From an uncultured Clostridia bacterium (GTDB lineage Bacteria; Bacillota; Clostridia; Christensenellales; UBA1242): a stretch of 62,516 nucleotides of DNA. The translations under genes and the position numbers were made by a program. The stretch covers positions 1-62,516 of the forward strand of contig CALVJJ010000006.1 of NCBI GenBank assembly GCA_944332185.1. The letters run 5' to 3'. The notes below the pieces were generated by a model, which was not told the origin of the DNA, did no database searches, and was given only the letters and a program-made list of their open reading frames with translations. Of the stretch, positions 1-62,516 are shown piece by piece (position 1 is the stretch's first letter; every line of letters begins with the position of its first letter).

Positions 1-1
1 T

Positions 2-280
2 CTTAATGAAGGTTATGTTCAAGCATTCGAAGTAGTTGGTGAGGGAACAGAAAAAAGTATACTTATTACTTTCAAATTTGGTCCAAACAACGAAAGAGTA
101 ATTCAAGGTCTAAAAAGAATTTCTAAGCCAGGTCTTAGAATCTATGCTTCTTGTGAAGACCTTCCAAAAGTGTTAAATGGTCTTGGTATTGCAATTATTT
201 CTACAAGCAAAGGCCTAATGACTGATAAGCAAGCACGCCAAAACAATATCGGTGGCGAAGTACTTGCTTACGTATGGTAG
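2..280 (+). CDS. rpsH: 30S ribosomal protein S8 (uS8), 3' part only
   Basis: The reading frame is open from the window edge to a TAG and gives 92 residues, the C-terminal two thirds of S8 (the family is about 130 residues). It ends in the family signature GGEVLAYVW and carries a version of the [13 protein letters not shown] segment that contacts 16S rRNA. S8 binds the central domain of 16S rRNA and, in other bacteria, represses the spc operon by binding its mRNA. The start lies outside the window. Next comes rplF, 10 bases on, behind an AGGAGGT ribosome site, the usual spc order. Confidence 0.97.
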
Positions 281-290
281 GAGGTAAACT

Positions 291-827
291 ATGTCAAGAA
301 TTGGTATAAAACCTATTGTTGTACCAGCCGATGTTACTGTCAAAATTGATGGTCACAACATTACCGTTACTGGTAAACTTGGTACATTAAGTCGTACAAT
401 CAATCCTAACCTTAGCGTAAAACAAGAAGGCAATGAACTTATTGTTACTAGAAATAGTGAAGATGCTAAAATCAAAGGATTTCATGGACTATTTAGACAA
501 CTCATCAACAACATGGTTGAAGGGGTAAGTAAAGGATTTGAAAAGAAATTAAATATAAATGGTATCGGTTTCAAAACCACACAAGATGGTCAAAATGTAA
601 TCTTAAACATTGGTTTTTCTCACCCAGTTGTTTTAAAACCAGTTGATGGTATTAAAATTACTTGTGATAAAAACATCGTAACCGTTTCTGGTATTGATAA
701 AGAACTAGTTGGTCGTTATGCTTCTAGTGTTAGAGATATCAAACCAGTTGAACCATATCATGCTTACGGCATTAGCTATGTTGATGAAGTTATTGTTCGT
801 AAAGAAGTGAAATCAGGTAAGAAATAA
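291..827 (+). CDS. rplF: 50S ribosomal protein L6 (uL6)
   Basis: 178 residues, the normal length. The start MSRIGIKPI corresponds to the conserved MSRIGKxPI, and the C-terminal half carries the second L6 fold with a version of the KGIRY.dE motif (YGISYVDE). The protein sits near the sarcin-ricin loop and the factor-binding site of the large subunit. A strong GGAGGT site lies 6 bases before the ATG. It is the second gene of the visible spc operon, between rpsH and rplR, and nothing is unusual about it. Confidence 0.98.
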
Positions 828-838
828 GGGGTACTCAT

Positions 839-1207
839 ATGATAAAGAAAGAAAATAAGAACGAAGTTAGGAAAAGTCGTGTTACTAGAATTCGTAACAA
901 AGTTTCTGGTACTCCTGATCGTCCTAGACTTAACGTTTATAAAAGTTTAAGTCACATCTATGCTCAAATTATTGATGATGTCAATGGTGTGACACTAGCA
1001 AGTGCATCAACTATTCAAAAAGATATTGCTAGCAAAATAAATGGAAAAACAAAACAAGAAGCTGCTTTTATCGTTGGAGAAGCTGTTGCAAAAGCTGCTA
1101 CTAAAAAAGGTATCAAATCTGTTGTATTTGATAGAGCAGGATACCTTTACACAGGTAGAGTGAAAGCATTGGCTGACGGCGCTAGACAAGCTGGTCTTGA
1201 GTTTTAA
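839..1207 (+). CDS. rplR: 50S ribosomal protein L18 (uL18)
   Basis: 122 residues, matching the bacterial L18 length. Conserved blocks visible are the basic N-terminus, the RPRLNVYKS segment, an AAxxVGxxVA-type helix and the [24 protein letters not shown] end. L18 brings 5S rRNA, with L5, into the central protuberance. It starts 11 bases after rplF behind a weak GGGGT ribosome site and is followed 10 bases later by rpsE. Confidence 0.97.
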
Positions 1208-1217
1208 GAGGTGACGT

Positions 1218-1766
1218 ATGCAAAATAATGAAAATAAAGTGCAAAAAACTGATAGAAAACCTAGATTCGAAAAAAGAAACGTTCAAAAAGCAGATGACAT
1301 GGACAAAAAATTAGTTGATGTTAGACGTGTTACCAAAGTTGTAAAAGGTGGTAGAACATTCCGTTTTAGTGCACTTGTTGTCGTTGGTGACAAAAAAGGT
1401 AGAGTAGGAATGGCTATCGGTAAAGCTAGTGAAGTTCCTGCTGCTATTGAAAAAGCAACTGCTTTGGCAAAACGTAATATGGTTAGTGTAAGTTTACATA
1501 ACACAACCATTCCACACGAAATTATCGGCAAATATGGCAAAAGTTCAGTAAAACTTATGCCTTCTAAAGAAGGTACTGGAGTAATTGCTGGTGGTGCTGT
1601 TCGTCCAGTTGTAGAACTTTGTGGTATCAAAGATATTACTGCAAAAGTTTATGGTTCTAGAAACAAAATCAACTGTGTAAGAGCAACCATTGAAGCATTA
1701 CATACCTTGCGTTCTGCAGAACAAATTGCTGCACTTCGTGGAAAAACTGTTGAGGAAATTTTGTAA
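1218..1766 (+). CDS. rpsE: 30S ribosomal protein S5 (uS5)
   Basis: 182 residues, slightly longer than E. coli S5 because of an N-terminal basic tail of about 30 residues. The double-stranded RNA-binding-like N domain has [19 protein letters not shown], and the C domain carries the [13 protein letters not shown] and [12 protein letters not shown] motifs. S5 lies on the solvent side of the 30S near the decoding centre and affects accuracy. AGAGGTG precedes the ATG. The order rplR-rpsE-rpmD is the standard spc order. Confidence 0.98.
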
Positions 1767-1777
1767 GGGGTGAAAGC

Positions 1778-2353
1778 ATGGCTGAAGTAAAAGAAGAAAA
1801 GAAAACAGTTGCTAAAAAATCTACAGCAACCAAAACAAGCACTGCAAAAACTACTGCTACAAAAAGTGCTACAACAAAAACAAGTACTGCTAAAAGTACA
1901 ACAAAATCTGCTACTGCAAAAAGCACAGCTACCAAAACTGCTAGTGCTAAAGCAAGTAGTACAAAAACAACAGCAGAAAAAACAGCAGAGAAAAAAGCTC
2001 CTGCTAAAAAGACTGCTACAGCTAGCAAAACAGCTGCTACAAAATCTGCTACAGCTACAAAATCTACTGCAACCAAAAAAGTTGCTCCAAAAGTAGAAGC
2101 AGAAGTTGTAGAAGTAAAAGAAGAAACAGTTGCTAAAAAAGCAACAGCTAAAAAAGCTACAAAACCAGAAGTTAAGAAAACTTTGCGTGTTACTCTTATT
2201 CGTTCTACCATTGGATACAATAAGAAACAAGCAAAAATTGTCGAAGCTCTTGGTCTTAAAAAATTGAACTCTTCTCATGATTTAGTGGACAATGCTTGTG
2301 TAAGAGGAATGATCTTCAAAGTAAAACACTTAGTCAAAGTGGAAGAAATCTAG
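1778..2353 (+). CDS. rpmD: 50S ribosomal protein L30 (uL30) with a long Lys/Ala/Thr-rich N-terminal extension
   Basis: Residues 135-191 form an ordinary L30: [12 protein letters not shown], then the helix [15 protein letters not shown], then a hydrophobic strand ending in VKVEEI. L30 is normally about 60 residues; here 134 residues stand in front of it. They are almost entirely Lys, Ala, Thr and Ser (runs such as [14 protein letters not shown]), resembling the tails of bacterial histone-H1-like proteins, with a short Val/Glu patch at about 103-115. The ATG has a GGGGTG site at operon spacing and the frame is open throughout, so the extension belongs to this gene rather than to a separate ORF. 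It is probably disordered and highly basic; binding to rRNA or DNA is only a guess. Low-complexity DNA could vary in length between strains. Confidence 0.93.
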
Positions 2354-2362
2354 GAGGAAAAT

Positions 2363-2809
2363 ATGAAGTTACATCAATTAGCTCCTGCTGATGGTGCTAC
2401 CAAAAGTCCTAAAAGACTTGGTCGTGGTATCGGTTCAGGCATTGGAAAGACAAGTGGTCGTGGTACCAAAGGTCAAAACTCTCGTAGTGGTGGCGGTGTA
2501 CGTGTAGGATTCGAAGGTGGTCAAATGCCACTTACAAGACGTCTTCCTAGAAGAGGTTTTAATAACAATCTATTTAAAAAGGAATACAACGTTATCAACG
2601 TTTCTGATTTAAAAGATTTCAAGGAAAATACAGTTGTTACTGTTGAACTACTCAAAGAAAAGAATATGATTAGTAAAATTGCCCCTTACGGTTTGAAAGT
2701 ATTAGGGAATGGAAATCTAGAAGTAGCACTTACAGTCAAAGCAGCAAAGTTTTCCGAATCTGCAATACAAAAAATCGTTAAGGCTGGTGGTAAAGTAGAG
2801 GTGCTATAA
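2363..2809 (+). CDS. rplO: 50S ribosomal protein L15 (uL15)
   Basis: 148 residues, the usual length. The glycine/arginine-rich N-terminal tail ([19 protein letters not shown], then GFEGGQMPL) reaches into 23S rRNA; the C-terminal globular part has [28 protein letters not shown] lies before the ATG. The last base of its TAA is the first base of the secY ATG, so translation of L15 and SecY is probably coupled. Confidence 0.98.
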
Positions 2810-4104
2810 TGATTAGAACCTTGAAAGAAGCCTTTAAAATTAAAGAATTGCGTCGTGCAATTCTATGGACACTTGCACTTCTATTCATTTATAGAGTAGG
2901 GTGCTGGATTCCATGTCCAGGACTAAATCTAGCAGAATTTGCTGAAATTAGTTCTAGTGGATTCATGAACTTACTAAGTTCTATTACTGGTGGTGCATTA
3001 TCCAAAGGTGCTATTTTAGCACTAGGGGTTAGCCCATATATCAGTGCTTCCATCATTATCCAACTTTTGTCTATTGCCATTCCTAGTTGGGAAAGACTAG
3101 CAAGAGAAGGGGGAGATGAAGGAAGAAAAAGAATTGCCTTTTATACAAAAATAGCAGCATTAGTTCTTGCTCTTGTGCAAGCAATTAGTATTGTTGTTGC
3201 GTATAAAGATATTTTGAATACAAAAATGTTTGGATTTGAAGTTCACCCTGCTGTGGTAGGTACCATGGTTACTACTATCTTAGTAGCTGGTTCTATGTTT
3301 ACCTATTGGCTTGGAGAAAAAATAACAAGTTTTGGTATTTCTAACGGAGTATCTTTACTGATTTTCGTTGGTATTTTGTCATCTGCAGGTTCTGCAATTT
3401 TACAAAATCTTGTTAGTATTTTCCAAGGGGATTTGAACCAAATTGGAACATTAGTCTTATTCTTAGTTGCTTTGGTCTTAGTATTTGGTTTTATTGTATT
3501 TATCGATTTGGCAGAAAGAAAAGTGCCAGTATCTTATGCAAAACAAATTAAAGGTAGAAAGATGTATGGTGGTCAAAACACCCACATTCCAGTAAGAATC
3601 AATGCAACAGGCGTTATGCCAATCATTTTTGCAACGAGTATTCTTGCTTTCCCACAACTTCTTATGAGTATGTTCTGGCCTACTAGTACATTCTACGGTT
3701 GGTACAGTCGTTATATGGGAACAGGAACTATTCCATACTTGGTAGTCGCTGCAATTTTGATCCTATTCTTCTCTTATTTCTGGGCAACTGTACAGTTTAA
3801 TCCAGATGATATTAGTAGGAATATTCAACAAAATGGTGGGTTCATTCCAGGTATTCGTCCAGGAAAACCAACCAGTCAATATTTGAAGAAAGTCTCTAAT
3901 AGAATTACTCTATTTGGAGCTATCTTCCTAACCATTATCTTTATTGTTCCTAGTTTGATATTCGCTTCCATTGGATCGGGTGAAAGTTTGATCAACGCAT
4001 TTAGTACAACAGGACTACTTATCGTTGTCAGTGTTGCGATTGAACTAGACAAACAACTAGAAGCTAATATGATGATGCGTAACTATCGTGGATTTTTAAA
4101 ATAA
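2809..4104 (+). CDS. secY: Preprotein translocase subunit SecY
   Basis: 431 residues with about ten hydrophobic segments. Family signatures are visible: the first helix with WTLALLFIYRVGCWIPCPG, the plug region SITGGALSKGAILALGVSPYI, the cytoplasmic loop GRKMYGGQNTHIP, and the C-terminal loop VQFNPDDISRNIQQNGGFIPG. SecY is the pore of the Sec channel in the cytoplasmic membrane. SecG is encoded at 34259-34567; SecE is not in this window. The gene overlaps rplO by one base and adk follows after 85 bases that hold a promoter. Confidence 0.98.
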   Translation: MIRTLKEAFKIKELRRAILWTLALLFIYRVGCWIPCPGLNLAEFAEISSSGFMNLLSSITGGALSKGAILALGVSPYISASIIIQLLSIAIPSWERLAREGGDEGRKRIAFYTKIAALVLALVQAISIVVAYKDILNTKMFGFEVHPAVVGTMVTTILVAGSMFTYWLGEKITSFGISNGVSLLIFVGILSSAGSAILQNLVSIFQGDLNQIGTLVLFLVALVLVFGFIVFIDLAERKVPVSYAKQIKGRKMYGGQNTHIPVRINATGVMPIIFATSILAFPQLLMSMFWPTSTFYGWYSRYMGTGTIPYLVVAAILILFFSYFWATVQFNPDDISRNIQQNGGFIPGIRPGKPTSQYLKKVSNRITLFGAIFLTIIFIVPSLIFASIGSGESLINAFSTTGLLIVVSVAIELDKQLEANMMMRNYRGFLK

Positions 4105-4130
4105 TTCAGTTTAAAATCTATGATTGATGA

Positions 4131-4159
4131 TTGCAAAAATTTTGCAAATATGTTATAAT
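4131..4159 (+). promoter_or_regulatory. Sigma-A type promoter in front of adk
   Basis: A -35 box TTGCAA (4131-4136) is followed by a 17-base spacer and TATAAT (4154-4159) with an extended -10 TGT. It would start transcription near 4166, giving adk-map-infA and the alpha-operon genes extra expression independent of the spc promoter. The promoter lies inside a spurious upstream extension of the adk frame, which also supports the later adk start. Confidence 0.7.
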
Positions 4160-4189
4160 TATATGAGATTAAAAAAGGAAGTTTCGTAT

Positions 4190-4819
4190 ATGAGAATTGT
4201 TTTATTAGGTGCACCAGGTTGTGGTAAAGGAACGCAAGCACCTTTGCTTGCAAAAAAATATGGTATTCCACATATTTCTACAGGAGCCATTTTCCGTGCT
4301 GCACTTGCAGACAAAACCGAACTTGGTGTACTGGCAAAACAATATATGGACGAAGGAAAACTTGTACCTGACACGATCACCATTGGACTAGTGAAAGAAA
4401 GACTAAGCCAACCAGATTGTAAGAAAGGATACATTTTAGATGGTTTTCCTAGGAATGTCCACCAAGCTGAAGAGCTTGCTACATTCGGTAATGTAGATGC
4501 TTGTGTCTACTTTGAAATATCGATGGAAACACTTGCTCCTAGAATTACAGGAAGAAGAGTATGTGAAAAATGTGGTGCAACTTATCACATTAGCACACAC
4601 CCAAGTGAAACTTGCGATGTTTGTCATGGACATTTGATACAAAGAGCAGATGACTCTTTGGAGACATTTACAAAAAGAATGAGTGTTTATGAAAAAGAAA
4701 CAGCTCCTTTAATTGATTTTTATCAAAAACATGGTTTGTTAAAAACCATCAATGCTAATCAATCTGTAGATGAAGTCAGTAACGACATTGTGCGTTTGCT
4801 AGGAGAAAATCATGATTAA
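4190..4819 (+). CDS. adk: Adenylate kinase (zinc-lid type)
   Basis: 209 residues from the ATG giving MRIVLLGAPG, preceded by AAAAGGAAG. An in-frame ATG at 4124 would add 22 residues and lies upstream of the promoter, so it is rejected. The enzyme interconverts ATP + AMP and 2 ADP in the cytoplasm. Visible motifs are the P-loop GAPGCGKGTQ, the AMP-site DGFPRNVHQAE and the long lid, in which C125, C128, C142 and C145 form the CxxC...CxxC zinc site of Gram-positive adenylate kinases. It overlaps map by 8 bases, the usual secY-adk-map-infA order. Confidence 0.97.
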   Translation: MRIVLLGAPGCGKGTQAPLLAKKYGIPHISTGAIFRAALADKTELGVLAKQYMDEGKLVPDTITIGLVKERLSQPDCKKGYILDGFPRNVHQAEELATFGNVDACVYFEISMETLAPRITGRRVCEKCGATYHISTHPSETCDVCHGHLIQRADDSLETFTKRMSVYEKETAPLIDFYQKHGLLKTINANQSVDEVSNDIVRLLGENHD

Positions 4820-5558
4820 CATTCTAACAGAAGAAGAATTAGCAAACATGAGAATTGCGTGTGAAATAACACGAGATACATTGCTTGAAGTGGAAAAACA
4901 CATTAAGCCAGGTATCAGTACCAAAGACTTAGATAAAGTAGCTTATCAGTACATTATCAGTCGTGGTGCAAAACCAGGATTTCTTCATTATGCAGGATAT
5001 CCAGCTACAATTTGTGCATCTATTGATGACGAAATTGTACACGGTATTCCAAGTAAGGAAAGAATTTTGGAAGAAGGACAAATTATCAGCATTGACGTTG
5101 GTGCAAAGTATAAAGGCATGAATGGTGATGCTGCAAGAACATTCCCAGTGGGTAAAATAGATGCAAAGAAAAAGCGTCTGATTGATATTACAGAAAAGAG
5201 TTTTTTTGAAGGTATTAAAAATATAAAAAGTGGCTCTTTTGTTGGTGATATTTCTAATCAAATACAAACCTTTGTTGAAAAAAATGGATATTCCATTGTA
5301 CGAGAATTAGAAGGGCATGGTGTTGGCAAACATTTGCATGAAGATCCAGAAGTACCTAACTTTGGACATGCAGGATCTGGTGCACGCTTACTTGCTGGCA
5401 TGACGATTGCCATTGAACCTATGGTCAATATGGGAAAAAGATTTGTAACGTTTATGCCAGATGGTTGGACGTGCAAAACTCGTGATGGTGAGCCCGCTAG
5501 TCATTATGAAAACACAGTACTCATTACCCAAGACGGTGTTGAGATATTAACACTTTAA
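4812..5558 (+). CDS. map: Methionine aminopeptidase, type I
   Basis: 248 residues, normal for the class Ia enzyme. It removes the N-terminal Met from nascent proteins. The five metal ligands are in place: Asp in SIDVGAKYKG, Asp in NGDAARTF, His in GHGVGKHLHE, Glu in AIEPMV and Glu in YENTVLIT. There is no N-terminal SH3-binding or zinc extension. The start overlaps the adk end and has an AGGAG site. It is followed by infA, completing the adk-map-infA-rpmJ unit. Confidence 0.97.
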   Translation: MINILTEEELANMRIACEITRDTLLEVEKHIKPGISTKDLDKVAYQYIISRGAKPGFLHYAGYPATICASIDDEIVHGIPSKERILEEGQIISIDVGAKYKGMNGDAARTFPVGKIDAKKKRLIDITEKSFFEGIKNIKSGSFVGDISNQIQTFVEKNGYSIVRELEGHGVGKHLHEDPEVPNFGHAGSGARLLAGMTIAIEPMVNMGKRFVTFMPDGWTCKTRDGEPASHYENTVLITQDGVEILTL

Positions 5559-5572
5559 TAGGAGGACATTGA

Positions 5573-5800
5573 ATGTCTAAAGAAGACGTTATTGAAACAG
5601 AAGGCGAAGTAGTAGAAGTTTTAAGAAATGCTACCTTTAGAGTGAAACTGACGAATGGTTTCATAATTACTGCTTATATCAGTGGAAAGATGTATTTAAA
5701 AAATATTAGAATTTTAGCAGGTGACCAAGTAAAAGTCGAAATGTCGCCTTATGATTTAACTAAAGGCCGTATAATATGGCGAAATACAAAGAAGAATTAA
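5573..5800 (+). CDS. infA: Translation initiation factor IF-1
   Basis: 75 residues forming one OB-fold. The core matches the family closely ([19 protein letters not shown]-like [32 protein letters not shown]). IF-1 occupies the ribosomal A site during initiation. A GGAGG site lies before the ATG. A slightly unusual feature is Thr-Ala-Tyr in place of the common xAHISGK stretch. Confidence 0.97.
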
Positions 5801-5815
5801 CAGGAGAGTGAACTT

Positions 5816-5932
5816 ATGAAAGTAAGACCATCAGTTAAAAAAATGTGTGATAATTGTAAAGTGATTCGTAGAAACGGTACAGTTATGGTTATTTGTTCAA
5901 AATATCCAAAACACAAACAAAGACAAGGTTAA
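5816..5932 (+). CDS. rpmJ: 50S ribosomal protein L36 (bL36), zinc form
   Basis: A 38-residue gene reading [19 protein letters not shown] at the N-terminus and ending HKQRQG. It has the full zinc-binding set C11, C14, C27 and H33, so it is the Zn-containing C+ type rather than the zinc-free paralogue. The CAGGAGAG site lies 9 bases before the ATG. Its stop codon is already inside the left arm of the first hairpin of the following structured region. Confidence 0.97.
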
Positions 5933-6060
5933 TCTGACCTTGCCATGTCAGATTAATAGACATGCACAACTGTGCATATATGGAAAGCAATTTCCATTTA
6001 TGTTAAAAAAAACTGCAATCAAGGCGGCTGTGTAGGAAACTACATCTTGATTTGCGTTTT
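5929..6060 (+). promoter_or_regulatory. Chain of four RNA hairpins between rpmJ and rpsM, possible ribosomal-protein leader
   Basis: The 170-base rpmJ-rpsM gap is the longest in the visible ribosomal operon. Its hairpins are: (1) a perfect 10-bp stem, 5929-5938 with 5947-5956; (2) 6 bp, 5962-5967 with 5972-5977, loop AACT; (3) 7 bp, 5980-5986 with 5991-5997, closed by a GCAA GNRA tetraloop; (4) a long bulged stem, 6009-6023 with 6046-6060, whose upper part 6030-6035/6040-6045 is capped by a GAAA tetraloop and separated by the six-base bulge GCGGCT. Hairpin 4 has an A-run on the 5' side and ends GTTTT, so it could be an attenuator. In gammaproteobacteria S4 regulates its operon just before rpsM; no space exists before rpsD here (18 bases). 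Function is inferred. Confidence 0.6.
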
Positions 6061-6102
6061 ACATATATTTAATTTTATTTATATTTTTATGGAGGAAAAC
6101 GA

Positions 6103-6474
6103 ATGGCTCGTATTGCTGGTATTGATTTACCAAGAGAAAAGAGAGTAGAAATAGGTCTAACCTATATCTATGGTATTGGAAGACAAACTTCCAACAAAAT
6201 CTTAGCAGAAACCAAAATCAACCCTGATACAAGAGTAAAAGACCTTACCGAAGAAGAAGTAAGTGCTCTTAGAAACTACATCGAAAAGAATTGCGTTGTA
6301 GAAGGGGATTTGCAAAGAGAAATTTCACTAAATATTAAAAGACTTCAAGAAATTGGTTGTTACAGAGGAATTCGTCATAGACGTAATTTGCCTGTAAGAG
6401 GTCAAAATACAAAAACAAATGCTAGAACTAGAAAAGGTCCTAAAAAGACTGTTTCTAAAGGCAAGAGTAAATAA
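6103..6474 (+). CDS. rpsM: 30S ribosomal protein S13 (uS13)
   Basis: 123 residues, normal length. It begins [14 protein letters not shown], has the helix-two-turn-helix [14 protein letters not shown], and ends with the basic RNA-binding tail ([23 protein letters not shown]). S13 sits in the 30S head and contacts the P-site tRNA and the large subunit. A strong GGAGG site lies 7 bases before the ATG. It is the first gene after the structured gap, so any control there would act on S13, S11, S4, RpoA and L17. Confidence 0.98.
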
Positions 6475-6488
6475 GGAGGTATGAATTC

Positions 6489-6878
6489 ATGGCTGAAGCA
6501 AAAAGAACGAAAAAAAGAAAATCTACAAAGAATTTGAATCATGGCGCTTGTCATATTCATGCTTCTTTCAATAACACTATCATCACCATTACTGACGATG
6601 CAGGGAATGCTGTATCTTGGTCAAGTGCTGGTAGTTTAGGATTAAGCGGTAGCAGAAAGAGCACTCCATTTGCTGCTCAACAAGCTGCTGAAATTGCTGC
6701 TAAAGCAGCAAAAGAACAAGGATTGAAGACTGTTGACGTATTTGTCAAAGGTCCAGGAAATGGTCGTGAAACTGCTATTCGTGCACTTGGTACTGCAGGA
6801 TTAGAAGTTACATCAATTAAAGACGTTTCCCCAATCCCTCATAATGGATGCCGTCCACCAAAACGCAGAAGAATTTAA
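6489..6878 (+). CDS. rpsK: 30S ribosomal protein S11 (uS11)
   Basis: 129 residues. Conserved S11 blocks are visible: [50 protein letters not shown] and the C-terminal [16 protein letters not shown]11 lies on the 30S platform beside the mRNA exit. An AAGGAGG site overlaps the rpsM end, and the alpha-operon order rpsM-rpsK-rpsD-rpoA-rplQ is intact. Confidence 0.98.
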
Positions 6879-6896
6879 AGAAGGAGAAGTTAATAA

Positions 6897-7517
6897 ATGG
6901 CAAAATATACAGGTGCAGATTGCAAATTATGTCGTCGTGAAGGTTGTAAACTTTTCTTGAAAGGCGAAAGATGTTTGACGAAAAAATGTGCCATGGAAAG
7001 AAGACCAGTAGCTCCTGGCGTTCATGGTGCAGCAAGAAAGAAAGTTACTGAATATGGTTTGCAATTAAGAGAAAAACAAAAAGTTAAAAGAACTTATGGA
7101 CTTTTAGAAAAACAATTTAGAGGATATTACGAAAAAGCTTCTAAAATGAATGGTATTGTCGGTGACAATATGTTATCATTACTTGAAAGACGTCTTGACA
7201 ACGTAGTATTTAGAATGGGAATTGGTGCATCTCGTGCTGAATCCCGTCAAATCGTGAATCATGGACACATTACCGTCAATGGTAAAGTTGTTAATATTCC
7301 ATCTTTCCTTGTTAGTGTTGATGATGTAATTGCTATCAAAGAAAGCAAGAAAGAAAAACCAATGTTTAAGAATTTGAAAGATGTCAAAGTCGTTATGCCA
7401 AAATGGTTGGAATTTAATACGGAAACTTTGACTGGAAAAATCAATGCACTTCCTACAAGAGATGATATTGATATGAACTTCCAAGAACACTTAATCATTG
7501 AGTTGTATTCTAAATAA
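6897..7517 (+). CDS. rpsD: 30S ribosomal protein S4 (uS4), zinc form
   Basis: 206 residues. The N-terminal zinc knuckle is complete (C9, C12, C26, C31, with an additional C17), followed by the S4 core and the S4 RNA-binding domain (RLDNVVFRMGIGASRAESRQIVNHGHITVNG). S4 is a primary 16S rRNA binder and, in several bacteria, a translational repressor. Only 18 bases separate it from rpsK, so the Firmicutes-type S4 leader normally found upstream of rpsD is absent; the gap before rpsM may take that role (inference). Confidence 0.98.
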   Translation: MAKYTGADCKLCRREGCKLFLKGERCLTKKCAMERRPVAPGVHGAARKKVTEYGLQLREKQKVKRTYGLLEKQFRGYYEKASKMNGIVGDNMLSLLERRLDNVVFRMGIGASRAESRQIVNHGHITVNGKVVNIPSFLVSVDDVIAIKESKKEKPMFKNLKDVKVVMPKWLEFNTETLTGKINALPTRDDIDMNFQEHLIIELYSK

Positions 7518-7543
7518 TAATCTAAAATAGTGAGGAATTTGGT

Positions 7544-8497
7544 ATGATGCAAATCGAAAAGCCAAAAATTACTTGTGAAGAAACCAACAATGGTTGTTTT
7601 GCAAGATTTATCGTTGAACCATTAGATAGAGGTTTTGGTCTAACTATCGGCAACTGCTTAAGAAGAGTATTACTTTCAGCTCTTCCAGGAGCTGCTGCTA
7701 TTGGGATCAAAATCAATGGTGTGCAACACGAATTCAGTACCATTAAAGGTGTGAGTGAAGATGTTGTGGATATTGTCCTAAACTTAAAGAGTTTGGCAGT
7801 CAAAACCTTGAATACCGATCCTGATTTCCGTACAGTGATTAAGATCAACAAGTATGGTGCAGGGGAAGTGACAGCAAAAGATTTTGAACCAAATGATATG
7901 GTAGAAATTTTGAATCCAGATCTTCATATTTGTACACTAGAAGATGGTGCAAAATTTGAAATGGAAGTTTTTGTTGGTCGTGGTCGTGGATATGTTCCAG
8001 CTGAGAACAACAAAATTGAAGATGCTCCACTTGGTTATATTGCAATTGATAGTATATTTACACCAGTGAAAAAAGCAAGTTATTATGTAACCAATACTCG
8101 TGTGGGTCAAAGAATTGACTATGATAAACTTACCATTGAAGTAGAAACCAATGGTACTCTTAGTGCTAGAGAAGTTATTAGTCTTTCTGGAAAACTCATT
8201 CAAGACCATATTGGCTTGTTTGTAGAACTTGTGGAAAATATGTCTCAAATGGAAATTTTAGTTAGCCGTGAAGAAGACAAACAAACAAAAGTATTAGAAA
8301 TGACCATTGAAGATATGGATCTATCTGTAAGAAGTTATAATTGCTTAAAACGTGCAGGAATTAGCACTGTTGAAGATTTGATTAAAAAATCTGAAAGCGA
8401 TCTAGCAAAAGTGAAAAACCTTGGAAAAACTTCTCTTACAGAAGTCGAAGCAAAACTTGCTAGTTATGGTTTAAGTCTAAGAAATGATGAAGAATAA
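7544..8497 (+). CDS. rpoA: DNA-directed RNA polymerase subunit alpha
   Basis: 317 residues. The N-terminal dimerisation and assembly domain covers about residues 1-230 (EPLDRGFGLTIGNCLRRVLLSALPGAA, later TNTRVGQRIDYDKL), then a short linker and the C-terminal UP-element/activator domain of about 245-317 (LSVRSYNCLKRAGISTVEDL). The ATG at 7544 follows GAGG by 8 bases; the adjacent ATG at 7547 is an alternative. The position between rpsD and rplQ is canonical. Confidence 0.98.
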   Translation: MMQIEKPKITCEETNNGCFARFIVEPLDRGFGLTIGNCLRRVLLSALPGAAAIGIKINGVQHEFSTIKGVSEDVVDIVLNLKSLAVKTLNTDPDFRTVIKINKYGAGEVTAKDFEPNDMVEILNPDLHICTLEDGAKFEMEVFVGRGRGYVPAENNKIEDAPLGYIAIDSIFTPVKKASYYVTNTRVGQRIDYDKLTIEVETNGTLSAREVISLSGKLIQDHIGLFVELVENMSQMEILVSREEDKQTKVLEMTIEDMDLSVRSYNCLKRAGISTVEDLIKKSESDLAKVKNLGKTSLTEVEAKLASYGLSLRNDEE

Positions 8498-8511
8498 TAA
8501 GGAGAAATACA

Positions 8512-9015
8512 ATGAAGAAGTTGAAAAGACCAACAGACCAAAGACTTGCTTTACTTCGTAGTCAAGCAACCAGTTTACTTTGGTATGGAAAAATTGAAAC
8601 AACTGCTGATAAAGCCAAAGCTGTTCAATCTTATGCCGAAAAACTTCTTACCAAAGCTATCAACAGTTATCAAGACACTGTCAAAGTGATGAAAAATGTT
8701 GTTGATGAGAATGGTGTGAAATCACAAAAAGAAGTTATGAATGACGGTCCAAAGAAATTACATGCTAGACGTCAAATTATGGCAAAACTTTATGATATTC
8801 AAGAAGTAAGAGCAGACAAAGAAAGCAAAGCCGCATTCGTTGCTCGTACAAAAGATATCAAACATCCATTGTTAGAAAAAATCTTTAACGAATATGCACC
8901 AAAATATGCAGAAAGAAAAGATAAAGTTGGCATGGGTGGTGGTTACACAAGAATTTTAAACCTTGGTGTTCGTAAAGGTGATAATGCTCAAATGGTTTTA
9001 ATCGAGCTTGTTTAA
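8512..9015 (+). CDS. rplQ: 50S ribosomal protein L17 (bL17) with internal insertions
   Basis: 167 residues, against 115-130 for most bacterial L17. The ends are typical: RLALLRSQATSLLWYGKIETTADKAK at the start and GGGYTRILNLGVRKGDNAQMVLIELV at the end, with the LHARR motif in between. Compared with the remembered Bacillus protein, about 30 extra residues lie before LHARR (roughly residues 50-80) and a shorter stretch between there and the C-terminal motif. L17 lines the polypeptide exit tunnel region. It is the last gene of the operon and is followed by a terminator. Confidence 0.95.
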   Translation: MKKLKRPTDQRLALLRSQATSLLWYGKIETTADKAKAVQSYAEKLLTKAINSYQDTVKVMKNVVDENGVKSQKEVMNDGPKKLHARRQIMAKLYDIQEVRADKESKAAFVARTKDIKHPLLEKIFNEYAPKYAERKDKVGMGGGYTRILNLGVRKGDNAQMVLIELV

Positions 9016-9030
9016 TCTATCATAAAAAGA

Positions 9031-9064
9031 AAAAAATACATGTTATTTGCATGTATTTTTTTTG
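9031..9064 (+). terminator. Intrinsic terminator of the ribosomal operon
   Basis: A 7-bp stem ATACATG/CATGTAT with a seven-base loop, flanked by an A-run and followed by a run of eight T. It lies 15 bases after the rplQ stop. Confidence 0.85.
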
Positions 9065-9092
9065 TGATTCTACAAGGTTTATAGAAGAATAT

Positions 9093-9121
9093 TTGCAAAA
9101 AATACAATAATTTGGTATACT
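9093..9121 (+). promoter_or_regulatory. Promoter for the 9265 gene
   Basis: TTGCAA (9093-9098), 17-base spacer, TATACT (9116-9121) with an extended -10 TGG. Transcription would start near 9128, leaving a leader of about 135 bases in which GGATC and GATCC (about 9224-9239) form a small hairpin. Confidence 0.65.
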
Positions 9122-9264
9122 ATGTTTAGGTATACATAGATCATATATTTTTGCAAAATATAATGAAAAAAGACAAAAATATCTAATCGTTTAAGTTTTT
9201 AATTGTATGAAATAAAAACAGTATATGGATCTTCATAGATCCTATGTACATAGTAGAGGATAAT

Positions 9265-11421
9265 GTGAAAACAAAGAAAAAAATATATTGGATAACTGGC
9301 ATGAGTATTGGACTTATCCTATTGATTGCGATCGTAGGCATTTGTTGGTATATGTTAGCTATGCGAAAACTAAGCAATTTATCAGCCACTGTTGACCATA
9401 ATGTAGCAGTTATTTTCCAAGATGAAAATGATTGGAATATAAAAGATTTATTCGGGTTACAAGTTACGAGTGATGAAGAATATTGGATTTTTTATGAAGG
9501 ATATAATACTTCTATTGTATCGATTTCTATGCAAGGGAATCTTTCTATTGTAGGGTGTGGGACAACCAATGTGATTGCCAAGATTTGTACAGAAAATAAG
9601 ACTTGGAATCAACCTTTAACCTTGCATATAGTAGATAGGCAATATGCCACCAACTTGTCTTTTGCTCGTGATGTAGTTACCATGAATTACTTGGAGGAAA
9701 AACACAATTCTTTACATATTGACACCAAAAATGGTGATAGCTATAATTATGAGATTCAAGTAGAATCTAGCATAGATACGATTACCTATGATGCAATTTC
9801 TGGGGCAATATCTTACACGGGAGAAAAAGGACAGATAGATACTCCTTTATATGCCACCATTACGTGTAAGGTAAAAACAAGTGTGGATACTTATCTTGAA
9901 AAAAGTTTTTCTGTAATCGTGGACTTTACTACTTATGCGACAAATTTTCAAGAAGAGGACTTAGATTTGTTTTGGTCCTACAGGGTGCATACGAATGAGT
10001 TTTTACAACTTAATATGAGTGCTGTTAATGATCAAGTAGACGAACCTATTGATGTAGAAGTCATGTATGAAGTCAACACTTATCCAGAGGGAGCAGAAGG
10101 GTATCAACCTTTTGATCCTACCTATAGTAAAACTGTATTTCAATCAGGCAAAATAGCCGGAAGATATACAGTATGGGCAAAAGTACAATCTGGTATAGAT
10201 GATAATAATCAGCCAATGTATATACAAAATTTAATTACTATTGATGTCGTAGATCCTTTGCGTGATGAAGACATGGTCTTGAGTGTTACAACACAAGATG
10301 GAAAAGAACAATCTTCTAGTTTGTTGCAACAAAACATTTGGTATACCATGGTAATCGATTGTTTAGCTCGTCCTATCTATGCTACAAATATTAGAGATTT
10401 GGCAATACCGGAAGGCATGCATGTACAATATGACATGGATCAAACAGGCACAAAATTATATATATCCTTTATGATAGATTCTGTGGGAGAGTATACGTTT
10501 ACTGGTCAATACTTAGATCGTTGTGACGGTAGCTGTGTGACTTATTATCCTATCCAATATCATTTGACTGTCTTACCTACAAGTGCCACAACGGTAAAAT
10601 TTCAATCTCAAGAGACATATTTACCAATTCAAAATAATGTCATGACTCTTTATCTTTATGACAAAAACTATGAAAACGATGCAAATTATGATGGATTTTT
10701 TACTACAACACGGATTGTTTTAGAAAAAGAAGGGATACAGGTTGTTCCGTTTGATGTATCTATTGAAAATAAAAACATTTTATCTTATGAGGAAAGTACG
10801 CACCAGTTGAAAGCTTTATTAGAAGGAGAAACGAATATTTATATTACTGATCCAACCAATGATGCTGTGTTTACGTATACTGTATGTGTGCAAAAAGTAA
10901 GAGGAGTGGCAAGTACGATACCTAATTTGACCTTGTATCTATATGAAGAGGGGCAAGAGGAAGTGGCAGGCTATCCAAGTAGTACAAAACTCTACCAGAC
11001 TGTATCTCCTATTTACGCTGTCAAAGACTGGTCTTACGATCACAATATTCTTACATGGGAAAATAATACACTTTTTGCCAAAAAGGTAGGAGAGACTACC
11101 ATTACTTTGGGTGGTGTAGCGTATGGAACCATTACAGTTGTTGCTTACAAGCAACAAGATCAGTATGATATATGTATTAAAAAAGATGGAATAGTCCTAG
11201 ATGAAATTGTAGGCAATGGATATGGAGAATATACCATTGAAGTTTACCAAAATGATAGTTTGATAGAAGGAACGATTGCCATCAAAACCAATGGTGTTTA
11301 TGGATTTGTAAAAGACAATTATGTCACCATTCGTTATGAAGAAGATGGTATACTAACTATCTTGGTTACTATTCATGATGTGACAATCAGTAAAACTGTG
11401 AATATAAAATTACAAAAATAA
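9265..11421 (+). CDS. Membrane-anchored protein with bacterial Ig-like repeats, function unknown
   Basis: About 718 residues from a GTG start preceded by AGAGGA; an ATG at 9244 in the same frame would add seven residues but has no ribosome site. An N-terminal basic stretch (KTKKK) and one hydrophobic helix give a signal anchor with the bulk outside. The rest is beta-rich and resembles bacterial Ig-like (Big_2 type) modules: repeated strand patterns such as SIVGCGTTNVIAKI and LLEGETNIYITDP, where a constant or transition value meets a glycine-rich turn. No LPxTG, SLH or catalytic motif is visible. The giant protein at 18293 has the same plan. It stands alone between two housekeeping units and reads into rarA 12 bases later. 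Confidence 0.8.
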   Translation: MKTKKKIYWITGMSIGLILLIAIVGICWYMLAMRKLSNLSATVDHNVAVIFQDENDWNIKDLFGLQVTSDEEYWIFYEGYNTSIVSISMQGNLSIVGCGTTNVIAKICTENKTWNQPLTLHIVDRQYATNLSFARDVVTMNYLEEKHNSLHIDTKNGDSYNYEIQVESSIDTITYDAISGAISYTGEKGQIDTPLYATITCKVKTSVDTYLEKSFSVIVDFTTYATNFQEEDLDLFWSYRVHTNEFLQLNMSAVNDQVDEPIDVEVMYEVNTYPEGAEGYQPFDPTYSKTVFQSGKIAGRYTVWAKVQSGIDDNNQPMYIQNLITIDVVDPLRDEDMVLSVTTQDGKEQSSSLLQQNIWYTMVIDCLARPIYATNIRDLAIPEGMHVQYDMDQTGTKLYISFMIDSVGEYTFTGQYLDRCDGSCVTYYPIQYHLTVLPTSATTVKFQSQETYLPIQNNVMTLYLYDKNYENDANYDGFFTTTRIVLEKEGIQVVPFDVSIENKNILSYEESTHQLKALLEGETNIYITDPTNDAVFTYTVCVQKVRGVASTIPNLTLYLYEEGQEEVAGYPSSTKLYQTVSPIYAVKDWSYDHNILTWENNTLFAKKVGETTITLGGVAYGTITVVAYKQQDQYDICIKKDGIVLDEIVGNGYGEYTIEVYQNDSLIEGTIAIKTNGVYGFVKDNYVTIRYEEDGILTILVTIHDVTISKTVNIKLQK

Positions 11422-11433
11422 AGGAAAAGTATA

Positions 11434-12714
11434 ATGGAAGGAAATGTTTTTGCTCCTTTGGCCGATCGTATGCGACCGAACAAATTGGAAGACTTTATAG
11501 GTCAAACACATATTGTGTATCCAAAAAGTTTTTTAGTTCGTGCCATTGAAAGTGGGACACTGGGAAGTTGTATCTTTTACGGACCTCCGGGAACGGGAAA
11601 GACAACGATTGCCAATATTATTGCAAAGACTTGCAATGGAGTATTTCGAAAATTAAATGCTGTCAGCTCTGGTGTGGCTGATGCCAAAGAGATTATTCAA
11701 GAAGCAAGAATGACACAAAGATTAGAAGGAAAGAAAACTTTTTTAGTTCTTGATGAATGTCATAGATGGAGCAAAGCACAAAGTGATTGTGTGCTAGAAG
11801 CAATAGAAGATGGGAGTATTATCTTTATTGGTACGACGACAGAAAATCCATATATGAATATGACAAGAGCTATTGCGTCGAGATGTAAAATTTTTGAATT
11901 CAAAAGTTTGACGACAGCAGATGTGAAAAAGGCACTTGTTCGTGCTTTAGAAGATAAAGAAAAAGGGTATGGCAACTATGATATACAAATAGATCAAGAT
12001 GCACTAGACTATTTGGCATGGGTAAGTGGTGGAGATATTAGAAGTGCATACAATTCTTTAGAGTTGGCAGTACGTACTACACCAGAAGATCAAAATGGTG
12101 TCATTCATATTGATACAACCACAGTGGAACAATGTGTACAAAAAAAGAGTATAGGTATTGATGAAACGACTTATTACGATATTTTAAGTGCTTTTTGTAA
12201 ATCTCTTAGAGGCAGTGATACAGATGCAGCACTCTTCTATGCACAAAAACTATTACTAGCCGGTGTAGACCCCAAAATCATCGCTAGAAGGCTAATTGCA
12301 CATGCAAGTGAAGATGTTGGTATGGCAGACAGCAATGCCTTGCTAATCTCTATGTTTGCTTTGCGTTCTTGCGAAGAACTAGGTATGCCAGAATGCAACC
12401 TTTCCTTATGTCATGCTATTATCTATTTATGTGAAGCAGAAAAAAGCAACAGAGTCTACATTGCAATGGAAAAAGCAAAACAAGATGCAGAAAAATATGT
12501 GAATGCACCAGTCCCAAATCATTTAAAAAATCACCCAACTGGCTATGATGATGGAACGGGTAAATATCTATATCCACATGATTTTGGTGGATATGTAAAA
12601 CAACAATATTTGCCAACGGAGATTAAGGATCATATTTACTATGAGCCAAGCAAAAATGGTCGTGAAAAAGATATGATCCGTAAAAAAATGAAATATATGC
12701 GTGACAAAAAATAA
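11434..12714 (+). CDS. rarA: Replication-associated recombination protein A (AAA+ ATPase, RarA/MgsA)
   Basis: 426 residues. AAA+ core near the N-terminus with Walker A GPPGTGKTT, Walker B VLDECHRW and sensor GTTTENP, followed by the clamp-loader-like C-terminal helical domain (LLAGVDPKIIARRLIAHASEDVGMAD) and the family's PNHLKNHPTGY segment. RarA acts at stalled forks and ssDNA-duplex junctions. It starts with an AAAGGAAAAG site. No dedicated promoter is obvious, so it may be transcribed with the Ig-like gene. Confidence 0.95.
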   Translation: MEGNVFAPLADRMRPNKLEDFIGQTHIVYPKSFLVRAIESGTLGSCIFYGPPGTGKTTIANIIAKTCNGVFRKLNAVSSGVADAKEIIQEARMTQRLEGKKTFLVLDECHRWSKAQSDCVLEAIEDGSIIFIGTTTENPYMNMTRAIASRCKIFEFKSLTTADVKKALVRALEDKEKGYGNYDIQIDQDALDYLAWVSGGDIRSAYNSLELAVRTTPEDQNGVIHIDTTTVEQCVQKKSIGIDETTYYDILSAFCKSLRGSDTDAALFYAQKLLLAGVDPKIIARRLIAHASEDVGMADSNALLISMFALRSCEELGMPECNLSLCHAIIYLCEAEKSNRVYIAMEKAKQDAEKYVNAPVPNHLKNHPTGYDDGTGKYLYPHDFGGYVKQQYLPTEIKDHIYYEPSKNGREKDMIRKKMKYMRDKK

Positions 12715-12726
12715 TAGATTAAAAAA

Positions 12727-12755
12727 TTGACTATAAGAAAAAAAACTGATATACT
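12727..12755 (+). promoter_or_regulatory. Promoter for rubrerythrin
   Basis: TTGACT (12727-12732), 17-base spacer, TATACT (12750-12755). Start expected near 12762, with the GGAGG of the gene 18 bases further on. Confidence 0.7.
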
Positions 12756-12788
12756 AAATACGTAAATAATATTTACAAGGAGGAATTT

Positions 12789-13322
12789 ATGGACTTAAAA
12801 GGAAGTCAAACAGAAAAAAACTTGATGGAAGCTTTCGCTGGAGAAAGCCAAGCAAGAAATAAATATACATATTTTGCAAGCAAAGCAAAAAAAGAAGGAT
12901 ATGAACAAATTGCTGCCGTATTTGAAGAAACTGCTAATAATGAAAAAGAACATGCTAAAATGTGGTTTAAACATCTTAACGGTATTGGTACTACAGAAGA
13001 GAACCTAAAAGCTGCAGCTGAAGGGGAAAACTACGAATGGACAAGTATGTACAAAGAATTTGCTGAAGTTGCTAGAAAAGAAGGTTTTGACCAAATAGCA
13101 AGAGAATTTGAAGGTGTAGCAAAAATTGAAAACGAACATGAAAATCGTTATCAAAAACTATATGATAATTTAAAGAATGGCAAAGTTTTCAAAAGAGATA
13201 CCGAAATGGTATGGGTATGTCGTAATTGTGGGGCTAGAATTAAAGCATCAAGTGCTCCAATGATTTGCCCAGTTTGTGCACACCCACAATCTTATTTTGA
13301 ACTTGAATGTAAAAATTACTAA
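12789..13322 (+). CDS. rbr: Rubrerythrin
   Basis: 177 residues. The N-terminal four-helix ferritin-like domain carries the diiron ligands (AGESQARNKYTYFA, ETANNEKEHAKMW, then EFEGVAKIENEHE), and the C-terminal rubredoxin domain has C144, C147, C160 and C163 for one iron. Rubrerythrins reduce hydrogen peroxide to water in the cytoplasm of anaerobes. The gene is monocistronic, with its own promoter and terminator. Its presence with PFOR at 45089 fits an oxygen-sensitive anaerobe. Confidence 0.96.
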   Translation: MDLKGSQTEKNLMEAFAGESQARNKYTYFASKAKKEGYEQIAAVFEETANNEKEHAKMWFKHLNGIGTTEENLKAAAEGENYEWTSMYKEFAEVARKEGFDQIAREFEGVAKIENEHENRYQKLYDNLKNGKVFKRDTEMVWVCRNCGARIKASSAPMICPVCAHPQSYFELECKNY

Positions 13323-13326
13323 AAGT

Positions 13327-13360
13327 AAAAAAAAGACAACAATACAGTTGTCTTTTTTTT
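13327..13360 (+). terminator. Terminator of the rubrerythrin gene
   Basis: GACAAC/GTTGTC stem with a six-base loop, preceded by eight A and followed by eight T. Confidence 0.88.
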
Positions 13361-13567
13361 GCATTTATATTCTTATGAAGTACTATACCATTTTAGATAT
13401 CTACATAAGTAGGGTAGATCTCATAAAAGTAAAATTGCAATGCGTAAATGATAAAATTGATAAAGATATATTTCTGCTTTGCACAATAGGTATCTATGAA
13501 TATCAAAATAGAACATTTGTGCATCGGTGCAACTAAAGAAATATACTTTTGTAAAGTATAAATACAT

Positions 13568-13606
13568 ACAAATGTGTATATAATATCAGCACATTTGTGT
13601 TATAAT
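13568..13606 (+). promoter_or_regulatory. Extended -10 promoter with a palindromic operator, before the XRE regulator
   Basis: ACAAATGTG (13568-13576) and CACATTTGT (13590-13598) form a perfect 9-bp inverted repeat with a 13-base spacer. Its right arm abuts the -10 element TATAAT (13601-13606) with TGT in front. Single copies of the arm occur at 13513-13521 (ACATTTGTG) and, with one change, near 13613-13621. The layout suits autoregulation by the XRE protein. The remainder of this 335-base gap (13361-13567) shows nothing else; the ORF crossing it has no ribosome site. Confidence 0.55.
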
Positions 13607-13657
13607 TAGTTAAAATTTGTGTAGTATACTACTATAAAAAATAAGTAGGGTATACTG

Positions 13658-13969
13658 ATGAATATTTTAGAAAAAATTAAGCAATTAAAAAATGAAAGGC
13701 ATTGGTCTGTGTATCGGTTGGCGGAAGAATCTGGTGTCATGCAATCCACTCTTTCTAATATGTTTACACGGGGAACTATGCCAAGTATTGCAACTTTGGA
13801 ACAGTTGTGTGAAGCTTTTGGCATCACACTTTCACAGTTTTTTGAAGAAGATGAAAAAGCTTTGAGCCATGAAGAAATGCTTTTCATATCCCAATACAAA
13901 AAATTATCTGCTAGAGATAAAGAAATCGTATTAGCAATGATAGAGATTATGAATCAAAATAAAAGATAG
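13658..13969 (+). CDS. XRE-family HTH transcriptional regulator
   Basis: 103 residues. Residues about 5-60 are a lambda-repressor-like helix-turn-helix: NERHWSVYRLAEESGVMQSTLSNMFTRG, then PSIATLEQLCEAFGITLSQFF. The remaining 40 residues (HEEMLFISQYKKLSARDKEIVLAMIEIM) form a helical tail like that of many small XRE proteins and may dimerise. The ATG has a TAGGG site. The palindrome at its promoter suggests it represses itself. The neighbouring gene on the other strand encodes a GDPD-fold protein; whether they are functionally linked is unknown. The ligand is not deducible. Confidence 0.88.
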   Translation: MNILEKIKQLKNERHWSVYRLAEESGVMQSTLSNMFTRGTMPSIATLEQLCEAFGITLSQFFEEDEKALSHEEMLFISQYKKLSARDKEIVLAMIEIMNQNKR

Positions 13970-13992
13970 GATTGTTTCCTATCTTTTTTGTT
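13961..13992. terminator. Terminator between the convergent XRE and GDPD-like genes
   Basis: AAAAGATAGGA and TCCTATCTTTT pair around the loop TTGTT; the T-run follows on both strands, so it can serve both genes. The XRE stop codon lies inside the left arm. Confidence 0.8.
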
Positions 13993-13998
13993 TTGCTT

Positions 13999-14727
13999 TT
14001 AAATTTTTGGTACAAACCCATCAATAATAATATTGTCACAATATTGTATTTTTTCTAAATATTCTTCATTTGTTTTGACATGATAACATAATAAAGGGAT
14101 ATTTGAGTATTTTTTTACATACTTATTAGGAAGTAATTTTGCATTATAACAGATAAATTGAGGATCGCAAATTTTATTATATTTTAATTTTTTCAATTTT
14201 TTTGTTTTAAATCCACAATATTTTTTTTCATGAAAATCCACCACTTTAATCCCCACAAAATGATCTGGACACGTCTTTCGTAAATATTGTACAGTGATTG
14301 GGTTTACACTCATAAAAGCATATTGACCTTTGTATCCACTAAGATGTTCCACAACTAATTTTTCTGTGTCAGTAAAACAACTGGTATTGATAATATTGAT
14401 AAGAAGTGGAACTTTACCTTGAACAATTTCTAATGCTTCTTGTAATGTCAAGATAGGTTCATCAGTTTTTAGATAGGTAAGGGTTGCCAAATCTTTTTTT
14501 TCCAAATGACAAGTATACCCATTTTTACCAGTAAGTCTAGCTAGTGTTGTGTCTCCATAACAAATAATGGTACCGTCTTTAATTTGGATCACAGAAAGCA
14601 TAATAGCTATCTTTTTTTCTATTGCAAGCATCAATGCTTTACGACTTTGTTCAGGAGCATCTGATTGAAATAATCCATGTTTTGCGATGGTATCGCCTAC
14701 TAACCAACTTTCAAATATATTCATCAT
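13999..14727 (-). CDS. Glycerophosphodiester phosphodiesterase fold protein lacking catalytic residues (probable pseudoenzyme)
   Basis: 242 residues from the ATG giving MMNIFESW, which has AAAAAGG 6 bases upstream; an in-frame ATG 21 codons earlier lacks one. The sequence aligns by eye along the GDPD family: IAKHGLFQSDAPEQSRKALMLA for the usual IAHRGLH..PENSL.AF..A, then IMLSVIQIKDG for IELDVQLTKDG, CYGDTTLARLTG for FHDxTLxRxTG, ILTLQEALEIVQGKVPLLINI for IPTLxEvLxLVxGxxPLLIEI. At each position the active-site residue differs: His to Lys, Glu to Met, Asp to Ser, His to Gly, Glu to Asn. The frame is intact, so this looks like a kept, non-catalytic protein rather than decay. No signal peptide. 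Confidence 0.75.
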   Translation of the reverse strand: MMNIFESWLVGDTIAKHGLFQSDAPEQSRKALMLAIEKKIAIMLSVIQIKDGTIICYGDTTLARLTGKNGYTCHLEKKDLATLTYLKTDEPILTLQEALEIVQGKVPLLINIINTSCFTDTEKLVVEHLSGYKGQYAFMSVNPITVQYLRKTCPDHFVGIKVVDFHEKKYCGFKTKKLKKLKYNKICDPQFICYNAKLLPNKYVKKYSNIPLLCYHVKTNEEYLEKIQYCDNIIIDGFVPKI

Positions 14728-14836
14728 AAAAAACCTTTTTAGGTGTATTTTTAAAAAGAGCAATTTTCTCTTATAAATATATGATACCAAATTTTTTAAA
14801 ATTATGCTAGTGAATGCATAAAATTGTAGAAAATAA

Positions 14837-14865
14837 TTGAAAAAAAAGCCAAATTCACGTATAAT
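14837..14865 (+). promoter_or_regulatory. Promoter of lepA-hemW
   Basis: TTGAAA (14837-14842), 17-base spacer, TATAAT (14860-14865). Start near 14872, just before the AAGGAG site, which excludes the longer lepA reading frame. Confidence 0.75.
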
Positions 14866-14896
14866 ATGGGTAGTTTTAAGGAGTAAAAAAGTAAAA

Positions 14897-16696
14897 ATGT
14901 CAAACAGAATGGATCATATACGTAATTTTTGTATTGTAGCACATATCGACCATGGAAAAAGTACACTAGCAGATAGGCTCATTGAAAAGACTGGTACACT
15001 TCAAAAAAGAGATATGTCAGATCAAATACTAGATAGTATGGAACTGGAAAAAGAAAGAGGTATTACCATAAAATTAACACCAACTACCATGAAATACACC
15101 TATCATGATCAAGAGTATACCTTAAATTTGATTGATACACCAGGACATGTGGACTTTACTTATGAAGTTTCTCGCAGTTTGGCTGCTTGTGAAGGTGCAA
15201 TTCTAATAGTAGATGCGACACAAGGAGTAGAAGCACAAACACTTGCAAATGCCTATTTGGCTATTGATCATAATTTGGAAATACTACCAGTGATCAACAA
15301 AATTGATTTGCCAAGTGCACAAATTGAAGAAACAAGAAAAGAAATAGAAGATATCATAGGGATCCCTGCCGATCATGCCCCAGCAGTGAGTGCAAAAGAT
15401 GGAACCAATATTGAACAAGTTTTGCAAGCCATTGTAGAAAATTTTCCAGCTCCAAAAGGTGAGGAAAATGCTCCCCTAAAAGCCTTAATTTTTGATAGTT
15501 ACTATGATAATTTTAAAGGGGCTGTTTGTTTGGTTAGAATTGTTGATGGTTCTGTCAAAATGGGAGATAAAATAGAATTTTTTAGTACTAAACATACTTT
15601 TGAAGTGACAGAAGTGGGAATTTTTAGTCCAAAGCCAAAAACAATGGACATTTTGCAGGCGGGTGATGTTGGGTATATTTGTGCTAGCATTAAGAATGTG
15701 AGTGAAACAAAAGTGGGAGATACCATTACATCTGCCGATCGTCCTACAGATAGTCCGTTGCCGGGGTATAAAGAAGTAAAACCTGTTGTATTTAGTGGGG
15801 TTTTTTGTGTAGATGGTTCAGATTATGATGCTTTGCGAGATGCATTAGAAAAGTTGAAATTAAACGATGCCTCTTTAGAATTTACACCAGAAACGAGTCA
15901 AGCATTAGGATTTGGATTTCGATGTGGCTTCCTAGGTCTTTTACATATGGATATTATTGGAGAAAGATTAGAGCGAGAGTTTGATTTGGATTTGATCACG
16001 ACTGCACCATCGGTTAGTTACCACGTATACAAAACAGATGGTACTATGGTAGAAGTTAGTAATCCTGCTGACCTTCCAGAGATGCAAGAAATAGATCATA
16101 TGGAAGAACCTATGGCGATGGTATCCATGTTTACTCCACCCGAATATATGGGTGATTTGATTCAGTTGGCACAAGACAAACGAGGTGAACAAGTAGATAT
16201 GCAATACTTGGATAGCAATCGTGTACAAATCAAATATAAAATGCCACTCAACGAAATCGTGTATGATTTTTTTGATAAACTAAAAAGCTATAGCAAAGGA
16301 TATGCAAGCATGGATTATGAAATGGCTGGCTATCAAGAAAGTTCTTTAGTAAAATTAGATATTTTGCTTAACGGAGATATATGTGATGCGTTAAGTATTA
16401 TTGTGCATAAAGATAAAGCATACCAAAAAGGAAGAAGTCTAGTGGAAAAACTAAAAGAAGTTATTCCTAGACAACTGTTTGAAGTACCAATTCAAGCAGC
16501 GATTGGGACAAAAATTATTGCTAGGGAAACCATCAAAGCATTAAGAAAAGATGTGCTTGCCAAATGCTATGGTGGAGATATTACGCGAAAGAAAAAACTA
16601 TTGGAAAAACAAAAACGAGGTAAAAAACGTATGCGAAAAGTGGGCTCAGTAGAAATCCCTAGTGAAGCATTCATGAGCATACTAAAAATTGACTAA
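14897..16696 (+). CDS. lepA: Elongation factor 4 (LepA), GTPase
   Basis: 599 residues from the ATG giving [17 protein letters not shown] lies 13 bases upstream, a long spacing, and the ATG at 14909 is an alternative. Earlier in-frame starts precede the promoter -10 and are rejected. GTPase motifs: [25 protein letters not shown], then EF-G-like domains II, III and V and the LepA-specific C-terminal domain ending in [21 protein letters not shown]. LepA binds ribosomes and affects initiation or back-translocation. Its last base overlaps hemW, the common Firmicutes pair lepA-hemW. Confidence 0.97.
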
Positions 16697-17832
16697 TGGA
16701 AAAATTTGGTATATATGTGCATATTCCATTTTGTGTCAAAAAGTGTAAGTATTGTGACTTTATATCATATACTAATTGTCAAAATATTGTCAGTGATTAT
16801 ATCAATGCTTTGTTGATGGAAATAAAAGAAAATGCAAAATATGGTCAAGATAAAGCAGTGGATACCATCTATATCGGTGGGGGTACACCTAGCTATATTG
16901 ATGCAAAATGGATAGCAACTCTATTGTCTACGATTATGGAAAACTATCTCGTGTTACCTACGTGTGAAATTTCTATAGAATGCAATCCCAATAGTCTAAC
17001 AGAAGAAAAAATACAGATATATAAAACAGCAGGAGTGAATCGTATTTCTATTGGATTACAAGCAAAACAAAATTCTATCTTAAAAAAGATTGGTAGAGTA
17101 CATACTCTACAACAATATATAGATGCTGTAAAATTGTGTCAAAAATATAAGATTCTGTCTATCAATACTGATGTAATGTTTGGATTGCCGACGCAAAAAA
17201 AGAAACATATTTTGTCTACTCTTGCATTAGCTACGAAGTATAGTAAACATATCAGTATGTACAGTTTGATTCTAGAACCAGACACACCTTTATATAAAGA
17301 AGTGATGCAAGGGAAAACGAGTTTACCTAAAGAAGATCAAGTTGTTGAATGGTATGAAAAAGCAGTAAAATATTTGCAAAAAAAAGGTTATATACAATAT
17401 GAAGTTAGCAATTTTGCTTTGAAAGGATATGAATGTTTACATAATTTACACTGTTGGCAATATCAAGATTATTTAGGATTTGGAGTTTCAGCATCTTCTA
17501 AAATGAATGGAGTTCGATTCACAAGAACAAAACATCTAGAAGAATATATCACACTTGTGCATCATCAGGAATCCACTATCATACAAAAAGAAGTTTTAAC
17601 GAAAGTAGATCAATTAGAAGAAAAGATTATGTTAGGATTGCGTACAGCAAACGGAATTGATGTGCAAGATATAAAAGAAAGTTTTGGGTATGATCTAGTC
17701 AAAGAAAAAAATGAAGTCATCAAGGCATTAGTACAAAAAAAATTTGTGATACTAGAAAATGGATTTTTAAAAATATCTTCAAAAGGGTGGTATGTGATGA
17801 ATACCATTATTGTGGATTTGTTGCCTAATTAG
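16696..17832 (+). CDS. hemW: Radical SAM protein HemW (heme chaperone / CPDH-like)
   Basis: 378 residues. The radical-SAM cluster motif CVKKCKYC (CxxxCxxC) is at residues 12-19, IGGGTPSY follows, and the C-terminal HemW domain is present. The family was once called anaerobic coproporphyrinogen oxidase; true HemN has CxxxCxxCxC, and here the residue after the third Cys is Asp, which supports HemW. It overlaps lepA by one base. No other haem genes are nearby. Confidence 0.92.
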   Translation: MEKFGIYVHIPFCVKKCKYCDFISYTNCQNIVSDYINALLMEIKENAKYGQDKAVDTIYIGGGTPSYIDAKWIATLLSTIMENYLVLPTCEISIECNPNSLTEEKIQIYKTAGVNRISIGLQAKQNSILKKIGRVHTLQQYIDAVKLCQKYKILSINTDVMFGLPTQKKKHILSTLALATKYSKHISMYSLILEPDTPLYKEVMQGKTSLPKEDQVVEWYEKAVKYLQKKGYIQYEVSNFALKGYECLHNLHCWQYQDYLGFGVSASSKMNGVRFTRTKHLEEYITLVHHQESTIIQKEVLTKVDQLEEKIMLGLRTANGIDVQDIKESFGYDLVKEKNEVIKALVQKKFVILENGFLKISSKGWYVMNTIIVDLLPN

Positions 17833-17857
17833 AGAGATGGATCATCTCTCTTTTTTA
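17831..17857 (+). terminator. Terminator of lepA-hemW
   Basis: AGAGAGATG/CATCTCTCT 9-bp stem with loop GAT, followed by a T-run; it begins in the hemW stop codon. Confidence 0.88.
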
Positions 17858-18045
17858 TTGCAGTCTAGATATTAGTCAATAATAATAAGCATATTGACAA
17901 AAACATACTACATAATGACATAAATAACAAATAAAATAAATATGGGAATAAAATAATATGAATTTTTGATAATAAAGTGTGCAGGGAAGAAGAGATATTG
18001 CACGATTTAGTTTTGTGGAAATATGGGGAATTGTCCTAGATTTGT

Positions 18046-18074
18046 TTGACAATTTTCGAGTAAATTTTTATAAT
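18046..18074 (+). promoter_or_regulatory. Full-consensus promoter of the giant surface protein gene
   Basis: TTGACA (18046-18051), a 17-base spacer and TATAAT (18069-18074) match the sigma-A consensus at all twelve positions. This is the best promoter in the window. Start expected near 18081, about 210 bases before the gene. The stretch from 17858 to 18045 shows nothing I can name. Confidence 0.78.
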
Positions 18075-18080
18075 TTATGT

Positions 18081-18292
18081 ATAGTATGATAAATACATTT
18101 TGTAAGATCATTCTAGTGACTATATAGGCAGTATCTTTTTGCCTAAAAGATAGCCCATTACTTATAAAGTAAGATAAGATAAAATCGTACAAAAATACTA
18201 ATGAGATTTATCATAGAAAAAAGTCTTTTTAGCCATACTAACAGTAAGTATGACTTAATGAAGAAAAACGCGTTCTGGGAATAGGAGTAAAA
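18081..18292 (+). promoter_or_regulatory. Structured 5' leader of the giant gene
   Basis: The leader is about 212 bases. From its 5' end: a nested hairpin (18086-18090/18107-18111 enclosing 18094-18097/18101-18104); then a pair of mutually exclusive hairpins, either TAGGCA/TGCCTA (18125-18130/18140-18145) or TATCTTTT/AAAAGATA (18132-18139/18145-18152), the latter extended by GGC/GCC (18127-18129/18153-18155); then TTACTT/AAGTAA (18158-18163/18167-18172); then CATACT/AGTATG (18234-18239/18247-18252). No T-run follows any stem, so control, if any, would be at translation or stability. It matches no riboswitch class I know. Confidence 0.45.
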
Positions 18293-21200
18293 GTGGTGAA
18301 AGTATTAAAAATTTTGGGGTGGATATTCGCAGCTGTCATGGGTGGATTTGCCTTATTGGTCGGTATGCTATATCTAACAGGTCAATTTAATCAAAGTGTG
18401 ATTGAGATGGATTCTCTTACCTTCAATGAACTTACCTTAGATGGAAATAATGGTTTTGTATATTCATCTCTTGGTGGTGGAGAAAATATGGTAGTGGTGC
18501 TTGATGATTTTGAAGCATCTATCTCTTTTGCACCAGACAATGCCACCAATAAAACGTTAATTCTAAAAGTAGTCAAAGGCGCAAATATTGTGACGGTTCC
18601 AGAGACAGTGACTGCTGGACAACCATTTACCATACATATTAACAAAGATGACAAGGGCAATACATTAGGTGGTGAGGTAGAGATTGTTGCTCGTGATGCT
18701 AGAGAATTGATTAGCACTAGTAATTCTTTAAAATTCTTTGTCGATCAACCGATTACCTCTCTTAGTAGTACATTGCAGGATATGTATCCATTCACAAAAG
18801 AACCTATTACTTTTTCTATTACAGCCAATCCTGTCAACTCTCTTAATCCTACAAAAGAACCTGAAAAATATCTTGAAGATATTACAAAATCCATTTTTGT
18901 AGAAACTTATGATGAGCAAGGTGGATTGGTGAGTATTATCGATCAAGTACAACACATTGGAAACAATTTGGATATTGCTAGTCAAAAACTAGAAAGTCAA
19001 TTCCAATTCACAATCGGGCGAGATGGAAAAACAACTTTCGTATTTAAAGCATTTGATTCGTACAAATTGTGGTATGAATACCAACAATTACAAATTACAG
19101 AAGAAAATTTTGATACAAAAAAAGTTGAAGCCACGAACTTTATCAATCAATATCTAGATAAAATCAAGAATTTTTCTTTTGAGTATGATCTAAACTCCTT
19201 ATCAAGCGACCAAGTCATGATCGGGAATAAATATAAAATTGTACGTTTTGTAGATGAAGAAGCAAGCACGCCAGAGAATACTGTTTACCAATATGAGTAT
19301 CAAATTGTTAGCACCAATAATCAACCATTGTCTGGAATTGATTTTGTGCAGATGAACAGAGATACCGTTAATGAGAATTTGATCGAAATACCAAACTATG
19401 CAACATTCATGGACGCTGTAGAGTACTTGTATGTAACTTCTATGAAACAAATCACAGTCATCAATGATGAGGCTGTAAGTCTAGAAACTAATTCTACTAC
19501 TTTTATGAATGTACATGATCAACTAGTTTACGACCAAGAAGATATGAAAAACCAATTTGGCGTAAGAATTGTCCCAAGTACGACAGGATCCAATTTGGAT
19601 AGTAGAATTGCAGACATTAAGATTTTTACTGCTAGAGAAATAGATGGAGTATATCAATTAGAAGATATTGTACCAGCACAAGATGGACAACAAACTGAAG
19701 TAGAAAAAATGGCTGATCTTTTGAATTCTCCAAAGAATATCACCAATCAAGCAGGTAGAGTATTTGGAGTTATGAAAATAGAAAATCCATTAAATGATGC
19801 ATCTGTTGTGGTGGAGAATCCAAAGAATGTCATTGAATGGAAAATTTCAGCTTATAACAAGCCAAATGATCTAGCACAAAAAATATATCTTGTCTTTACT
19901 TATATATCCGAAATCAAAAACGGAGAAAGTAACGAATCCATGGAAGTACTCTATTACTCTATAATGTCTGTAGATTTGCAACAGCAAGAAGTAGAGTCTG
20001 TACGATTTGATTATGCGAATAATAGTCAATATAATGATTTGATCCTTTCTACCGATCCAAACGGAACAAAAATTGGTAACGTGAATTTTGCCAATAGTTT
20101 TCTATTACCAAAAGATGTGGCAAGTATTACCTATGTAGGAGATCAAGAACCAACCTATACTACCATCAAATACTTTGCAAGTAAGGAAACGGTTGCGAAC
20201 AATGGAAAGTTTGTCATCGATGTGGACACCACGAAAGAATATGTATTAGATGGCGAAACCTATTATGAAATCACAGCCCGTGATCAAGCCACAGGTCAGG
20301 TAAAGATTCAGGCACTGAATGTTTCTATTTATCAAAATGAGCGATATGTTCCAGTAGAAATTTTTGCCTTTGTTGTGAAGACAGATATTTTTGGAAATGT
20401 GATCAAAATCGATGATCAATATATCAATATGAGTAGTGTCAGCATCAATAAAATGCAATACACCGTTCGTTCTTTCTTATCCGATATCTATGTGTATACC
20501 AACTTTAAAGGTGGTACAGAAGGGGGAGAAAACGAATATTATTTAAGAAACAATCTTTTGAATGATTCTGATGGCATATTTGAAGTCGATGGCACGTTGT
20601 ATACAAGGTATAGTGAAGCGCAGACTGCAGCAGAACTTACTGGTACGACACCAATTACCATTATTACCACAGATAGAACGATTGATGTTTTAGTAGATCA
20701 AGAGTTTCAAATTTTGATCACCAACAAAATTTTGTATACCAATGGCAACGACTACATGACGGCATCAGATACTGTCGACTATATTAGTAGTTATAAAAGA
20801 GCTTTAGAAGATACTGATCTTGTATCCAATTTGTCTAGATATATCTGGTTCCAATATGGTGACCATGAGTATGATTTGGAAGGATATATGCGTGGACACA
20901 ATCCTGCTACCAATCCTGATGCAGTAGGCGAAGGAAATGAGTACAAATACCCAGGAGAACTTCCATTCACTTTGTTATCTACTCAGTATGATGCAGAACG
21001 TGGTATCATCTATGCTAATTTTAAAATCAATGATGATGCACCAGATCATTATTTGGATATTAACTATCAACGTATTGTAGAAGAAGTTGATGGAGAAGAT
21101 GGGAATGCTTTGACAGATACCATCACAATCGATGCAAAACTCAATATTCAAGGATATTTTCTAGAACTAGACCAAAATACTTCTGTGTTAGGAGGCTATA

Positions 21201-24200
21201 CAGCTGACCACAAGGTAGATACCATGGCAGAAGATGGCATGACAGAAGAAAATTATGCTTTATTCCATAGTGAAGAAATCTTGATTCCAGTAAGGGGTAT
21301 GGTAGAAGGTAATTTATCTAGTTGGAAAGTAACCAATTATGCTGATATGAACGAAGATTTTAAAACAAGATATGTTCAAAAATATACCAATGTCAGTGAT
21401 GATGGTACAGTAGATAGCAACTATCCTTTGACTATCAAAGCCTTAAAATTCAATTACAATTTTATGGCACCAGCTGGATTAGATGAAGGAGTATATGATG
21501 AAACTTTAGTTCCAGATCTCACAATAGAATATACACCATATTTTGCAGAAAAAACGGAAAAAGATGGTGTGATCTCTTATACAATGACAGATCAAAAAGC
21601 AACAGAATATGTACAGTTGACACCAGTGATTGGATTAGATGGATTGGTAAATGTGACATTCCTAGGGGCTCCTAGTTCAGAAGTGTATATCATGTTCCAA
21701 TGTGACATATATGCATACGAAACCAATGATACAGATGCGATTAGTTTTCAAGGAAAATATTTCTTAAAACATTTCTCGTTCTTTTCTAATAATACCGTCA
21801 TGTCTTTAAGACAAGATACACCAATCTTTAATTTGATTCAATTTGCCAATGGACAGATTTCTAGTCCAATTACAGAAAATAGTTTGACCAATCAATCTGT
21901 GATGCAAGGTGGCAGTTCTTATTTACTAAATGGAACGGACTCTGTTGTAAGAGTTGGGTTTACCACAGATCCTATCACTGGAAATGTGATTCCAAATGGG
22001 GGAGTCTTTAATGCTTGTACTTTCTCCATTGCACAAGAAGAAAATAGTCAAAAATTATTATACTTTATTTTGAATGGCGATACTGAAAATGAACTTACCT
22101 ATATTCCTGCAGGAACAGATATATCTACTTTAGAGATTGCTGCTAGATCCACGAATTCTAAAGCAGAATCTTTGATGTTTAGTATTAGTTTGCTGGGAGT
22201 GACAAAAGAATATTATATTACAGTAGAAAGCAACATTAGTGTGCAATACAATCCACAAGGAAATGGAGAAGATGGCACGTATGAAGAATATACGAATAAT
22301 GCTGTTATTGAAGTAGATGCTGAAAGTAGCTATGACTTATCTCAGTATTTTAAAGTCACACAAAATAATGAAATAGCATCTAATAACAATACAACATATC
22401 AGGCTGTATTCTATATCATAAGTGGACAAGCAAATTCTAATTATTTTACATTAGATGAATTAGGAACAGTGCTTACTACAGGTCGTGCTTATCAAGATAA
22501 AACCTTGACCATTGGCATAGAATATCAAATTCTAGAAAATGGAGTTGTGACAGATACACAACGTACATCAAGTCAATTCCAAGTTATCTTAAAAGGGAAC
22601 GGATCTATCCAAGCAACGAATAAAGAACAATATGATTTTGTAGAACAAAACCAAAAACAAATCATGTCTTTGTCTGTCAGCAATGGACAAGTTATAGATC
22701 TTGGAGAGTATATTCAAGTAGGACAGCAAAAAGATGATGTCAGTCAATATGTACTAAATGTTGTTACAAGTTCTTTGTCTAGTGTAGATGTGGAAGCTTT
22801 GTTTGGTACCAATTTGGATCAAGTCATTGATGGATTACAACTATCTTGCAACCATTATTATAAAATCGTAGAAAATGTACCAGTTGTGATATATTTTAAC
22901 GAAATTTTCTGGAGTGGACAAGATTGGAGAACCATACCATACGAAACAATATACCAATTATCTATAACATTCCAACCAGATGTGGTGTTTGATACCATTG
23001 ATGCTCAAATTTTGCAAGATCAAAGTTCTCCAGATCAACCAACGAATTGGGCTAATGTAGTTTTATATGATCGAACAATGAGCGACAATATTGTTTCTCT
23101 AACAGCACAAGGACAAGATGTATTCTATTATGGATACCTAGATAGCGAAATCTACATAGTAGATACTTTAGATGCAAAGGAAAGAACACTATATACAGGG
23201 AATATTCTTACCATAGAAGCAACAAAAGATGGCGATACTACCACGCAATTACGCTTACAACAAAATTGCAGTGTACAACAAACAACATATTTTATTGTAG
23301 TGATCAAGACAAAATATGGTAGTGATATACAAGAAGAAGTGTCAGTAACAGTATTACCAAATTATGTTGCACAAGCTCAATATCCTTTCAATGGTACATA
23401 TGAACAAGTGCGCGTAGGGACAAGTATAGATTTGTTGGAAGCTTACTTAAACGAATTCCCAAGAATTTATATTCATAAAGAAAACCAATCTCAAGCTATA
23501 GAAAAAGTAGAAGGGCTGATTACAAACGTAACAGCTTATAGTGGGGCTGTTGATGTCACGAATAGATTCACAGTAGATGGATCTAGAGTAACACTCAATT
23601 CACAAAATACACCACAACAATGGATTACATTACAAGTAGAATTGTTCAATGGATTGGTTGTGAATTATGAGCTAGAAAGAATTAGTGGTACTAGCCAACC
23701 TATTACCTTAAAGACACAAGATGGAAAGGGAAGTAGTATCGAGAATCCTATTGAAATTTATGGTACACAAGTCTTTAGACTTAGTGAATACGTAGGAAGT
23801 ACCAATTTGGTATATGGAACTATTGCTGACTTTAAGGACACAACCCTTACGTTACAAAACGGTGCATCTTATCAAGTGTATGATCGCATTTTGGAAAATG
23901 AAGCTATTTACTTTAATGATGTCACAACCGATCATGATTTGGTGTTCTTACTATATTCTTCAAATACTGTCTTTGGAGATAGCACTGGCGTCATGCCTTT
24001 GTATGTAAGAGTCATACCAAATCTTGTCATAGAGAATAGGTATAATTCTATGCCTGCTGGACATGAAGTCAATTTGGCTGAGTATGTAAAGATTACACGT
24101 GGATACGGACAAGAAGCACTTACCTACGGAAAAGATGGTATCATAGAGTATAATACTGATCTATTTACTATCAGTGCAGATGGAAGTACCATTCAATACA

Positions 24201-25765
24201 ATCATAATGTCGCAGAACAAATCACTGCAACCTTGTCGATAACTTACAAGCAAGGAAAAACATACACGATTGATCTTATCATTATTCCAGATGTCAATTT
24301 TAACTTGGTAGAAGGTGGATTGACAAGATATGGTAGCGAAACCAATTCTACCTATACCTTAACAAAAGCTGATTGGACAAAGAATGGTATGGGGTATACC
24401 GATTATCTAGGTGGAACGATTGGTAGTGAAGCCACCATTATAGAAGAAATATCTTACATTACTGGTAATGATGTAAAAGCAGTTAGTTTCCAAAAGAATT
24501 CATCTGGAGATATGGAAATTACAATAGGAGCTATCAATCAAACAGTAACCCTACAATTAAAAGTAAGTTATAAACTAACAAAAGACGGTGGTGTGTATAG
24601 TCAAACCATTAACATTACCATAAGACCTAACTTGCAATATGTCAAAAATGATGTCATTGTTGATGTATATGCAGGGACATCTATTCAACCAGTCATCAAC
24701 AATAATTATCTAACTATCAGTGGAACTACAGCATTTAGTTTTACCATTGTAGACACAAAAGCAACGGGAGACAATATTACAAAAGCATTATTGTATGATT
24801 TTAGTGAAGAACCAGATTTTTCTGATAAAACCTATTTAGATTATGTATTTGTGGCAGAAGATGGAAAAACTTTATGCTTTAGAAATGTGATGGAAGATAC
24901 GACCATTCATATACCATTTAGAATAGATTTGACAGGAGAAAGTGTTCCATATACACAAGCGTATAAGAATGCAGATTTTTATATCTCGATTCGTATTGTA
25001 CCTAGTGTCACAAATGTCCAATTAACGAATACATACCAATCTTACATAGACCAAAATCATGCTTATGATTTGTTAGCTACGGATACCAATCAAATAGTTG
25101 TAAAAGACATGGTAAACGTAGTAGGGGCAGACAATACAACCGTTGAATATATGTATCCTAATTTTGATGTTTTGATTCATGAATTATGGAAAGATGGTCA
25201 GCGTTTGAGTCAAGTAGAAGTAGATACGACGCAATTCGTTGTCTATGATAAAACAAATGGAATAATTACATTTGCACCATGTTCACAAGAAGTAATAGTT
25301 GCAATCACTATCCAATTAGATGGACAATTTGATACAACTTGCTATATCTTATTATCAGCAATTACCATTGATGTGTCTTCTAAAATTAGTGAAAGCAGTG
25401 CAGATCCAAAAATGACAATGGTAAAAGATACGAACGTAGTAGGCAATACGTATACATATATTTTGCAGTATAATAATACAGATACGACAGGGTATGAAGA
25501 AGGAAAGTATACTTTTAATTTGTTGGATTTAATTATCTATCAAATTAGTATCAAAACAGAAGAAGGAACAGAATCTTCACAAAAACTAGACCCATCAGCT
25601 ATTCAAGTGTTAGCAAGCTCTACAAGTCCATATTTAACGATAGATATGGAAAACATAACACTGACAGTTACGATTCCTGAAAATGGGGTAGTAGATGAAG
25701 GTACAGTAGATGTGTATATGTATATTGGATTAGATATCTATCAATTTAGTATTCAATTTGCTTAA
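18293..25765 (+). CDS. Giant membrane-anchored repeat protein (2490 residues), function unknown
   Basis: Starts at tandem GTG codons (18293 or 18296) behind AGGAG. One hydrophobic helix (about residues 7-28) with no convincing cleavage site gives an N-terminal anchor; about 2460 residues would then lie outside. The body is polar, rich in Asp, Asn, Thr and Tyr, poor in Cys, and reads as beta strands. In the second half a module recurs: a strand closing with a motif like VxVLPN or IRPN (near residues 1683, 1905, 1996, 2107, 2232), followed by Ala-Gly-(Thr/His) and a hydrophobic Leu-Tyr stretch. This spacing of about 90-220 residues suggests tandem Ig-like or cadherin-like domains. There is no LPxTG, SLH or enzymatic signature and no C-terminal hydrophobic tail. 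It is monocistronic. A role as adhesin, stalk or sheath is inference. Confidence 0.85.
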   Translation: MVKVLKILGWIFAAVMGGFALLVGMLYLTGQFNQSVIEMDSLTFNELTLDGNNGFVYSSLGGGENMVVVLDDFEASISFAPDNATNKTLILKVVKGANIVTVPETVTAGQPFTIHINKDDKGNTLGGEVEIVARDARELISTSNSLKFFVDQPITSLSSTLQDMYPFTKEPITFSITANPVNSLNPTKEPEKYLEDITKSIFVETYDEQGGLVSIIDQVQHIGNNLDIASQKLESQFQFTIGRDGKTTFVFKAFDSYKLWYEYQQLQITEENFDTKKVEATNFINQYLDKIKNFSFEYDLNSLSSDQVMIGNKYKIVRFVDEEASTPENTVYQYEYQIVSTNNQPLSGIDFVQMNRDTVNENLIEIPNYATFMDAVEYLYVTSMKQITVINDEAVSLETNSTTFMNVHDQLVYDQEDMKNQFGVRIVPSTTGSNLDSRIADIKIFTAREIDGVYQLEDIVPAQDGQQTEVEKMADLLNSPKNITNQAGRVFGVMKIENPLNDASVVVENPKNVIEWKISAYNKPNDLAQKIYLVFTYISEIKNGESNESMEVLYYSIMSVDLQQQEVESVRFDYANNSQYNDLILSTDPNGTKIGNVNFANSFLLPKDVASITYVGDQEPTYTTIKYFASKETVANNGKFVIDVDTTKEYVLDGETYYEITARDQATGQVKIQALNVSIYQNERYVPVEIFAFVVKTDIFGNVIKIDDQYINMSSVSINKMQYTVRSFLSDIYVYTNFKGGTEGGENEYYLRNNLLNDSDGIFEVDGTLYTRYSEAQTAAELTGTTPITIITTDRTIDVLVDQEFQILITNKILYTNGNDYMTASDTVDYISSYKRALEDTDLVSNLSRYIWFQYGDHEYDLEGYMRGHNPATNPDAVGEGNEYKYPGELPFTLLSTQYDAERGIIYANFKINDDAPDHYLDINYQRIVEEVDGEDGNALTDTITIDAKLNIQGYFLELDQNTSVLGGYTADHKVDTMAEDGMTEENYALFHSEEILIPVRGMVEGNLSSWKVTNYADMNEDFKTRYVQKYTNVSDDGTVDSNYPLTIKALKFNYNFMAPAGLDEGVYDETLVPDLTIEYTPYFAEKTEKDGVISYTMTDQKATEYVQLTPVIGLDGLVNVTFLGAPSSEVYIMFQCDIYAYETNDTDAISFQGKYFLKHFSFFSNNTVMSLRQDTPIFNLIQFANGQISSPITENSLTNQSVMQGGSSYLLNGTDSVVRVGFTTDPITGNVIPNGGVFNACTFSIAQEENSQKLLYFILNGDTENELTYIPAGTDISTLEIAARSTNSKAESLMFSISLLGVTKEYYITVESNISVQYNPQGNGEDGTYEEYTNNAVIEVDAESSYDLSQYFKVTQNNEIASNNNTTYQAVFYIISGQANSNYFTLDELGTVLTTGRAYQDKTLTIGIEYQILENGVVTDTQRTSSQFQVILKGNGSIQATNKEQYDFVEQNQKQIMSLSVSNGQVIDLGEYIQVGQQKDDVSQYVLNVVTSSLSSVDVEALFGTNLDQVIDGLQLSCNHYYKIVENVPVVIYFNEIFWSGQDWRTIPYETIYQLSITFQPDVVFDTIDAQILQDQSSPDQPTNWANVVLYDRTMSDNIVSLTAQGQDVFYYGYLDSEIYIVDTLDAKERTLYTGNILTIEATKDGDTTTQLRLQQNCSVQQTTYFIVVIKTKYGSDIQEEVSVTVLPNYVAQAQYPFNGTYEQVRVGTSIDLLEAYLNEFPRIYIHKENQSQAIEKVEGLITNVTAYSGAVDVTNRFTVDGSRVTLNSQNTPQQWITLQVELFNGLVVNYELERISGTSQPITLKTQDGKGSSIENPIEIYGTQVFRLSEYVGSTNLVYGTIADFKDTTLTLQNGASYQVYDRILENEAIYFNDVTTDHDLVFLLYSSNTVFGDSTGVMPLYVRVIPNLVIENRYNSMPAGHEVNLAEYVKITRGYGQEALTYGKDGIIEYNTDLFTISADGSTIQYNHNVAEQITATLSITYKQGKTYTIDLIIIPDVNFNLVEGGLTRYGSETNSTYTLTKADWTKNGMGYTDYLGGTIGSEATIIEEISYITGNDVKAVSFQKNSSGDMEITIGAINQTVTLQLKVSYKLTKDGGVYSQTINITIRPNLQYVKNDVIVDVYAGTSIQPVINNNYLTISGTTAFSFTIVDTKATGDNITKALLYDFSEEPDFSDKTYLDYVFVAEDGKTLCFRNVMEDTTIHIPFRIDLTGESVPYTQAYKNADFYISIRIVPSVTNVQLTNTYQSYIDQNHAYDLLATDTNQIVVKDMVNVVGADNTTVEYMYPNFDVLIHELWKDGQRLSQVEVDTTQFVVYDKTNGIITFAPCSQEVIVAITIQLDGQFDTTCYILLSAITIDVSSKISESSADPKMTMVKDTNVVGNTYTYILQYNNTDTTGYEEGKYTFNLLDLIIYQISIKTEEGTESSQKLDPSAIQVLASSTSPYLTIDMENITLTVTIPENGVVDEGTVDVYMYIGLDIYQFSIQFA

Positions 25766-25772
25766 AAAAATG

Positions 25773-25803
25773 AAAAGAGAGAAAAGTTTTCTCTCTTTTT
25801 TTA
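25773..25803 (+). terminator. Terminator of the giant gene
   Basis: AAAAGAGAGAAAA pairs with TTTTCTCTCTTTT followed by further T; 8 bases after the stop codon. Confidence 0.85.
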
Positions 25804-25871
25804 TGCTTTTTAGGTAAATTTAGAATAGAGAAACATTCTTTGCAAAAACTAGTGATAGAAAGGAGAAAAAC

Positions 25872-26414
25872 ATGAAAGAAACGGGAATTGTAAGAAGAAT
25901 AGATGAATTAGGTAGAATTGTTATTCCCAAAGAAATGCGCAGAGTTTTACGCATGGCAACAGGTACACCTATTGAAATAAAAACCACAAAAGAAGGGGAG
26001 ATTGTCCTATCAAAATATTCCGTCATCTGTGAATTAAAAGATTATGCGAATTTGGTGGCAAAAGCAATCTTTGATACGATGAATATGTGTGTTGCTATTT
26101 GTGACACAGACAAAGTGGTAAGTGTGGCAGGTCTTAGTAAAAAAGTATATGTAGACAGTCCAATTCACGAAACACTACAAAGAGTAGTGGGGTATCGAAA
26201 ACCACTTTTACTCAATCAGTCAGATCAAGCCACGATGATCCCTGTCATGATGCAAGGAGATAGTACATATCAAGGACAAATCATTGTTCCTATTACCAAA
26301 GATGGTGATGTAGTGGGTGCCATCGTGGTATTGGCAGATCATGATGTCAGTTTGGCTGATGTCAAGGTAGTGACTGGTTTTGCTACGTACTTAAAGTTAA
26401 TTTTGGAAGAATAA
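25872..26414 (+). CDS. spoVT: Stage V sporulation protein T (AbrB-type regulator)
   Basis: 180 residues. The N-terminal swapped-hairpin AbrB domain reads MKETGIVRRIDELGRIVIPKEMRRVLRM; the C-terminal part is a GAF-like domain (about residues 55-178, with QGQIIVPITKDGDVVGAIVV). In Bacillus SpoVT is made in the forespore under sigma-G and tunes late spore genes. AGAAAGGAG precedes the ATG. It is followed immediately by a flippase gene, as spoVT-yabM in Bacillus and spoVT-spoVB in clostridia. I could not identify a convincing forespore promoter. Confidence 0.95.
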   Translation: MKETGIVRRIDELGRIVIPKEMRRVLRMATGTPIEIKTTKEGEIVLSKYSVICELKDYANLVAKAIFDTMNMCVAICDTDKVVSVAGLSKKVYVDSPIHETLQRVVGYRKPLLLNQSDQATMIPVMMQGDSTYQGQIIVPITKDGDVVGAIVVLADHDVSLADVKVVTGFATYLKLILEE

Positions 26415-26415
26415 T

Positions 26416-28029
26416 ATGAAAAGACAAAGTATGTTATTAGGAGTAACCATTTTAGCAGTTTGTGGTATCATAGCCAAGTTTATTGGTGCATTTTATAAGA
26501 TACCTTTAATGCATATATTGGGCACAAATGGTATGGGGGTATATTATTTAATATTCCCCTTTTATTCTATGATGTTGACGATTGCTTCTTCTGGACTAAG
26601 TTTAGCTGTGGTCAAAATGGTGTCTTTAGAAAGGGCACATGGTCTTGTCACCAATCAAAGACGTATCTTTAGAGTAGCCATATCCTATGTCATGATTGTT
26701 ACTGTTTTTATTGGTATTTTGATGGTCATTTTTAGTGAAAGTATCAGTGTGGCACAAGGGAATATTAGTGCAAGACTAGGCTATGTAGCCATTGCACCAG
26801 CTCTTATTTTTTCCGGTATGATTGCCGTAGCAAGAGGGTATTTTCAAGGCCTTACGATGATGTGGCCGACAAGTCTTAGTACTTTAATGGAACAAATTAT
26901 CAAAGTTGGACTAGGATTGTTCTTTTCCCATTTATTCTTGCAACGTGGTTTGGAATATGGTGTTTTTGGGGCAGTATTAGGTGTCACAATGAGTGAATTT
27001 GTTGCTTTTTTGGTCATGTTTTTTCAATATTTTTTACATCAAAAAGATATACGAAAAGATAGTGATCTGTCTCAAAAAGTATTATCCTATTCGGAAATTG
27101 CAAAAACATTATTTCGTTACAGTTTGCCAGCGACCATCAGTAGTTTGGTCTTACCTGTATCTTCTTTTATAGATTCTTTTTTACTCATTCATCTTTTAGA
27201 AAAAAGTGGGTTAAGTAATGTCATTTCAACAAGTTTATACGGTATCAGTAATGGAATTATTACCACACTGATCAATTTGCCTATTGTTTTAATTAGTGCC
27301 TTAAGTACTGTGATGGTACCGAATATTAGTGGGTGTCTACAAGAAGAGAAAAAAGAAATATGCTTCAAATGTAGTTTGTTTGTCAAAACTACGTGGCTGA
27401 TCACCATACCATGTTTTGTATCTTTTTATTTTTTAGCACCAGAAATAATCAATATTTTATATCATTATGGCCTTAGTAACCAAGTAATACCAGAATATAA
27501 CTATGCCTATTCTCTTTTAAAAATATCTAGCATTACCATTATTTATTATGCTTTTTTGCACACCTTTACAAGTATTTTGCAAAGTATCAATAAGCCTTTA
27601 CTCCCTTGCATTAGTTTAGGAATAGGAATTGTAGTGCGTACAGTCTTTTGTATTCTATTGGTCTCTAATATAAAATGGAATATATATGGATTAGTCATCT
27701 CTAATTTTTTCTTTTTACTCATTGCTTGTTTATTAAATGTCTATTTTGTCAAAAAATATGTAGCATTAGACTTGAGTTTTAAACGATTTTTTGTAGTGCC
27801 CATTTTTGCAGGTGTGTTGTCAGGATTTACGATATATTTGACAAAAATGCTACTTTGTTCATTTGTACACCTGTACATCTATTCTGTGGTAAGTTTTGTG
27901 GCTGGTATGATTGTCTATTTTGGTATGGTAATCTTGCTAAAAGCATACAACTCTTACGAAATCAGTAAAATATGGAAAAGAAAGAAAAAAGTGACAGTTT
28001 TGCAAGATATTGTGGAAAAAGATGTATAA
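26416..28029 (+). CDS. Polysaccharide/lipid flippase of the MOP superfamily (SpoVB/MurJ/YabM type)
   Basis: 537 residues with about 14 hydrophobic segments and the family-typical start LLGVTILAVCGIIAKFIGAF followed by YKIPLMHILGTNGMG. Such proteins move lipid-linked sugars across the membrane; those linked to spoVT are implicated in spore cortex or wall synthesis. It starts two bases after spoVT, so the pair is co-transcribed. Whether it acts on lipid II (MurJ-like) or another lipid cannot be decided from sequence. Confidence 0.9.
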   Translation: MKRQSMLLGVTILAVCGIIAKFIGAFYKIPLMHILGTNGMGVYYLIFPFYSMMLTIASSGLSLAVVKMVSLERAHGLVTNQRRIFRVAISYVMIVTVFIGILMVIFSESISVAQGNISARLGYVAIAPALIFSGMIAVARGYFQGLTMMWPTSLSTLMEQIIKVGLGLFFSHLFLQRGLEYGVFGAVLGVTMSEFVAFLVMFFQYFLHQKDIRKDSDLSQKVLSYSEIAKTLFRYSLPATISSLVLPVSSFIDSFLLIHLLEKSGLSNVISTSLYGISNGIITTLINLPIVLISALSTVMVPNISGCLQEEKKEICFKCSLFVKTTWLITIPCFVSFYFLAPEIINILYHYGLSNQVIPEYNYAYSLLKISSITIIYYAFLHTFTSILQSINKPLLPCISLGIGIVVRTVFCILLVSNIKWNIYGLVISNFFFLLIACLLNVYFVKKYVALDLSFKRFFVVPIFAGVLSGFTIYLTKMLLCSFVHLYIYSVVSFVAGMIVYFGMVILLKAYNSYEISKIWKRKKKVTVLQDIVEKDV

Positions 28030-28069
28030 TTGTAAAGTGTTTGGTAAGTATTATCTGCAAGGAGGGAAT

Positions 28070-28345
28070 ATGAACAAAACACAACTAATAGAAAATTTAT
28101 CTAAATTCGGTGGAACAACGAAAAAAGAAAGTAAAGAGTTTTTAGATGCTTTTATTCATGTAGTAACCAAGGCTTTGAAAAAAGGAGACAGTGTACAAAT
28201 TGTAGGGTTTGGGAAGTTTGAAATCAAATATCGAAAACCTAGAAAAACCTATAATCCTTTGACACATCAAATGATGCATTTAAAGGCTAGTAGTACGCCA
28301 AGTTTTAGAGCAGGTAAAAGCTTAAAAGTTGCCGTATCTTCTTAA
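28070..28345 (+). CDS. HU-family DNA-binding protein, first copy (divergent)
   Basis: 91 residues from the ATG giving MNKTQLIENL, with a strong AAGGAGGG site; an upstream in-frame ATG overlapping the flippase gene lacks one. It has the HU fold: helices 1-2 (TKKESKEFLDAFIHVVTKAL), GDSVQIVGFGKFEIKYR, then the DNA-binding arm KTYNPLTHQ. The usual Arg-x-Gly-x-Asn-Pro of the arm tip is changed to KTYNP, so minor-groove contact may differ from that of the neighbouring HU. Confidence 0.92.
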   Translation: MNKTQLIENLSKFGGTTKKESKEFLDAFIHVVTKALKKGDSVQIVGFGKFEIKYRKPRKTYNPLTHQMMHLKASSTPSFRAGKSLKVAVSS

Positions 28346-28386
28346 AAAAGTTAGGAAAATACTGTGAAAAATAATAGAAAAATTGT

Positions 28387-28415
28387 TTTACAAGAGTAGA
28401 AATATATGCTATAAT
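28387..28415 (+). promoter_or_regulatory. Promoter of the second HU gene
   Basis: TTTACA (28387-28392), 17-base spacer, TATAAT (28410-28415) with extended -10 TGC. It makes the second HU independent of the spoVT unit. Confidence 0.72.
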
Positions 28416-28447
28416 AAGGCTATAAAACAAACAAAAGGAGAATTGTT

Positions 28448-28726
28448 ATGAATAAAAATGATTTAGTAAGAACTGTTGCTGATAAAGTAGAATTTACTTT
28501 GAAAGATACAGCAGCTGTCGTAGATGCTCTTGTAGAAGCAATTACTCTTGCTCTTAAAGATGGAGAAGAAGTGAATGTTGCTGGTTTTGGAAAATTCACA
28601 GCAAAACGTAGAGCAGCTAGAGAAAGCATCAATCCTAGAACGAAAGAAGTTGTTAAAGTTCCAGCTTGTGTTGCTCCAGCATTTAAAGCTAGCAAAGCCT
28701 TAAAAGATAGTTTGAATACTAAATAA
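28448..28726 (+). CDS. hup: HU-family DNA-binding protein, second copy
   Basis: 92 residues with AAAGGAG before the ATG. Classical HU pattern: MNKNDLVRTVADK, helix 2, GEEVNVAGFGKFTAKRRAARESINPRTKEVV, then the C-terminal helix FKASKALKDSL. HU compacts and bends DNA. With its own strong promoter and terminator this copy is the likely abundant housekeeping HU, while the preceding one is expressed with the sporulation genes (inference). Confidence 0.95.
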   Translation: MNKNDLVRTVADKVEFTLKDTAAVVDALVEAITLALKDGEEVNVAGFGKFTAKRRAARESINPRTKEVVKVPACVAPAFKASKALKDSLNTK

Positions 28727-28743
28727 TATCTTATAACAAAATA

Positions 28744-28771
28744 ACACCTAGTTTTGCTAGGTGTTTTTTTT
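28744..28771 (+). terminator. Terminator of the second HU gene
   Basis: ACACCTAG/CTAGGTGT 8-bp stem with loop TTTTG and eight T. Confidence 0.9.
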
Positions 28772-28819
28772 GATATTTATTGAAAATAAGGGAAAAATAG
28801 AAAAAACATTTCGTTTTAA

Positions 28820-28848
28820 TTGTCAAAAAAAAGAAATTAAAGTACAAT
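28820..28848 (+). promoter_or_regulatory. Promoter of dusB-trmL-pgk-tpiA-gpmI
   Basis: TTGTCA (28820-28825), 17-base spacer, TACAAT (28843-28848). The expected start near 28855 lies only about 8 bases before the dusB ATG, so the message would be almost leaderless. Confidence 0.6.
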
Positions 28849-28862
28849 AAAAATAGACATGT

Positions 28863-29801
28863 ATGAAAATAGGAAATATTATTATAAAAAACAATTTAAT
28901 TTTGGCCCCAATGGCAGGAGTGACAGATGTAGGTATGCGAAGGCTAGCAGTTTTATCTGGCGCTGATTTTGCTGTATGTGAAATGGTAAGTGCAAAAGCT
29001 TTATATTACCATAATGAAAAAACAAAGCAGCTGCTAAATACTTGTCCAGAAGAAAAAATTAAAGTAGCACAAATTTTTGGGAATGATCCAGAAATTATGG
29101 CATGGGCATGCCAAAGTGAAGCTTTACAAAAATTCGATATTATTGATATCAATATGGGGTGTCCAGCACCGAAAATTGTGAATAATGGAGAAGGAAGTGC
29201 ATTACTTACGAATCTACCTTTAGCAAAAAAAATTATTGAAGCATGTGTAAAAGCTACGACAAAACCAATTACGGTAAAATTCCGGAAAGGTATGAATGAA
29301 CATGCTGTTGTGGCAGTAGAATTTGCAAAAATGTGCGAACAAGCAGGGGCAAGTGCCATTACGATTCATGGAAGGACAAGAGAACAGTATTATAGTGGTC
29401 AAGTGGATTATGACTGTATCAAAGCTGTGAAGAATGCAGTACACATTCCTGTGATTGGCAATGGCGATGTGGTTGATGAGGCATCTTATCAAAGAATGAA
29501 AGATTGTGGGGTAGATGCTGTCATGATTGGTCGTGGAGCACTGGGAAATCCATGTATTTTTGCAAAATTATTAGGAAAGCCGACCATGTCTACATGGGAA
29601 TGTGTACAACAACACGTATTAGAGATGCTAAAATATTATGATAAAGAATTTGTGTTGCGTGAAATGAGAAAACATTTTTTGTGGTACTTAAAAGGCGTCA
29701 AAGGTGTTAATGCCATCAAGACAAAAATCGTGACCATGAATGATTTAGATGAAGTGATGCATACAATGAAGAAAATTTTACAAGAGGATAAGAATGGTTA
29801 G
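28863..29801 (+). CDS. dusB: tRNA-dihydrouridine synthase (DusB-like)
   Basis: 312 residues. FMN-binding TIM barrel beginning NLILAPMAGVTDVGMRRL, with the catalytic Cys in NMGCPAPK, the KFRKGM strand, AITIHGRTREQYYSG and IGNGDV, and the phosphate-binding VMIGRGALGNP. It reduces uridine in tRNA D-loops using NADPH. No Shine-Dalgarno sequence is visible before the ATG. The gene overlaps trmL by 8 bases, so it heads a five-gene unit. Confidence 0.93.
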   Translation: MKIGNIIIKNNLILAPMAGVTDVGMRRLAVLSGADFAVCEMVSAKALYYHNEKTKQLLNTCPEEKIKVAQIFGNDPEIMAWACQSEALQKFDIIDINMGCPAPKIVNNGEGSALLTNLPLAKKIIEACVKATTKPITVKFRKGMNEHAVVAVEFAKMCEQAGASAITIHGRTREQYYSGQVDYDCIKAVKNAVHIPVIGNGDVVDEASYQRMKDCGVDAVMIGRGALGNPCIFAKLLGKPTMSTWECVQQHVLEMLKYYDKEFVLREMRKHFLWYLKGVKGVNAIKTKIVTMNDLDEVMHTMKKILQEDKNG

Positions 29802-30279
29802 TGTTGTATTATTAGAACCAGAAATACCACAAAATGCAGGCAATATCGTGCGTACTTGTGCAGCAACAGGTTGTCCATTATATATGGTAAAACCACTTGG
29901 CTTTGAAGTGAGTGACAAACATTATAAAAGGGCAGGTCTTGATTATTGGCAATATGCGAATGTCAAAATCATTGATAGTTTTGAAAAATTCTATCAAGAT
30001 CATAAAGACAAACAATTTTATTTTGCCAGTACGAAAAGTCAAAAAATTTATACAGAAGTGAATTATCAAACAGATTGTTTTATTGTGTTTGGAAAAGAAT
30101 CGAAAGGAATTGATGAAACTATTTTGCATGACCATTATCAAGATTGCATAAGAATTCCTATGTACGAGAAAGCAAGAAGTTTGAATTTAGCCAATTCTGT
30201 TGCAATCATTGTCTATGAAGCCATGAGACAAAATAATTTTAAAGACTTAAAGAATTTTGGACATTTGACAAAATTTTAA
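29794..30279 (+). CDS. trmL: tRNA (cytidine/uridine-34 2'-O)-methyltransferase
   Basis: 161 residues, the size of the minimal SPOUT methyltransferase TrmL. Motifs: VLLEPEIPQNAGNIVRTCAATGC at the start, FGKESKGID, and the knotted C-terminal IPMYEKARSLNLANSVAIIVYEA. It methylates the wobble base of certain tRNA-Leu. It overlaps dusB, giving a two-gene tRNA-modification block ahead of the glycolytic genes. Confidence 0.94.
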   Translation: MVSVVLLEPEIPQNAGNIVRTCAATGCPLYMVKPLGFEVSDKHYKRAGLDYWQYANVKIIDSFEKFYQDHKDKQFYFASTKSQKIYTEVNYQTDCFIVFGKESKGIDETILHDHYQDCIRIPMYEKARSLNLANSVAIIVYEAMRQNNFKDLKNFGHLTKF

Positions 30280-30289
30280 AGGAGTAACA

Positions 30290-31468
30290 ATGAAAAAAAC
30301 AATTATAGGATTAGATGTAAAAGATAAAAAGGTAGCTGTAAGAGTGGATTTTAATGTCCCTATGAAAGAGGGTGTCATTACTGATGACAAAAGAATTAAA
30401 GAATCTTTACCAACAATTATGTATTTGTTGGATCATGGGGCAAGCTTGATTTTGATCAGTCATCTAGGCAGACCAAATGGAGTGGAAAAACAATATTCAC
30501 TCAAACCTATAGCCGCTAGACTTAGTGAACTGATTGGGAAAAAGGTCATCATGGCAAAGAACGTGGTAGGAGAAGATACTCTGAAAAAAGCACAAAAATT
30601 AAAAAGTGGAGACATCTTACTATTAGAAAATGTGCGTTTTGAAAAAGGGGAAGAAGAAAATGATCCAGAACTAGCAAAAAAATTGGCAAGCATGGCAGAC
30701 CTTTATGTATTAGATGCATTTGGAACTGCTCATCGAAAACACGCAAGTACGTATGGAATGAGTAAACTTTTGCCAAATGCTATAGGTTTTTTGGTAGAAA
30801 AGGAAGTAAATGCAATAGATTCTGTCTTACATGCTACCACTCACCCTTTTGTAGCAATATTAGGGGGATCTAAAGTGAGTGATAAAATAAAACTCATTGG
30901 AAGTTTGCTAGATAAAGTAGATGTCCTTTTAGTGGGTGGTGCTATGGCATATACATTTTTAAAGGCACAAGGCATAGATACCGGGAATAGTATGGTAGAA
31001 GAAGATATGATCAAAGATGCTACAAAATTATTAAAAATGGCACAAGAAAAAAATGTGCAACTCATTTTGCCTATGGATCATGTGATAGCAGATCAATTAG
31101 ACAACCCTACACGTATCTACCAAACAAGTGATGCAAATATTCTAGATGGATTTTCAGGATATGACATTGGTAAAAAAACCATCAAACAATATACCAAAAT
31201 TATTAAAAAAGCTAAAAGAGTGATTTGGAATGGACCAATGGGAGTATTTGAACAACCAGAATTTGCAAAAGGAACATTTGCTATTTGCAAAGCTATGGCA
31301 AAAAGTAAAGGGTATACTGTCATTGGTGGAGGAGATAGTGCATCAGCTGCTGTCAAAAGTGGCTATTCCAAAAAGATCAACCACATTAGTACGGGTGGTG
31401 GCGCTAGTCTAAAAATGTTTGAAGGAAAAACATTGCCAGCTATTGAGGTTATTGAAGAGAAAAAGTAG
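30290..31468 (+). CDS. pgk: Phosphoglycerate kinase
   Basis: 392 residues. Typical blocks: VRVDFNVPM near the N-terminus, ISHLGRPNG, LLENVRFEKGEEENDPELAKKLA, then the ATP domain with AILGGSKVSDK, WNGPMGVFE and GGGDSASA, ending in ISTGGGASLKMFEGKTLP. It makes ATP from 1,3-bisphosphoglycerate. AAGGAG precedes the ATG. gapA, its usual upstream partner, is not in this window; pgk follows trmL after 10 bases. Confidence 0.98.
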   Translation: MKKTIIGLDVKDKKVAVRVDFNVPMKEGVITDDKRIKESLPTIMYLLDHGASLILISHLGRPNGVEKQYSLKPIAARLSELIGKKVIMAKNVVGEDTLKKAQKLKSGDILLLENVRFEKGEEENDPELAKKLASMADLYVLDAFGTAHRKHASTYGMSKLLPNAIGFLVEKEVNAIDSVLHATTHPFVAILGGSKVSDKIKLIGSLLDKVDVLLVGGAMAYTFLKAQGIDTGNSMVEEDMIKDATKLLKMAQEKNVQLILPMDHVIADQLDNPTRIYQTSDANILDGFSGYDIGKKTIKQYTKIIKKAKRVIWNGPMGVFEQPEFAKGTFAICKAMAKSKGYTVIGGGDSASAAVKSGYSKKINHISTGGGASLKMFEGKTLPAIEVIEEKK

Positions 31469-31474
31469 GTGAAT

Positions 31475-32221
31475 ATGAGTCAAAAACCATTTTTCGTACT
31501 TGCGAATTTCAAAATGAATATGGATACAGCAAGTTTAAAAAAATATTTTTCCAATATCAAAAAGATAGCTAAGTATACTCCTTTGGGGTTTGCTATTCCT
31601 TATGTTTATTTGGCAAATAGTAAGAAAATTATGCGTCACACAGCCGTGAAAATTGGTGCTCAAGATTGTTCTGCATTTGATAAAGGAGCATATACAGGTC
31701 AAATTTCTGCTGCTATGATCGAAGATGTTGGGTGTGATTTTTGTATTGTAGGACATAGCGAATGTAGAAAAAGAGGGGACTCTAATGCAGATATTCAACA
31801 TAAATTAGAAAAATTAAAAAACACGAATGTTTCCGTGGTATTATGTATTGGAGAAAGCTTGGAACAAAGAAAAAATCATACATTTGATGCTTTTTTATTA
31901 GAACAATTACAAACTGTATTTTCTACATTTGATGCCAATGAATTAGAACGTGTCATGATAGCGTATGAACCTATTTGGGCAATAGGTACAGGAATTACAC
32001 CAAGTATGGAAGATATTCAAGCGACCATTCTCATGATTAAAAGAATGATTGCCGATCATTATCCATCTCCTATGATGATGCCTAAAGTATTGTATGGGGG
32101 CAGTGTCAATCAAAATAATATACTAGATATTAAAGAAAATACAAATGCAGATGGTGTGTTAGTCGGGGGAGCCAGTTTGGATATTGAGGAATTTCAAAGA
32201 ATGATCAAAAATATATGCTAG
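31475..32221 (+). CDS. tpiA: Triosephosphate isomerase
   Basis: 248 residues from the ATG giving MSQKPFFVLANFKMN; a GTG two codons earlier (31469) is possible, and the AGGTG site sits very close to the ATG. Catalytic residues are present: Asn and Lys in NFKMN, His in VGHSE, Glu in AYEPIWAIGTG, and the phosphate-binding YGGSVN. The residue after GHSE, normally Arg, is Cys (GHSECRKRG). Glycolytic partner of pgk and gpmI in the same unit. Confidence 0.96.
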   Translation: MSQKPFFVLANFKMNMDTASLKKYFSNIKKIAKYTPLGFAIPYVYLANSKKIMRHTAVKIGAQDCSAFDKGAYTGQISAAMIEDVGCDFCIVGHSECRKRGDSNADIQHKLEKLKNTNVSVVLCIGESLEQRKNHTFDAFLLEQLQTVFSTFDANELERVMIAYEPIWAIGTGITPSMEDIQATILMIKRMIADHYPSPMMMPKVLYGGSVNQNNILDIKENTNADGVLVGGASLDIEEFQRMIKNIC

Positions 32222-32230
32222 GGAGGTACT

Positions 32231-33745
32231 ATGGAAAAAATACCTTTTGTAGGATTGATTATTTTAGATGGTTATGGAATCAGGAAAACAAAAAAAGGCA
32301 ATGCCATTGCATTAGCCAATCCTTCTTTTTTAAACAACTGTTTTCAAAACAATCCTTACACGACCTTGCATGCTAGTGGAAAATATGTTGGATTACCAAA
32401 AGGACAGATAGGTAATAGTGAAGTCGGTCATCTCAATATAGGAGCAGGTAAAGTTGTATTACAGAATTTGTTAAAAATCAATCAAGCAATAGAGAATGGC
32501 AGTTTTTATCATAATCAAACAATATTAGATTTGTTATCTAGATGTCGTGAAGAACATAAAACATTGCATATTATAGGATTACTTTCTGATGGGGGAGTGC
32601 ATTCTCATATTCGCCATTTGTTTGCACTTATTGATATGTGTCAACAACAGAATATGAAAGATGTGGCTATCCATGCATTTTTAGATGGAAGAGATACCTA
32701 TCGTGATAGTGGAATTCAATATCTACAGCAACTACAAAAGAAAATACAACACACTCCGTATCAAATATCTACCATTATGGGAAGATATTATGCAATGGAT
32801 CGAGAAAACAACTATGATCTAACAGAAATTGCTTGGAAAGCATTGACAAAAGGGGAAGAGAAAAAAGTACAAGATTATCAAAGTGCCATTCAAGAATGTT
32901 ATGCAAAGGGTATTTATGATGAGTTCATACCACCTATCATTGTTGGAGAAAAATATATTCAAAATCAAGATGGCGTTTTATTTTTTAATTTTAGAGAAGA
33001 TAGAGCAAGACAATTAACGAGAGTCCTTACTGATCCTACCTTCCACACTTTCGATACACATCAAATTCTGGCAGATATGGTAACTTTTGTAGAGTATGAT
33101 GATACCCTACAAAATGTAAAAGTAGTTTTTCCAAAAGAAAGAATAGAACATAATTTGTCTGCAATTTTATCAAAACATGGTAAAAAGCAATTCAAAATAA
33201 CCGAAACGACAAAGTATGCTCATGTTACGTATTTTCTAAACGGTGGAATAGAAGAACCTTATCCAGATGAAGATAGATATTTGATCGAAACCATCAAAGG
33301 AAAACCATTTGATGCTGTTCCTGCTATGCGTGCTGTAGAAATTACAGATAAAGCAATATCTTGTATTTTGTCAAAAAACTATGATTTTATGACATTAAAC
33401 TACAGCAACTGTGACATGATAGGGCATACAGGTAACTTGCAAGCGACGATAGAAGCTATCAAAGTATTAGATAGACAAGTGCAAAGACTTGTCAACACAA
33501 TTCTATCCATTGGGGGAATTGCTATCATTACTGCCGATCATGGTAATGCCGAATATATGCTAGATAAAAAAGGAAGAATCTTAACAGATCATACGACCAA
33601 TCCGGTGCCATTTTGTCTAATTGGAAAGAAGAATGTAAAACTGATCAAGGGTGGTAGTTTATCGAATATTACTCCAACAATTTTAGAATTGATGGGAATT
33701 GAAGAAAAGATGGAACAACCATCTTTAATCAAACATAAAAGATAA
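32231..33745 (+). CDS. gpmI: 2,3-bisphosphoglycerate-independent phosphoglycerate mutase
   Basis: 504 residues, normal for the two-manganese enzyme. Seen are LIILDGYGIR with a metal-binding Asp, the catalytic Ser in GNSEVGHLNIGAG, LLSDGGVHSH, FLDGRDTYRDSG, and the C-terminal metal sites NYSNCDMIGHTG and ITADHGNAE. It converts 3- to 2-phosphoglycerate. GGGAGG lies before the ATG. It ends the pgk-tpiA-gpmI block; enolase is not in the window and no clear terminator follows. Confidence 0.97.
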   Translation: MEKIPFVGLIILDGYGIRKTKKGNAIALANPSFLNNCFQNNPYTTLHASGKYVGLPKGQIGNSEVGHLNIGAGKVVLQNLLKINQAIENGSFYHNQTILDLLSRCREEHKTLHIIGLLSDGGVHSHIRHLFALIDMCQQQNMKDVAIHAFLDGRDTYRDSGIQYLQQLQKKIQHTPYQISTIMGRYYAMDRENNYDLTEIAWKALTKGEEKKVQDYQSAIQECYAKGIYDEFIPPIIVGEKYIQNQDGVLFFNFREDRARQLTRVLTDPTFHTFDTHQILADMVTFVEYDDTLQNVKVVFPKERIEHNLSAILSKHGKKQFKITETTKYAHVTYFLNGGIEEPYPDEDRYLIETIKGKPFDAVPAMRAVEITDKAISCILSKNYDFMTLNYSNCDMIGHTGNLQATIEAIKVLDRQVQRLVNTILSIGGIAIITADHGNAEYMLDKKGRILTDHTTNPVPFCLIGKKNVKLIKGGSLSNITPTILELMGIEEKMEQPSLIKHKR

Positions 33746-33786
33746 AGACGAAGAATGAAAACACCAATGATTTTAATATGTGCATA

Positions 33787-33815
33787 TTGACAAATGTACA
33801 TATTTGAAGTATACT
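33787..33815 (+). promoter_or_regulatory. Promoter of the small membrane protein gene
   Basis: TTGACA (33787-33792), 17-base spacer, TATACT (33810-33815). Confidence 0.75.
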
Positions 33816-33837
33816 AAACAAAATAAGGAGAACGATT

Positions 33838-34065
33838 ATGAGTTGGCTAAAAGATCAATATCAAAGATTTTATAATTATTTTATTGGAGATGTAACACCT
33901 TTTGTTAGGGGTGCTGTTATTGTCGGCTTGATTGTTCTAAGTTTAATTTGTATCTTATCTGCGACTAAAGGAAAATCAGAGATTATTGTAAAAAAATGGT
34001 TTCCTTTGTTTATGGCAATCGTTTTTATCGTTCTCGTGATTCTGTATGTCAGTTGGACAAAATAA
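33838..34065 (+). CDS. Small two-helix membrane protein, unknown
   Basis: 75 residues, AAGGAG before the ATG. A short amphipathic start (WLKDQYQRFYNYFIGD) is followed by two hydrophobic helices at about residues 23-42 and 53-72, joined by the basic loop KGKSEIIVKK. It has its own near-consensus promoter and terminator, so it is a real expressed gene. It stands immediately before secG, and the arrangement of two helices with a short charged loop is like that of SecG, but the SecG loop motif is missing. I do not recognise the family. Confidence 0.72.
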   Translation: MSWLKDQYQRFYNYFIGDVTPFVRGAVIVGLIVLSLICILSATKGKSEIIVKKWFPLFMAIVFIVLVILYVSWTK

Positions 34066-34099
34066 AAAATAAAGAGTAAATGACAAAATAAAAAAAGAG

Positions 34100-34129
34100 C
34101 ATAATGTCTTTAAGGCATTATGTTTTTTT
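34100..34129 (+). terminator. Terminator of the small membrane protein gene
   Basis: CATAATG (34100-34106) pairs with CATTATG (34116-34122), followed by seven T. Confidence 0.85.
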
Positions 34130-34188
34130 ATATTTTCTAAAATTTTTACATTTTTATAGAAATTACGTGAGATTTGTTTTTGAAATTG

Positions 34189-34218
34189 TTGTTTTTTTCT
34201 CTAACTTTGTGGTATACT
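34189..34218 (+). promoter_or_regulatory. Promoter of secG
   Basis: TATACT (34213-34218) with extended -10 TGG; the best -35 is TTGTTT (34189-34194) at 18 bases. Confidence 0.6.
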
Positions 34219-34258
34219 AAACTATCATGAATAGATAGACTTACGCTAAGGAGGAGAC

Positions 34259-34567
34259 ATGAATTATTTTGCTTTATTGAATGCACCTGTTAGTAATTGG
34301 GTTAGTACAACAATACCAGTCGTACAAACGGTTTTGATTAGTCTTATAGCTGTGCTTGCACTTGCAATTATTATTGCAGTACTATGTCAACCATCTAATC
34401 CAGAACAAGGAATGAATGTAATTACAGGTTCTAATGATAGTTTTTACGCAAAAAACAAAGGATCTACGAGAGAAGGTAGACTAAACAAATTGATTATTAT
34501 AGCATCAATTTGTATTTTAGTTTTTACCATTTTGTACTTTGTATCCTTTGCAATTTATCGTGGATAA
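34259..34567 (+). CDS. secG: Preprotein translocase subunit SecG
   Basis: 102 residues with two hydrophobic helices (about 22-43 and 76-97). The loop has the SecG arrangement: CQPSNPEQGMNVITGSNDSFYAKN in place of the usual LLQ.s...gl...fGG, then a REGRLNKL segment matching the R..E..L.r of the family. SecG supports SecYE-mediated export. An AAGGAGG site precedes the ATG. secG followed by rnr, smpB and ssrA is a recurring Firmicutes order, which strengthens the call; similarity in the loop is modest. Confidence 0.82.
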   Translation: MNYFALLNAPVSNWVSTTIPVVQTVLISLIAVLALAIIIAVLCQPSNPEQGMNVITGSNDSFYAKNKGSTREGRLNKLIIIASICILVFTILYFVSFAIYRG

Positions 34568-34592
34568 AAAAGGCTCAATAAGAGCCTTTTTT
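34566..34592 (+). terminator. Terminator between secG and rnr
   Basis: GGCTC/GAGCC with loop AATAA, flanked by an A-run and six T. Overlaps the secG stop. Confidence 0.83.
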
Positions 34593-34614
34593 GTAATGAA
34601 GAAAAGGAGAAAGC

Positions 34615-36852
34615 ATGAATTACAACGAAAAAATCATACATCAAATAGAAATCAACAAATTAGATGGAATGGAATATGGTTTTGTGATAGGGCAATTATG
34701 TGTCTTAAATAATAAGCCTTACGAAGAAATGACAAATGTGGTTGAAAAACTAGTGTCGAACGGTTATCTTGTGAAAGATCAAAAAAATATGTTAACCATT
34801 CATCAAAAGAAACAAAAACAAAAATCATTTTCTAAAAAAGATCGACCAATGCTCACAAAAGAAGAAGAGTTTTTGCAACAAGCTGATCAAATGATTTTTA
34901 AAGATGTGAAGAAAGGAAAACGCAAACAGCAAAAAAGAATAGAAGGAAAAATATCCTCTACTTCCAAAGGATATGCTTTTTTGGTACCTTATGAAGAAGG
35001 CATGGAAGATATATTCATTGCACAAAAGAATTTGGGTGGCGCCTTACATAATGATATGGTCATAGTGGAATTGATCCCTTCTAGAGGTCATAAGATGGAA
35101 GGAAAAGTTGTCCAAATACTAGAACGTGGACAAAATACCGTTGTAGGCAAAATCAATTTAATGAAGAAAGTGGCCTATGTTACACCTGATGATGTGAAAT
35201 TTGGAAAAGATATTTTAATCCCTATTTCGCAGACTCTAGGTGCTAATCAAGGGGACAAGGTCGTGGTAACCATTACCAAATATGGTACTGGAAAAAAGAA
35301 AGTCGAAGGTATTGTGTCAGAAGTTTTGGGACAACCTAATAAAATAGAAACGGAAGTTTTAGCTATTATTCGTTCTTACGGTCTATTTTTACAATTTCCA
35401 AAAAAAGTACAAGAATTTGCACAAACCATTCCACAGGAAATTAGTACTAAAGATAGCAAAAATAGAAAAGATTTTCGTAAAGAATTGATTTTTACGATTG
35501 ATGGGGAAGACACCAGAGATATTGACGATGCGATTTCTTTACAAAAATTAAAAAATGGCCATTATCAATTAGGAGTCCATATCGCTGATGTAGGAGAATA
35601 TGTTCCAAGGAATAGTATTCTTGATAAAGAAGCATTTCATCGTGCAACAAGTGTCTATTTTCCATCACTTGTATTACCAATGTTGCCAAGAGAATTAAGT
35701 AATGGTATTTGTTCTTTAAACGAAGGAGTGGACCGTTTTGCTTTGTCCTGCATCATGGAAATTGACGAAACAGGAACTGTAGTCAATTATGATATTTGTG
35801 AGAGTGTAATAAGAAGTAAAAAACGTTTTACGTATACCATCGTACAAGCTATTTTAGATGGCGATCCACTTATGTGTAAACAATATAAAGAATTTGTTAC
35901 ACCTTTACAACAAATGAATGAACTCAATCATATTTTAATAGATCATAGAAACAAAAGAGGTAATATTGAATTTAATTTACCAGAAGTAGAGATTCATTTG
36001 AATGATCTAGGTGATGTACTTGAAGTAGTCAAAAAAGAAAGAAAAGATGCACACAAACTGATTGAATCTTTTATGATTGTTGCCAATGAAACCATTGCTG
36101 AACATTTTCAAAAACACAAAATTCCTTTTGTCTATCGTGTACACGAAACGCCAAGTAGTGAAAAAATGCAAGTATTTTTGAATATGGTGTCTAAAGTAGG
36201 GATCAAAACATCTGTCAATGCTGCCAAAGTTCACCCAAAAGATTTGCAACGAATTCTCAATCAAGTAAAGGATTTGGATTGTCAAGAAATGATCAATAAG
36301 ATTGCATTGCGATCTATGAAAAAAGCAAAATACAGTCCTGATTGTCTAGGTCACTTTGGGTTAGCTAGTACATATTATTGTCATTTTACTAGCCCAATTA
36401 GAAGGTATCCTGACCTAACTATTCATCGTATCATCAAAGATTATTTGCATGGTGTATTACAATCTAACAAATTGGCAGAAACCAGAAATTTTGTATTAGC
36501 AAGTTCTGTCCAATCCAGTGAAAGAGAAGTACTTGCAGAGTCTGTAGAAAGAGATGTAGATGATCTATATAAAACGTTCTATATGCAACATCATTTGCAA
36601 GAAGTGTTTGAAGGCAAAGTAAGTTCTGTAACACCATTTGGTATTTTTGTACAACTAGAAAATACTGTAGAAGGTCTCGTGAAACTAACAGACATAGATG
36701 ATGTGTTAGAATATGATGAAGAGAATTTTATGTTAAAGGGTAAAAAATATCAGTTTACCATTGGTACTCCATTAAAAGTAAAAGCAGTAAGAGCAGATAT
36801 TTTAAGTAGAGAAATTGATATGGTAATGGTAGAATATGTGAACAAATTATAA
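34615..36852 (+). CDS. rnr: Ribonuclease R
   Basis: 745 residues. Order of domains: winged helix (about 1-65), two cold-shock OB folds (about 100-280), the RNB catalytic domain opening with DGEDTRDIDDAISL near residue 297 (the Asp residues bind Mg2+), and a C-terminal S1 domain (GKVSSVTPFGIFVQLENTVEGLV, about 663-735). RNase R degrades structured RNA 3' to 5' and works with tmRNA in removing non-stop messages. It stands directly before smpB and ssrA, in line with that role. Confidence 0.97.
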   Translation: MNYNEKIIHQIEINKLDGMEYGFVIGQLCVLNNKPYEEMTNVVEKLVSNGYLVKDQKNMLTIHQKKQKQKSFSKKDRPMLTKEEEFLQQADQMIFKDVKKGKRKQQKRIEGKISSTSKGYAFLVPYEEGMEDIFIAQKNLGGALHNDMVIVELIPSRGHKMEGKVVQILERGQNTVVGKINLMKKVAYVTPDDVKFGKDILIPISQTLGANQGDKVVVTITKYGTGKKKVEGIVSEVLGQPNKIETEVLAIIRSYGLFLQFPKKVQEFAQTIPQEISTKDSKNRKDFRKELIFTIDGEDTRDIDDAISLQKLKNGHYQLGVHIADVGEYVPRNSILDKEAFHRATSVYFPSLVLPMLPRELSNGICSLNEGVDRFALSCIMEIDETGTVVNYDICESVIRSKKRFTYTIVQAILDGDPLMCKQYKEFVTPLQQMNELNHILIDHRNKRGNIEFNLPEVEIHLNDLGDVLEVVKKERKDAHKLIESFMIVANETIAEHFQKHKIPFVYRVHETPSSEKMQVFLNMVSKVGIKTSVNAAKVHPKDLQRILNQVKDLDCQEMINKIALRSMKKAKYSPDCLGHFGLASTYYCHFTSPIRRYPDLTIHRIIKDYLHGVLQSNKLAETRNFVLASSVQSSEREVLAESVERDVDDLYKTFYMQHHLQEVFEGKVSSVTPFGIFVQLENTVEGLVKLTDIDDVLEYDEENFMLKGKKYQFTIGTPLKVKAVRADILSREIDMVMVEYVNKL

Positions 36853-36873
36853 AATATAATAGTTTGGATTCAT

Positions 36874-36912
36874 ACAAAACATGGACTTTTTGTCAATAAG
36901 TCCATGTTTTGT
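36874..36912 (+). terminator. Long perfect hairpin after rnr
   Basis: Fifteen paired bases (36874-36888 with 36898-36912), nine-base loop. The U-tract on the 3' side is only TTTTGT within the stem, so it may be a terminator or an mRNA-stabilising 3' structure. Confidence 0.7.
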
Positions 36913-36984
36913 ACCAAATCACATAATAAAATGCCATAAATTAGAAAAAAATAAAAAATATTTCATAAATTTTATAAATAAGTC

Positions 36985-37012
36985 TTGAAAAAATATGCAA
37001 ATATGGTATAAT
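36985..37012 (+). promoter_or_regulatory. Promoter of smpB-ssrA
   Basis: TTGAAA (36985-36990), 16-base spacer, TATAAT (37007-37012) with extended -10 TGG. Start near 37019. Confidence 0.72.
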
Positions 37013-37068
37013 AGTAGTGCAAAAGAAACTTTTGCACACTCTATTTGTCATATACTATAAGGGAAATA

Positions 37069-37524
37069 ATGATGAAAACGGTTGCAACAAACAAAAAAGC
37101 CTATCATAATTATTTTGTCTTAAAAACCTATGAGGCAGGCATTGTTTTGGAAGGGAGTGAGGTAAAATCTATCAGACAAGGACAAATTAGTCTAGCAGAT
37201 AGTTTTGTGACCATCAGTAAGAATGATGAAGTGTTTGTGAAGAACATGTATATCAAACCTTATGATAAAACATCTTCTTTTGTACCAGATGCAAGAAGGA
37301 ATAGAAAGCTATTGCTTCATAAAAGTGAAATTCGTAAACTTCATGCAAAGGTACAAGAAAAAGGATTGACACTCATGGTTCTGTCTGTCTATTTTGATAC
37401 CAAACATGTCAAAGTAGAATTGGCTCTTTGCCAAGGAAAACATACTTACGACAAGAAAAAGGTGCTAGCTGAAAGAGACAAATTAAGAGATATGCAAAGG
37501 GAAATAAAAAATTATCCACAGTAG
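37069..37524 (+). CDS. smpB: SsrA-binding protein SmpB
   Basis: 151 residues from the first of two adjacent ATGs (37069/37072) with AAGGG upstream; a TTG further up is not needed. Motifs: NKKAYHNYFVLKTYEAGIVLEGSEVKSIRQG, and the C-terminal basic tail with KKKVLAERDKLRD. SmpB brings tmRNA to stalled ribosomes and mimics the codon-anticodon end. The tmRNA gene starts 8 bases after its stop, so both are probably co-transcribed. Confidence 0.97.
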   Translation: MMKTVATNKKAYHNYFVLKTYEAGIVLEGSEVKSIRQGQISLADSFVTISKNDEVFVKNMYIKPYDKTSSFVPDARRNRKLLLHKSEIRKLHAKVQEKGLTLMVLSVYFDTKHVKVELALCQGKHTYDKKKVLAERDKLRDMQREIKNYPQ

Positions 37525-37532
37525 AATGTTTC

Positions 37533-37883
37533 GGGGACGAAATGGTTTCGACAATCAAGTGACTGCGAGATTAAGCATGTTGTAGAGGCGTCTACACTAA
37601 ATTACGCGAACTTAAACTTAAATGCAGAAAAACAACCTGCTTTACTTGCTGCCTAGTTATGGCGCAGTAGTCAAATGTATGTCCAACGAATATATTTGAC
37701 TTTAGGTAGTTGGCTCCTTAGTTATATGGTTTCTCTAACATATTGCTAAGTATCTTTAGGGAAGGGTGCTAGAATATTTTGTTTTACCTAGTTTTAGTAC
37801 TCTACAAAAGGTAAAACTAAACATGTAGAAAGATCTTTGAGGTTCTTTTTTGGACACGGGTTCAACTCCCGTCGTCTCCACCA
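37533..37883 (+). ncRNA. ssrA: Transfer-messenger RNA (tmRNA)
   Basis: 351 bases. The 5' end GGGGACG pairs with CGTCTCC before the encoded ACCA, and the T-arm GGTTCAACTCCCG-like sequence is at the 3' end; the 5' part has the conserved GAAATGGTTTCGACA. Reading from the resume codon GCG (37606) gives the tag ANLNLNAEKQPALLAA followed by TAG (37654-37656). The end LLAA is a slight variant of the common ALAA degron. Single-piece form, located directly after smpB. Confidence 0.95.
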
Positions 37884-37906
37884 TTACGAAATTTTTGGAG
37901 GGAATT

Positions 37907-39241
37907 ATGAATTTGTCACAATTAGTATTGAGTATTAGTGCATTATCTGTATTTATGGACGTGATTGGAATACTAGCCATTATTGGTTTGGGATCATTTT
38001 TAATCATATTGGTTGCTGATCTTATCATATCTATATTTGATAAGCATGAAGGGGTGTTCTTTAACAAACAAAAAAAGGTAAAAAAAGAAAAGACTGTTGC
38101 TTATGAACCTGAAAATACAGCTGAAGAATATTTAGAACAGGAAAATAAAGTAGAAATTCTACCTTTTGAAGAAGAAACTACTGTCACAACGGTAGACGAT
38201 CATAAAGCACAAGAAGAAAAAGCACTTATCGAAAATACTGTCGTAGAACATGTAGAACAAGTTTCTGAAGGTAAGACTTTTGAAGAAGTTTTACACGAAG
38301 CAGCAGAAATTGTGGCAAAGGAAGAACAGGCAAATCAACCACAAATTGCAGTAAAAGCGATTGAACAAGTTGTGGAAACACCAGTTGAAGAACCAAAAGA
38401 AGAAAAAGAAGTTGTAGAAGAGAAATTAGAAGTCGTAGAAGAAAAACCTGAACCAGTAGAAAAGGTAAAGGTTGTCAAAGTGGACGACTTAGCTGAAGTG
38501 AAAAAACTAAGATCTCTTCGTAAAGATATTCTTATTAAAAAGCAATCTGCTATGGTCATGGATAAAGAACATGATAGAATTGCCAAAGAATACGAAGAAA
38601 AACTGAATGAAAAACAAAAAGAACTTGAAGAATTACAAAATTACAAGAAAAGAGTACAAAAAAATAGAGCAAATATTATTCAAGTACGTAATGAATCTTT
38701 AAAGAAAAACAATCAACTAATTGAAGAAAAAGAACAACTAAAAAAAGAAGTAGAAAATTTTAAAAAACGTACTAGAGATGATGGAAAACCTTACTTTACA
38801 AAAGAATACTATATTGCAAAGTTAGAAAGATTAGAAGAAGAATTAAAAGAAAATGACAAAGAACTCAAAGACAATAAAAAAGAATTGTTGCCTTTAAGAA
38901 GAGTGAAAAAAGCGTATGATAGAGATAGCGATCGAGTCAGACGTAAAGAAGTCATGGTAGCAAGACAAAGAACAGCTGTGTATGGAGTCAATTCTACTAA
39001 TAATGTAGATCCAGCTAAAAAGGAAAAATTGGATCAAGAAGTAAAATTGTTAAAGGAATTAAAAGACAGTGTTGCTAGTTGTGAACAAGTCTTGCAAGAA
39101 AACAAAGATCGTATTCCAGTATTAGAAAAAACCAACAAAATTTTGACAAAACATCAAGAAAAATTGGAAAGTGATATTGAAAGTACAAAAGAAGCAATTC
39201 TTTGGTATGTGAATAATGCTGGAAAAAAAGAAACGAAATAA
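37907..39241 (+). CDS. Membrane-anchored coiled-coil protein, unknown
   Basis: 444 residues from the ATG behind TTGGAGGG; an apparent longer frame runs into tmRNA and is rejected. A hydrophobic helix at about residues 13-41 is followed by an acidic, Glu/Val/Pro-rich stretch (repeats of VVEEKxE, about 80-200) and then about 230 residues of Lys/Glu/Leu heptads (EEKLNEKQKELEELQNYKKRVQKN and similar), a strong coiled coil interrupted near GVNSTNN. The topology resembles cytoplasmic cytoskeletal or division-associated anchors such as EzrA-like proteins, but no family motif is present. It has no evident promoter and may be read from the ssrA unit. Confidence 0.75.
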   Translation: MNLSQLVLSISALSVFMDVIGILAIIGLGSFLIILVADLIISIFDKHEGVFFNKQKKVKKEKTVAYEPENTAEEYLEQENKVEILPFEEETTVTTVDDHKAQEEKALIENTVVEHVEQVSEGKTFEEVLHEAAEIVAKEEQANQPQIAVKAIEQVVETPVEEPKEEKEVVEEKLEVVEEKPEPVEKVKVVKVDDLAEVKKLRSLRKDILIKKQSAMVMDKEHDRIAKEYEEKLNEKQKELEELQNYKKRVQKNRANIIQVRNESLKKNNQLIEEKEQLKKEVENFKKRTRDDGKPYFTKEYYIAKLERLEEELKENDKELKDNKKELLPLRRVKKAYDRDSDRVRRKEVMVARQRTAVYGVNSTNNVDPAKKEKLDQEVKLLKELKDSVASCEQVLQENKDRIPVLEKTNKILTKHQEKLESDIESTKEAILWYVNNAGKKETK

Positions 39242-39250
39242 TAACAAAGG

Positions 39251-39280
39251 AGAATTGATAAGTATGTCAATTCTTTTTTT
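39251..39280 (+). terminator. Terminator after the coiled-coil gene
   Basis: AGAATTGA (39251-39258) pairs with TCAATTCT (39267-39274), followed by six more T. Confidence 0.83.
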
Positions 39281-39286
39281 ATATTG

Positions 39287-39315
39287 TTGGTAAAATGTTT
39301 AGAATGTGTTACAAT
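39287..39315 (+). promoter_or_regulatory. Promoter of the patatin-hydrolase pair
   Basis: TTGGTA (39287-39292), 17-base spacer, TACAAT (39310-39315). Confidence 0.5.
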
Positions 39316-39332
39316 AAGAAAAGAGGTATACT

Positions 39333-40148
39333 ATGTTTTTTAAAAAGAAAAAAGTAGGGCTTGTTTTAAGTGGTGGTGCGACAAGAGGACTATCTTATAT
39401 TGGGGTATTCCAAGCCTTACAAGAACATCATATTCCCATTGATTTTGTAGCAGGTACTAGTGCAGGAGCACTAGCTGGAGCCTTTTTTTGTGCAGGAATT
39501 AGTCCTGAAAAAATGACAGAAATAGCAAAATCTATTACAGTAAGAAGCATCAAAACAGGCATACTATCCATCTTACCAAGCAAAACAGATGGAATACAAA
39601 ACATAGTGCGTTCGCATATTGGAGATATTGATATTAAGGAATTAAAGATTCCTTACTGTGCTGTTGCTACTGATATGAAAAAGGGAGAAGAAGTTGATTT
39701 TTTTAAAGGGGAATTAGCACCGATTGTAGCTGGAAGTTGTTGTGTCCCGGGATATTTTTCTGCTGTTGAATATGAAGATTATATTTTGATGGACGGTGGG
39801 TTGCAAAATACGATTCCTTCTCGTATTGCAAGAGAAGTAGGTTGTGATGTGGTCATTGCAATAGATATCAATTCCACAAGAGGTGGGGGAACACAAAGTA
39901 CCAAGTTACTAGATTGCCTAAAGGCATCTATTGGAATCATTTTGAAAACCAATGCGAGAGAAGGCTACCGATATGCTGACCTTGTCATACAACCAGATCT
40001 AAAAAAATTCCGGGCGACAAAGCTGGACGGATTAGAAGAAATGATTGCAGAAGGGTATCGGGCAACAATAGAAAAAATGCCACAAATTAAAGACTTAATT
40101 GGACGATATACATTAAAAAGTTATGAAAGGAAAACAAAAGAAGAATAA
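39333..40148 (+). CDS. Patatin-like phospholipase / serine hydrolase (RssA/YlbK type)
   Basis: 271 residues. The oxyanion loop GLVLSGGATRG, the nucleophile elbow GTSAG and the catalytic Asp in DGGLQN are all present, giving a complete Ser-Asp dyad. There is no signal peptide, so it acts in the cytoplasm or at the inner membrane face, probably on phospholipids or lysophospholipids. GAGG lies before the ATG. The end overlaps the next gene by 26 bases, so the two are translationally coupled. Confidence 0.9.
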   Translation: MFFKKKKVGLVLSGGATRGLSYIGVFQALQEHHIPIDFVAGTSAGALAGAFFCAGISPEKMTEIAKSITVRSIKTGILSILPSKTDGIQNIVRSHIGDIDIKELKIPYCAVATDMKKGEEVDFFKGELAPIVAGSCCVPGYFSAVEYEDYILMDGGLQNTIPSRIAREVGCDVVIAIDINSTRGGGTQSTKLLDCLKASIGIILKTNAREGYRYADLVIQPDLKKFRATKLDGLEEMIAEGYRATIEKMPQIKDLIGRYTLKSYERKTKEE

Positions 40149-41268
40149 GGTGAATGAAAAGACAATACAGCAAGAAAAACCATGGTATTTTCGATTGCTA
40201 TTGCCATGTTGTTTTTGTGTGATACTGGTTATTAGTTTATGTTTTTCTTCATCTATAGAAAGAATATTAAAATTACAACCCAATCTGTCTATTTTAAAGA
40301 ATCAAGATCTAGAAATACATTTTATAGATGTAGGACAAGGTGATGCGATAGCCATTCGGTTTCCCAACGACAAAACCATGTTAGTAGATACTGGGCCACA
40401 AGAAGCCAATGCTATGCTTGGAACTTATCTTAATCAAGTGTTTTTTAAGGGGAAAGATCGGGCCTTTGAGTATCTTTATATCACACATTCCGATTTGGAT
40501 CATAGTGGTAATTTGGCATGGATTCTTCAAAACTATGAAGTCAAGCACGTGATTCGCCCAAGAATTTCAATAGAAGGGGAGAATATAGACAATACCATTG
40601 TCACAACAGAACAAAGCTACATAGAAGCCACACACTATGCCACAGAGCATCATATTTCTATAGATATGACGTATGTAGGAGATTGTCGTACCATAGGCAA
40701 TGTGTCAGTTCGTACCATTGGACCTACAACTACTTATACAACTACTAATGCGATGAGTACCGTGTTACTGATTGAATATAATGGGAACAAAATTTTACTT
40801 GCAGGCGATGCCGAGTATGAACAATTAAAAGATGCATTAAAAGGATATCCAGATATAAAACATGTCCAGTTATTCAAAATTGGACATCATGGGAGTAAAA
40901 CATCTCTACAGAATGAAGAGCAAACAGAAAATATTTTTGACACCATCAAAGTAGATTATGCTGTCATTTCAGTAGGGCGTAATAGCTATGGACACCCAAG
41001 CGTAGAAACCTTACAAGCACTATCTCAATATCAAGTAAATTCTGCTGATACATTGCTAGATCATACCATGATGACGATACAAGATGGTAATATTGTGGCT
41101 TCGATTATGCATGATATCAAATTGTATGCAGTAGGAAAAACAGATGACTATGCTTATGTATCATATTGGGTAATTGTAGTAGTCATCATCAGTATTATTC
41201 TAGTCATAACCTTTGTCCCAGAAGGGTACAGAAGGAAGTATAGAAAGTCCAAAAATCAAAAAATTTAA
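40123..41268 (+). CDS. Membrane-anchored metallo-beta-lactamase-fold hydrolase, ComEC C-terminal type
   Basis: 381 residues from an ATG without a good ribosome site; a GTG at 40150 with AGAAG upstream is a plausible alternative. One hydrophobic helix at about 22-44, then the hydrolase domain (HFIDVGQGDAIAIRF, ITHSDLDHSGN with the HxDxDH zinc motif, LAGDAE, FKIGHHGSKTS, SVGRNSYGHPS), then a second helix near residues 345-365. The domain equals the nuclease-like C-terminal part of ComEC without the channel. With both ends in the membrane the domain should face outward. Substrate unknown; nucleic acid is the guess from ComEC. Confidence 0.85.
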   Translation: MKGKQKKNKVNEKTIQQEKPWYFRLLLPCCFCVILVISLCFSSSIERILKLQPNLSILKNQDLEIHFIDVGQGDAIAIRFPNDKTMLVDTGPQEANAMLGTYLNQVFFKGKDRAFEYLYITHSDLDHSGNLAWILQNYEVKHVIRPRISIEGENIDNTIVTTEQSYIEATHYATEHHISIDMTYVGDCRTIGNVSVRTIGPTTTYTTTNAMSTVLLIEYNGNKILLAGDAEYEQLKDALKGYPDIKHVQLFKIGHHGSKTSLQNEEQTENIFDTIKVDYAVISVGRNSYGHPSVETLQALSQYQVNSADTLLDHTMMTIQDGNIVASIMHDIKLYAVGKTDDYAYVSYWVIVVVIISIILVITFVPEGYRRKYRKSKNQKI

Positions 41269-41340
41269 AAATCATTGCCTATTTTATAGAAAATAATTGT
41301 TTTTTTTACTAATTTTTTTGTGTCAAATACGGTAAAATGG

Positions 41341-41346
41341 TATACT
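41341..41346 (+). promoter_or_regulatory. Extended -10 element before deoB
   Basis: TATACT with TGG in front; the -35 region is poor (TTGTGT at 41319-41324, 16-base spacing). Start near 41353, 11 bases before the deoB ATG and just ahead of its AAGGAG. Confidence 0.5.
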
Positions 41347-41363
41347 ACTATAAAGGAGAGATT

Positions 41364-42518
41364 ATGAAAACAATAGTAATGGTCATTGATAGTTTTGGTA
41401 TTGGCGAAATGCCAGATGCATATCAATTTGGAGATAGAGGAAGTAATACTTTCTTACATATTTTACAACACACGAATTGTAAATTACCTAATTTTGAAAA
41501 ATTAGGATTAACTTCTATAGATGGACTACCTTTGTCTTATGAGGGAGAACGCATTGGTAGTTATGGAAGAATGTTTGAAAGAACAAAGGCCAAAGATACA
41601 ACAGCAGGACATTATGAAATGATGGACATTATACAAAAACACCCAAATCCTGTTTTCCCTAATGGTTTTGATGAAAAACTCATGAAGAAAATAGAAAAAG
41701 CTACTGGTCAACAATTTATTGGCAACGAAGTGGCAAGTGGAACAGAAATCATAGCAAGGCTTGGAGAAGAACATTTGAGAACCAAAAAACCAATTATTTA
41801 TACTTCTCAAGATAGTTGTTTGCAAATTGCTTGCCATATCGATGTTTTGTCTTTGGAACAGTTGTATGATCTATGTGCCAAAATTAGAAAAGTTGCAAAA
41901 GGGAAATATGCCATCGGTAGAGTGATCGCTAGACCATTTGCAGGTAATGTTGGAGAATTTTATCGTACAGAAGATAGAAGAGATTTTGCTCTTAATCCAC
42001 CTAAAAAATCTGTTCTAGATAAACTGACAGCAAAAGGTGTCAAAACCATAGGAGTAGGGAAGATTAAAGATATCTTTGCAGGGCATGGAATTCAGGAAAG
42101 TTTTCATACAAAAAACAATACAACATCATTACAAAAAGTGGTAGAACTAGCTCATGAAAAATTCGATGGATTCGTGTTTGCAAATTTAGTAGATACTGAT
42201 ATGTTATACGGTCATAGGAATAATATTGAAGGGTATGCAAAAGCTTTGGAACAAATAGATGCAACTATTCCAACCATCATGGAAGGACTGGAAGAAGATG
42301 ATGTATTGGTTATTACGGCTGATCATGGTTGTGATCCTAGTACACCAAGTACGGATCATAGTAGAGAATATGTGCCAATCCTAGTCTGTGGTCCAAAAAT
42401 CAAAGCAGGCATCAATCTTCATACATTGTACGGATTCAATCAATTAGGAAAATCTATTCTAGATAGACATGGAGTCAAAAAATACAAATATTCCCTCTTT
42501 AAAAAATTAGAAAAATAA
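41364..42518 (+). CDS. deoB: Phosphopentomutase
   Basis: 384 residues from the ATG behind AAAGGAGAG; a start nine codons earlier overlaps the -10 box. Alkaline-phosphatase superfamily: MVIDSFGIGEMPDA with metal-binding Asp, TTAGHYEMM with the phosphorylated Thr region, and the C-terminal NLVDTDMLYGHRN, ITADHGCDPSTPSTDHSREYVP metal sites. It interconverts ribose-1- and ribose-5-phosphate (and deoxyribose), feeding nucleoside sugars into the pentose pathway. The transketolase gene follows after one small gene, which fits that flow. Confidence 0.96.
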   Translation: MKTIVMVIDSFGIGEMPDAYQFGDRGSNTFLHILQHTNCKLPNFEKLGLTSIDGLPLSYEGERIGSYGRMFERTKAKDTTAGHYEMMDIIQKHPNPVFPNGFDEKLMKKIEKATGQQFIGNEVASGTEIIARLGEEHLRTKKPIIYTSQDSCLQIACHIDVLSLEQLYDLCAKIRKVAKGKYAIGRVIARPFAGNVGEFYRTEDRRDFALNPPKKSVLDKLTAKGVKTIGVGKIKDIFAGHGIQESFHTKNNTTSLQKVVELAHEKFDGFVFANLVDTDMLYGHRNNIEGYAKALEQIDATIPTIMEGLEEDDVLVITADHGCDPSTPSTDHSREYVPILVCGPKIKAGINLHTLYGFNQLGKSILDRHGVKKYKYSLFKKLEK

Positions 42519-42530
42519 TAGGAGAAATAT

Positions 42531-43025
42531 ATGAAAACCAACATTTTTCTCTTAGGATTAAATCGCAAACTCATACAATCTGTAGCATACAAATTATCAT
42601 TGTGTCTAGATATGTTTTATGCTGATGTAAACGACTTGCTACAATATGAAGTAAGCGACATTGCTCAAGTGATTGATCTTTGTGGAATTAGTTATGTAGA
42701 AAAATTGGAAAGTAAAAAAGTAAAATCAGTTGCAAGATTTGATAATACAATTTTTACAATGTCTTTTCCTACTTTTAATGCTAATAAAGAAGAAAAAAGC
42801 ATAAAAGAGAAAAGTTTAGTGGTTTTTTTAGATTTGCCACAAGCACAGTGTGAAGAGCAAGATAAAACACCTTTACACACACTAGACAATATTGTGTACA
42901 AAGATAGGAGAAAAATTTGTCAACAATATAGTGATGTAGTGGTTAGGTGTATTAGAATGGAAGAACAACATTTGGTAAAGTCCATCTTACAGGCTATTAA
43001 AAAATCCTACGGAAAAGGAAAATAA
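42531..43025 (+). CDS. Shikimate-kinase-like protein without a P-loop (probable pseudokinase)
   Basis: 164 residues with GGAG before the ATG. The layout recalls shikimate kinase: a first strand NIFLLGL, a helix, the strand-plus-acidic MFYADVNDLLQYE (compare pfiDtDxxIe), later LVVFLDLP (vvyLd), and a C-terminal DRRKICQQYSDVVVRC followed by a helix (compare R.plY..vAd). The Walker A motif GxxGxGKS is replaced by GLNRKLIQS and no second glycine-rich loop is seen, so ATP binding by the usual route is unlikely. The assignment is a by-eye inference. It lies between deoB and tkt with tight spacing, so it may be made with pentose enzymes. Confidence 0.6.
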   Translation: MKTNIFLLGLNRKLIQSVAYKLSLCLDMFYADVNDLLQYEVSDIAQVIDLCGISYVEKLESKKVKSVARFDNTIFTMSFPTFNANKEEKSIKEKSLVVFLDLPQAQCEEQDKTPLHTLDNIVYKDRRKICQQYSDVVVRCIRMEEQHLVKSILQAIKKSYGKGK

Positions 43026-43026
43026 T

Positions 43027-45024
43027 ATGAAAATAGAAGAACAAACAGTCAATGAATTGCGTGTGTTATCGAACGAGATGATTACGCATGCTGGAAGTGG
43101 TCACCCGGGTATTGCTTTAAGTGCTATGCCTATCGTTTACACGTTGTATGCAAAACATTTGCGCTATAGTACAAAAGAAGATAAACATTTTTTACGAGAT
43201 AGATTTGTCTTATCAGCAGGGCATGGCAGTGCCATGTTGTATGCTGTTTTGCATGCTATGGGGTTTGCAATTACAAAAGCAGATTTGGAGAATTTTCGCT
43301 CATTAAATGCGATTACCAGTGGACACCCAGAAATTCAGTGTCCAGGAGTAGATGACAATACCGGACCATTGGGACAAGGGGTAGCCAACGCTGTAGGTAT
43401 GGCCATTGCAGAAAAAAGGGCAGAAGCTTTGTATAATACAGAAAATTGCACCCTATTCGATCAAAAAATATATTGTTTAGTAGGTGATGGTTGCCTTATG
43501 GAAGGCATTGCCTACGAAGCATTAACACTTGCGGGAAGTTTGCAACTAAATAATTTGATTGTCTTATACGATTGCAACCAAATTACTATTGATAGTAGAA
43601 TAAGTCAAACCTTTCCAGTAGATATAAAAGCCATGATGGAAAGCATAGGTTTTGAAGTGTTTACTGTAAAGGACGGCAATGATCTTGATGAAATAGATAG
43701 AGCTATACAAAAAGCAAAACAGATGAATAAACCTAGTTTTGTACTTTGTCATACCATTATTGGATATGGATCGTTATATCAAGACAACTGTCGAATCCAT
43801 GGTACTCCATTAAAGCCAGAAGAATTGCAAAAATTATGTGAGAATTTTGGGATCAAAAAAAAGCCATTTTCTCTGTCTAGCGAAGTCAAAACCTATCTAG
43901 AAACGGTAAAAGAGGAAAGTAAAAAACGTTTTGCACCTCTTAAAGAAAAACTAGCCACCTATAAGAAAACTGAAAAAGCAAAGTATGAAAAATTGCAACA
44001 ATCTCTACTAGGACATTTAGAGGGAATAGAAAAAGTAATTGATGCTATTCCATGTCAAGAGGGAATTGCTAGCAGAGATATGAGTGGTATGGTATTGGGT
44101 GTCATTGGAAAACTATACAATACCATTGTGTGTGGGAGTGCTGATCTAAAAAATAGTACAAAATGCGAAATCACAAGTCAAAAAGCCATCACAAAAGAAG
44201 ACTTTTCTGGTCAAAATATCTTATTTGGACTACGAGAACATGCTATGGCTGGTATTGCCAATGGAATGGCTTTGTTTGATCATACTCCAATGGCTATTAG
44301 TACCTTTTTGTCTTTTGTAGACTATATGAAAGCTGCTATGCGTATGTCTTGTATGATGAATTTGCCTATTTTGTATATCTTGACACATGATAGTATTCTC
44401 GTAGGGGAAGATGGACCTACACATCAACCAGTAGAACAGTTGACAGGGCTTAGAGCTACTCCTAATCTTGATGTATGGCGACCATGCAATTTTGAAGAAG
44501 TCAAAGCGTGTTATCAATCCTTCTTTATGAAAAAATCTCCAACGTGTCTAATTGGTACAAGACAAAAATTGCCGATTGTAGATGCCGATACATCGCAAGC
44601 TTGTAAGGGTGCATATATTATCTCTAGTGAGGGGAAAGGCAACCTAGAAGGTATTATTTTGGCATCTGGTAGTGAAGTGAGTTTGGCAATAAAAGCACAA
44701 ATTGATCTTATGAAAAAAGGATATAATATAAGAGTAGTTAGTGTCCCATGTTTGGAAGTTTTCTTATCTCAACCTGAAAGTTATCAAAAGAAAATTTTAC
44801 CACCAAGAGTACAAAGTCTTTTAGCAGTAGAAGCAAGCGAAGGAAGTTCATGGTATCAAGTCGTAGGTACCTTGGGAGATGTTTTATCTATTCATCAATA
44901 TGGGAAAAGTGGAAAGGCAGAACAAGTATATAAAGACTATGGTTTTACGGTAGAAGAAGTAGAAAAGAAAATGATAAAACTCATTAAAAAAAATCATTCT
45001 AAAATATATACAATATTTGAATAA
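43027..45024 (+). CDS. tkt: Transketolase
   Basis: 665 residues in one chain, unlike the split form of some anaerobes. Domains: thiamine-diphosphate (GHPGIALSAMP, SAGHGSAMLYAVLH, GPLGQGVANAVG, GDGCLMEG), pyrimidine-binding (FGLREHAMAGIANGMA, THDSILVGEDGPTHQPVEQL) and C-terminal (ILASGSEVSLA). It exchanges two-carbon units between pentose and hexose phosphates. Start two bases after the previous gene, in one operon with deoB. Confidence 0.97.
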   Translation: MKIEEQTVNELRVLSNEMITHAGSGHPGIALSAMPIVYTLYAKHLRYSTKEDKHFLRDRFVLSAGHGSAMLYAVLHAMGFAITKADLENFRSLNAITSGHPEIQCPGVDDNTGPLGQGVANAVGMAIAEKRAEALYNTENCTLFDQKIYCLVGDGCLMEGIAYEALTLAGSLQLNNLIVLYDCNQITIDSRISQTFPVDIKAMMESIGFEVFTVKDGNDLDEIDRAIQKAKQMNKPSFVLCHTIIGYGSLYQDNCRIHGTPLKPEELQKLCENFGIKKKPFSLSSEVKTYLETVKEESKKRFAPLKEKLATYKKTEKAKYEKLQQSLLGHLEGIEKVIDAIPCQEGIASRDMSGMVLGVIGKLYNTIVCGSADLKNSTKCEITSQKAITKEDFSGQNILFGLREHAMAGIANGMALFDHTPMAISTFLSFVDYMKAAMRMSCMMNLPILYILTHDSILVGEDGPTHQPVEQLTGLRATPNLDVWRPCNFEEVKACYQSFFMKKSPTCLIGTRQKLPIVDADTSQACKGAYIISSEGKGNLEGIILASGSEVSLAIKAQIDLMKKGYNIRVVSVPCLEVFLSQPESYQKKILPPRVQSLLAVEASEGSSWYQVVGTLGDVLSIHQYGKSGKAEQVYKDYGFTVEEVEKKMIKLIKKNHSKIYTIFE

Positions 45025-45062
45025 GGGTAATTGCGATCGTATTACTAGTACTATGCAACAAT

Positions 45063-45090
45063 AAAAAAAGGCTTATCAAAGCCTTTTTTT
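45063..45090. terminator. Bidirectional terminator between tkt and the PFOR gene
   Basis: AAGGCTT/AAGCCTT stem with A-run and T-run on opposite sides; serves both converging genes. Confidence 0.87.
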
Positions 45091-48000
45091 ATTGATCTTT
45101 TTCTGCTTTTGTCTTTAATTCATGATATTTATGCATAGCATATTCAAAATTCTTTTCTTGTAGGTCATGGGTAAGAGAATTAGATATTTGGCTAAGACTA
45201 CGGTATCGATTTTCACCGTTTAAAAATTCAAAGTAATCTAATTCTGGCTCATCACTATCTAGGATCAATGGGTTTTCTCCAATGGCAATTCTATTAGGAT
45301 TGTAACGATACAAATTCCAATATCCTGATTGCACAGCACGTTTCATTTCGAGTTGTGTCTTGGACATATCAATACCATGGTTAATGCAAGGAGCATATGC
45401 AATTACTAAGGAGACACCTTGATATTGTTCTGCTTCCATTAGGGCAGTGAGCAACTGGGTGTTATTAGCTCCCATAGAGACTTTAGCAACATAAACATTC
45501 TTATAAGTCATGGCTATTTCGCCCAAATCCTTTTTATTGGTCTTTTTACCTGAACTTGCGAATTTGGCGACAGCACCACTTGGTGTACTTTTACTGGATT
45601 GCCCACCGGTATTGCTATATACTTCGGTATCCAATACTAAAATATTCACGTTTTCTCCACTGGCTAAGATATGATCCAAACCTCCAAATCCAATATCATA
45701 CGCCCAACCATCTCCACCGATGATCCAAACACTTTGTGTAACAAAACTATCAGCAAGGGCTTGAATACGTTGTTTGATGGTAGGATTGGAAGTCACGTAA
45801 TCCAAATGATCCAAGATTTCCTTCTTATATTTTCTTTGCTCTGGAACAGTTTGACAAGTTAGGTATTCCTCAATGGTTTGTTTGATATGTTCATCACGAC
45901 AAGTAGTCACACATTCTTGTAGTAAAGAATGTAAGGTAGCTTGTTTTTGTTGTGTAGCAAGTTTGATGCCTAATCCAAATTCTGCATTATCTTCAAATAA
46001 AGAACTTGCCCAAGCAATACCGTTCCCATTCTCATCTTTTGTATATGGACAGGTTGGGGCACTGCCACCATAGATACTACTACACCCAGTAGCATTGGCA
46101 ATGATCATGTGATCTCCAAATAATTGGCTTAAGACTTTTAGATAAGGAGTTTCACCACAACCAGCACAAGCTCCACTATATTCAAAATATGGGGGATAGA
46201 ATTGACTACCTTTGACACCTGTTTTTGGGAATTTTTGACTGACATAATGTTTGATCTTTTGTAATGCTTGATATTTTTTATTTTCTTGATCTTTAACACT
46301 TAAAAAGTCTGTCATCTGGAGTGCTTTTTTATTGGCACTACATACATTAGCACACACGCCACACCCTGTACAGTCCATAGGACTAACTTGTAGGCAATAT
46401 CGATATCCTTGTTCTAACATAGCTTTGATGGTTACCATGTCATTAGGCAGTTCTACAACATCTTCTTCCTTCATAAGATATGGTCTAATAGCTCCATGTG
46501 GGCATGCAAAGGCACACATATTGCATTGAATACAGTTTTGTGGAATCCATACAGGAATTTGTTCTGCAGTTCCTCGTTTTTCATATTGAGATGTACCCAC
46601 AGGCACGAATCCATTAGGGGAGAAGGCACTCGTAGGTAAAGAGTTGCCTTCTAATTTTTGAATAGGATCAATAAAATTGGTGTAATAACTAGGACATTTT
46701 CCACATTGAGTACAATCATGTATGCATAAGTTCGTAGATGGCGTGATATGAATTTGTTTTAGATAAGGGATACTTTGTTCGATGGCTTGTATGTTTTTTT
46801 CAAGGACTTCTTTTCCTTTTTTACCATAGCTTTTTTCTGCATATTCTTTCATTTTTTTCTTTGCCAAGTCAAAAGGAATAATGTTTTTTAAATAAAAGAA
46901 ACAAGTTTGCATAATAAGATTGATTTTGTTACCCAATCCAATTTTTTGCGCTAATGAAAAAGCATCAATGATGTATACATGAATATTATGAGATATAATG
47001 TAATCTTTTTTGTCTTTTGGCAAAAGTTCATTGATTTCTGTGTCAGTATAAGAGGTGTTGATGAGTAAAATACCATCATTTTTTAAGCCTTTTAAGATGT
47101 TGTATTTTGTTAAATAGCCATCTTTATGGACAGATACAAAATCCACATCTGTAATAAGATAAGGTTTTGTAATTGGATTTTGTCCAAAACGCAAATGACT
47201 GATAGTAGAGTTTCCGGTCTTTTTACTATCATATTCAAAGAAAGCTTGCGTGTAAAGGGGAGTAGTTTCTCCAATAATTTTAATTGTGCTTTTATTAGCA
47301 CTGACAGTTCCATCACCACCATAACCATAGAATTTGCAACTCGTGGTATGTGTGTCTTGTAATGATAGAACATTTTTTTCTACCAAATTGGTATGGGTAA
47401 TATCATCAATAATACCCAGTGTAAAATGATTTTTTGGTGTCTTTTCTTTTAGATTTTCATATACACTATGAATCATAGATGGTGTCAGTTCTTTGCCTCC
47501 AAGGCCGTATCTGCCACCTACAATGGTTACATTGCGATGATGTTCTTGCATACTGGCTACGACATCAAGATACAAAGGTTCGCCAGCTGATCCACTTTCT
47601 TTTGTTCTATCCAGAACAGCTATTTTTTGTACTGTTTTTGGTAAAATTTGATGCAAATATTGTGTATCAAATGGTCGGTATAAGTGAATACTTACCATAC
47701 CATATTCTGCTTTTTCTTTATTCAAATACTCCACGACATTTTTAATAGTTTCACAACTACTGCACATGGAAACAATGACATATTTTGCGTTTTTAGCACC
47801 ATAATATTCCATAATATGATATTGTCTACCACAAACTTTAGCAAAAGAATCCATGCATTGTTGTACGATAGATGGTGTTTTAAGATAATAGGTATTTGAT
47901 CGTTCTCTATTTTGAAAATAAATATCTGGATTCTGTGCTGTGCCTTGTTGATGTGGGTGAGAAGAATTAAGCCCTTGACTTTTAAAAGCCATCATTTCTT

Positions 48001-48586
48001 TCATAGGGGCAAGTTGTTTTACTTGTTCTACCGTTACTTCTTCGATGGTATTGATTTCGTGGCTTGTTCGAAATCCATCAAAGAAATGGACAAAAGGCAC
48101 TTTTGCTTGATAGGTAGCCATACTGGCAATCATAGCCATATCCATACATTCTTGTACAGAATTGGAAGCAAGCATAGCATATCCTGTTTGGCGTACTGCC
48201 ATGACATCGCTATGGTCACCGAATATAGATAGGGCATGAGTAGACAAAGCTCTTGCTGATACGTGCATGACAGAAGGAAGCAATTCGCCTGCAATTTTGT
48301 ACATATTAGGGATCATCAAAAGCAAACCTTGACTTGCTGTAAATGTTGTTGCTAAACTTCCTCCGGCAAGTGCTCCATGCATTGCTCCGCTTGCACCACC
48401 TTCACTTTGCATTTCTACGACCTTTACCGTTTGGCCAAATATATTTTTGACTCCTTTGGTAGCCATTTCATCGATGGTTTCTGCCATAGGACTAGATGGG
48501 GTAATTGGATAAATCGTAGCAATTTCGCTTACCTGATAAGCAATTCTTGCACAAGCTGTATTCCCATCAACTGTTATTCTTCCCAT
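45089..48586 (-). CDS. nifJ: Pyruvate:ferredoxin (flavodoxin) oxidoreductase, single chain, with an extra cysteine cluster
   Basis: 1165 residues. It starts MGRITVDGNTACARIAYQVSEIATIYPITPSSPMAE as in the family, continues through the gamma domain and the 2x[4Fe-4S] ferredoxin domain (C685, C688, C691, C695 and C739, C742, C745, C749), and then the thiamine-binding beta part (GACAGCGETPYLK; WIIGGDGWAYDIGFGGLDH). It splits pyruvate to acetyl-CoA, CO2 and reduced ferredoxin. An additional C621-x3-C625-x2-C628-x2-C631 stands just before the usual DPxxxxxGNxLPTSAF segment and is not part of the common enzyme. Monocistronic, transcribed against the neighbours. Confidence 0.95.
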   Translation of the reverse strand: MGRITVDGNTACARIAYQVSEIATIYPITPSSPMAETIDEMATKGVKNIFGQTVKVVEMQSEGGASGAMHGALAGGSLATTFTASQGLLLMIPNMYKIAGELLPSVMHVSARALSTHALSIFGDHSDVMAVRQTGYAMLASNSVQECMDMAMIASMATYQAKVPFVHFFDGFRTSHEINTIEEVTVEQVKQLAPMKEMMAFKSQGLNSSHPHQQGTAQNPDIYFQNRERSNTYYLKTPSIVQQCMDSFAKVCGRQYHIMEYYGAKNAKYVIVSMCSSCETIKNVVEYLNKEKAEYGMVSIHLYRPFDTQYLHQILPKTVQKIAVLDRTKESGSAGEPLYLDVVASMQEHHRNVTIVGGRYGLGGKELTPSMIHSVYENLKEKTPKNHFTLGIIDDITHTNLVEKNVLSLQDTHTTSCKFYGYGGDGTVSANKSTIKIIGETTPLYTQAFFEYDSKKTGNSTISHLRFGQNPITKPYLITDVDFVSVHKDGYLTKYNILKGLKNDGILLINTSYTDTEINELLPKDKKDYIISHNIHVYIIDAFSLAQKIGLGNKINLIMQTCFFYLKNIIPFDLAKKKMKEYAEKSYGKKGKEVLEKNIQAIEQSIPYLKQIHITPSTNLCIHDCTQCGKCPSYYTNFIDPIQKLEGNSLPTSAFSPNGFVPVGTSQYEKRGTAEQIPVWIPQNCIQCNMCAFACPHGAIRPYLMKEEDVVELPNDMVTIKAMLEQGYRYCLQVSPMDCTGCGVCANVCSANKKALQMTDFLSVKDQENKKYQALQKIKHYVSQKFPKTGVKGSQFYPPYFEYSGACAGCGETPYLKVLSQLFGDHMIIANATGCSSIYGGSAPTCPYTKDENGNGIAWASSLFEDNAEFGLGIKLATQQKQATLHSLLQECVTTCRDEHIKQTIEEYLTCQTVPEQRKYKKEILDHLDYVTSNPTIKQRIQALADSFVTQSVWIIGGDGWAYDIGFGGLDHILASGENVNILVLDTEVYSNTGGQSSKSTPSGAVAKFASSGKKTNKKDLGEIAMTYKNVYVAKVSMGANNTQLLTALMEAEQYQGVSLVIAYAPCINHGIDMSKTQLEMKRAVQSGYWNLYRYNPNRIAIGENPLILDSDEPELDYFEFLNGENRYRSLSQISNSLTHDLQEKNFEYAMHKYHELKTKAEKDQ

Positions 48587-48607
48587 AATTTTTTCTCCTT
48601 ATTTTCT

Positions 48608-48636
48608 AGTATATAAAAAATCAAAAAATAGGTCAA
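48608..48636 (-). promoter_or_regulatory. Promoter of the PFOR gene
   Basis: On the minus strand TTGACC (48636-48631), 17-base spacer, TATACT (48613-48608). The AAGGAG of the gene follows shortly. Confidence 0.7.
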
Positions 48637-48673
48637 ACAAACAAAAAACAAATCTCTATTCTTTGCGAAAAAT

Positions 48674-48702
48674 TTGTACTTTTTCCTTGTGTATGTTATA
48701 AT
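48674..48702 (+). promoter_or_regulatory. Promoter of truA
   Basis: TTGTAC (48674-48679), 17-base spacer, TATAAT (48697-48702) with extended -10 TGT. Diverges from the PFOR promoter 38 bases away. Confidence 0.7.
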
Positions 48703-48723
48703 GAAAAGAGTAAGGAGAGACTG

Positions 48724-49485
48724 ATGACAAGAGTTGGATTGCAAATTAGTTATGTGGGAAAGAACTATCATGGGTGGCAAATACAAAATGGGACACAACA
48801 ACATTTTCCTACCATTCAAGGAACACTTTGTCAAGCTATCGAAAAAGCACTAGGACAAAAAGTAGATCTTATTGGAAGTGGTAGAACAGATCAAGGTGTA
48901 TCAGCCATTGGACAAATAGCACACATGGATATTGATACAACATATCCTGTGGAAAAATTATGTTATTTGATTAACGCATATTTACCACAAGATATTCGGG
49001 TGTTACGTTCTTTTTTAGTGGACGATGAGTTTCATGCAAGGTACTCTGCAAAGTTAAAAACATACCAATATTCCGTGTATTTTTCGCATATTATCATACC
49101 GTATTATGAGCAATTCGCAGAACAAATAAAAAGGCAACCCAATCTAAACAGTATGCAACAAGCAAGCAAGTATTTTTTACAAGAACATGATTTTACTTCC
49201 TTTTGTGCAGCATCTACTGAAGTAGAAAATAAAGTAAGAACAATTACCGATATTACCATCACACAAACAGGACAGTTGATACAATTTTCTATTACCGGAA
49301 ATGGCTTTTTATACCATATGGTACGTATTATGGTAGGGACATTACTCGAAGTAGGATATGGGAAAAGAAAACCTGAAGATATTGCTATTCTTTTACAGAA
49401 AAAAGACAGAACACTTGCCGGCAAAACCATGCCAGCAAAAGGTCTATTACTCGTAAATGTAGAGTATGAGACAGAAAAAATGTAA
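48724..49485 (+). CDS. truA: tRNA pseudouridine synthase A (positions 38-40)
   Basis: 253 residues. The catalytic motif is SGRTDQGVSAIGQIAHMD; also visible are the N-terminal QISYVGKNYHGWQIQ and the C-terminal FSITGNGFLYHMVRIMVGTLLEVG. It converts uridines in the anticodon stem to pseudouridine. AAGGAG precedes the ATG. It is not preceded by the ecfT/ecfA genes that usually neighbour truA in Firmicutes. Confidence 0.96.
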   Translation: MTRVGLQISYVGKNYHGWQIQNGTQQHFPTIQGTLCQAIEKALGQKVDLIGSGRTDQGVSAIGQIAHMDIDTTYPVEKLCYLINAYLPQDIRVLRSFLVDDEFHARYSAKLKTYQYSVYFSHIIIPYYEQFAEQIKRQPNLNSMQQASKYFLQEHDFTSFCAASTEVENKVRTITDITITQTGQLIQFSITGNGFLYHMVRIMVGTLLEVGYGKRKPEDIAILLQKKDRTLAGKTMPAKGLLLVNVEYETEKM

Positions 49486-49537
49486 TCTAAAAATGAGATT
49501 AGTACTCTATATTTATATAATTATATGAATGATAATA

Positions 49538-49567
49538 TTGACTAGTACATAGAAAAAGTGGTATGAT
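49538..49567 (+). promoter_or_regulatory. Promoter of the membrane/lipoprotein pair
   Basis: TTGACT (49538-49543), 18-base spacer, TATGAT (49562-49567) with extended -10 TGG. Confidence 0.6.
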
Positions 49568-49609
49568 AAAAAAAGAAATACTGTTTTCTTTATGCCATCG
49601 GAGGAAAGA

Positions 49610-50626
49610 ATGAAACAAATTTTACGATTGCTCATTATTATTTTAATTGTCGTTGGAATTGGTTGGGGTGTCTATGCACTATTTTTCAAGAAAGATAACG
49701 ACACACAATTTTATGAAACCACAACTGCCATGATGAATACTTTAGAAGAAAGACAAGAAGACTGTAACCCTGGTATGCAAGTTTACGATGTACAAATCTA
49801 TAATGATTGTTTTAGTGTAGCTACCAGTGCTAGTCTTAATATTGTCGACTCTATGGATTTGCTAGGCAATAGAAGAACTCTTGGTGTAACAGGTTCTTAC
49901 GGAGATATTCATACTGCACAGTGGACAACCATTAAATATTATTACTCTTTATTACAATTTGCCGATGGAATTAGATTGGGTGATGTTAAATCCATGAAAA
50001 ATAAAGTAAACGATTTGAATACTTTGATGGACCAAATTGCTACCAAAATGTATGAAGTTAAGACTTATCAAGAAACCATAAACAAAGCAAGTGAAACAGA
50101 AAAAGATGCTCTTTATATAGAATTGTCTAATATGTATGATAGCCTGATTGATATCTACAAAACATACTTGCAAAAAGAAAATAATATTGCATTTTATATG
50201 AAAGATGTTGTGACAGCTTATGCGTTAGATGGTCAATATCTATATGATGCTAAAGGTGCTACCTTAGAATCTTTCTTGTATCAAAGTAGTCTTGTGTTGG
50301 AACATAACAAGAATGAAGATGTGTTCTATGCATATTTAGATGACATGTATGCCATTTTACAATTATATACAGATGACAATCAACTATTCTTTTCCGAAAA
50401 AAGTGCAGCATTCACCACTTCCTATCAAAATATGGTATCTACAGAAGAAGGAAAACAACAATTAAAAAGAATATTTGCAATAGCGCCAGATGATATGTTT
50501 TTAGGCAAAGAAGATATCATTGTAGCTGATCCAGAACAAGATTTAGAATTATTTGCTCATTATGGATTTAGTAGTCAATATTATCAAGATGTGATCAATA
50601 TTGTAAAATTCTTATTCGAGGTGTAG
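49610..50626 (+). CDS. Membrane-anchored protein of unknown function, partner of the next lipoprotein
   Basis: 338 residues from the ATG behind GGAGGAAAG; an in-frame ATG six codons upstream precedes that site. Residues about 4-26 form a signal anchor (LLIIILIVVGIGWGVYALFF) followed by KKD. The remainder is largely helical (MKNKVNDLNTLMDQIATKMYEV, ELSNMYDSLIDIYKTYLQKENNIAFYMKDVV) with two close cysteines near residues 40-55. No recognised domain. It is followed after one base by a lipoprotein gene with a similar helical plan, so the pair probably forms one envelope complex. Confidence 0.72.
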   Translation: MKQILRLLIIILIVVGIGWGVYALFFKKDNDTQFYETTTAMMNTLEERQEDCNPGMQVYDVQIYNDCFSVATSASLNIVDSMDLLGNRRTLGVTGSYGDIHTAQWTTIKYYYSLLQFADGIRLGDVKSMKNKVNDLNTLMDQIATKMYEVKTYQETINKASETEKDALYIELSNMYDSLIDIYKTYLQKENNIAFYMKDVVTAYALDGQYLYDAKGATLESFLYQSSLVLEHNKNEDVFYAYLDDMYAILQLYTDDNQLFFSEKSAAFTTSYQNMVSTEEGKQQLKRIFAIAPDDMFLGKEDIIVADPEQDLELFAHYGFSSQYYQDVINIVKFLFEV

Positions 50627-50627
50627 A

Positions 50628-51779
50628 ATGAAAAAAATTTGGAAATTGTGTATGATCCCTCTTGTAGGAGTATTGATACTGACAGGGTGTGCAAGCAGCC
50701 GAGATCTTTATGTTGTCAAAACCATGTTTGAAGAAATGAAAGTTACCTACCAGACACCAGAAGGGAATACCATGTTTACCGAGTGGGGTGTAAAGCCACA
50801 ACTGAACCATGAAGTATTCGAGGAAGGGAAGAATGGCGAACCAAATGATTATGTCAAAACCATGAGTGAAGACTTGATGATTGGATATAGTCAAGTACAG
50901 TACCTATATGCAAGTGTTCTTGAAGTTGCCACAAATTATCTAGATCAATATACTTTATACGTATTTGATAACGAAGAAAGCGTAAGAAATCAACGAGATC
51001 TTATCAATGCCTTATACAATCAAGTGATTGCTTTAAGAAAAGAAGTGTATAGTTTTTCCAGAACAAAAGATGGATTTTTAGAAGAATTAGAAATGATTCA
51101 GCCAGATAGTGCAATTTACTATGAAAAACTAAAGAATTTCTGTCATGCCTATGCAAGTCTAATCAAAGCTACGCTAGACTATGCTAACACCATGCGTTCT
51201 TTGAATGCTATCATAAAACCACATGACTTAAGTATTTTAAACGATGAGAATGTGAGTGATGAAGCCAAAAATGATATGATTCAAAGAGTTTTTGATGATG
51301 CAAAATTAACGTATGCAACCATTGTGTATTACGACAATATTGAAATATTCCAACACAATAATTTAAGTGGAACTTTTCAATTACAATATTATGAAGATGG
51401 AAAAATTCAAAATTATTCTTTATCCAAAATTGATGAATTGACCTCTATTATGTTGACCAATGATAATCTAAACATAGATAGTGGGTATCAAACTATTGGA
51501 CAAAAAGCAAAAAATATGGAACTTTTACAAGAAAAGATGTCTACCTATTTGAACTTTTATAATGAAGCTAGAGAAAAAGTCAATGTAAGAGAATATTATG
51601 AAGCACTTTTAAAAGATGAATACAATGAAGTATTTACCACAGGCGTGGCTACCAAATATGCAGAAAATTATTATAATGCACTTAGCAACGAACAAAAAGG
51701 TTGTCTAGATTTTATCATAGATTTTACCAATCTAGATGTAAGATATTTTTATGAAGCTTTAATGAGTATGACAAAATAG
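50628..51779 (+). CDS. Lipoprotein of unknown function
   Basis: 383 residues. Signal peptide with lipobox LTGC (MKKIWKLCMIPLVGVLILTGCASS), so the mature protein is lipid-anchored outside the membrane. The rest is helical with coiled stretches (RNQRDLINALYNQVIALRKEVYSF; EEKMS-like YYEKLKNFCHAYASLIKATLDYANT). It shares the size and the pattern of long helices with the previous protein, and distant homology is possible but not shown. ATTCGAGG serves as ribosome site across the previous stop. A terminator follows. Confidence 0.78.
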   Translation: MKKIWKLCMIPLVGVLILTGCASSRDLYVVKTMFEEMKVTYQTPEGNTMFTEWGVKPQLNHEVFEEGKNGEPNDYVKTMSEDLMIGYSQVQYLYASVLEVATNYLDQYTLYVFDNEESVRNQRDLINALYNQVIALRKEVYSFSRTKDGFLEELEMIQPDSAIYYEKLKNFCHAYASLIKATLDYANTMRSLNAIIKPHDLSILNDENVSDEAKNDMIQRVFDDAKLTYATIVYYDNIEIFQHNNLSGTFQLQYYEDGKIQNYSLSKIDELTSIMLTNDNLNIDSGYQTIGQKAKNMELLQEKMSTYLNFYNEAREKVNVREYYEALLKDEYNEVFTTGVATKYAENYYNALSNEQKGCLDFIIDFTNLDVRYFYEALMSMTK

Positions 51780-51790
51780 AAAAGGGTTGT

Positions 51791-51826
51791 AATGCGTAAA
51801 GTAGTTACGCATTCCTTTTCGTTTTT
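51791..51826 (+). terminator. Hairpin between the lipoprotein gene and gltX
   Basis: AATGCGTAA (51791-51799) pairs perfectly with TTACGCATT (51805-51813), loop AGTAG, followed by the T-rich CCTTTTCGTTTTT. An ATG inside the left arm opens a false longer gltX frame. gltX may be read through it, as no separate promoter is seen. Confidence 0.7.
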
Positions 51827-51836
51827 AGGAGAAAAT

Positions 51837-53504
51837 ATGAACAATTATGAAAAAATAGCAGAATTATTATTCCCAAATATTACAAAAACACCAGAGTATT
51901 ATGAAAAAAAATATGCTAAAAGGAATTTGCCAGAAGGAGCAAAAGTTACCCGTTTTGCACCAAGCCCAACAGGGTATGTGCACATGGGAAGTTTGCTAAC
52001 TTGTTTTTATGATTATATCATTGCAAAACAGTCTCATGGGGTGTTTTTTCTACGTATAGAAGATACCGATCTAGAAAGAACCATTGACCATGGAGTAGAA
52101 GGAATTGTAGAAGATTTGGCATCATTTGACATTCATGCAGATGAGGGGGTAGATGAAAATCTACAATCTTATGGCAACTACGCCCCTTATATCCAAACGC
52201 AAAGACAAGAAATTTATTTGACTTATGCAAAAGACTTAGTACGAAAAGGTCTTGCCTATCCATGTTTTTGTACCAAAGAAGAATTACAAGCAATTCGCCA
52301 AAAACAAGAAGAAAACAAAGAAGTCCAAATTGGATATTATGGGGAATATGCGACTTGCAGGAATTTGACACCAGAAGAAGTGGAACAAAATCTAAAAGCA
52401 GGAAAACCATTTGTTATTCGTTTTAAATCTCCAGCAAAAGTAGGGGATAGAGTACATTTTTATGATGTGTTACGTGGAGAGCAAGAGATGGCAGATAACG
52501 TTAATGATGTGGTCATTATCAAGTCAAAAAGCTTACTTCCACCATACAATTTTGCTCATGCAATAGATGATCATTTGATGGGTACCACGACGGTAATTCG
52601 TAGTAATGAATGGTTGAATTCTGTCCCAGAACATATGCAATTATTCCGTGCCTTAGGATTTGATCAACCAGAGTATTGTCACGTAGCATTTGTGCAACGA
52701 TTTGATCAAGAAACAGGTCAAAAAAGAAAAATTAGTAAACGTAAAGATCCAGAAACAGCCGTAAGTTATATGGTAAAGGCTGGATACCCAACTGATAGTG
52801 TGATGGAATATTTGTATACCATTGCCAATACCAATTTTGAAGAATGGAGAATAGCCAATCCTAATGCAAATCGTGAAGAATTCTTGATTACACTTGAAAA
52901 AATGAGTTTAAGTGGGGCTTTATTTGATCTAGACAAATTCAATGATGTGAGTAAGAATGTCATTAGCAAAATGTCTGCTGAAAAAGTATATGAATTAGTT
53001 TTGCAATGGGCAAAAACTTATGATGTAGAGTGGGCAGAAATTTTGGAAAAACACAGAGAGTTTGCAATTAAAATGTTTGCAATAGATAGATACAATCAAA
53101 AACCTAGAAAAGATATTGTAAAATGGGAAGATACGAAAAATTTGTATGGATATTTCTTTGATGAATTATTCGATGGACAATATGAAATGGAAGAAAATAT
53201 GCATCTAGAAGATCTCAAAGATATCTTTGATCGATATCTAGAACATTTTGATGACCAAGTGGATAATAGTCAATGGTTTGAAATGGTAAAATCTATTGGC
53301 TGTGATTTGGGTTACTGTCCACAGATTAAAGAATACAAGAAGAATCCAGATCAATACAAAGGACACTGTGGAACAGTTTGTACCTATATTCGTATTGCTC
53401 TTACAGGAAGAAAAAATACCCCAGATTTGTTTAGTATTTGCAAACTATTTGGAAAAGAAAAAATGCGACAAAGAATGCAAGCATTTTTAGCAAAAATAAA
53501 ATAA
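51837..53504 (+). CDS. gltX: Glutamyl-tRNA synthetase
   Basis: 555 residues from the ATG behind TTAGGAG. Class I signatures: FAPSPTGYVHMGSLLT (HIGH region, here HMGS) and KRKISKRKDPE (KMSKS). The catalytic Rossmann domain is followed by the helical anticodon-binding part. It is longer than the 480-500 residues common in Firmicutes: about 40 extra residues before the first motif and a changed insert carrying DVNDVVIIKSKSLLPPYNFAHAIDDHLMGTT. No GatCAB genes are nearby. There is no T-box leader. Confidence 0.94.
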   Translation: MNNYEKIAELLFPNITKTPEYYEKKYAKRNLPEGAKVTRFAPSPTGYVHMGSLLTCFYDYIIAKQSHGVFFLRIEDTDLERTIDHGVEGIVEDLASFDIHADEGVDENLQSYGNYAPYIQTQRQEIYLTYAKDLVRKGLAYPCFCTKEELQAIRQKQEENKEVQIGYYGEYATCRNLTPEEVEQNLKAGKPFVIRFKSPAKVGDRVHFYDVLRGEQEMADNVNDVVIIKSKSLLPPYNFAHAIDDHLMGTTTVIRSNEWLNSVPEHMQLFRALGFDQPEYCHVAFVQRFDQETGQKRKISKRKDPETAVSYMVKAGYPTDSVMEYLYTIANTNFEEWRIANPNANREEFLITLEKMSLSGALFDLDKFNDVSKNVISKMSAEKVYELVLQWAKTYDVEWAEILEKHREFAIKMFAIDRYNQKPRKDIVKWEDTKNLYGYFFDELFDGQYEMEENMHLEDLKDIFDRYLEHFDDQVDNSQWFEMVKSIGCDLGYCPQIKEYKKNPDQYKGHCGTVCTYIRIALTGRKNTPDLFSICKLFGKEKMRQRMQAFLAKIK

Positions 53505-53525
53505 AGAAAGTGAAAGGAATACAAA

Positions 53526-55079
53526 ATGGCAATTATTGAAATCAATCATTTGTCTCATAACTATGGAGACAAACAGATTTTATTGGATACCAGTTTTGTG
53601 CTCAATCCCGGAGAAAAAATTGGACTGACAGGTGTCAACGGGGCAGGAAAAAGTAGTCTAATCAAAATCATGATGGGGCAAGTCATACCAGACGATGCAG
53701 AGATGTATTTTAATAAAAAATATACCATTGGATATTTGGACCAACATGCCGAAATCAATGGACACCAAACCATTAAACAATATTTGGGTGGAGCTTTTGC
53801 CAAATTATATGAAGTAGAAGAAAAACTGAATCAAGTCAACAATAGTTTAGCAACAGAAACCAATCCAGTAAAATTAGAAAAATTATTAAATCAAAGTGGA
53901 GATTTGTTCGAGTATTTACAAGCTAATAATTTTTACCAAATTGATAGTGATATTGAAAAAGTTGCCGCAGGATTAGGGGTGACAGCTTTAGGACTTGAAA
54001 CACCTGTGAATACGTTAAGTGGTGGGCAAAGAGCCAAAGTATTGCTAGCAAAACTACTATTAGAGCAACCTGATGTCATGATTTTAGATGAGCCAACCAA
54101 TTTTCTAGATGTCGAACATATTGAATGGCTTAAAAAATTCATCAACTCTAGTGAAAAATCTTTTGTGATTGTCAGCCATGATGCTAGTTTTTTGAATGCT
54201 GTGGTGAATATTATTTGTGATATAGACAATCAAAAGATTGTAAGATATGTCGGTAATCTAGACAAAGCTATGCTCATTAAAGAAGAAAGAAGAAGACTTT
54301 ATGAAAAATCGTATGAATCTCAACAAAAAGAAATTAAAAAACTAGAAGATTATATTGCTAAAAACAAAGCAAGAGCATCAACAGCAAGAATGGCAAGTTC
54401 CAGAGAAAAAAGACTAGAAAAGATGGATATTCTAGAAAAACCAAGTGAACAAATTAAGCCCACTTTCCGTTTTGCCTACAAGCCTTTTGGAGGAAGAATG
54501 ATGCTCAAAGTAGATCAGTTGGTCGTAGGGTATCAAAAACCATTATTAAAGCCAATTACCTTTGAAGTAAACCATGGGGAAGTGGTGGCAATTACTGGGT
54601 TTAATGGTATTGGAAAATCTACTTTATTAAAAACTATTTGTGGTATTATTCCACAACTAGCAGGAGAAGTAGAGATAGCACGCAATGTGAAAATTGGGTA
54701 CTACGAACAAGAAAATGATTTTCATGGATTTTCTGGTACCCCTCTTATGTATATGCGTCAGGAATTTCCAAAACTATTAGATAAACAATTACGTGCCAAT
54801 TTGAATCGTAGTGGACTGACCACCATTCATTGTCAAAAACAAATAGAACAATTAAGTGGTGGAGAGCAAAGCAAGATCAAAATTTGTGTGTTGACCATCA
54901 AAGAAAGTAATTTGTTGTTACTTGATGAACCAACCAATCATCTTGACAAATACGCTATTGATTGCTTAAAAGAAGCAATTAAAGAATATGAAGGTGCAGT
55001 GATACTAGTTAGCCACAATAAAGAATTTGTACAAGAAGTGGCAGATAAAATTATTCAACTAGATAAAATGCATCTATAA
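53526..55079 (+). CDS. ABC-F family ATPase (ribosome-associated)
   Basis: 517 residues, two ATP-binding cassettes and no membrane helices. First: GVNGAGKSS, LSGGQRAKVLLAKLL, MILDEPTNFLD. Second: GFNGIGKST, LSGGEQSKIKICVL, LLLDEPTNHLD. Between them lies the charged linker (about residues 245-320) that in this family reaches the ribosomal E site. Members relieve stalled translation or confer resistance to ribosome-targeting antibiotics; which applies here cannot be told. It sits between gltX and metG. Confidence 0.92.
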   Translation: MAIIEINHLSHNYGDKQILLDTSFVLNPGEKIGLTGVNGAGKSSLIKIMMGQVIPDDAEMYFNKKYTIGYLDQHAEINGHQTIKQYLGGAFAKLYEVEEKLNQVNNSLATETNPVKLEKLLNQSGDLFEYLQANNFYQIDSDIEKVAAGLGVTALGLETPVNTLSGGQRAKVLLAKLLLEQPDVMILDEPTNFLDVEHIEWLKKFINSSEKSFVIVSHDASFLNAVVNIICDIDNQKIVRYVGNLDKAMLIKEERRRLYEKSYESQQKEIKKLEDYIAKNKARASTARMASSREKRLEKMDILEKPSEQIKPTFRFAYKPFGGRMMLKVDQLVVGYQKPLLKPITFEVNHGEVVAITGFNGIGKSTLLKTICGIIPQLAGEVEIARNVKIGYYEQENDFHGFSGTPLMYMRQEFPKLLDKQLRANLNRSGLTTIHCQKQIEQLSGGEQSKIKICVLTIKESNLLLLDEPTNHLDKYAIDCLKEAIKEYEGAVILVSHNKEFVQEVADKIIQLDKMHL

Positions 55080-55091
55080 AAAGGAGTAATC

Positions 55092-57026
55092 ATGAAAAAA
55101 GAAACATATTATGTAACTACACCTATTTATTATGCAAGTGGCGACTTACATTTGGGACATTGCTATACAACTGTCCTAGCTGATGCGTGTGCTAGATTCC
55201 AAAGACTTGCAGGTAAAGATGTGTTTTTCCTAACAGGTAGTGATGAACATGGTTTAAAAATCGCTAGAAAAGCTGAAGAAGCTGGCATTACACCTAAGGA
55301 ATATACAGACCAAGTTGTAGCAAAATTCAAACATGTTTGGTCAGTATTAGGCATTACGTATGACAAATTCATTCGTACGACAGATGAGGATCATGTAAAA
55401 GTTGTACAAAAAGCCTTTCAAAAATTATATGATCAAGGAGATATTTATAAGGCAAACTATGAAGGCTTATATTGTGTGCCTTGTGAATCTTTCTTTACAG
55501 AAAGCCAAGTAGTCGATGGAAAATGTCCAGATTGTGGTAGACCTGTAGAACTGATGAAAGAAGAAAGTTATTTCTTTAAAATGTCAAAATACACAGAATG
55601 GCTAAAAGATTTTTATCAAAGTCACCCAGATTTTTTGATCCCAGAAGCCAGAAAAAATGAAATTTATAAGAATTTTATAGAAAATGGAGTACAAGATCTT
55701 TGTGTGAGCCGTACCACATTTGATTGGGGTGTGCCTGTTCCTTTTGATTCAAAACACGTCATGTATGTTTGGATCGATGCTTTACTCAACTACGTGACTG
55801 CTTTAGGATATGGGACAGAAAATGATACATTATTCCAAAAATTCTGGCCAGCTGATGTGCAATTCGTAGGAAGAGAAATTGCTCGTTTTCATGCTGTTAT
55901 TTGGCCAATTCTATTAAAAGCACTAGATCTACCTTTACCAAAACAAATCCATTCTCATGGTTGGATCACAGAAAAAGGTGACAAGATGAGTAAGAGTAGT
56001 GGCAATGGGTTCAATTCTTTAGTACTAGCTGATCGATATGGGACAGATGCAGTGAGATATTGGGTATACAAAGATGGTCCTATCTTTAATGACAGTCCAT
56101 ATAGTTCAGAACTATTTATCAAAACAATCAATGCAGATTTATGCAATGATTTGGGAAATTTGGTGAGCCGAACACTAGCCATGATCACACAAAATTTTGA
56201 TGCAAAATTGCCAAAATGTGGACCTAGTTTGACAGAAGATAAGGAGTTAGAGAACAAACTCAATCATTTATATGAAGCAGTCAAGAATGCTATGGATCAA
56301 CAAAGAGTAGATATAGCTATTGATGAAATCTTTGGTGTGGTACGTGCTGCCAACAAATATATTGATGTAACAGCACCTTGGATTCTTGCAAAAGTAGATA
56401 AGAATAGACTTGCAACTGTTTTATATCACTTGTATGAAAGTATTAGAATGGTGGCAGTCCTCTTGCAAGCCTTTTTACCAACTACAGCAGAAAAAATATT
56501 TGAAAAATTAGGGATTGAAAAAGATAGTCCATATCGTAAGTTGGAAAGTATTACAATTTTCCATACAGATTTGATGGATTATACAGTCCATAAAGGTGAG
56601 GCTTTATTCGTACGATTAGATGTGCAAAAAGAAGTAGCTTATCTAACAACACCAATCAAAAAAGAAGAAAAACAAGACAAACAAGAAAAAGCAGAAAAAC
56701 CACTTATTTCCATCGATGATTTTGATAAAGTAGAATTAGTAGTAGGAAAGATTTTGCACAGTGAAAAAATTGCAAAATCAGAAAAATTATTAAAGAATAC
56801 TGTCCAAATTGGAGAGGAAGTAAGAACCATCGTATCTGGTATTGCAAAGCACTATCAACCAGAAGAAATTATTGGGAAAAATGTAGTTGTTGTAAAAAAT
56901 TTAAAACCAATTAAACTTTGTGGGGTAGAAAGTTTTGGTATGATTTTGTGTTCTGTTAGTGCTGATGGAAAACTAAGTTTGGTAGAACCAAATTCTAGTA
57001 TGCCAAGTGGAAGTGAGGTTTGTTAA
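55092..57026 (+). CDS. metG: Methionyl-tRNA synthetase with C-terminal tRNA-binding domain
   Basis: 644 residues. YYASGDLHLGHCYTT contains HLGH, the zinc finger-like CVPCESFFTESQVVDGKCPDC has two Cys pairs, and KMSKSSGN is the second signature. After the anticodon domain a Lys/Glu linker leads to a C-terminal EMAP/Arc1-type OB fold (about 540-644: FDKVELVVGKILHSEKIAKSEKLL, SGIAKHYQPEEIIGKNVVVVKNLKP). Its TAA overlaps the tatD ATG by one base; metG-tatD-rsmA is a Bacillus-like order. Confidence 0.97.
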   Translation: MKKETYYVTTPIYYASGDLHLGHCYTTVLADACARFQRLAGKDVFFLTGSDEHGLKIARKAEEAGITPKEYTDQVVAKFKHVWSVLGITYDKFIRTTDEDHVKVVQKAFQKLYDQGDIYKANYEGLYCVPCESFFTESQVVDGKCPDCGRPVELMKEESYFFKMSKYTEWLKDFYQSHPDFLIPEARKNEIYKNFIENGVQDLCVSRTTFDWGVPVPFDSKHVMYVWIDALLNYVTALGYGTENDTLFQKFWPADVQFVGREIARFHAVIWPILLKALDLPLPKQIHSHGWITEKGDKMSKSSGNGFNSLVLADRYGTDAVRYWVYKDGPIFNDSPYSSELFIKTINADLCNDLGNLVSRTLAMITQNFDAKLPKCGPSLTEDKELENKLNHLYEAVKNAMDQQRVDIAIDEIFGVVRAANKYIDVTAPWILAKVDKNRLATVLYHLYESIRMVAVLLQAFLPTTAEKIFEKLGIEKDSPYRKLESITIFHTDLMDYTVHKGEALFVRLDVQKEVAYLTTPIKKEEKQDKQEKAEKPLISIDDFDKVELVVGKILHSEKIAKSEKLLKNTVQIGEEVRTIVSGIAKHYQPEEIIGKNVVVVKNLKPIKLCGVESFGMILCSVSADGKLSLVEPNSSMPSGSEVC

Positions 57027-57796
57027 TGGTAGACACGCATGCACATCTAACCGAAGAAGTCTATGATGCAGATAGAGAAGCAATGATTGCTTCTCTATCT
57101 TGTGATGGACTAAAATATGTATTTACAGTAGGCTATGATGTAGAAAGTTCAAAAAAATGTGTGGAACTTGCTGAAAAATATGAAAATATTTATGCAATTA
57201 TTGGTATTCACCCTGAAAACTGTCAAGAATATAATGCATCTGTAAGAGAACAGTTAAAACAATGGTGTACGCACCCAAAAGTGATTGCTATTGGCGAAAT
57301 AGGACTAGATTATCATTATGAAGGATATGATAAAGAGTTGCAGAAAAAAGTTTTACTGGATCAAATACAATTAGCGTATGAAATGAAGATGCCTATTGTG
57401 ATACATTTAAGAGATGCTGTAGGAGATTTCGTTCCATTTATGCAAAAACATCATAATTTGTTGCAATATGGCGTGTTACTGCATTGTTTTAGTGAAAGCC
57501 TAGAAAGTTATCAAATATTTGAAAAGATGGGATTTTACGTAGCATTTGGAGGTACAGTGACTTTTAAAAATGCTCCAAAAGTACAAAAAGTTGCACAATA
57601 TGTTCCGTTAGATAAGTTGGTACTCGAAACAGATTGTCCATATCTAGCTCCAACTCCATATCGAGGACAAATCAACTATCCAAAATATGTATCACTTGTT
57701 GCACAAAAAATTGCAGAATTAAAGCAGTGTTCTTTACAAGTTGTGCTTGAACAAACAGATCAAAATGTAAAGAAAATTTTTCCAAAGGTGAAATAA
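57026..57796 (+). CDS. tatD: TatD family metal-dependent hydrolase (DNase)
   Basis: 256 residues from the ATG that overlaps the metG stop; a TTG two codons up is dismissed. Metal-binding motifs: VDTHAHL, GEIGLDYHYE, IHLRDA, LHCFSES and ETDCPYLAP. The family contains DNase and tRNA-editing-type hydrolases. In Bacillus the next genes are yabE and rnmV; here rsmA follows directly with a one-base overlap. Confidence 0.95.
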   Translation: MVDTHAHLTEEVYDADREAMIASLSCDGLKYVFTVGYDVESSKKCVELAEKYENIYAIIGIHPENCQEYNASVREQLKQWCTHPKVIAIGEIGLDYHYEGYDKELQKKVLLDQIQLAYEMKMPIVIHLRDAVGDFVPFMQKHHNLLQYGVLLHCFSESLESYQIFEKMGFYVAFGGTVTFKNAPKVQKVAQYVPLDKLVLETDCPYLAPTPYRGQINYPKYVSLVAQKIAELKQCSLQVVLEQTDQNVKKIFPKVK

Positions 57797-58614
57797 TGGT
57801 TCAAAGCGATATTATAAAAAAACATCATTTTGTGTTTTCAAAAAAATATGGTCAAAATTTTATTTTTGATAAAAATCTATTACAAGCTATCGTAGAAGAT
57901 GCAGCCATTACAAGCGGAGATGATGTGATAGAAATTGGCCCCGGAGCCGGCACATTATCTTACATGATTGCAAAAAAGGCAAAAACTTTGACTTGTTACG
58001 AAATTGATCACAATTTGGAAGGTATTTTGCAAGAGAGTTTAGCAGGGCTTGATAATGTAAAAGTGATTTATCAAGATATTTTAAAGGTAGATGTATCACA
58101 ACTTGATGAACAATATCCTAACGGGTATCATATTGTTGCCAATCTTCCATACTATATCACAACACCAATTATTTTTAAATTTTTAGAAGAAAGTAAAAAG
58201 ATAAAAAGCATGACAATCATGGTGCAAAAAGAAGTTGGTTTGCGTATGATTGCTCCTGTAGGAAGTAAGGATTATGGAGCTTTAACTGTCAGCCTTGGAT
58301 ATCGGGCGACTGTCGAGTATAAACGTACTGTAAAAAGGCAATTATTCACTCCAGCACCTAATGTAGACAGTTGTATTATCCGTATAGATTTTACAAAATC
58401 CCCTTATCATGTTCAACATGAAGAAACACTACAACGTTTGATTAAATGTGCTTTTGCCATGAGAAGAAAGACGCTTGTGAACAACTTAAGACAAGAATTT
58501 GGATTAGATCTAGAGTCTGGTCAACAACTACTAGAAAGTCTCAAGATTGATCCACAAATTCGAGGCGAAAAGCTAACAATAGCACAATTTATAGAGCTAT
58601 CGAATAAACTTTAA
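57796..58614 (+). CDS. rsmA: 16S rRNA (adenine1518/1519-N6)-dimethyltransferase
   Basis: 272 residues. KYGQNFIFDKNLL, the SAM motif EIGPGAGTLSYMI, and the catalytic NLPYYITTP are all visible, and the C-terminal helical domain ends in IELSNKL. It dimethylates two adjacent adenines near the 3' end of 16S rRNA late in 30S assembly. Overlap with tatD makes this the last gene of the metG-tatD-rsmA block. Confidence 0.97.
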   Translation: MVQSDIIKKHHFVFSKKYGQNFIFDKNLLQAIVEDAAITSGDDVIEIGPGAGTLSYMIAKKAKTLTCYEIDHNLEGILQESLAGLDNVKVIYQDILKVDVSQLDEQYPNGYHIVANLPYYITTPIIFKFLEESKKIKSMTIMVQKEVGLRMIAPVGSKDYGALTVSLGYRATVEYKRTVKRQLFTPAPNVDSCIIRIDFTKSPYHVQHEETLQRLIKCAFAMRRKTLVNNLRQEFGLDLESGQQLLESLKIDPQIRGEKLTIAQFIELSNKL

Positions 58615-58655
58615 TACATATTTATAAAAAATATGAAAATATTATATAAAAATAG

Positions 58656-58684
58656 TTTACATCTTATGTATATTTTATTACAAT
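58656..58684 (+). promoter_or_regulatory. Promoter of the zinc-ribbon acidic protein gene
   Basis: TTTACA (58656-58661), 17-base spacer, TACAAT (58679-58684). Confidence 0.6.
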
Positions 58685-58728
58685 GTAAAAGATAAAAAAT
58701 TACATACAAAAAAGAGGACGAAGTAAAG

Positions 58729-59259
58729 ATGAATGCTAAAAAACCAGTTTATATCCTATGCCCAAGATGTGAATTGAATTATATTCAAAAAAAAGATAAA
58801 TATTGTGATGTCTGCAAAAGAGAAATGAAAGCAGGATCATTAGAAGAAATGGATCTTATGGACGATGATTTTGATTTAGAATTATGTCCAATTTGTAAAG
58901 TTAATTATATAACAGATGGCGAAAGTATGTGTCAAAGTTGTATGGAAAAAAGCATGGAAGATGATGGTGATGAGAATGTCAACTGGAAAGACTTTTTAGA
59001 CAAAACAGAAGATGATGACGATGATGATGAAATTCTTCCTATTGTTGATGAAGATGATATTGATCCAGAACTTGACAATGAATTTGCAAAAGATTTGTCT
59101 GAAGATGAAGATTTTAAAGATGATTTAGATGAGGAAGACGAAGATATCGAAACAGATTCTATAGATGATGATTTTGATATTGGCAACATCGATGATATTG
59201 ATATTGATGATGAAGACGATTACGAAGAAGAAGATGATGATGACGATGATGACAAATAA
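58729..59259 (+). CDS. Double zinc-ribbon protein with a long Asp/Glu tail, unknown
   Basis: 176 residues. Two CxxC...CxxC knuckles occur: C11/C14/C26/C29 and C53/C56/C68/C71, each with a similar LNYI or VNYI after the first pair (CPRCELNYI and CPICKVNYI), so the two arose by duplication. From about residue 75 on nearly every second residue is Asp or Glu, ending EEEDDDDDDDK. Such acidic tails may mimic nucleic acid or bind basic proteins. AGAGGACG serves as ribosome site. It takes the place occupied by yabG between ksgA and veg in Bacillus but is unrelated to it. No function can be assigned. Confidence 0.8.
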   Translation: MNAKKPVYILCPRCELNYIQKKDKYCDVCKREMKAGSLEEMDLMDDDFDLELCPICKVNYITDGESMCQSCMEKSMEDDGDENVNWKDFLDKTEDDDDDDEILPIVDEDDIDPELDNEFAKDLSEDEDFKDDLDEEDEDIETDSIDDDFDIGNIDDIDIDDEDDYEEEDDDDDDDK

Positions 59260-59286
59260 AGACATAGCATAATGCTATGTCTTTTA
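59260..59286 (+). terminator. Terminator of the acidic protein gene
   Basis: AGACATAGC/GCTATGTCT with a five-base loop (ATAAT) and TTTT; starts at the stop codon. Confidence 0.83.
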
Positions 59287-59383
59287 TTCTTTACAAGACA
59301 TAAAATGAAAATATTTGAGATATACTATAGTACCAGACTTTTTTCTAGATTATGAAAAAAGAAAAATGAAAAAGGGGTAAGGT

Positions 59384-59614
59384 ATGTATAGACAATTTCA
59401 ATCCATTCAAGATGTTAAGTCAAAAATTGAAGAACTAAAAGGAAAAGATGTAGTATTTCGTATCAATAAAGGTAGGAACAAAATCGTAGAATTAAAAGCA
59501 CAAGTGGAACAGGTGTATCCATCTATGTTTATTATCAAACCAATCACCAAGGCTGATTTAGACAAAACCAGTTATTCTTATTCTGATGTATTATGTGGTG
59601 ATATTAAATTTTAG
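59384..59614 (+). CDS. veg: Veg family protein
   Basis: 76 residues with AAGGGG before the ATG. Matches the Veg pattern: IQDVKSKIEELKGKDVVFRINKGRNKIVELKAQVEQVYPSMFIIK. It has an SH3-like small beta barrel. Veg influences biofilm matrix expression in Bacillus, with a still unclear mechanism. Position after rsmA and before a SPOCS protein matches Bacillus (ksgA-yabG-veg) and clostridia. Confidence 0.92.
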   Translation: MYRQFQSIQDVKSKIEELKGKDVVFRINKGRNKIVELKAQVEQVYPSMFIIKPITKADLDKTSYSYSDVLCGDIKF

Positions 59615-59641
59615 AAGCAAGTACGACACTTGCTTTTTTAT
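59615..59641 (+). terminator. Terminator of veg
   Basis: AAGCAAGT/ACTTGCTT stem with loop ACGAC followed by a T-run; hence the next gene needs its own promoter. Confidence 0.85.
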
Positions 59642-59648
59642 ATGAATA

Positions 59649-59678
59649 GTTATAATTTTAAAACTTACCTCATATAGT
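59649..59678 (+). promoter_or_regulatory. Possible sigma-E-like promoter of the SPOCS-LysM gene
   Basis: GTTATAAT (59649-59656), 14-base spacer, CATATAGT (59671-59678). The -10 differs from the mother-cell sigma-E consensus CATACAnT at one position; the -35 fits less well. It would suit a spore-coat type gene. Expected start near 59685 would cut off part of the hairpin described next. Confidence 0.35.
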
Positions 59679-59707
59679 AAACTATGACAAAAGGAGGTCA
59701 TAGTTTA
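59678..59707 (+). promoter_or_regulatory. Perfect hairpin presenting the ribosome site of the SPOCS-LysM gene
   Basis: TAAACTATGAC (59678-59688) pairs with GTCATAGTTTA (59697-59707): 11 perfect base pairs with the loop AAAAGGAG, so most of the Shine-Dalgarno sequence is in the loop and the A of the ATG is in the stem. It may control translation, or at DNA level be a 30-base operator palindrome. Confidence 0.6.
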
Positions 59708-61239
59708 TGAGTTTTTCTCCAAAGTATCAAGAAGTAAAAAGTAGTTACATAAGAAAAATTGGTACGACACAAACATCTGTAGAATGTCAATTACCAGCAA
59801 GCGATAATACAAACATTGTAAAAGTCGTATGTGCTAATGCAAAATGTGTACCATCAAGTTACAATATTACAGATAAAAATTTGGAGTATACAGGCTTTGT
59901 CAATTTTCAAGTAATCTATCAAAGTGATGATTTGGCAACGTACAGTTTAGATTATTCTGTAGAGTACAAAGACAATTATTCTTTTGATAATTATGCATTT
60001 GAACCACAAATGGATTGTAGTGTTGTAGATGTGAGTACAGTCATTGTAGGGAATGAAATAAAAGTCATTGCTACGATAGAAACCACTATCAATGGAATTT
60101 TTGAGACAACCACACAAGCTTTAGTCGGTGTAGAAGATCAAACAACATTTTATCAAAGTGAAGATGTAGAATATCGTAATTATCTTGGCAAGATTGATGA
60201 AAAATTTGATTGCACACATGATTTTGAAATAAAAGATGATGTAAGCCGAGTACTTTCTGTATGTCCAATGGTGAATTTGGATCGTGTAGAAGTGTGTGAC
60301 GGATATGTAAAAATTTTTGGTGGCATTTTAGTAACCATCAATTATTATACAACCGGAGAAAAAGCAACAGTAAGATCTTATCAAGACTATATTCCAATGG
60401 AACAAGAAATTGCAAAAGATGGTTTGTCAAAAGATGATTACGTATTAAGTTCTTTGTATCTGGCTATCAATCAAATAGGGATTACATCTACGATCAATAC
60501 AGATCAAACGATTGTGAGTTTAGAATTGCCAGTTATGTATCAAGGCTATGCTTTTCATTGCTACAAATTGTCTGTAGTAAAAGATTTATTTTCAATAACC
60601 AATCCATTATTGACAACAACATCTAGTGTTATGACAATAGATAAAGTTAGTAATGAATCTTTTTCAGAAAGAATAGATGGAAGTATCAAACTAGAAAATA
60701 TGCCATTCATTGATGAAGTATTAGGTACATGTTGTCATCAGGTGACACTTGCAAATGCGTATGTTGAAGATCATGAACTAATTATTCAAGGCATTGCAAC
60801 CACTACCGTACTATATTATTGTAAGGAAGATCACTCCACAAATTCTGTAGTTGTAGAAATTCCTTTTTCCATTACTAATTCTGTAGATCACATGACGGAT
60901 ATGTCCCAAATTCAATTAGCTTTATCGGATTTGAGTGTGAAGAGTAAACGGGGGGAAGAGATTGAAGTATTTGCAAAAGTCAATGTATATGCGAATCTAT
61001 ATGATGAAGGAAATTTTGCTGTTTTATCCAATGTAGAAGTAGGCGAACCATATATTCAAAATGGATATGCATTAAGTGTGTACTTTGTAAAAGATGGTGA
61101 AACATTATGGGAAATTGCCAAAGATATGAAAGTCTCTCCTGATGATATTCTAGAACAAAATCCTACTGTAGAATTACCAGTAAAGGCAGGGGATAAACTT
61201 TATATTTATAGGCAAAAAGAATATTTGCAAAATTTATAA
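59707..61239 (+). CDS. SPOCS (DUF3794) domain protein with C-terminal LysM
   Basis: 510 residues. Three SPOCS-like modules can be followed (about 20-150, 170-290 and 310-430; for example VNFQVIYQSDDLATYSLDYSVEYKD and VVLVTINYYT-like repeats ILVTINYYTTGEKATV), then LysM at about 455-505 (YFVKDGETLWEIAKDMKVSPDDILEQNP). SPOCS domains occur in spore coat and outer-layer proteins (SafA/CotZ-related contexts) and in clostridial proteins encoded after veg. No signal peptide is evident, as expected for a protein made in the mother cell. LysM would bind peptidoglycan or cortex. Confidence 0.9.
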   Translation: MSFSPKYQEVKSSYIRKIGTTQTSVECQLPASDNTNIVKVVCANAKCVPSSYNITDKNLEYTGFVNFQVIYQSDDLATYSLDYSVEYKDNYSFDNYAFEPQMDCSVVDVSTVIVGNEIKVIATIETTINGIFETTTQALVGVEDQTTFYQSEDVEYRNYLGKIDEKFDCTHDFEIKDDVSRVLSVCPMVNLDRVEVCDGYVKIFGGILVTINYYTTGEKATVRSYQDYIPMEQEIAKDGLSKDDYVLSSLYLAINQIGITSTINTDQTIVSLELPVMYQGYAFHCYKLSVVKDLFSITNPLLTTTSSVMTIDKVSNESFSERIDGSIKLENMPFIDEVLGTCCHQVTLANAYVEDHELIIQGIATTTVLYYCKEDHSTNSVVVEIPFSITNSVDHMTDMSQIQLALSDLSVKSKRGEEIEVFAKVNVYANLYDEGNFAVLSNVEVGEPYIQNGYALSVYFVKDGETLWEIAKDMKVSPDDILEQNPTVELPVKAGDKLYIYRQKEYLQNL

Positions 61240-61280
61240 ATATTATCGTAATGTATAAATATGCAAATACTATAATAAAT

Positions 61281-61314
61281 AAAAAAGATTGAAAGTTGTT
61301 TTCAATCTTTTTTT
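61281..61314. terminator. Bidirectional terminator, SPOCS-LysM / AlkD-like genes
   Basis: AAAGATTGAAA/TTTTCAATCTTT with loop GTTG and A/T runs on both sides; the stop codon of the minus-strand gene is inside it. Confidence 0.85.
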
Positions 61315-62048
61315 AAATCATGTTTTTGTTGAAGAATGATAAGGTTTGAAAGCTTATTTTTTTGCAATTTAGGAATACGTAGACTATCTCTTACTTTTTG
61401 TGCAGTAAAACGTAAAGCATCACGATGTAAGGTCGAATGAAGAATCATGTTGATTGTTTTATTAGAATATTTGATCAAACTTTCACAAAGCAACCAACCA
61501 ATAGCCATATTTAAGTAATATTCATCAGTATAATAGTGTTGAATATAAGATAATGTAGTATCAATCCATTGGTCATTTAAAAAATATTTCATCAGTATTA
61601 CGATAGCAACTCGACGGGTAAAAACATGAGATGTGTGAATCCATGTTTGTATAAAAGGTAATATTTCTTCTTGATGTGTGTTGACAATTTTCATTTCTCC
61701 CACTAACAAATCACAAACTGCCCAATTATCAATATCTTTTAAGAATGAAGGTAAGTAGTCAAGTAATTGTTCCATAGAAGGAATGGATCCAATGAGCAGA
61801 GCTTTTAGAAGATATTCTTCATGATAATATGGAAAATAGTAAGATAAAAAAGAGAAATAATCGGTCTTTCGTATATGTTTTGCCAATGTCCTAATCATAG
61901 GAATACGAATTCCCAAAATTTCTTTATGAGTCTGCATTATTTTTTGATCAAAAGGAATATTGTTGGGATTGGAAAGTGTACGAAAATAGGATTGAAAAGT
62001 CTCTACATCATGTTTTGTCCATTGTTGTGGATATAAAAAAGTATGCAT
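61302..62048 (-). CDS. DNA alkylation repair protein, AlkD family
   Basis: 248 residues from the ATG giving MHTFLYPQQW, with GAGG 7 bases upstream; an in-frame ATG 15 codons earlier lies over the promoter. HEAT-like helical repeats with family features: IRIPMIRTLAKHIRK, EEYLLKALLIG, DNWAVCDLL, TRRVAIVILMKYFL and DEYYLNMAIGWLLCE. AlkD-like glycosylases remove N3- or N7-alkylpurines, and the Trp-Asp pair around the DNWAVCD motif is retained; activity is inferred from the family. Confidence 0.85.
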   Translation of the reverse strand: MHTFLYPQQWTKHDVETFQSYFRTLSNPNNIPFDQKIMQTHKEILGIRIPMIRTLAKHIRKTDYFSFLSYYFPYYHEEYLLKALLIGSIPSMEQLLDYLPSFLKDIDNWAVCDLLVGEMKIVNTHQEEILPFIQTWIHTSHVFTRRVAIVILMKYFLNDQWIDTTLSYIQHYYTDEYYLNMAIGWLLCESLIKYSNKTINMILHSTLHRDALRFTAQKVRDSLRIPKLQKNKLSNLIILQQKHDLKKD

Positions 62049-62064
62049 AGTATACCTCTTTAGT

Positions 62065-62093
62065 AGTATACAAAATTGTTCTTTTGATGACAA
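62065..62093 (-). promoter_or_regulatory. Promoter of the AlkD-like gene
   Basis: On the minus strand TTGTCA (62093-62088), 17-base spacer, TATACT (62070-62065). Start near 62058, ten bases before the ATG. Confidence 0.65.
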
Positions 62094-62213
62094 GAAAAAT
62101 ATAAAAAATTATGAAAGTAAAAGAATATATAATAGTTAAAAAATAGGGTAGCAGAAAAGGAAAAAGTATAGAAGAAAATTTTTAAATTTTTTACAAAATA
62201 TTTTATTTTTTTA

Positions 62214-62242
62214 TTGACAATACCCAGATTATTTGATAAGAT
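62214..62242 (+). promoter_or_regulatory. Promoter of the tRNA cluster
   Basis: TTGACA (62214-62219), 17-base spacer, TAAGAT (62237-62242) with extended -10 TGA. It would start transcription about 14 bases before the first tRNA. Confidence 0.6.
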
Positions 62243-62262
62243 AATAGAGCATTGAAAGATAT

Positions 62263-62339
62263 GGGGGTATAGCTCAGTTGGCTAGAGCACCTGCCTTGCA
62301 AGCAGGGGGTCAACGGTTCGAATCCGTTTATCTCCACCA
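62263..62339 (+). tRNA. tRNA-Ala (anticodon TGC)
   Basis: 77 bases including the encoded CCA. Acceptor GGGGGTA with TATCTCC (two G-T pairs), D-arm GCTCAGTTGGCTAGAGC, anticodon arm CCTGC-CTTGCAA-GCAGG, T-arm around GGTTCGAATCC. All arms are complete. Confidence 0.95.
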
Positions 62340-62342
62340 TAT

Positions 62343-62428
62343 AGGAATGTAGCTCAGCAGGTTAGAGCACCACCCTGATAAGAAAAAATTTAGGGTTTGG
62401 AGACAGTGGTTCGACTCCACTCATTCCA
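62343..62428 (+). pseudogene. Defective or expanded tRNA-Ile-like gene
   Basis: Nearly identical to the following tRNA-Ile in acceptor, D-arm (GCTCAGCAGGTTAGAGC), the 5' anticodon half (CCACCCTGATAA) and the T-arm (AGTGGTTCGACTCCACT), but the 3' half of the anticodon stem is replaced by a longer A/T-rich stretch (GAAAAAATTTAGGGTTTGG), about 12 bases extra. CCCT can still pair with AGGG around a 15-base loop. The first acceptor pair is A-A and CCA is incomplete. Total length is about 86 bases. Confidence 0.7.
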
Positions 62429-62443
62429 CAAAAAATTGAATAT

Positions 62444-62516
62444 AGGATTGTAGCTCAGTCGGTTAGAGCACCACCCTGATAAGGTGGGGGTCGGTGGTTC
62501 GAGTCCACTCAATCCT
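62444..62516 (+). tRNA. tRNA-Ile (anticodon GAT), cut by the window end
   Basis: Acceptor AGGATTG/CAATCCT, D-arm GCTCAGTCGGTTAGAGC, anticodon arm CCACC-CTGATAA-GGTGG, variable GGGTC, T-arm GGTGG-TTCGAGT-CCACT. The full body is present; the discriminator base and CCA lie beyond the window. Confidence 0.94.

Follow-up and report, generated by a model that had tools for sequence, protein, structure and literature searches.

What is a protein of 2490 amino acids for in a bacterium whose genome measures 0.96 Mb (97% complete)? The question is raised by a gene at 18293..25765 (+) in the stretch of DNA that we analysed (62,516 nucleotides, hereafter the window), which comes from an uncultured Clostridia bacterium of the UBA1242 group. 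Such bacteria, whose genomes measure about one megabase, occur commonly in the guts of farm animals and have not been cultured. They are predicted to live at the expense of other cells, UBA1242 as an obligate symbiont or parasite that draws metabolites from them (PMC12306168). In the literature that we found its attachment machinery is not named, the published account speaking only of "hypothetical membrane-bound proteins" (PMC12306168). An earlier note on the window had proposed that the gene could encode a filament, sheath or contact protein, and we asked how far this holds.

An intact giant gene, probably in its own transcription unit

The giant gene is intact, with a GTG start and no internal stop. 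Chance can be ruled out as the origin of an open frame of 2490 codons at 34% GC, and intact homologues are found across the family. It is indeed the largest gene of the window, the second-largest ORF encoding 1165 residues, and the earlier claim that it has the best promoter is borne out: a TTGACA-17-TATAAT element at 18046..18074 (+), about 220 bases upstream of the start, matches the consensus at 12 of 12 positions and is the sole perfect intergenic sigma-70-type match, the other one (9719-9747) falling inside an ORF. A ribosome-binding site read from the sequence, AGGAG (18283..18287, +), precedes the GTG start(s) at 18293/18296. The upstream gene is closed by a terminator-like hairpin (17831..17851, +) and an intrinsic terminator-like hairpin of 13 pairs follows the giant gene (25772..25800, +); having its own promoter and hairpins on both flanks, the giant gene is thus probably a transcription unit of its own. 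Its codon adaptation, an indirect measure of expression, is mid-range for the window (0.632 vs 0.65-0.79 for the ribosomal genes). Elsewhere the window holds a tmRNA gene (37533-37883), three clustered tRNA genes where the contig ends (62263-62516) and, among its few minus-strand genes, a glycerophosphodiester phosphodiesterase-like ORF (13999-14790, -) with a ribosomal-like codon bias (0.704).

A single membrane helix as anchor

The giant protein is acidic, contains 7 Cys and has one hydrophobic segment, residues 1-31. A membrane helix at residues 2-28 (18296..18376, +) is indicated by hydropathy, by the AlphaFold model and by its conservation in an alignment of 27 relatives, and is best interpreted as an uncleaved type II signal anchor. 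The same build recurs in the 68 giants of the family that we collected: all are acidic and Cys-poor, 53 have one N-terminal hydrophobic segment and nearly all the others add at most weak ones. No LPXTG motif was found in the last 60 residues of any of the 68, the 2490-residue protein included. Sortase gave no match in the source genome, and was matched in only 1 of 24 family genomes vs 8 of 16 relatives from the order; SLH domains matched neither the giant protein nor anything in 40 genomes. A penicillin-binding protein with a transpeptidase domain is present in 20 of 20 genomes checked, and the cells are therefore walled. With neither sortase nor SLH in the source genome, no anchor other than the N-terminal helix can be recognised, and the C-terminus is expected to face outwards. 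The description of a huge protein tethered by its N-terminus only thus stands, and an extracellular location and surface exposure are the likely consequences of this topology.

Two known filament types came up as candidates for the helical region and were rejected. A weak flagellin match (8fk7, profile E 0.0026) leans largely on the hydrophobic helix. A type IV pilin or archaellin is contradicted by the 27-row alignment, which lacks the prepilin glutamate and shows no conservation of the glycine ahead of the helix.

An anchor module shared by the family

When 59 related genomes were searched at the protein level, members of the same GTDB family yielded relatives, the majority of which match the first ~180 residues only. 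What they share is an N-terminal module of about 176 residues, made of a short basic tail, the helix, a GxF motif and one Ig-like domain. Profiles were built from a first alignment (A1) and then from a better one (A4, 27 rows), in which P103 and G126 are invariant and F32, F112, G127 and D151 occur in at least 90% of the rows. The giant protein bears the full module: the helix, GxF and the Ig-like domain with P103, F112, GG126-127 and D151. Profile searches found the module in 230 of 297 family genomes and 32 of 42 genera, and the better profile found it in 167 of 190 high-quality family genomes, usually as one copy per genome. Samples of the order, class and phylum outside the family yielded nothing comparable, with weak partial matches only (1.2e-6 for the best to 1e-2).

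Beyond the module, little is held in common. Among the 68 giants in the regions read, 65 are complete and range from 1148 to 5689 residues (median 3391). Collinearity extends over ~830 residues between the source group and genus group g14 and over ~2700 between g34 and g20, and distant genus groups have the module alone in common. A scan of genome contigs with the whole protein found no match because the sequence diverges too fast. One member differs from the others examined: the giant of genome G023 (L012:6561-13838 (-)) apparently ends, around residue ~2250, in a transglutaminase-like domain, with a corresponding Cys-His-Asp motif located in this locus (Pfam Transglut_core, 3e-7, in 1 of 17 members; NCBIfam MAG6410-type, 6.8e-14, in one member). 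The distal end can therefore carry a functional module.

The suggestion that the protein might be undescribed has to be qualified accordingly: no existing family describes it, but it is not a one-off, belonging to a family-wide, mostly single-copy set that shares an anchor module. As judged from sequence, and as far as our searches reach, this module and its single-copy conservation throughout the family appear to be new; giant multi-Ig surface proteins as such are an already known kind.

A predicted chain of Ig-like domains

Sequence comparison assigns the giant protein to no family: Pfam, NCBIfam and PDB searches gave no meaningful score, so that the profile search proposed earlier as a check led to no known adhesin family, and the Big/invasin Pfam models did not match it or 16 relatives at E 0.1. 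No support was found for a polyketide or toxin role, in line with the earlier reading, and no adhesion domain was identified. Structure prediction in segments, the other check proposed, gave two AlphaFold models (residues 1-1200 and 1291-2490), both mostly beta, at low confidence (mean pLDDT 52 and 48); in ten-residue blocks pLDDT reaches ~64-83 for residues 71-180 and 60-78 in much of 1560-1800. Next to the membrane lies the conserved Ig-like domain of the module (residues 41-151, 18413..18745, +; pLDDT mostly ~50-83, best part 70-83), also supported by alignment A4. Residues 151-391 (18743..19465, +) are predicted to form the next Ig-like domain, which bears an insertion; VIA-align superposed 83 residues of it on the Big_2 domain 7quz (Z 9.2, rmsd 2.1). 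Three tandem Ig/cadherin-like domains are predicted by Foldseek and VIA-align at about residues 1453-1561, 1564-1689 and 1690-1800 (22649..23692, +).

Structure matches of the first half include SbsC (Z 9.3), Big_2 (9.2), LigA (8.8), InvD (8.2) and intimin (8.0), and those of the second half the Sap S-layer protein (7.7), protocadherins and FdeC (Z 6.0-7.7 overall, values below 8 being weak if taken alone). The best scores (10.2, 9.3 and 9.2 for the first half, 7.7 for the second) concern parts of the chain only, in models of mean pLDDT 48-52. Three S-layer proteins, SbsC, Sap and EA1, are among the matches. That no known family is recognisable by sequence stands, and the predicted fold is shared with S-layer proteins and adhesins.

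The second half had also been described as repeating a PN-containing strand followed by an Ala-Gly turn. A strand followed by P[NDS] does occur six times there vs 1.06 in shuffled sequences (p ~0.0005, for a motif chosen after inspection) and strict PN three times vs 0.66 expected, and one PN motif (1685-1690) falls where the models place the border between two Ig-like domains (1689/1690). A sequence repeat, however, is ruled out: in a profile self-comparison one weak end-strand match is all the sequence sharing that can be detected between domains, and the PN copies are not duplicated sequence. Because two independent halves agree and the PN motif falls on a domain boundary, the models make it likely, without proving it, that the giant protein is a chain of divergent Ig-like domains.

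Divergence usually increases along the chain

In five of five genus groups no part is better conserved than the first 150 residues, and identity drops along the chain, rising again at the C-terminal end in g34. Five closely related pairs were compared with the neighbouring cardiolipin synthase as reference: its identity is 91-99%, that of the giant 58-82%, with dN/dS of 0.02-0.04 and 0.14-0.21, respectively. Along the giant, dN/dS rises in the pair L051/L186 from an N-terminal 0.14 to 0.37 at the far end, and in L056/L169 from 0.06 to 0.22; the gradient of conservation is weak in L173/L175. Every segment measured stays below 1, which therefore indicates weak constraint or episodic change and does not prove positive selection. 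Genera differ fivefold in the length of the giant, and a single genus spans 3203 to 5689 residues. That the giant protein is membrane-tethered and diverges fast at its far end is thus well supported.

The pair L051/L186 shows a separate peculiarity: dS is 0.16 for the cardiolipin synthase, 1.19 for the giant and 0.96 for the other flank. A recombination breakpoint at the 3' end of the giant gene is likely. Replacement of the giant allele was considered and set aside, the other flank having diverged too; the cardiolipin synthase may be the exchanged gene.

A core envelope neighbourhood

The giant gene occurs in three contexts. One starts at the end of the ribosomal operon and comprises rpoA, L17 and the giant, in many cases with a large lipoprotein before it and a DUF975-like membrane protein after it, and then spoVT-spoVB. 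The source window is a rearranged version of it: genes for a spoVT-like regulator and a spoVB-like flippase (25872..28029, +; identified by NCBIfam and synteny) lie directly 3' of the giant, as in part of the family, and a 725-residue companion with an N-terminal helix is encoded after L17 at 9244..11421 (+). This companion is homologous to the large lipoproteins that sister genera carry between L17 and the giant (E 3e-8 with the lipoprotein of L089). In another context the giant is followed by cardiolipin synthase, within ~20 bases or overlapping in several loci, and in genus g65 the giant comes at the end of a row that begins with an FtsA-like gene and continues with FtsZ and a lipoprotein (L059:1612-9328). 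These core envelope neighbours make a basic role at the surface more likely than an accessory island.

Two further neighbours were observed. A protein of 670-960 residues is encoded upstream of the giant and divergently transcribed at L051:15547-17988, with counterparts in L053, L062, L052 and L011; it has a low-complexity acidic middle, a hydrophobic stretch and then a charged, probably coiled-coil tail, has no Pfam family and evolves as fast as the giant where compared. A small Sel1-repeat-like protein lies beside or near the giant in g18, g34 and g65 (L009:9864-10598, L066:4883-5638 and others), in otherwise different surroundings.

What the giant protein may do

The best single reading, which we hold with about as much belief as doubt, is a multi-Ig stalk that is tethered to the membrane and makes contact by its far end. 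The protein would be held in the cytoplasmic membrane by one uncleaved helix behind a short, positively charged N-terminus, with the conserved Ig-like domain directly outside; perhaps 15-20 further divergent Ig-like domains would carry the C-terminus through and past the cell wall, giving a stalk of perhaps 80-100 nm for the 2490-residue protein, and the fastest-varying far end would be the part most likely to touch partner cells, host or food surfaces. Such a stalk would suit a genome-reduced gut bacterium in need of metabolites from other cells, and giant membrane proteins have been linked to host attachment in Vampirococcus (PMC8080830). Of the roles first proposed, a filament or contact protein is plausible, and the fold models and the distal divergence are among the evidence for the contact stalk. 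Against it, adhesins are usually accessory and multi-copy, whereas the giant is nearly universal, present once per genome and set among core genes. The missing adhesion domain, the low confidence of the models and the weak gradient in L173/L175 also count against it.

The main rival is a structural part of the envelope (an S-layer-like coat, a sheath or a wall-spanning scaffold) that would replace a conventional S-layer and use the helix as its anchor. We regard it as a serious, if tentative, possibility: the giant genes are near-universal, single-copy and flanked by cardiolipin synthase, the SpoVB flippase or, in one genus, FtsA/FtsZ, S-layer proteins are among the structure matches, and the source genome has neither SLH nor sortase. 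Codon usage below that of the ribosomal genes, unlike that of a dominant coat protein, and length variation unexpected for a fixed lattice both count mildly against it, and distal divergence is better explained by contact or evasion. Evasion itself, in the form of a long surface brush whose function lies in the change at its far end and which wards off phages, complement-like factors or predators, would account for fast divergence rising toward the C-terminus in most close pairs and for modular length changes; dN/dS below 1 throughout and a single copy with no sign of phase variation or multiple cassettes make it improbable. A role in spores or sporulation, suggested by the adjacency of spoVT and spoVB in the source window and several genera, is hardly credible: giants occur in genomes with no SpoVT match (G010, G019, G026 and G033), so that the spore link is incidental, cardiolipin synthase is the neighbour in other genera and the giant has its own sigma-70-type promoter.

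If the contact stalk is retained, it is tempting to speculate further that it is an undescribed, family-defining structure, one giant per genome, by which genome-reduced UBA1242 attach to the partner cells they depend on; we consider this more specific proposal rather unlikely as it stands. Whatever the function, a near-universal giant whose anchor module can be recognised offers something concrete to label, to enrich for and to test functionally, and annotation pipelines gain a model for a protein that is now nameless.

Comparison with known systems

The closest parallels in general build are the giant multi-Ig adhesins of Gram-positive bacteria, such as the 7651-residue TIE adhesin of Mobiluncus mulieris (PMC10619420): one huge polypeptide with tandem Ig-like domains (predicted in our case) at the surface of a Gram-positive cell. 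These adhesins, however, are anchored to the wall by a C-terminal LPXTG signal and bear their adhesion domain at the N-terminus, whereas the polarity is reversed here, with an N-terminal helix as anchor and no sortase match in the source genome. Invasin/intimin and LigA-type proteins likewise have tandem bacterial Ig-like domains, matched here in structure and not in sequence, but they sit in outer membranes by a different anchor, and the cell that bears the giant is expected from its taxonomy to have a single membrane. The Ig-like domains of SbsC, Sap and EA1 are among the best structural matches; the giant differs from these S-layer proteins in having a helix tether and no SLH domain, and its codon usage gives no sign of very high expression. 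In lifestyle the nearest cases are the partner-dependent Vampirococcus lugosii (PMC8080830) and Omnitrophota (PMC10066038), which combine reduced genomes with membrane-anchored giants proposed for host contact. Their giants are several per genome or poorly conserved, whereas those described here share a conserved anchor module and are mostly single-copy throughout the family.
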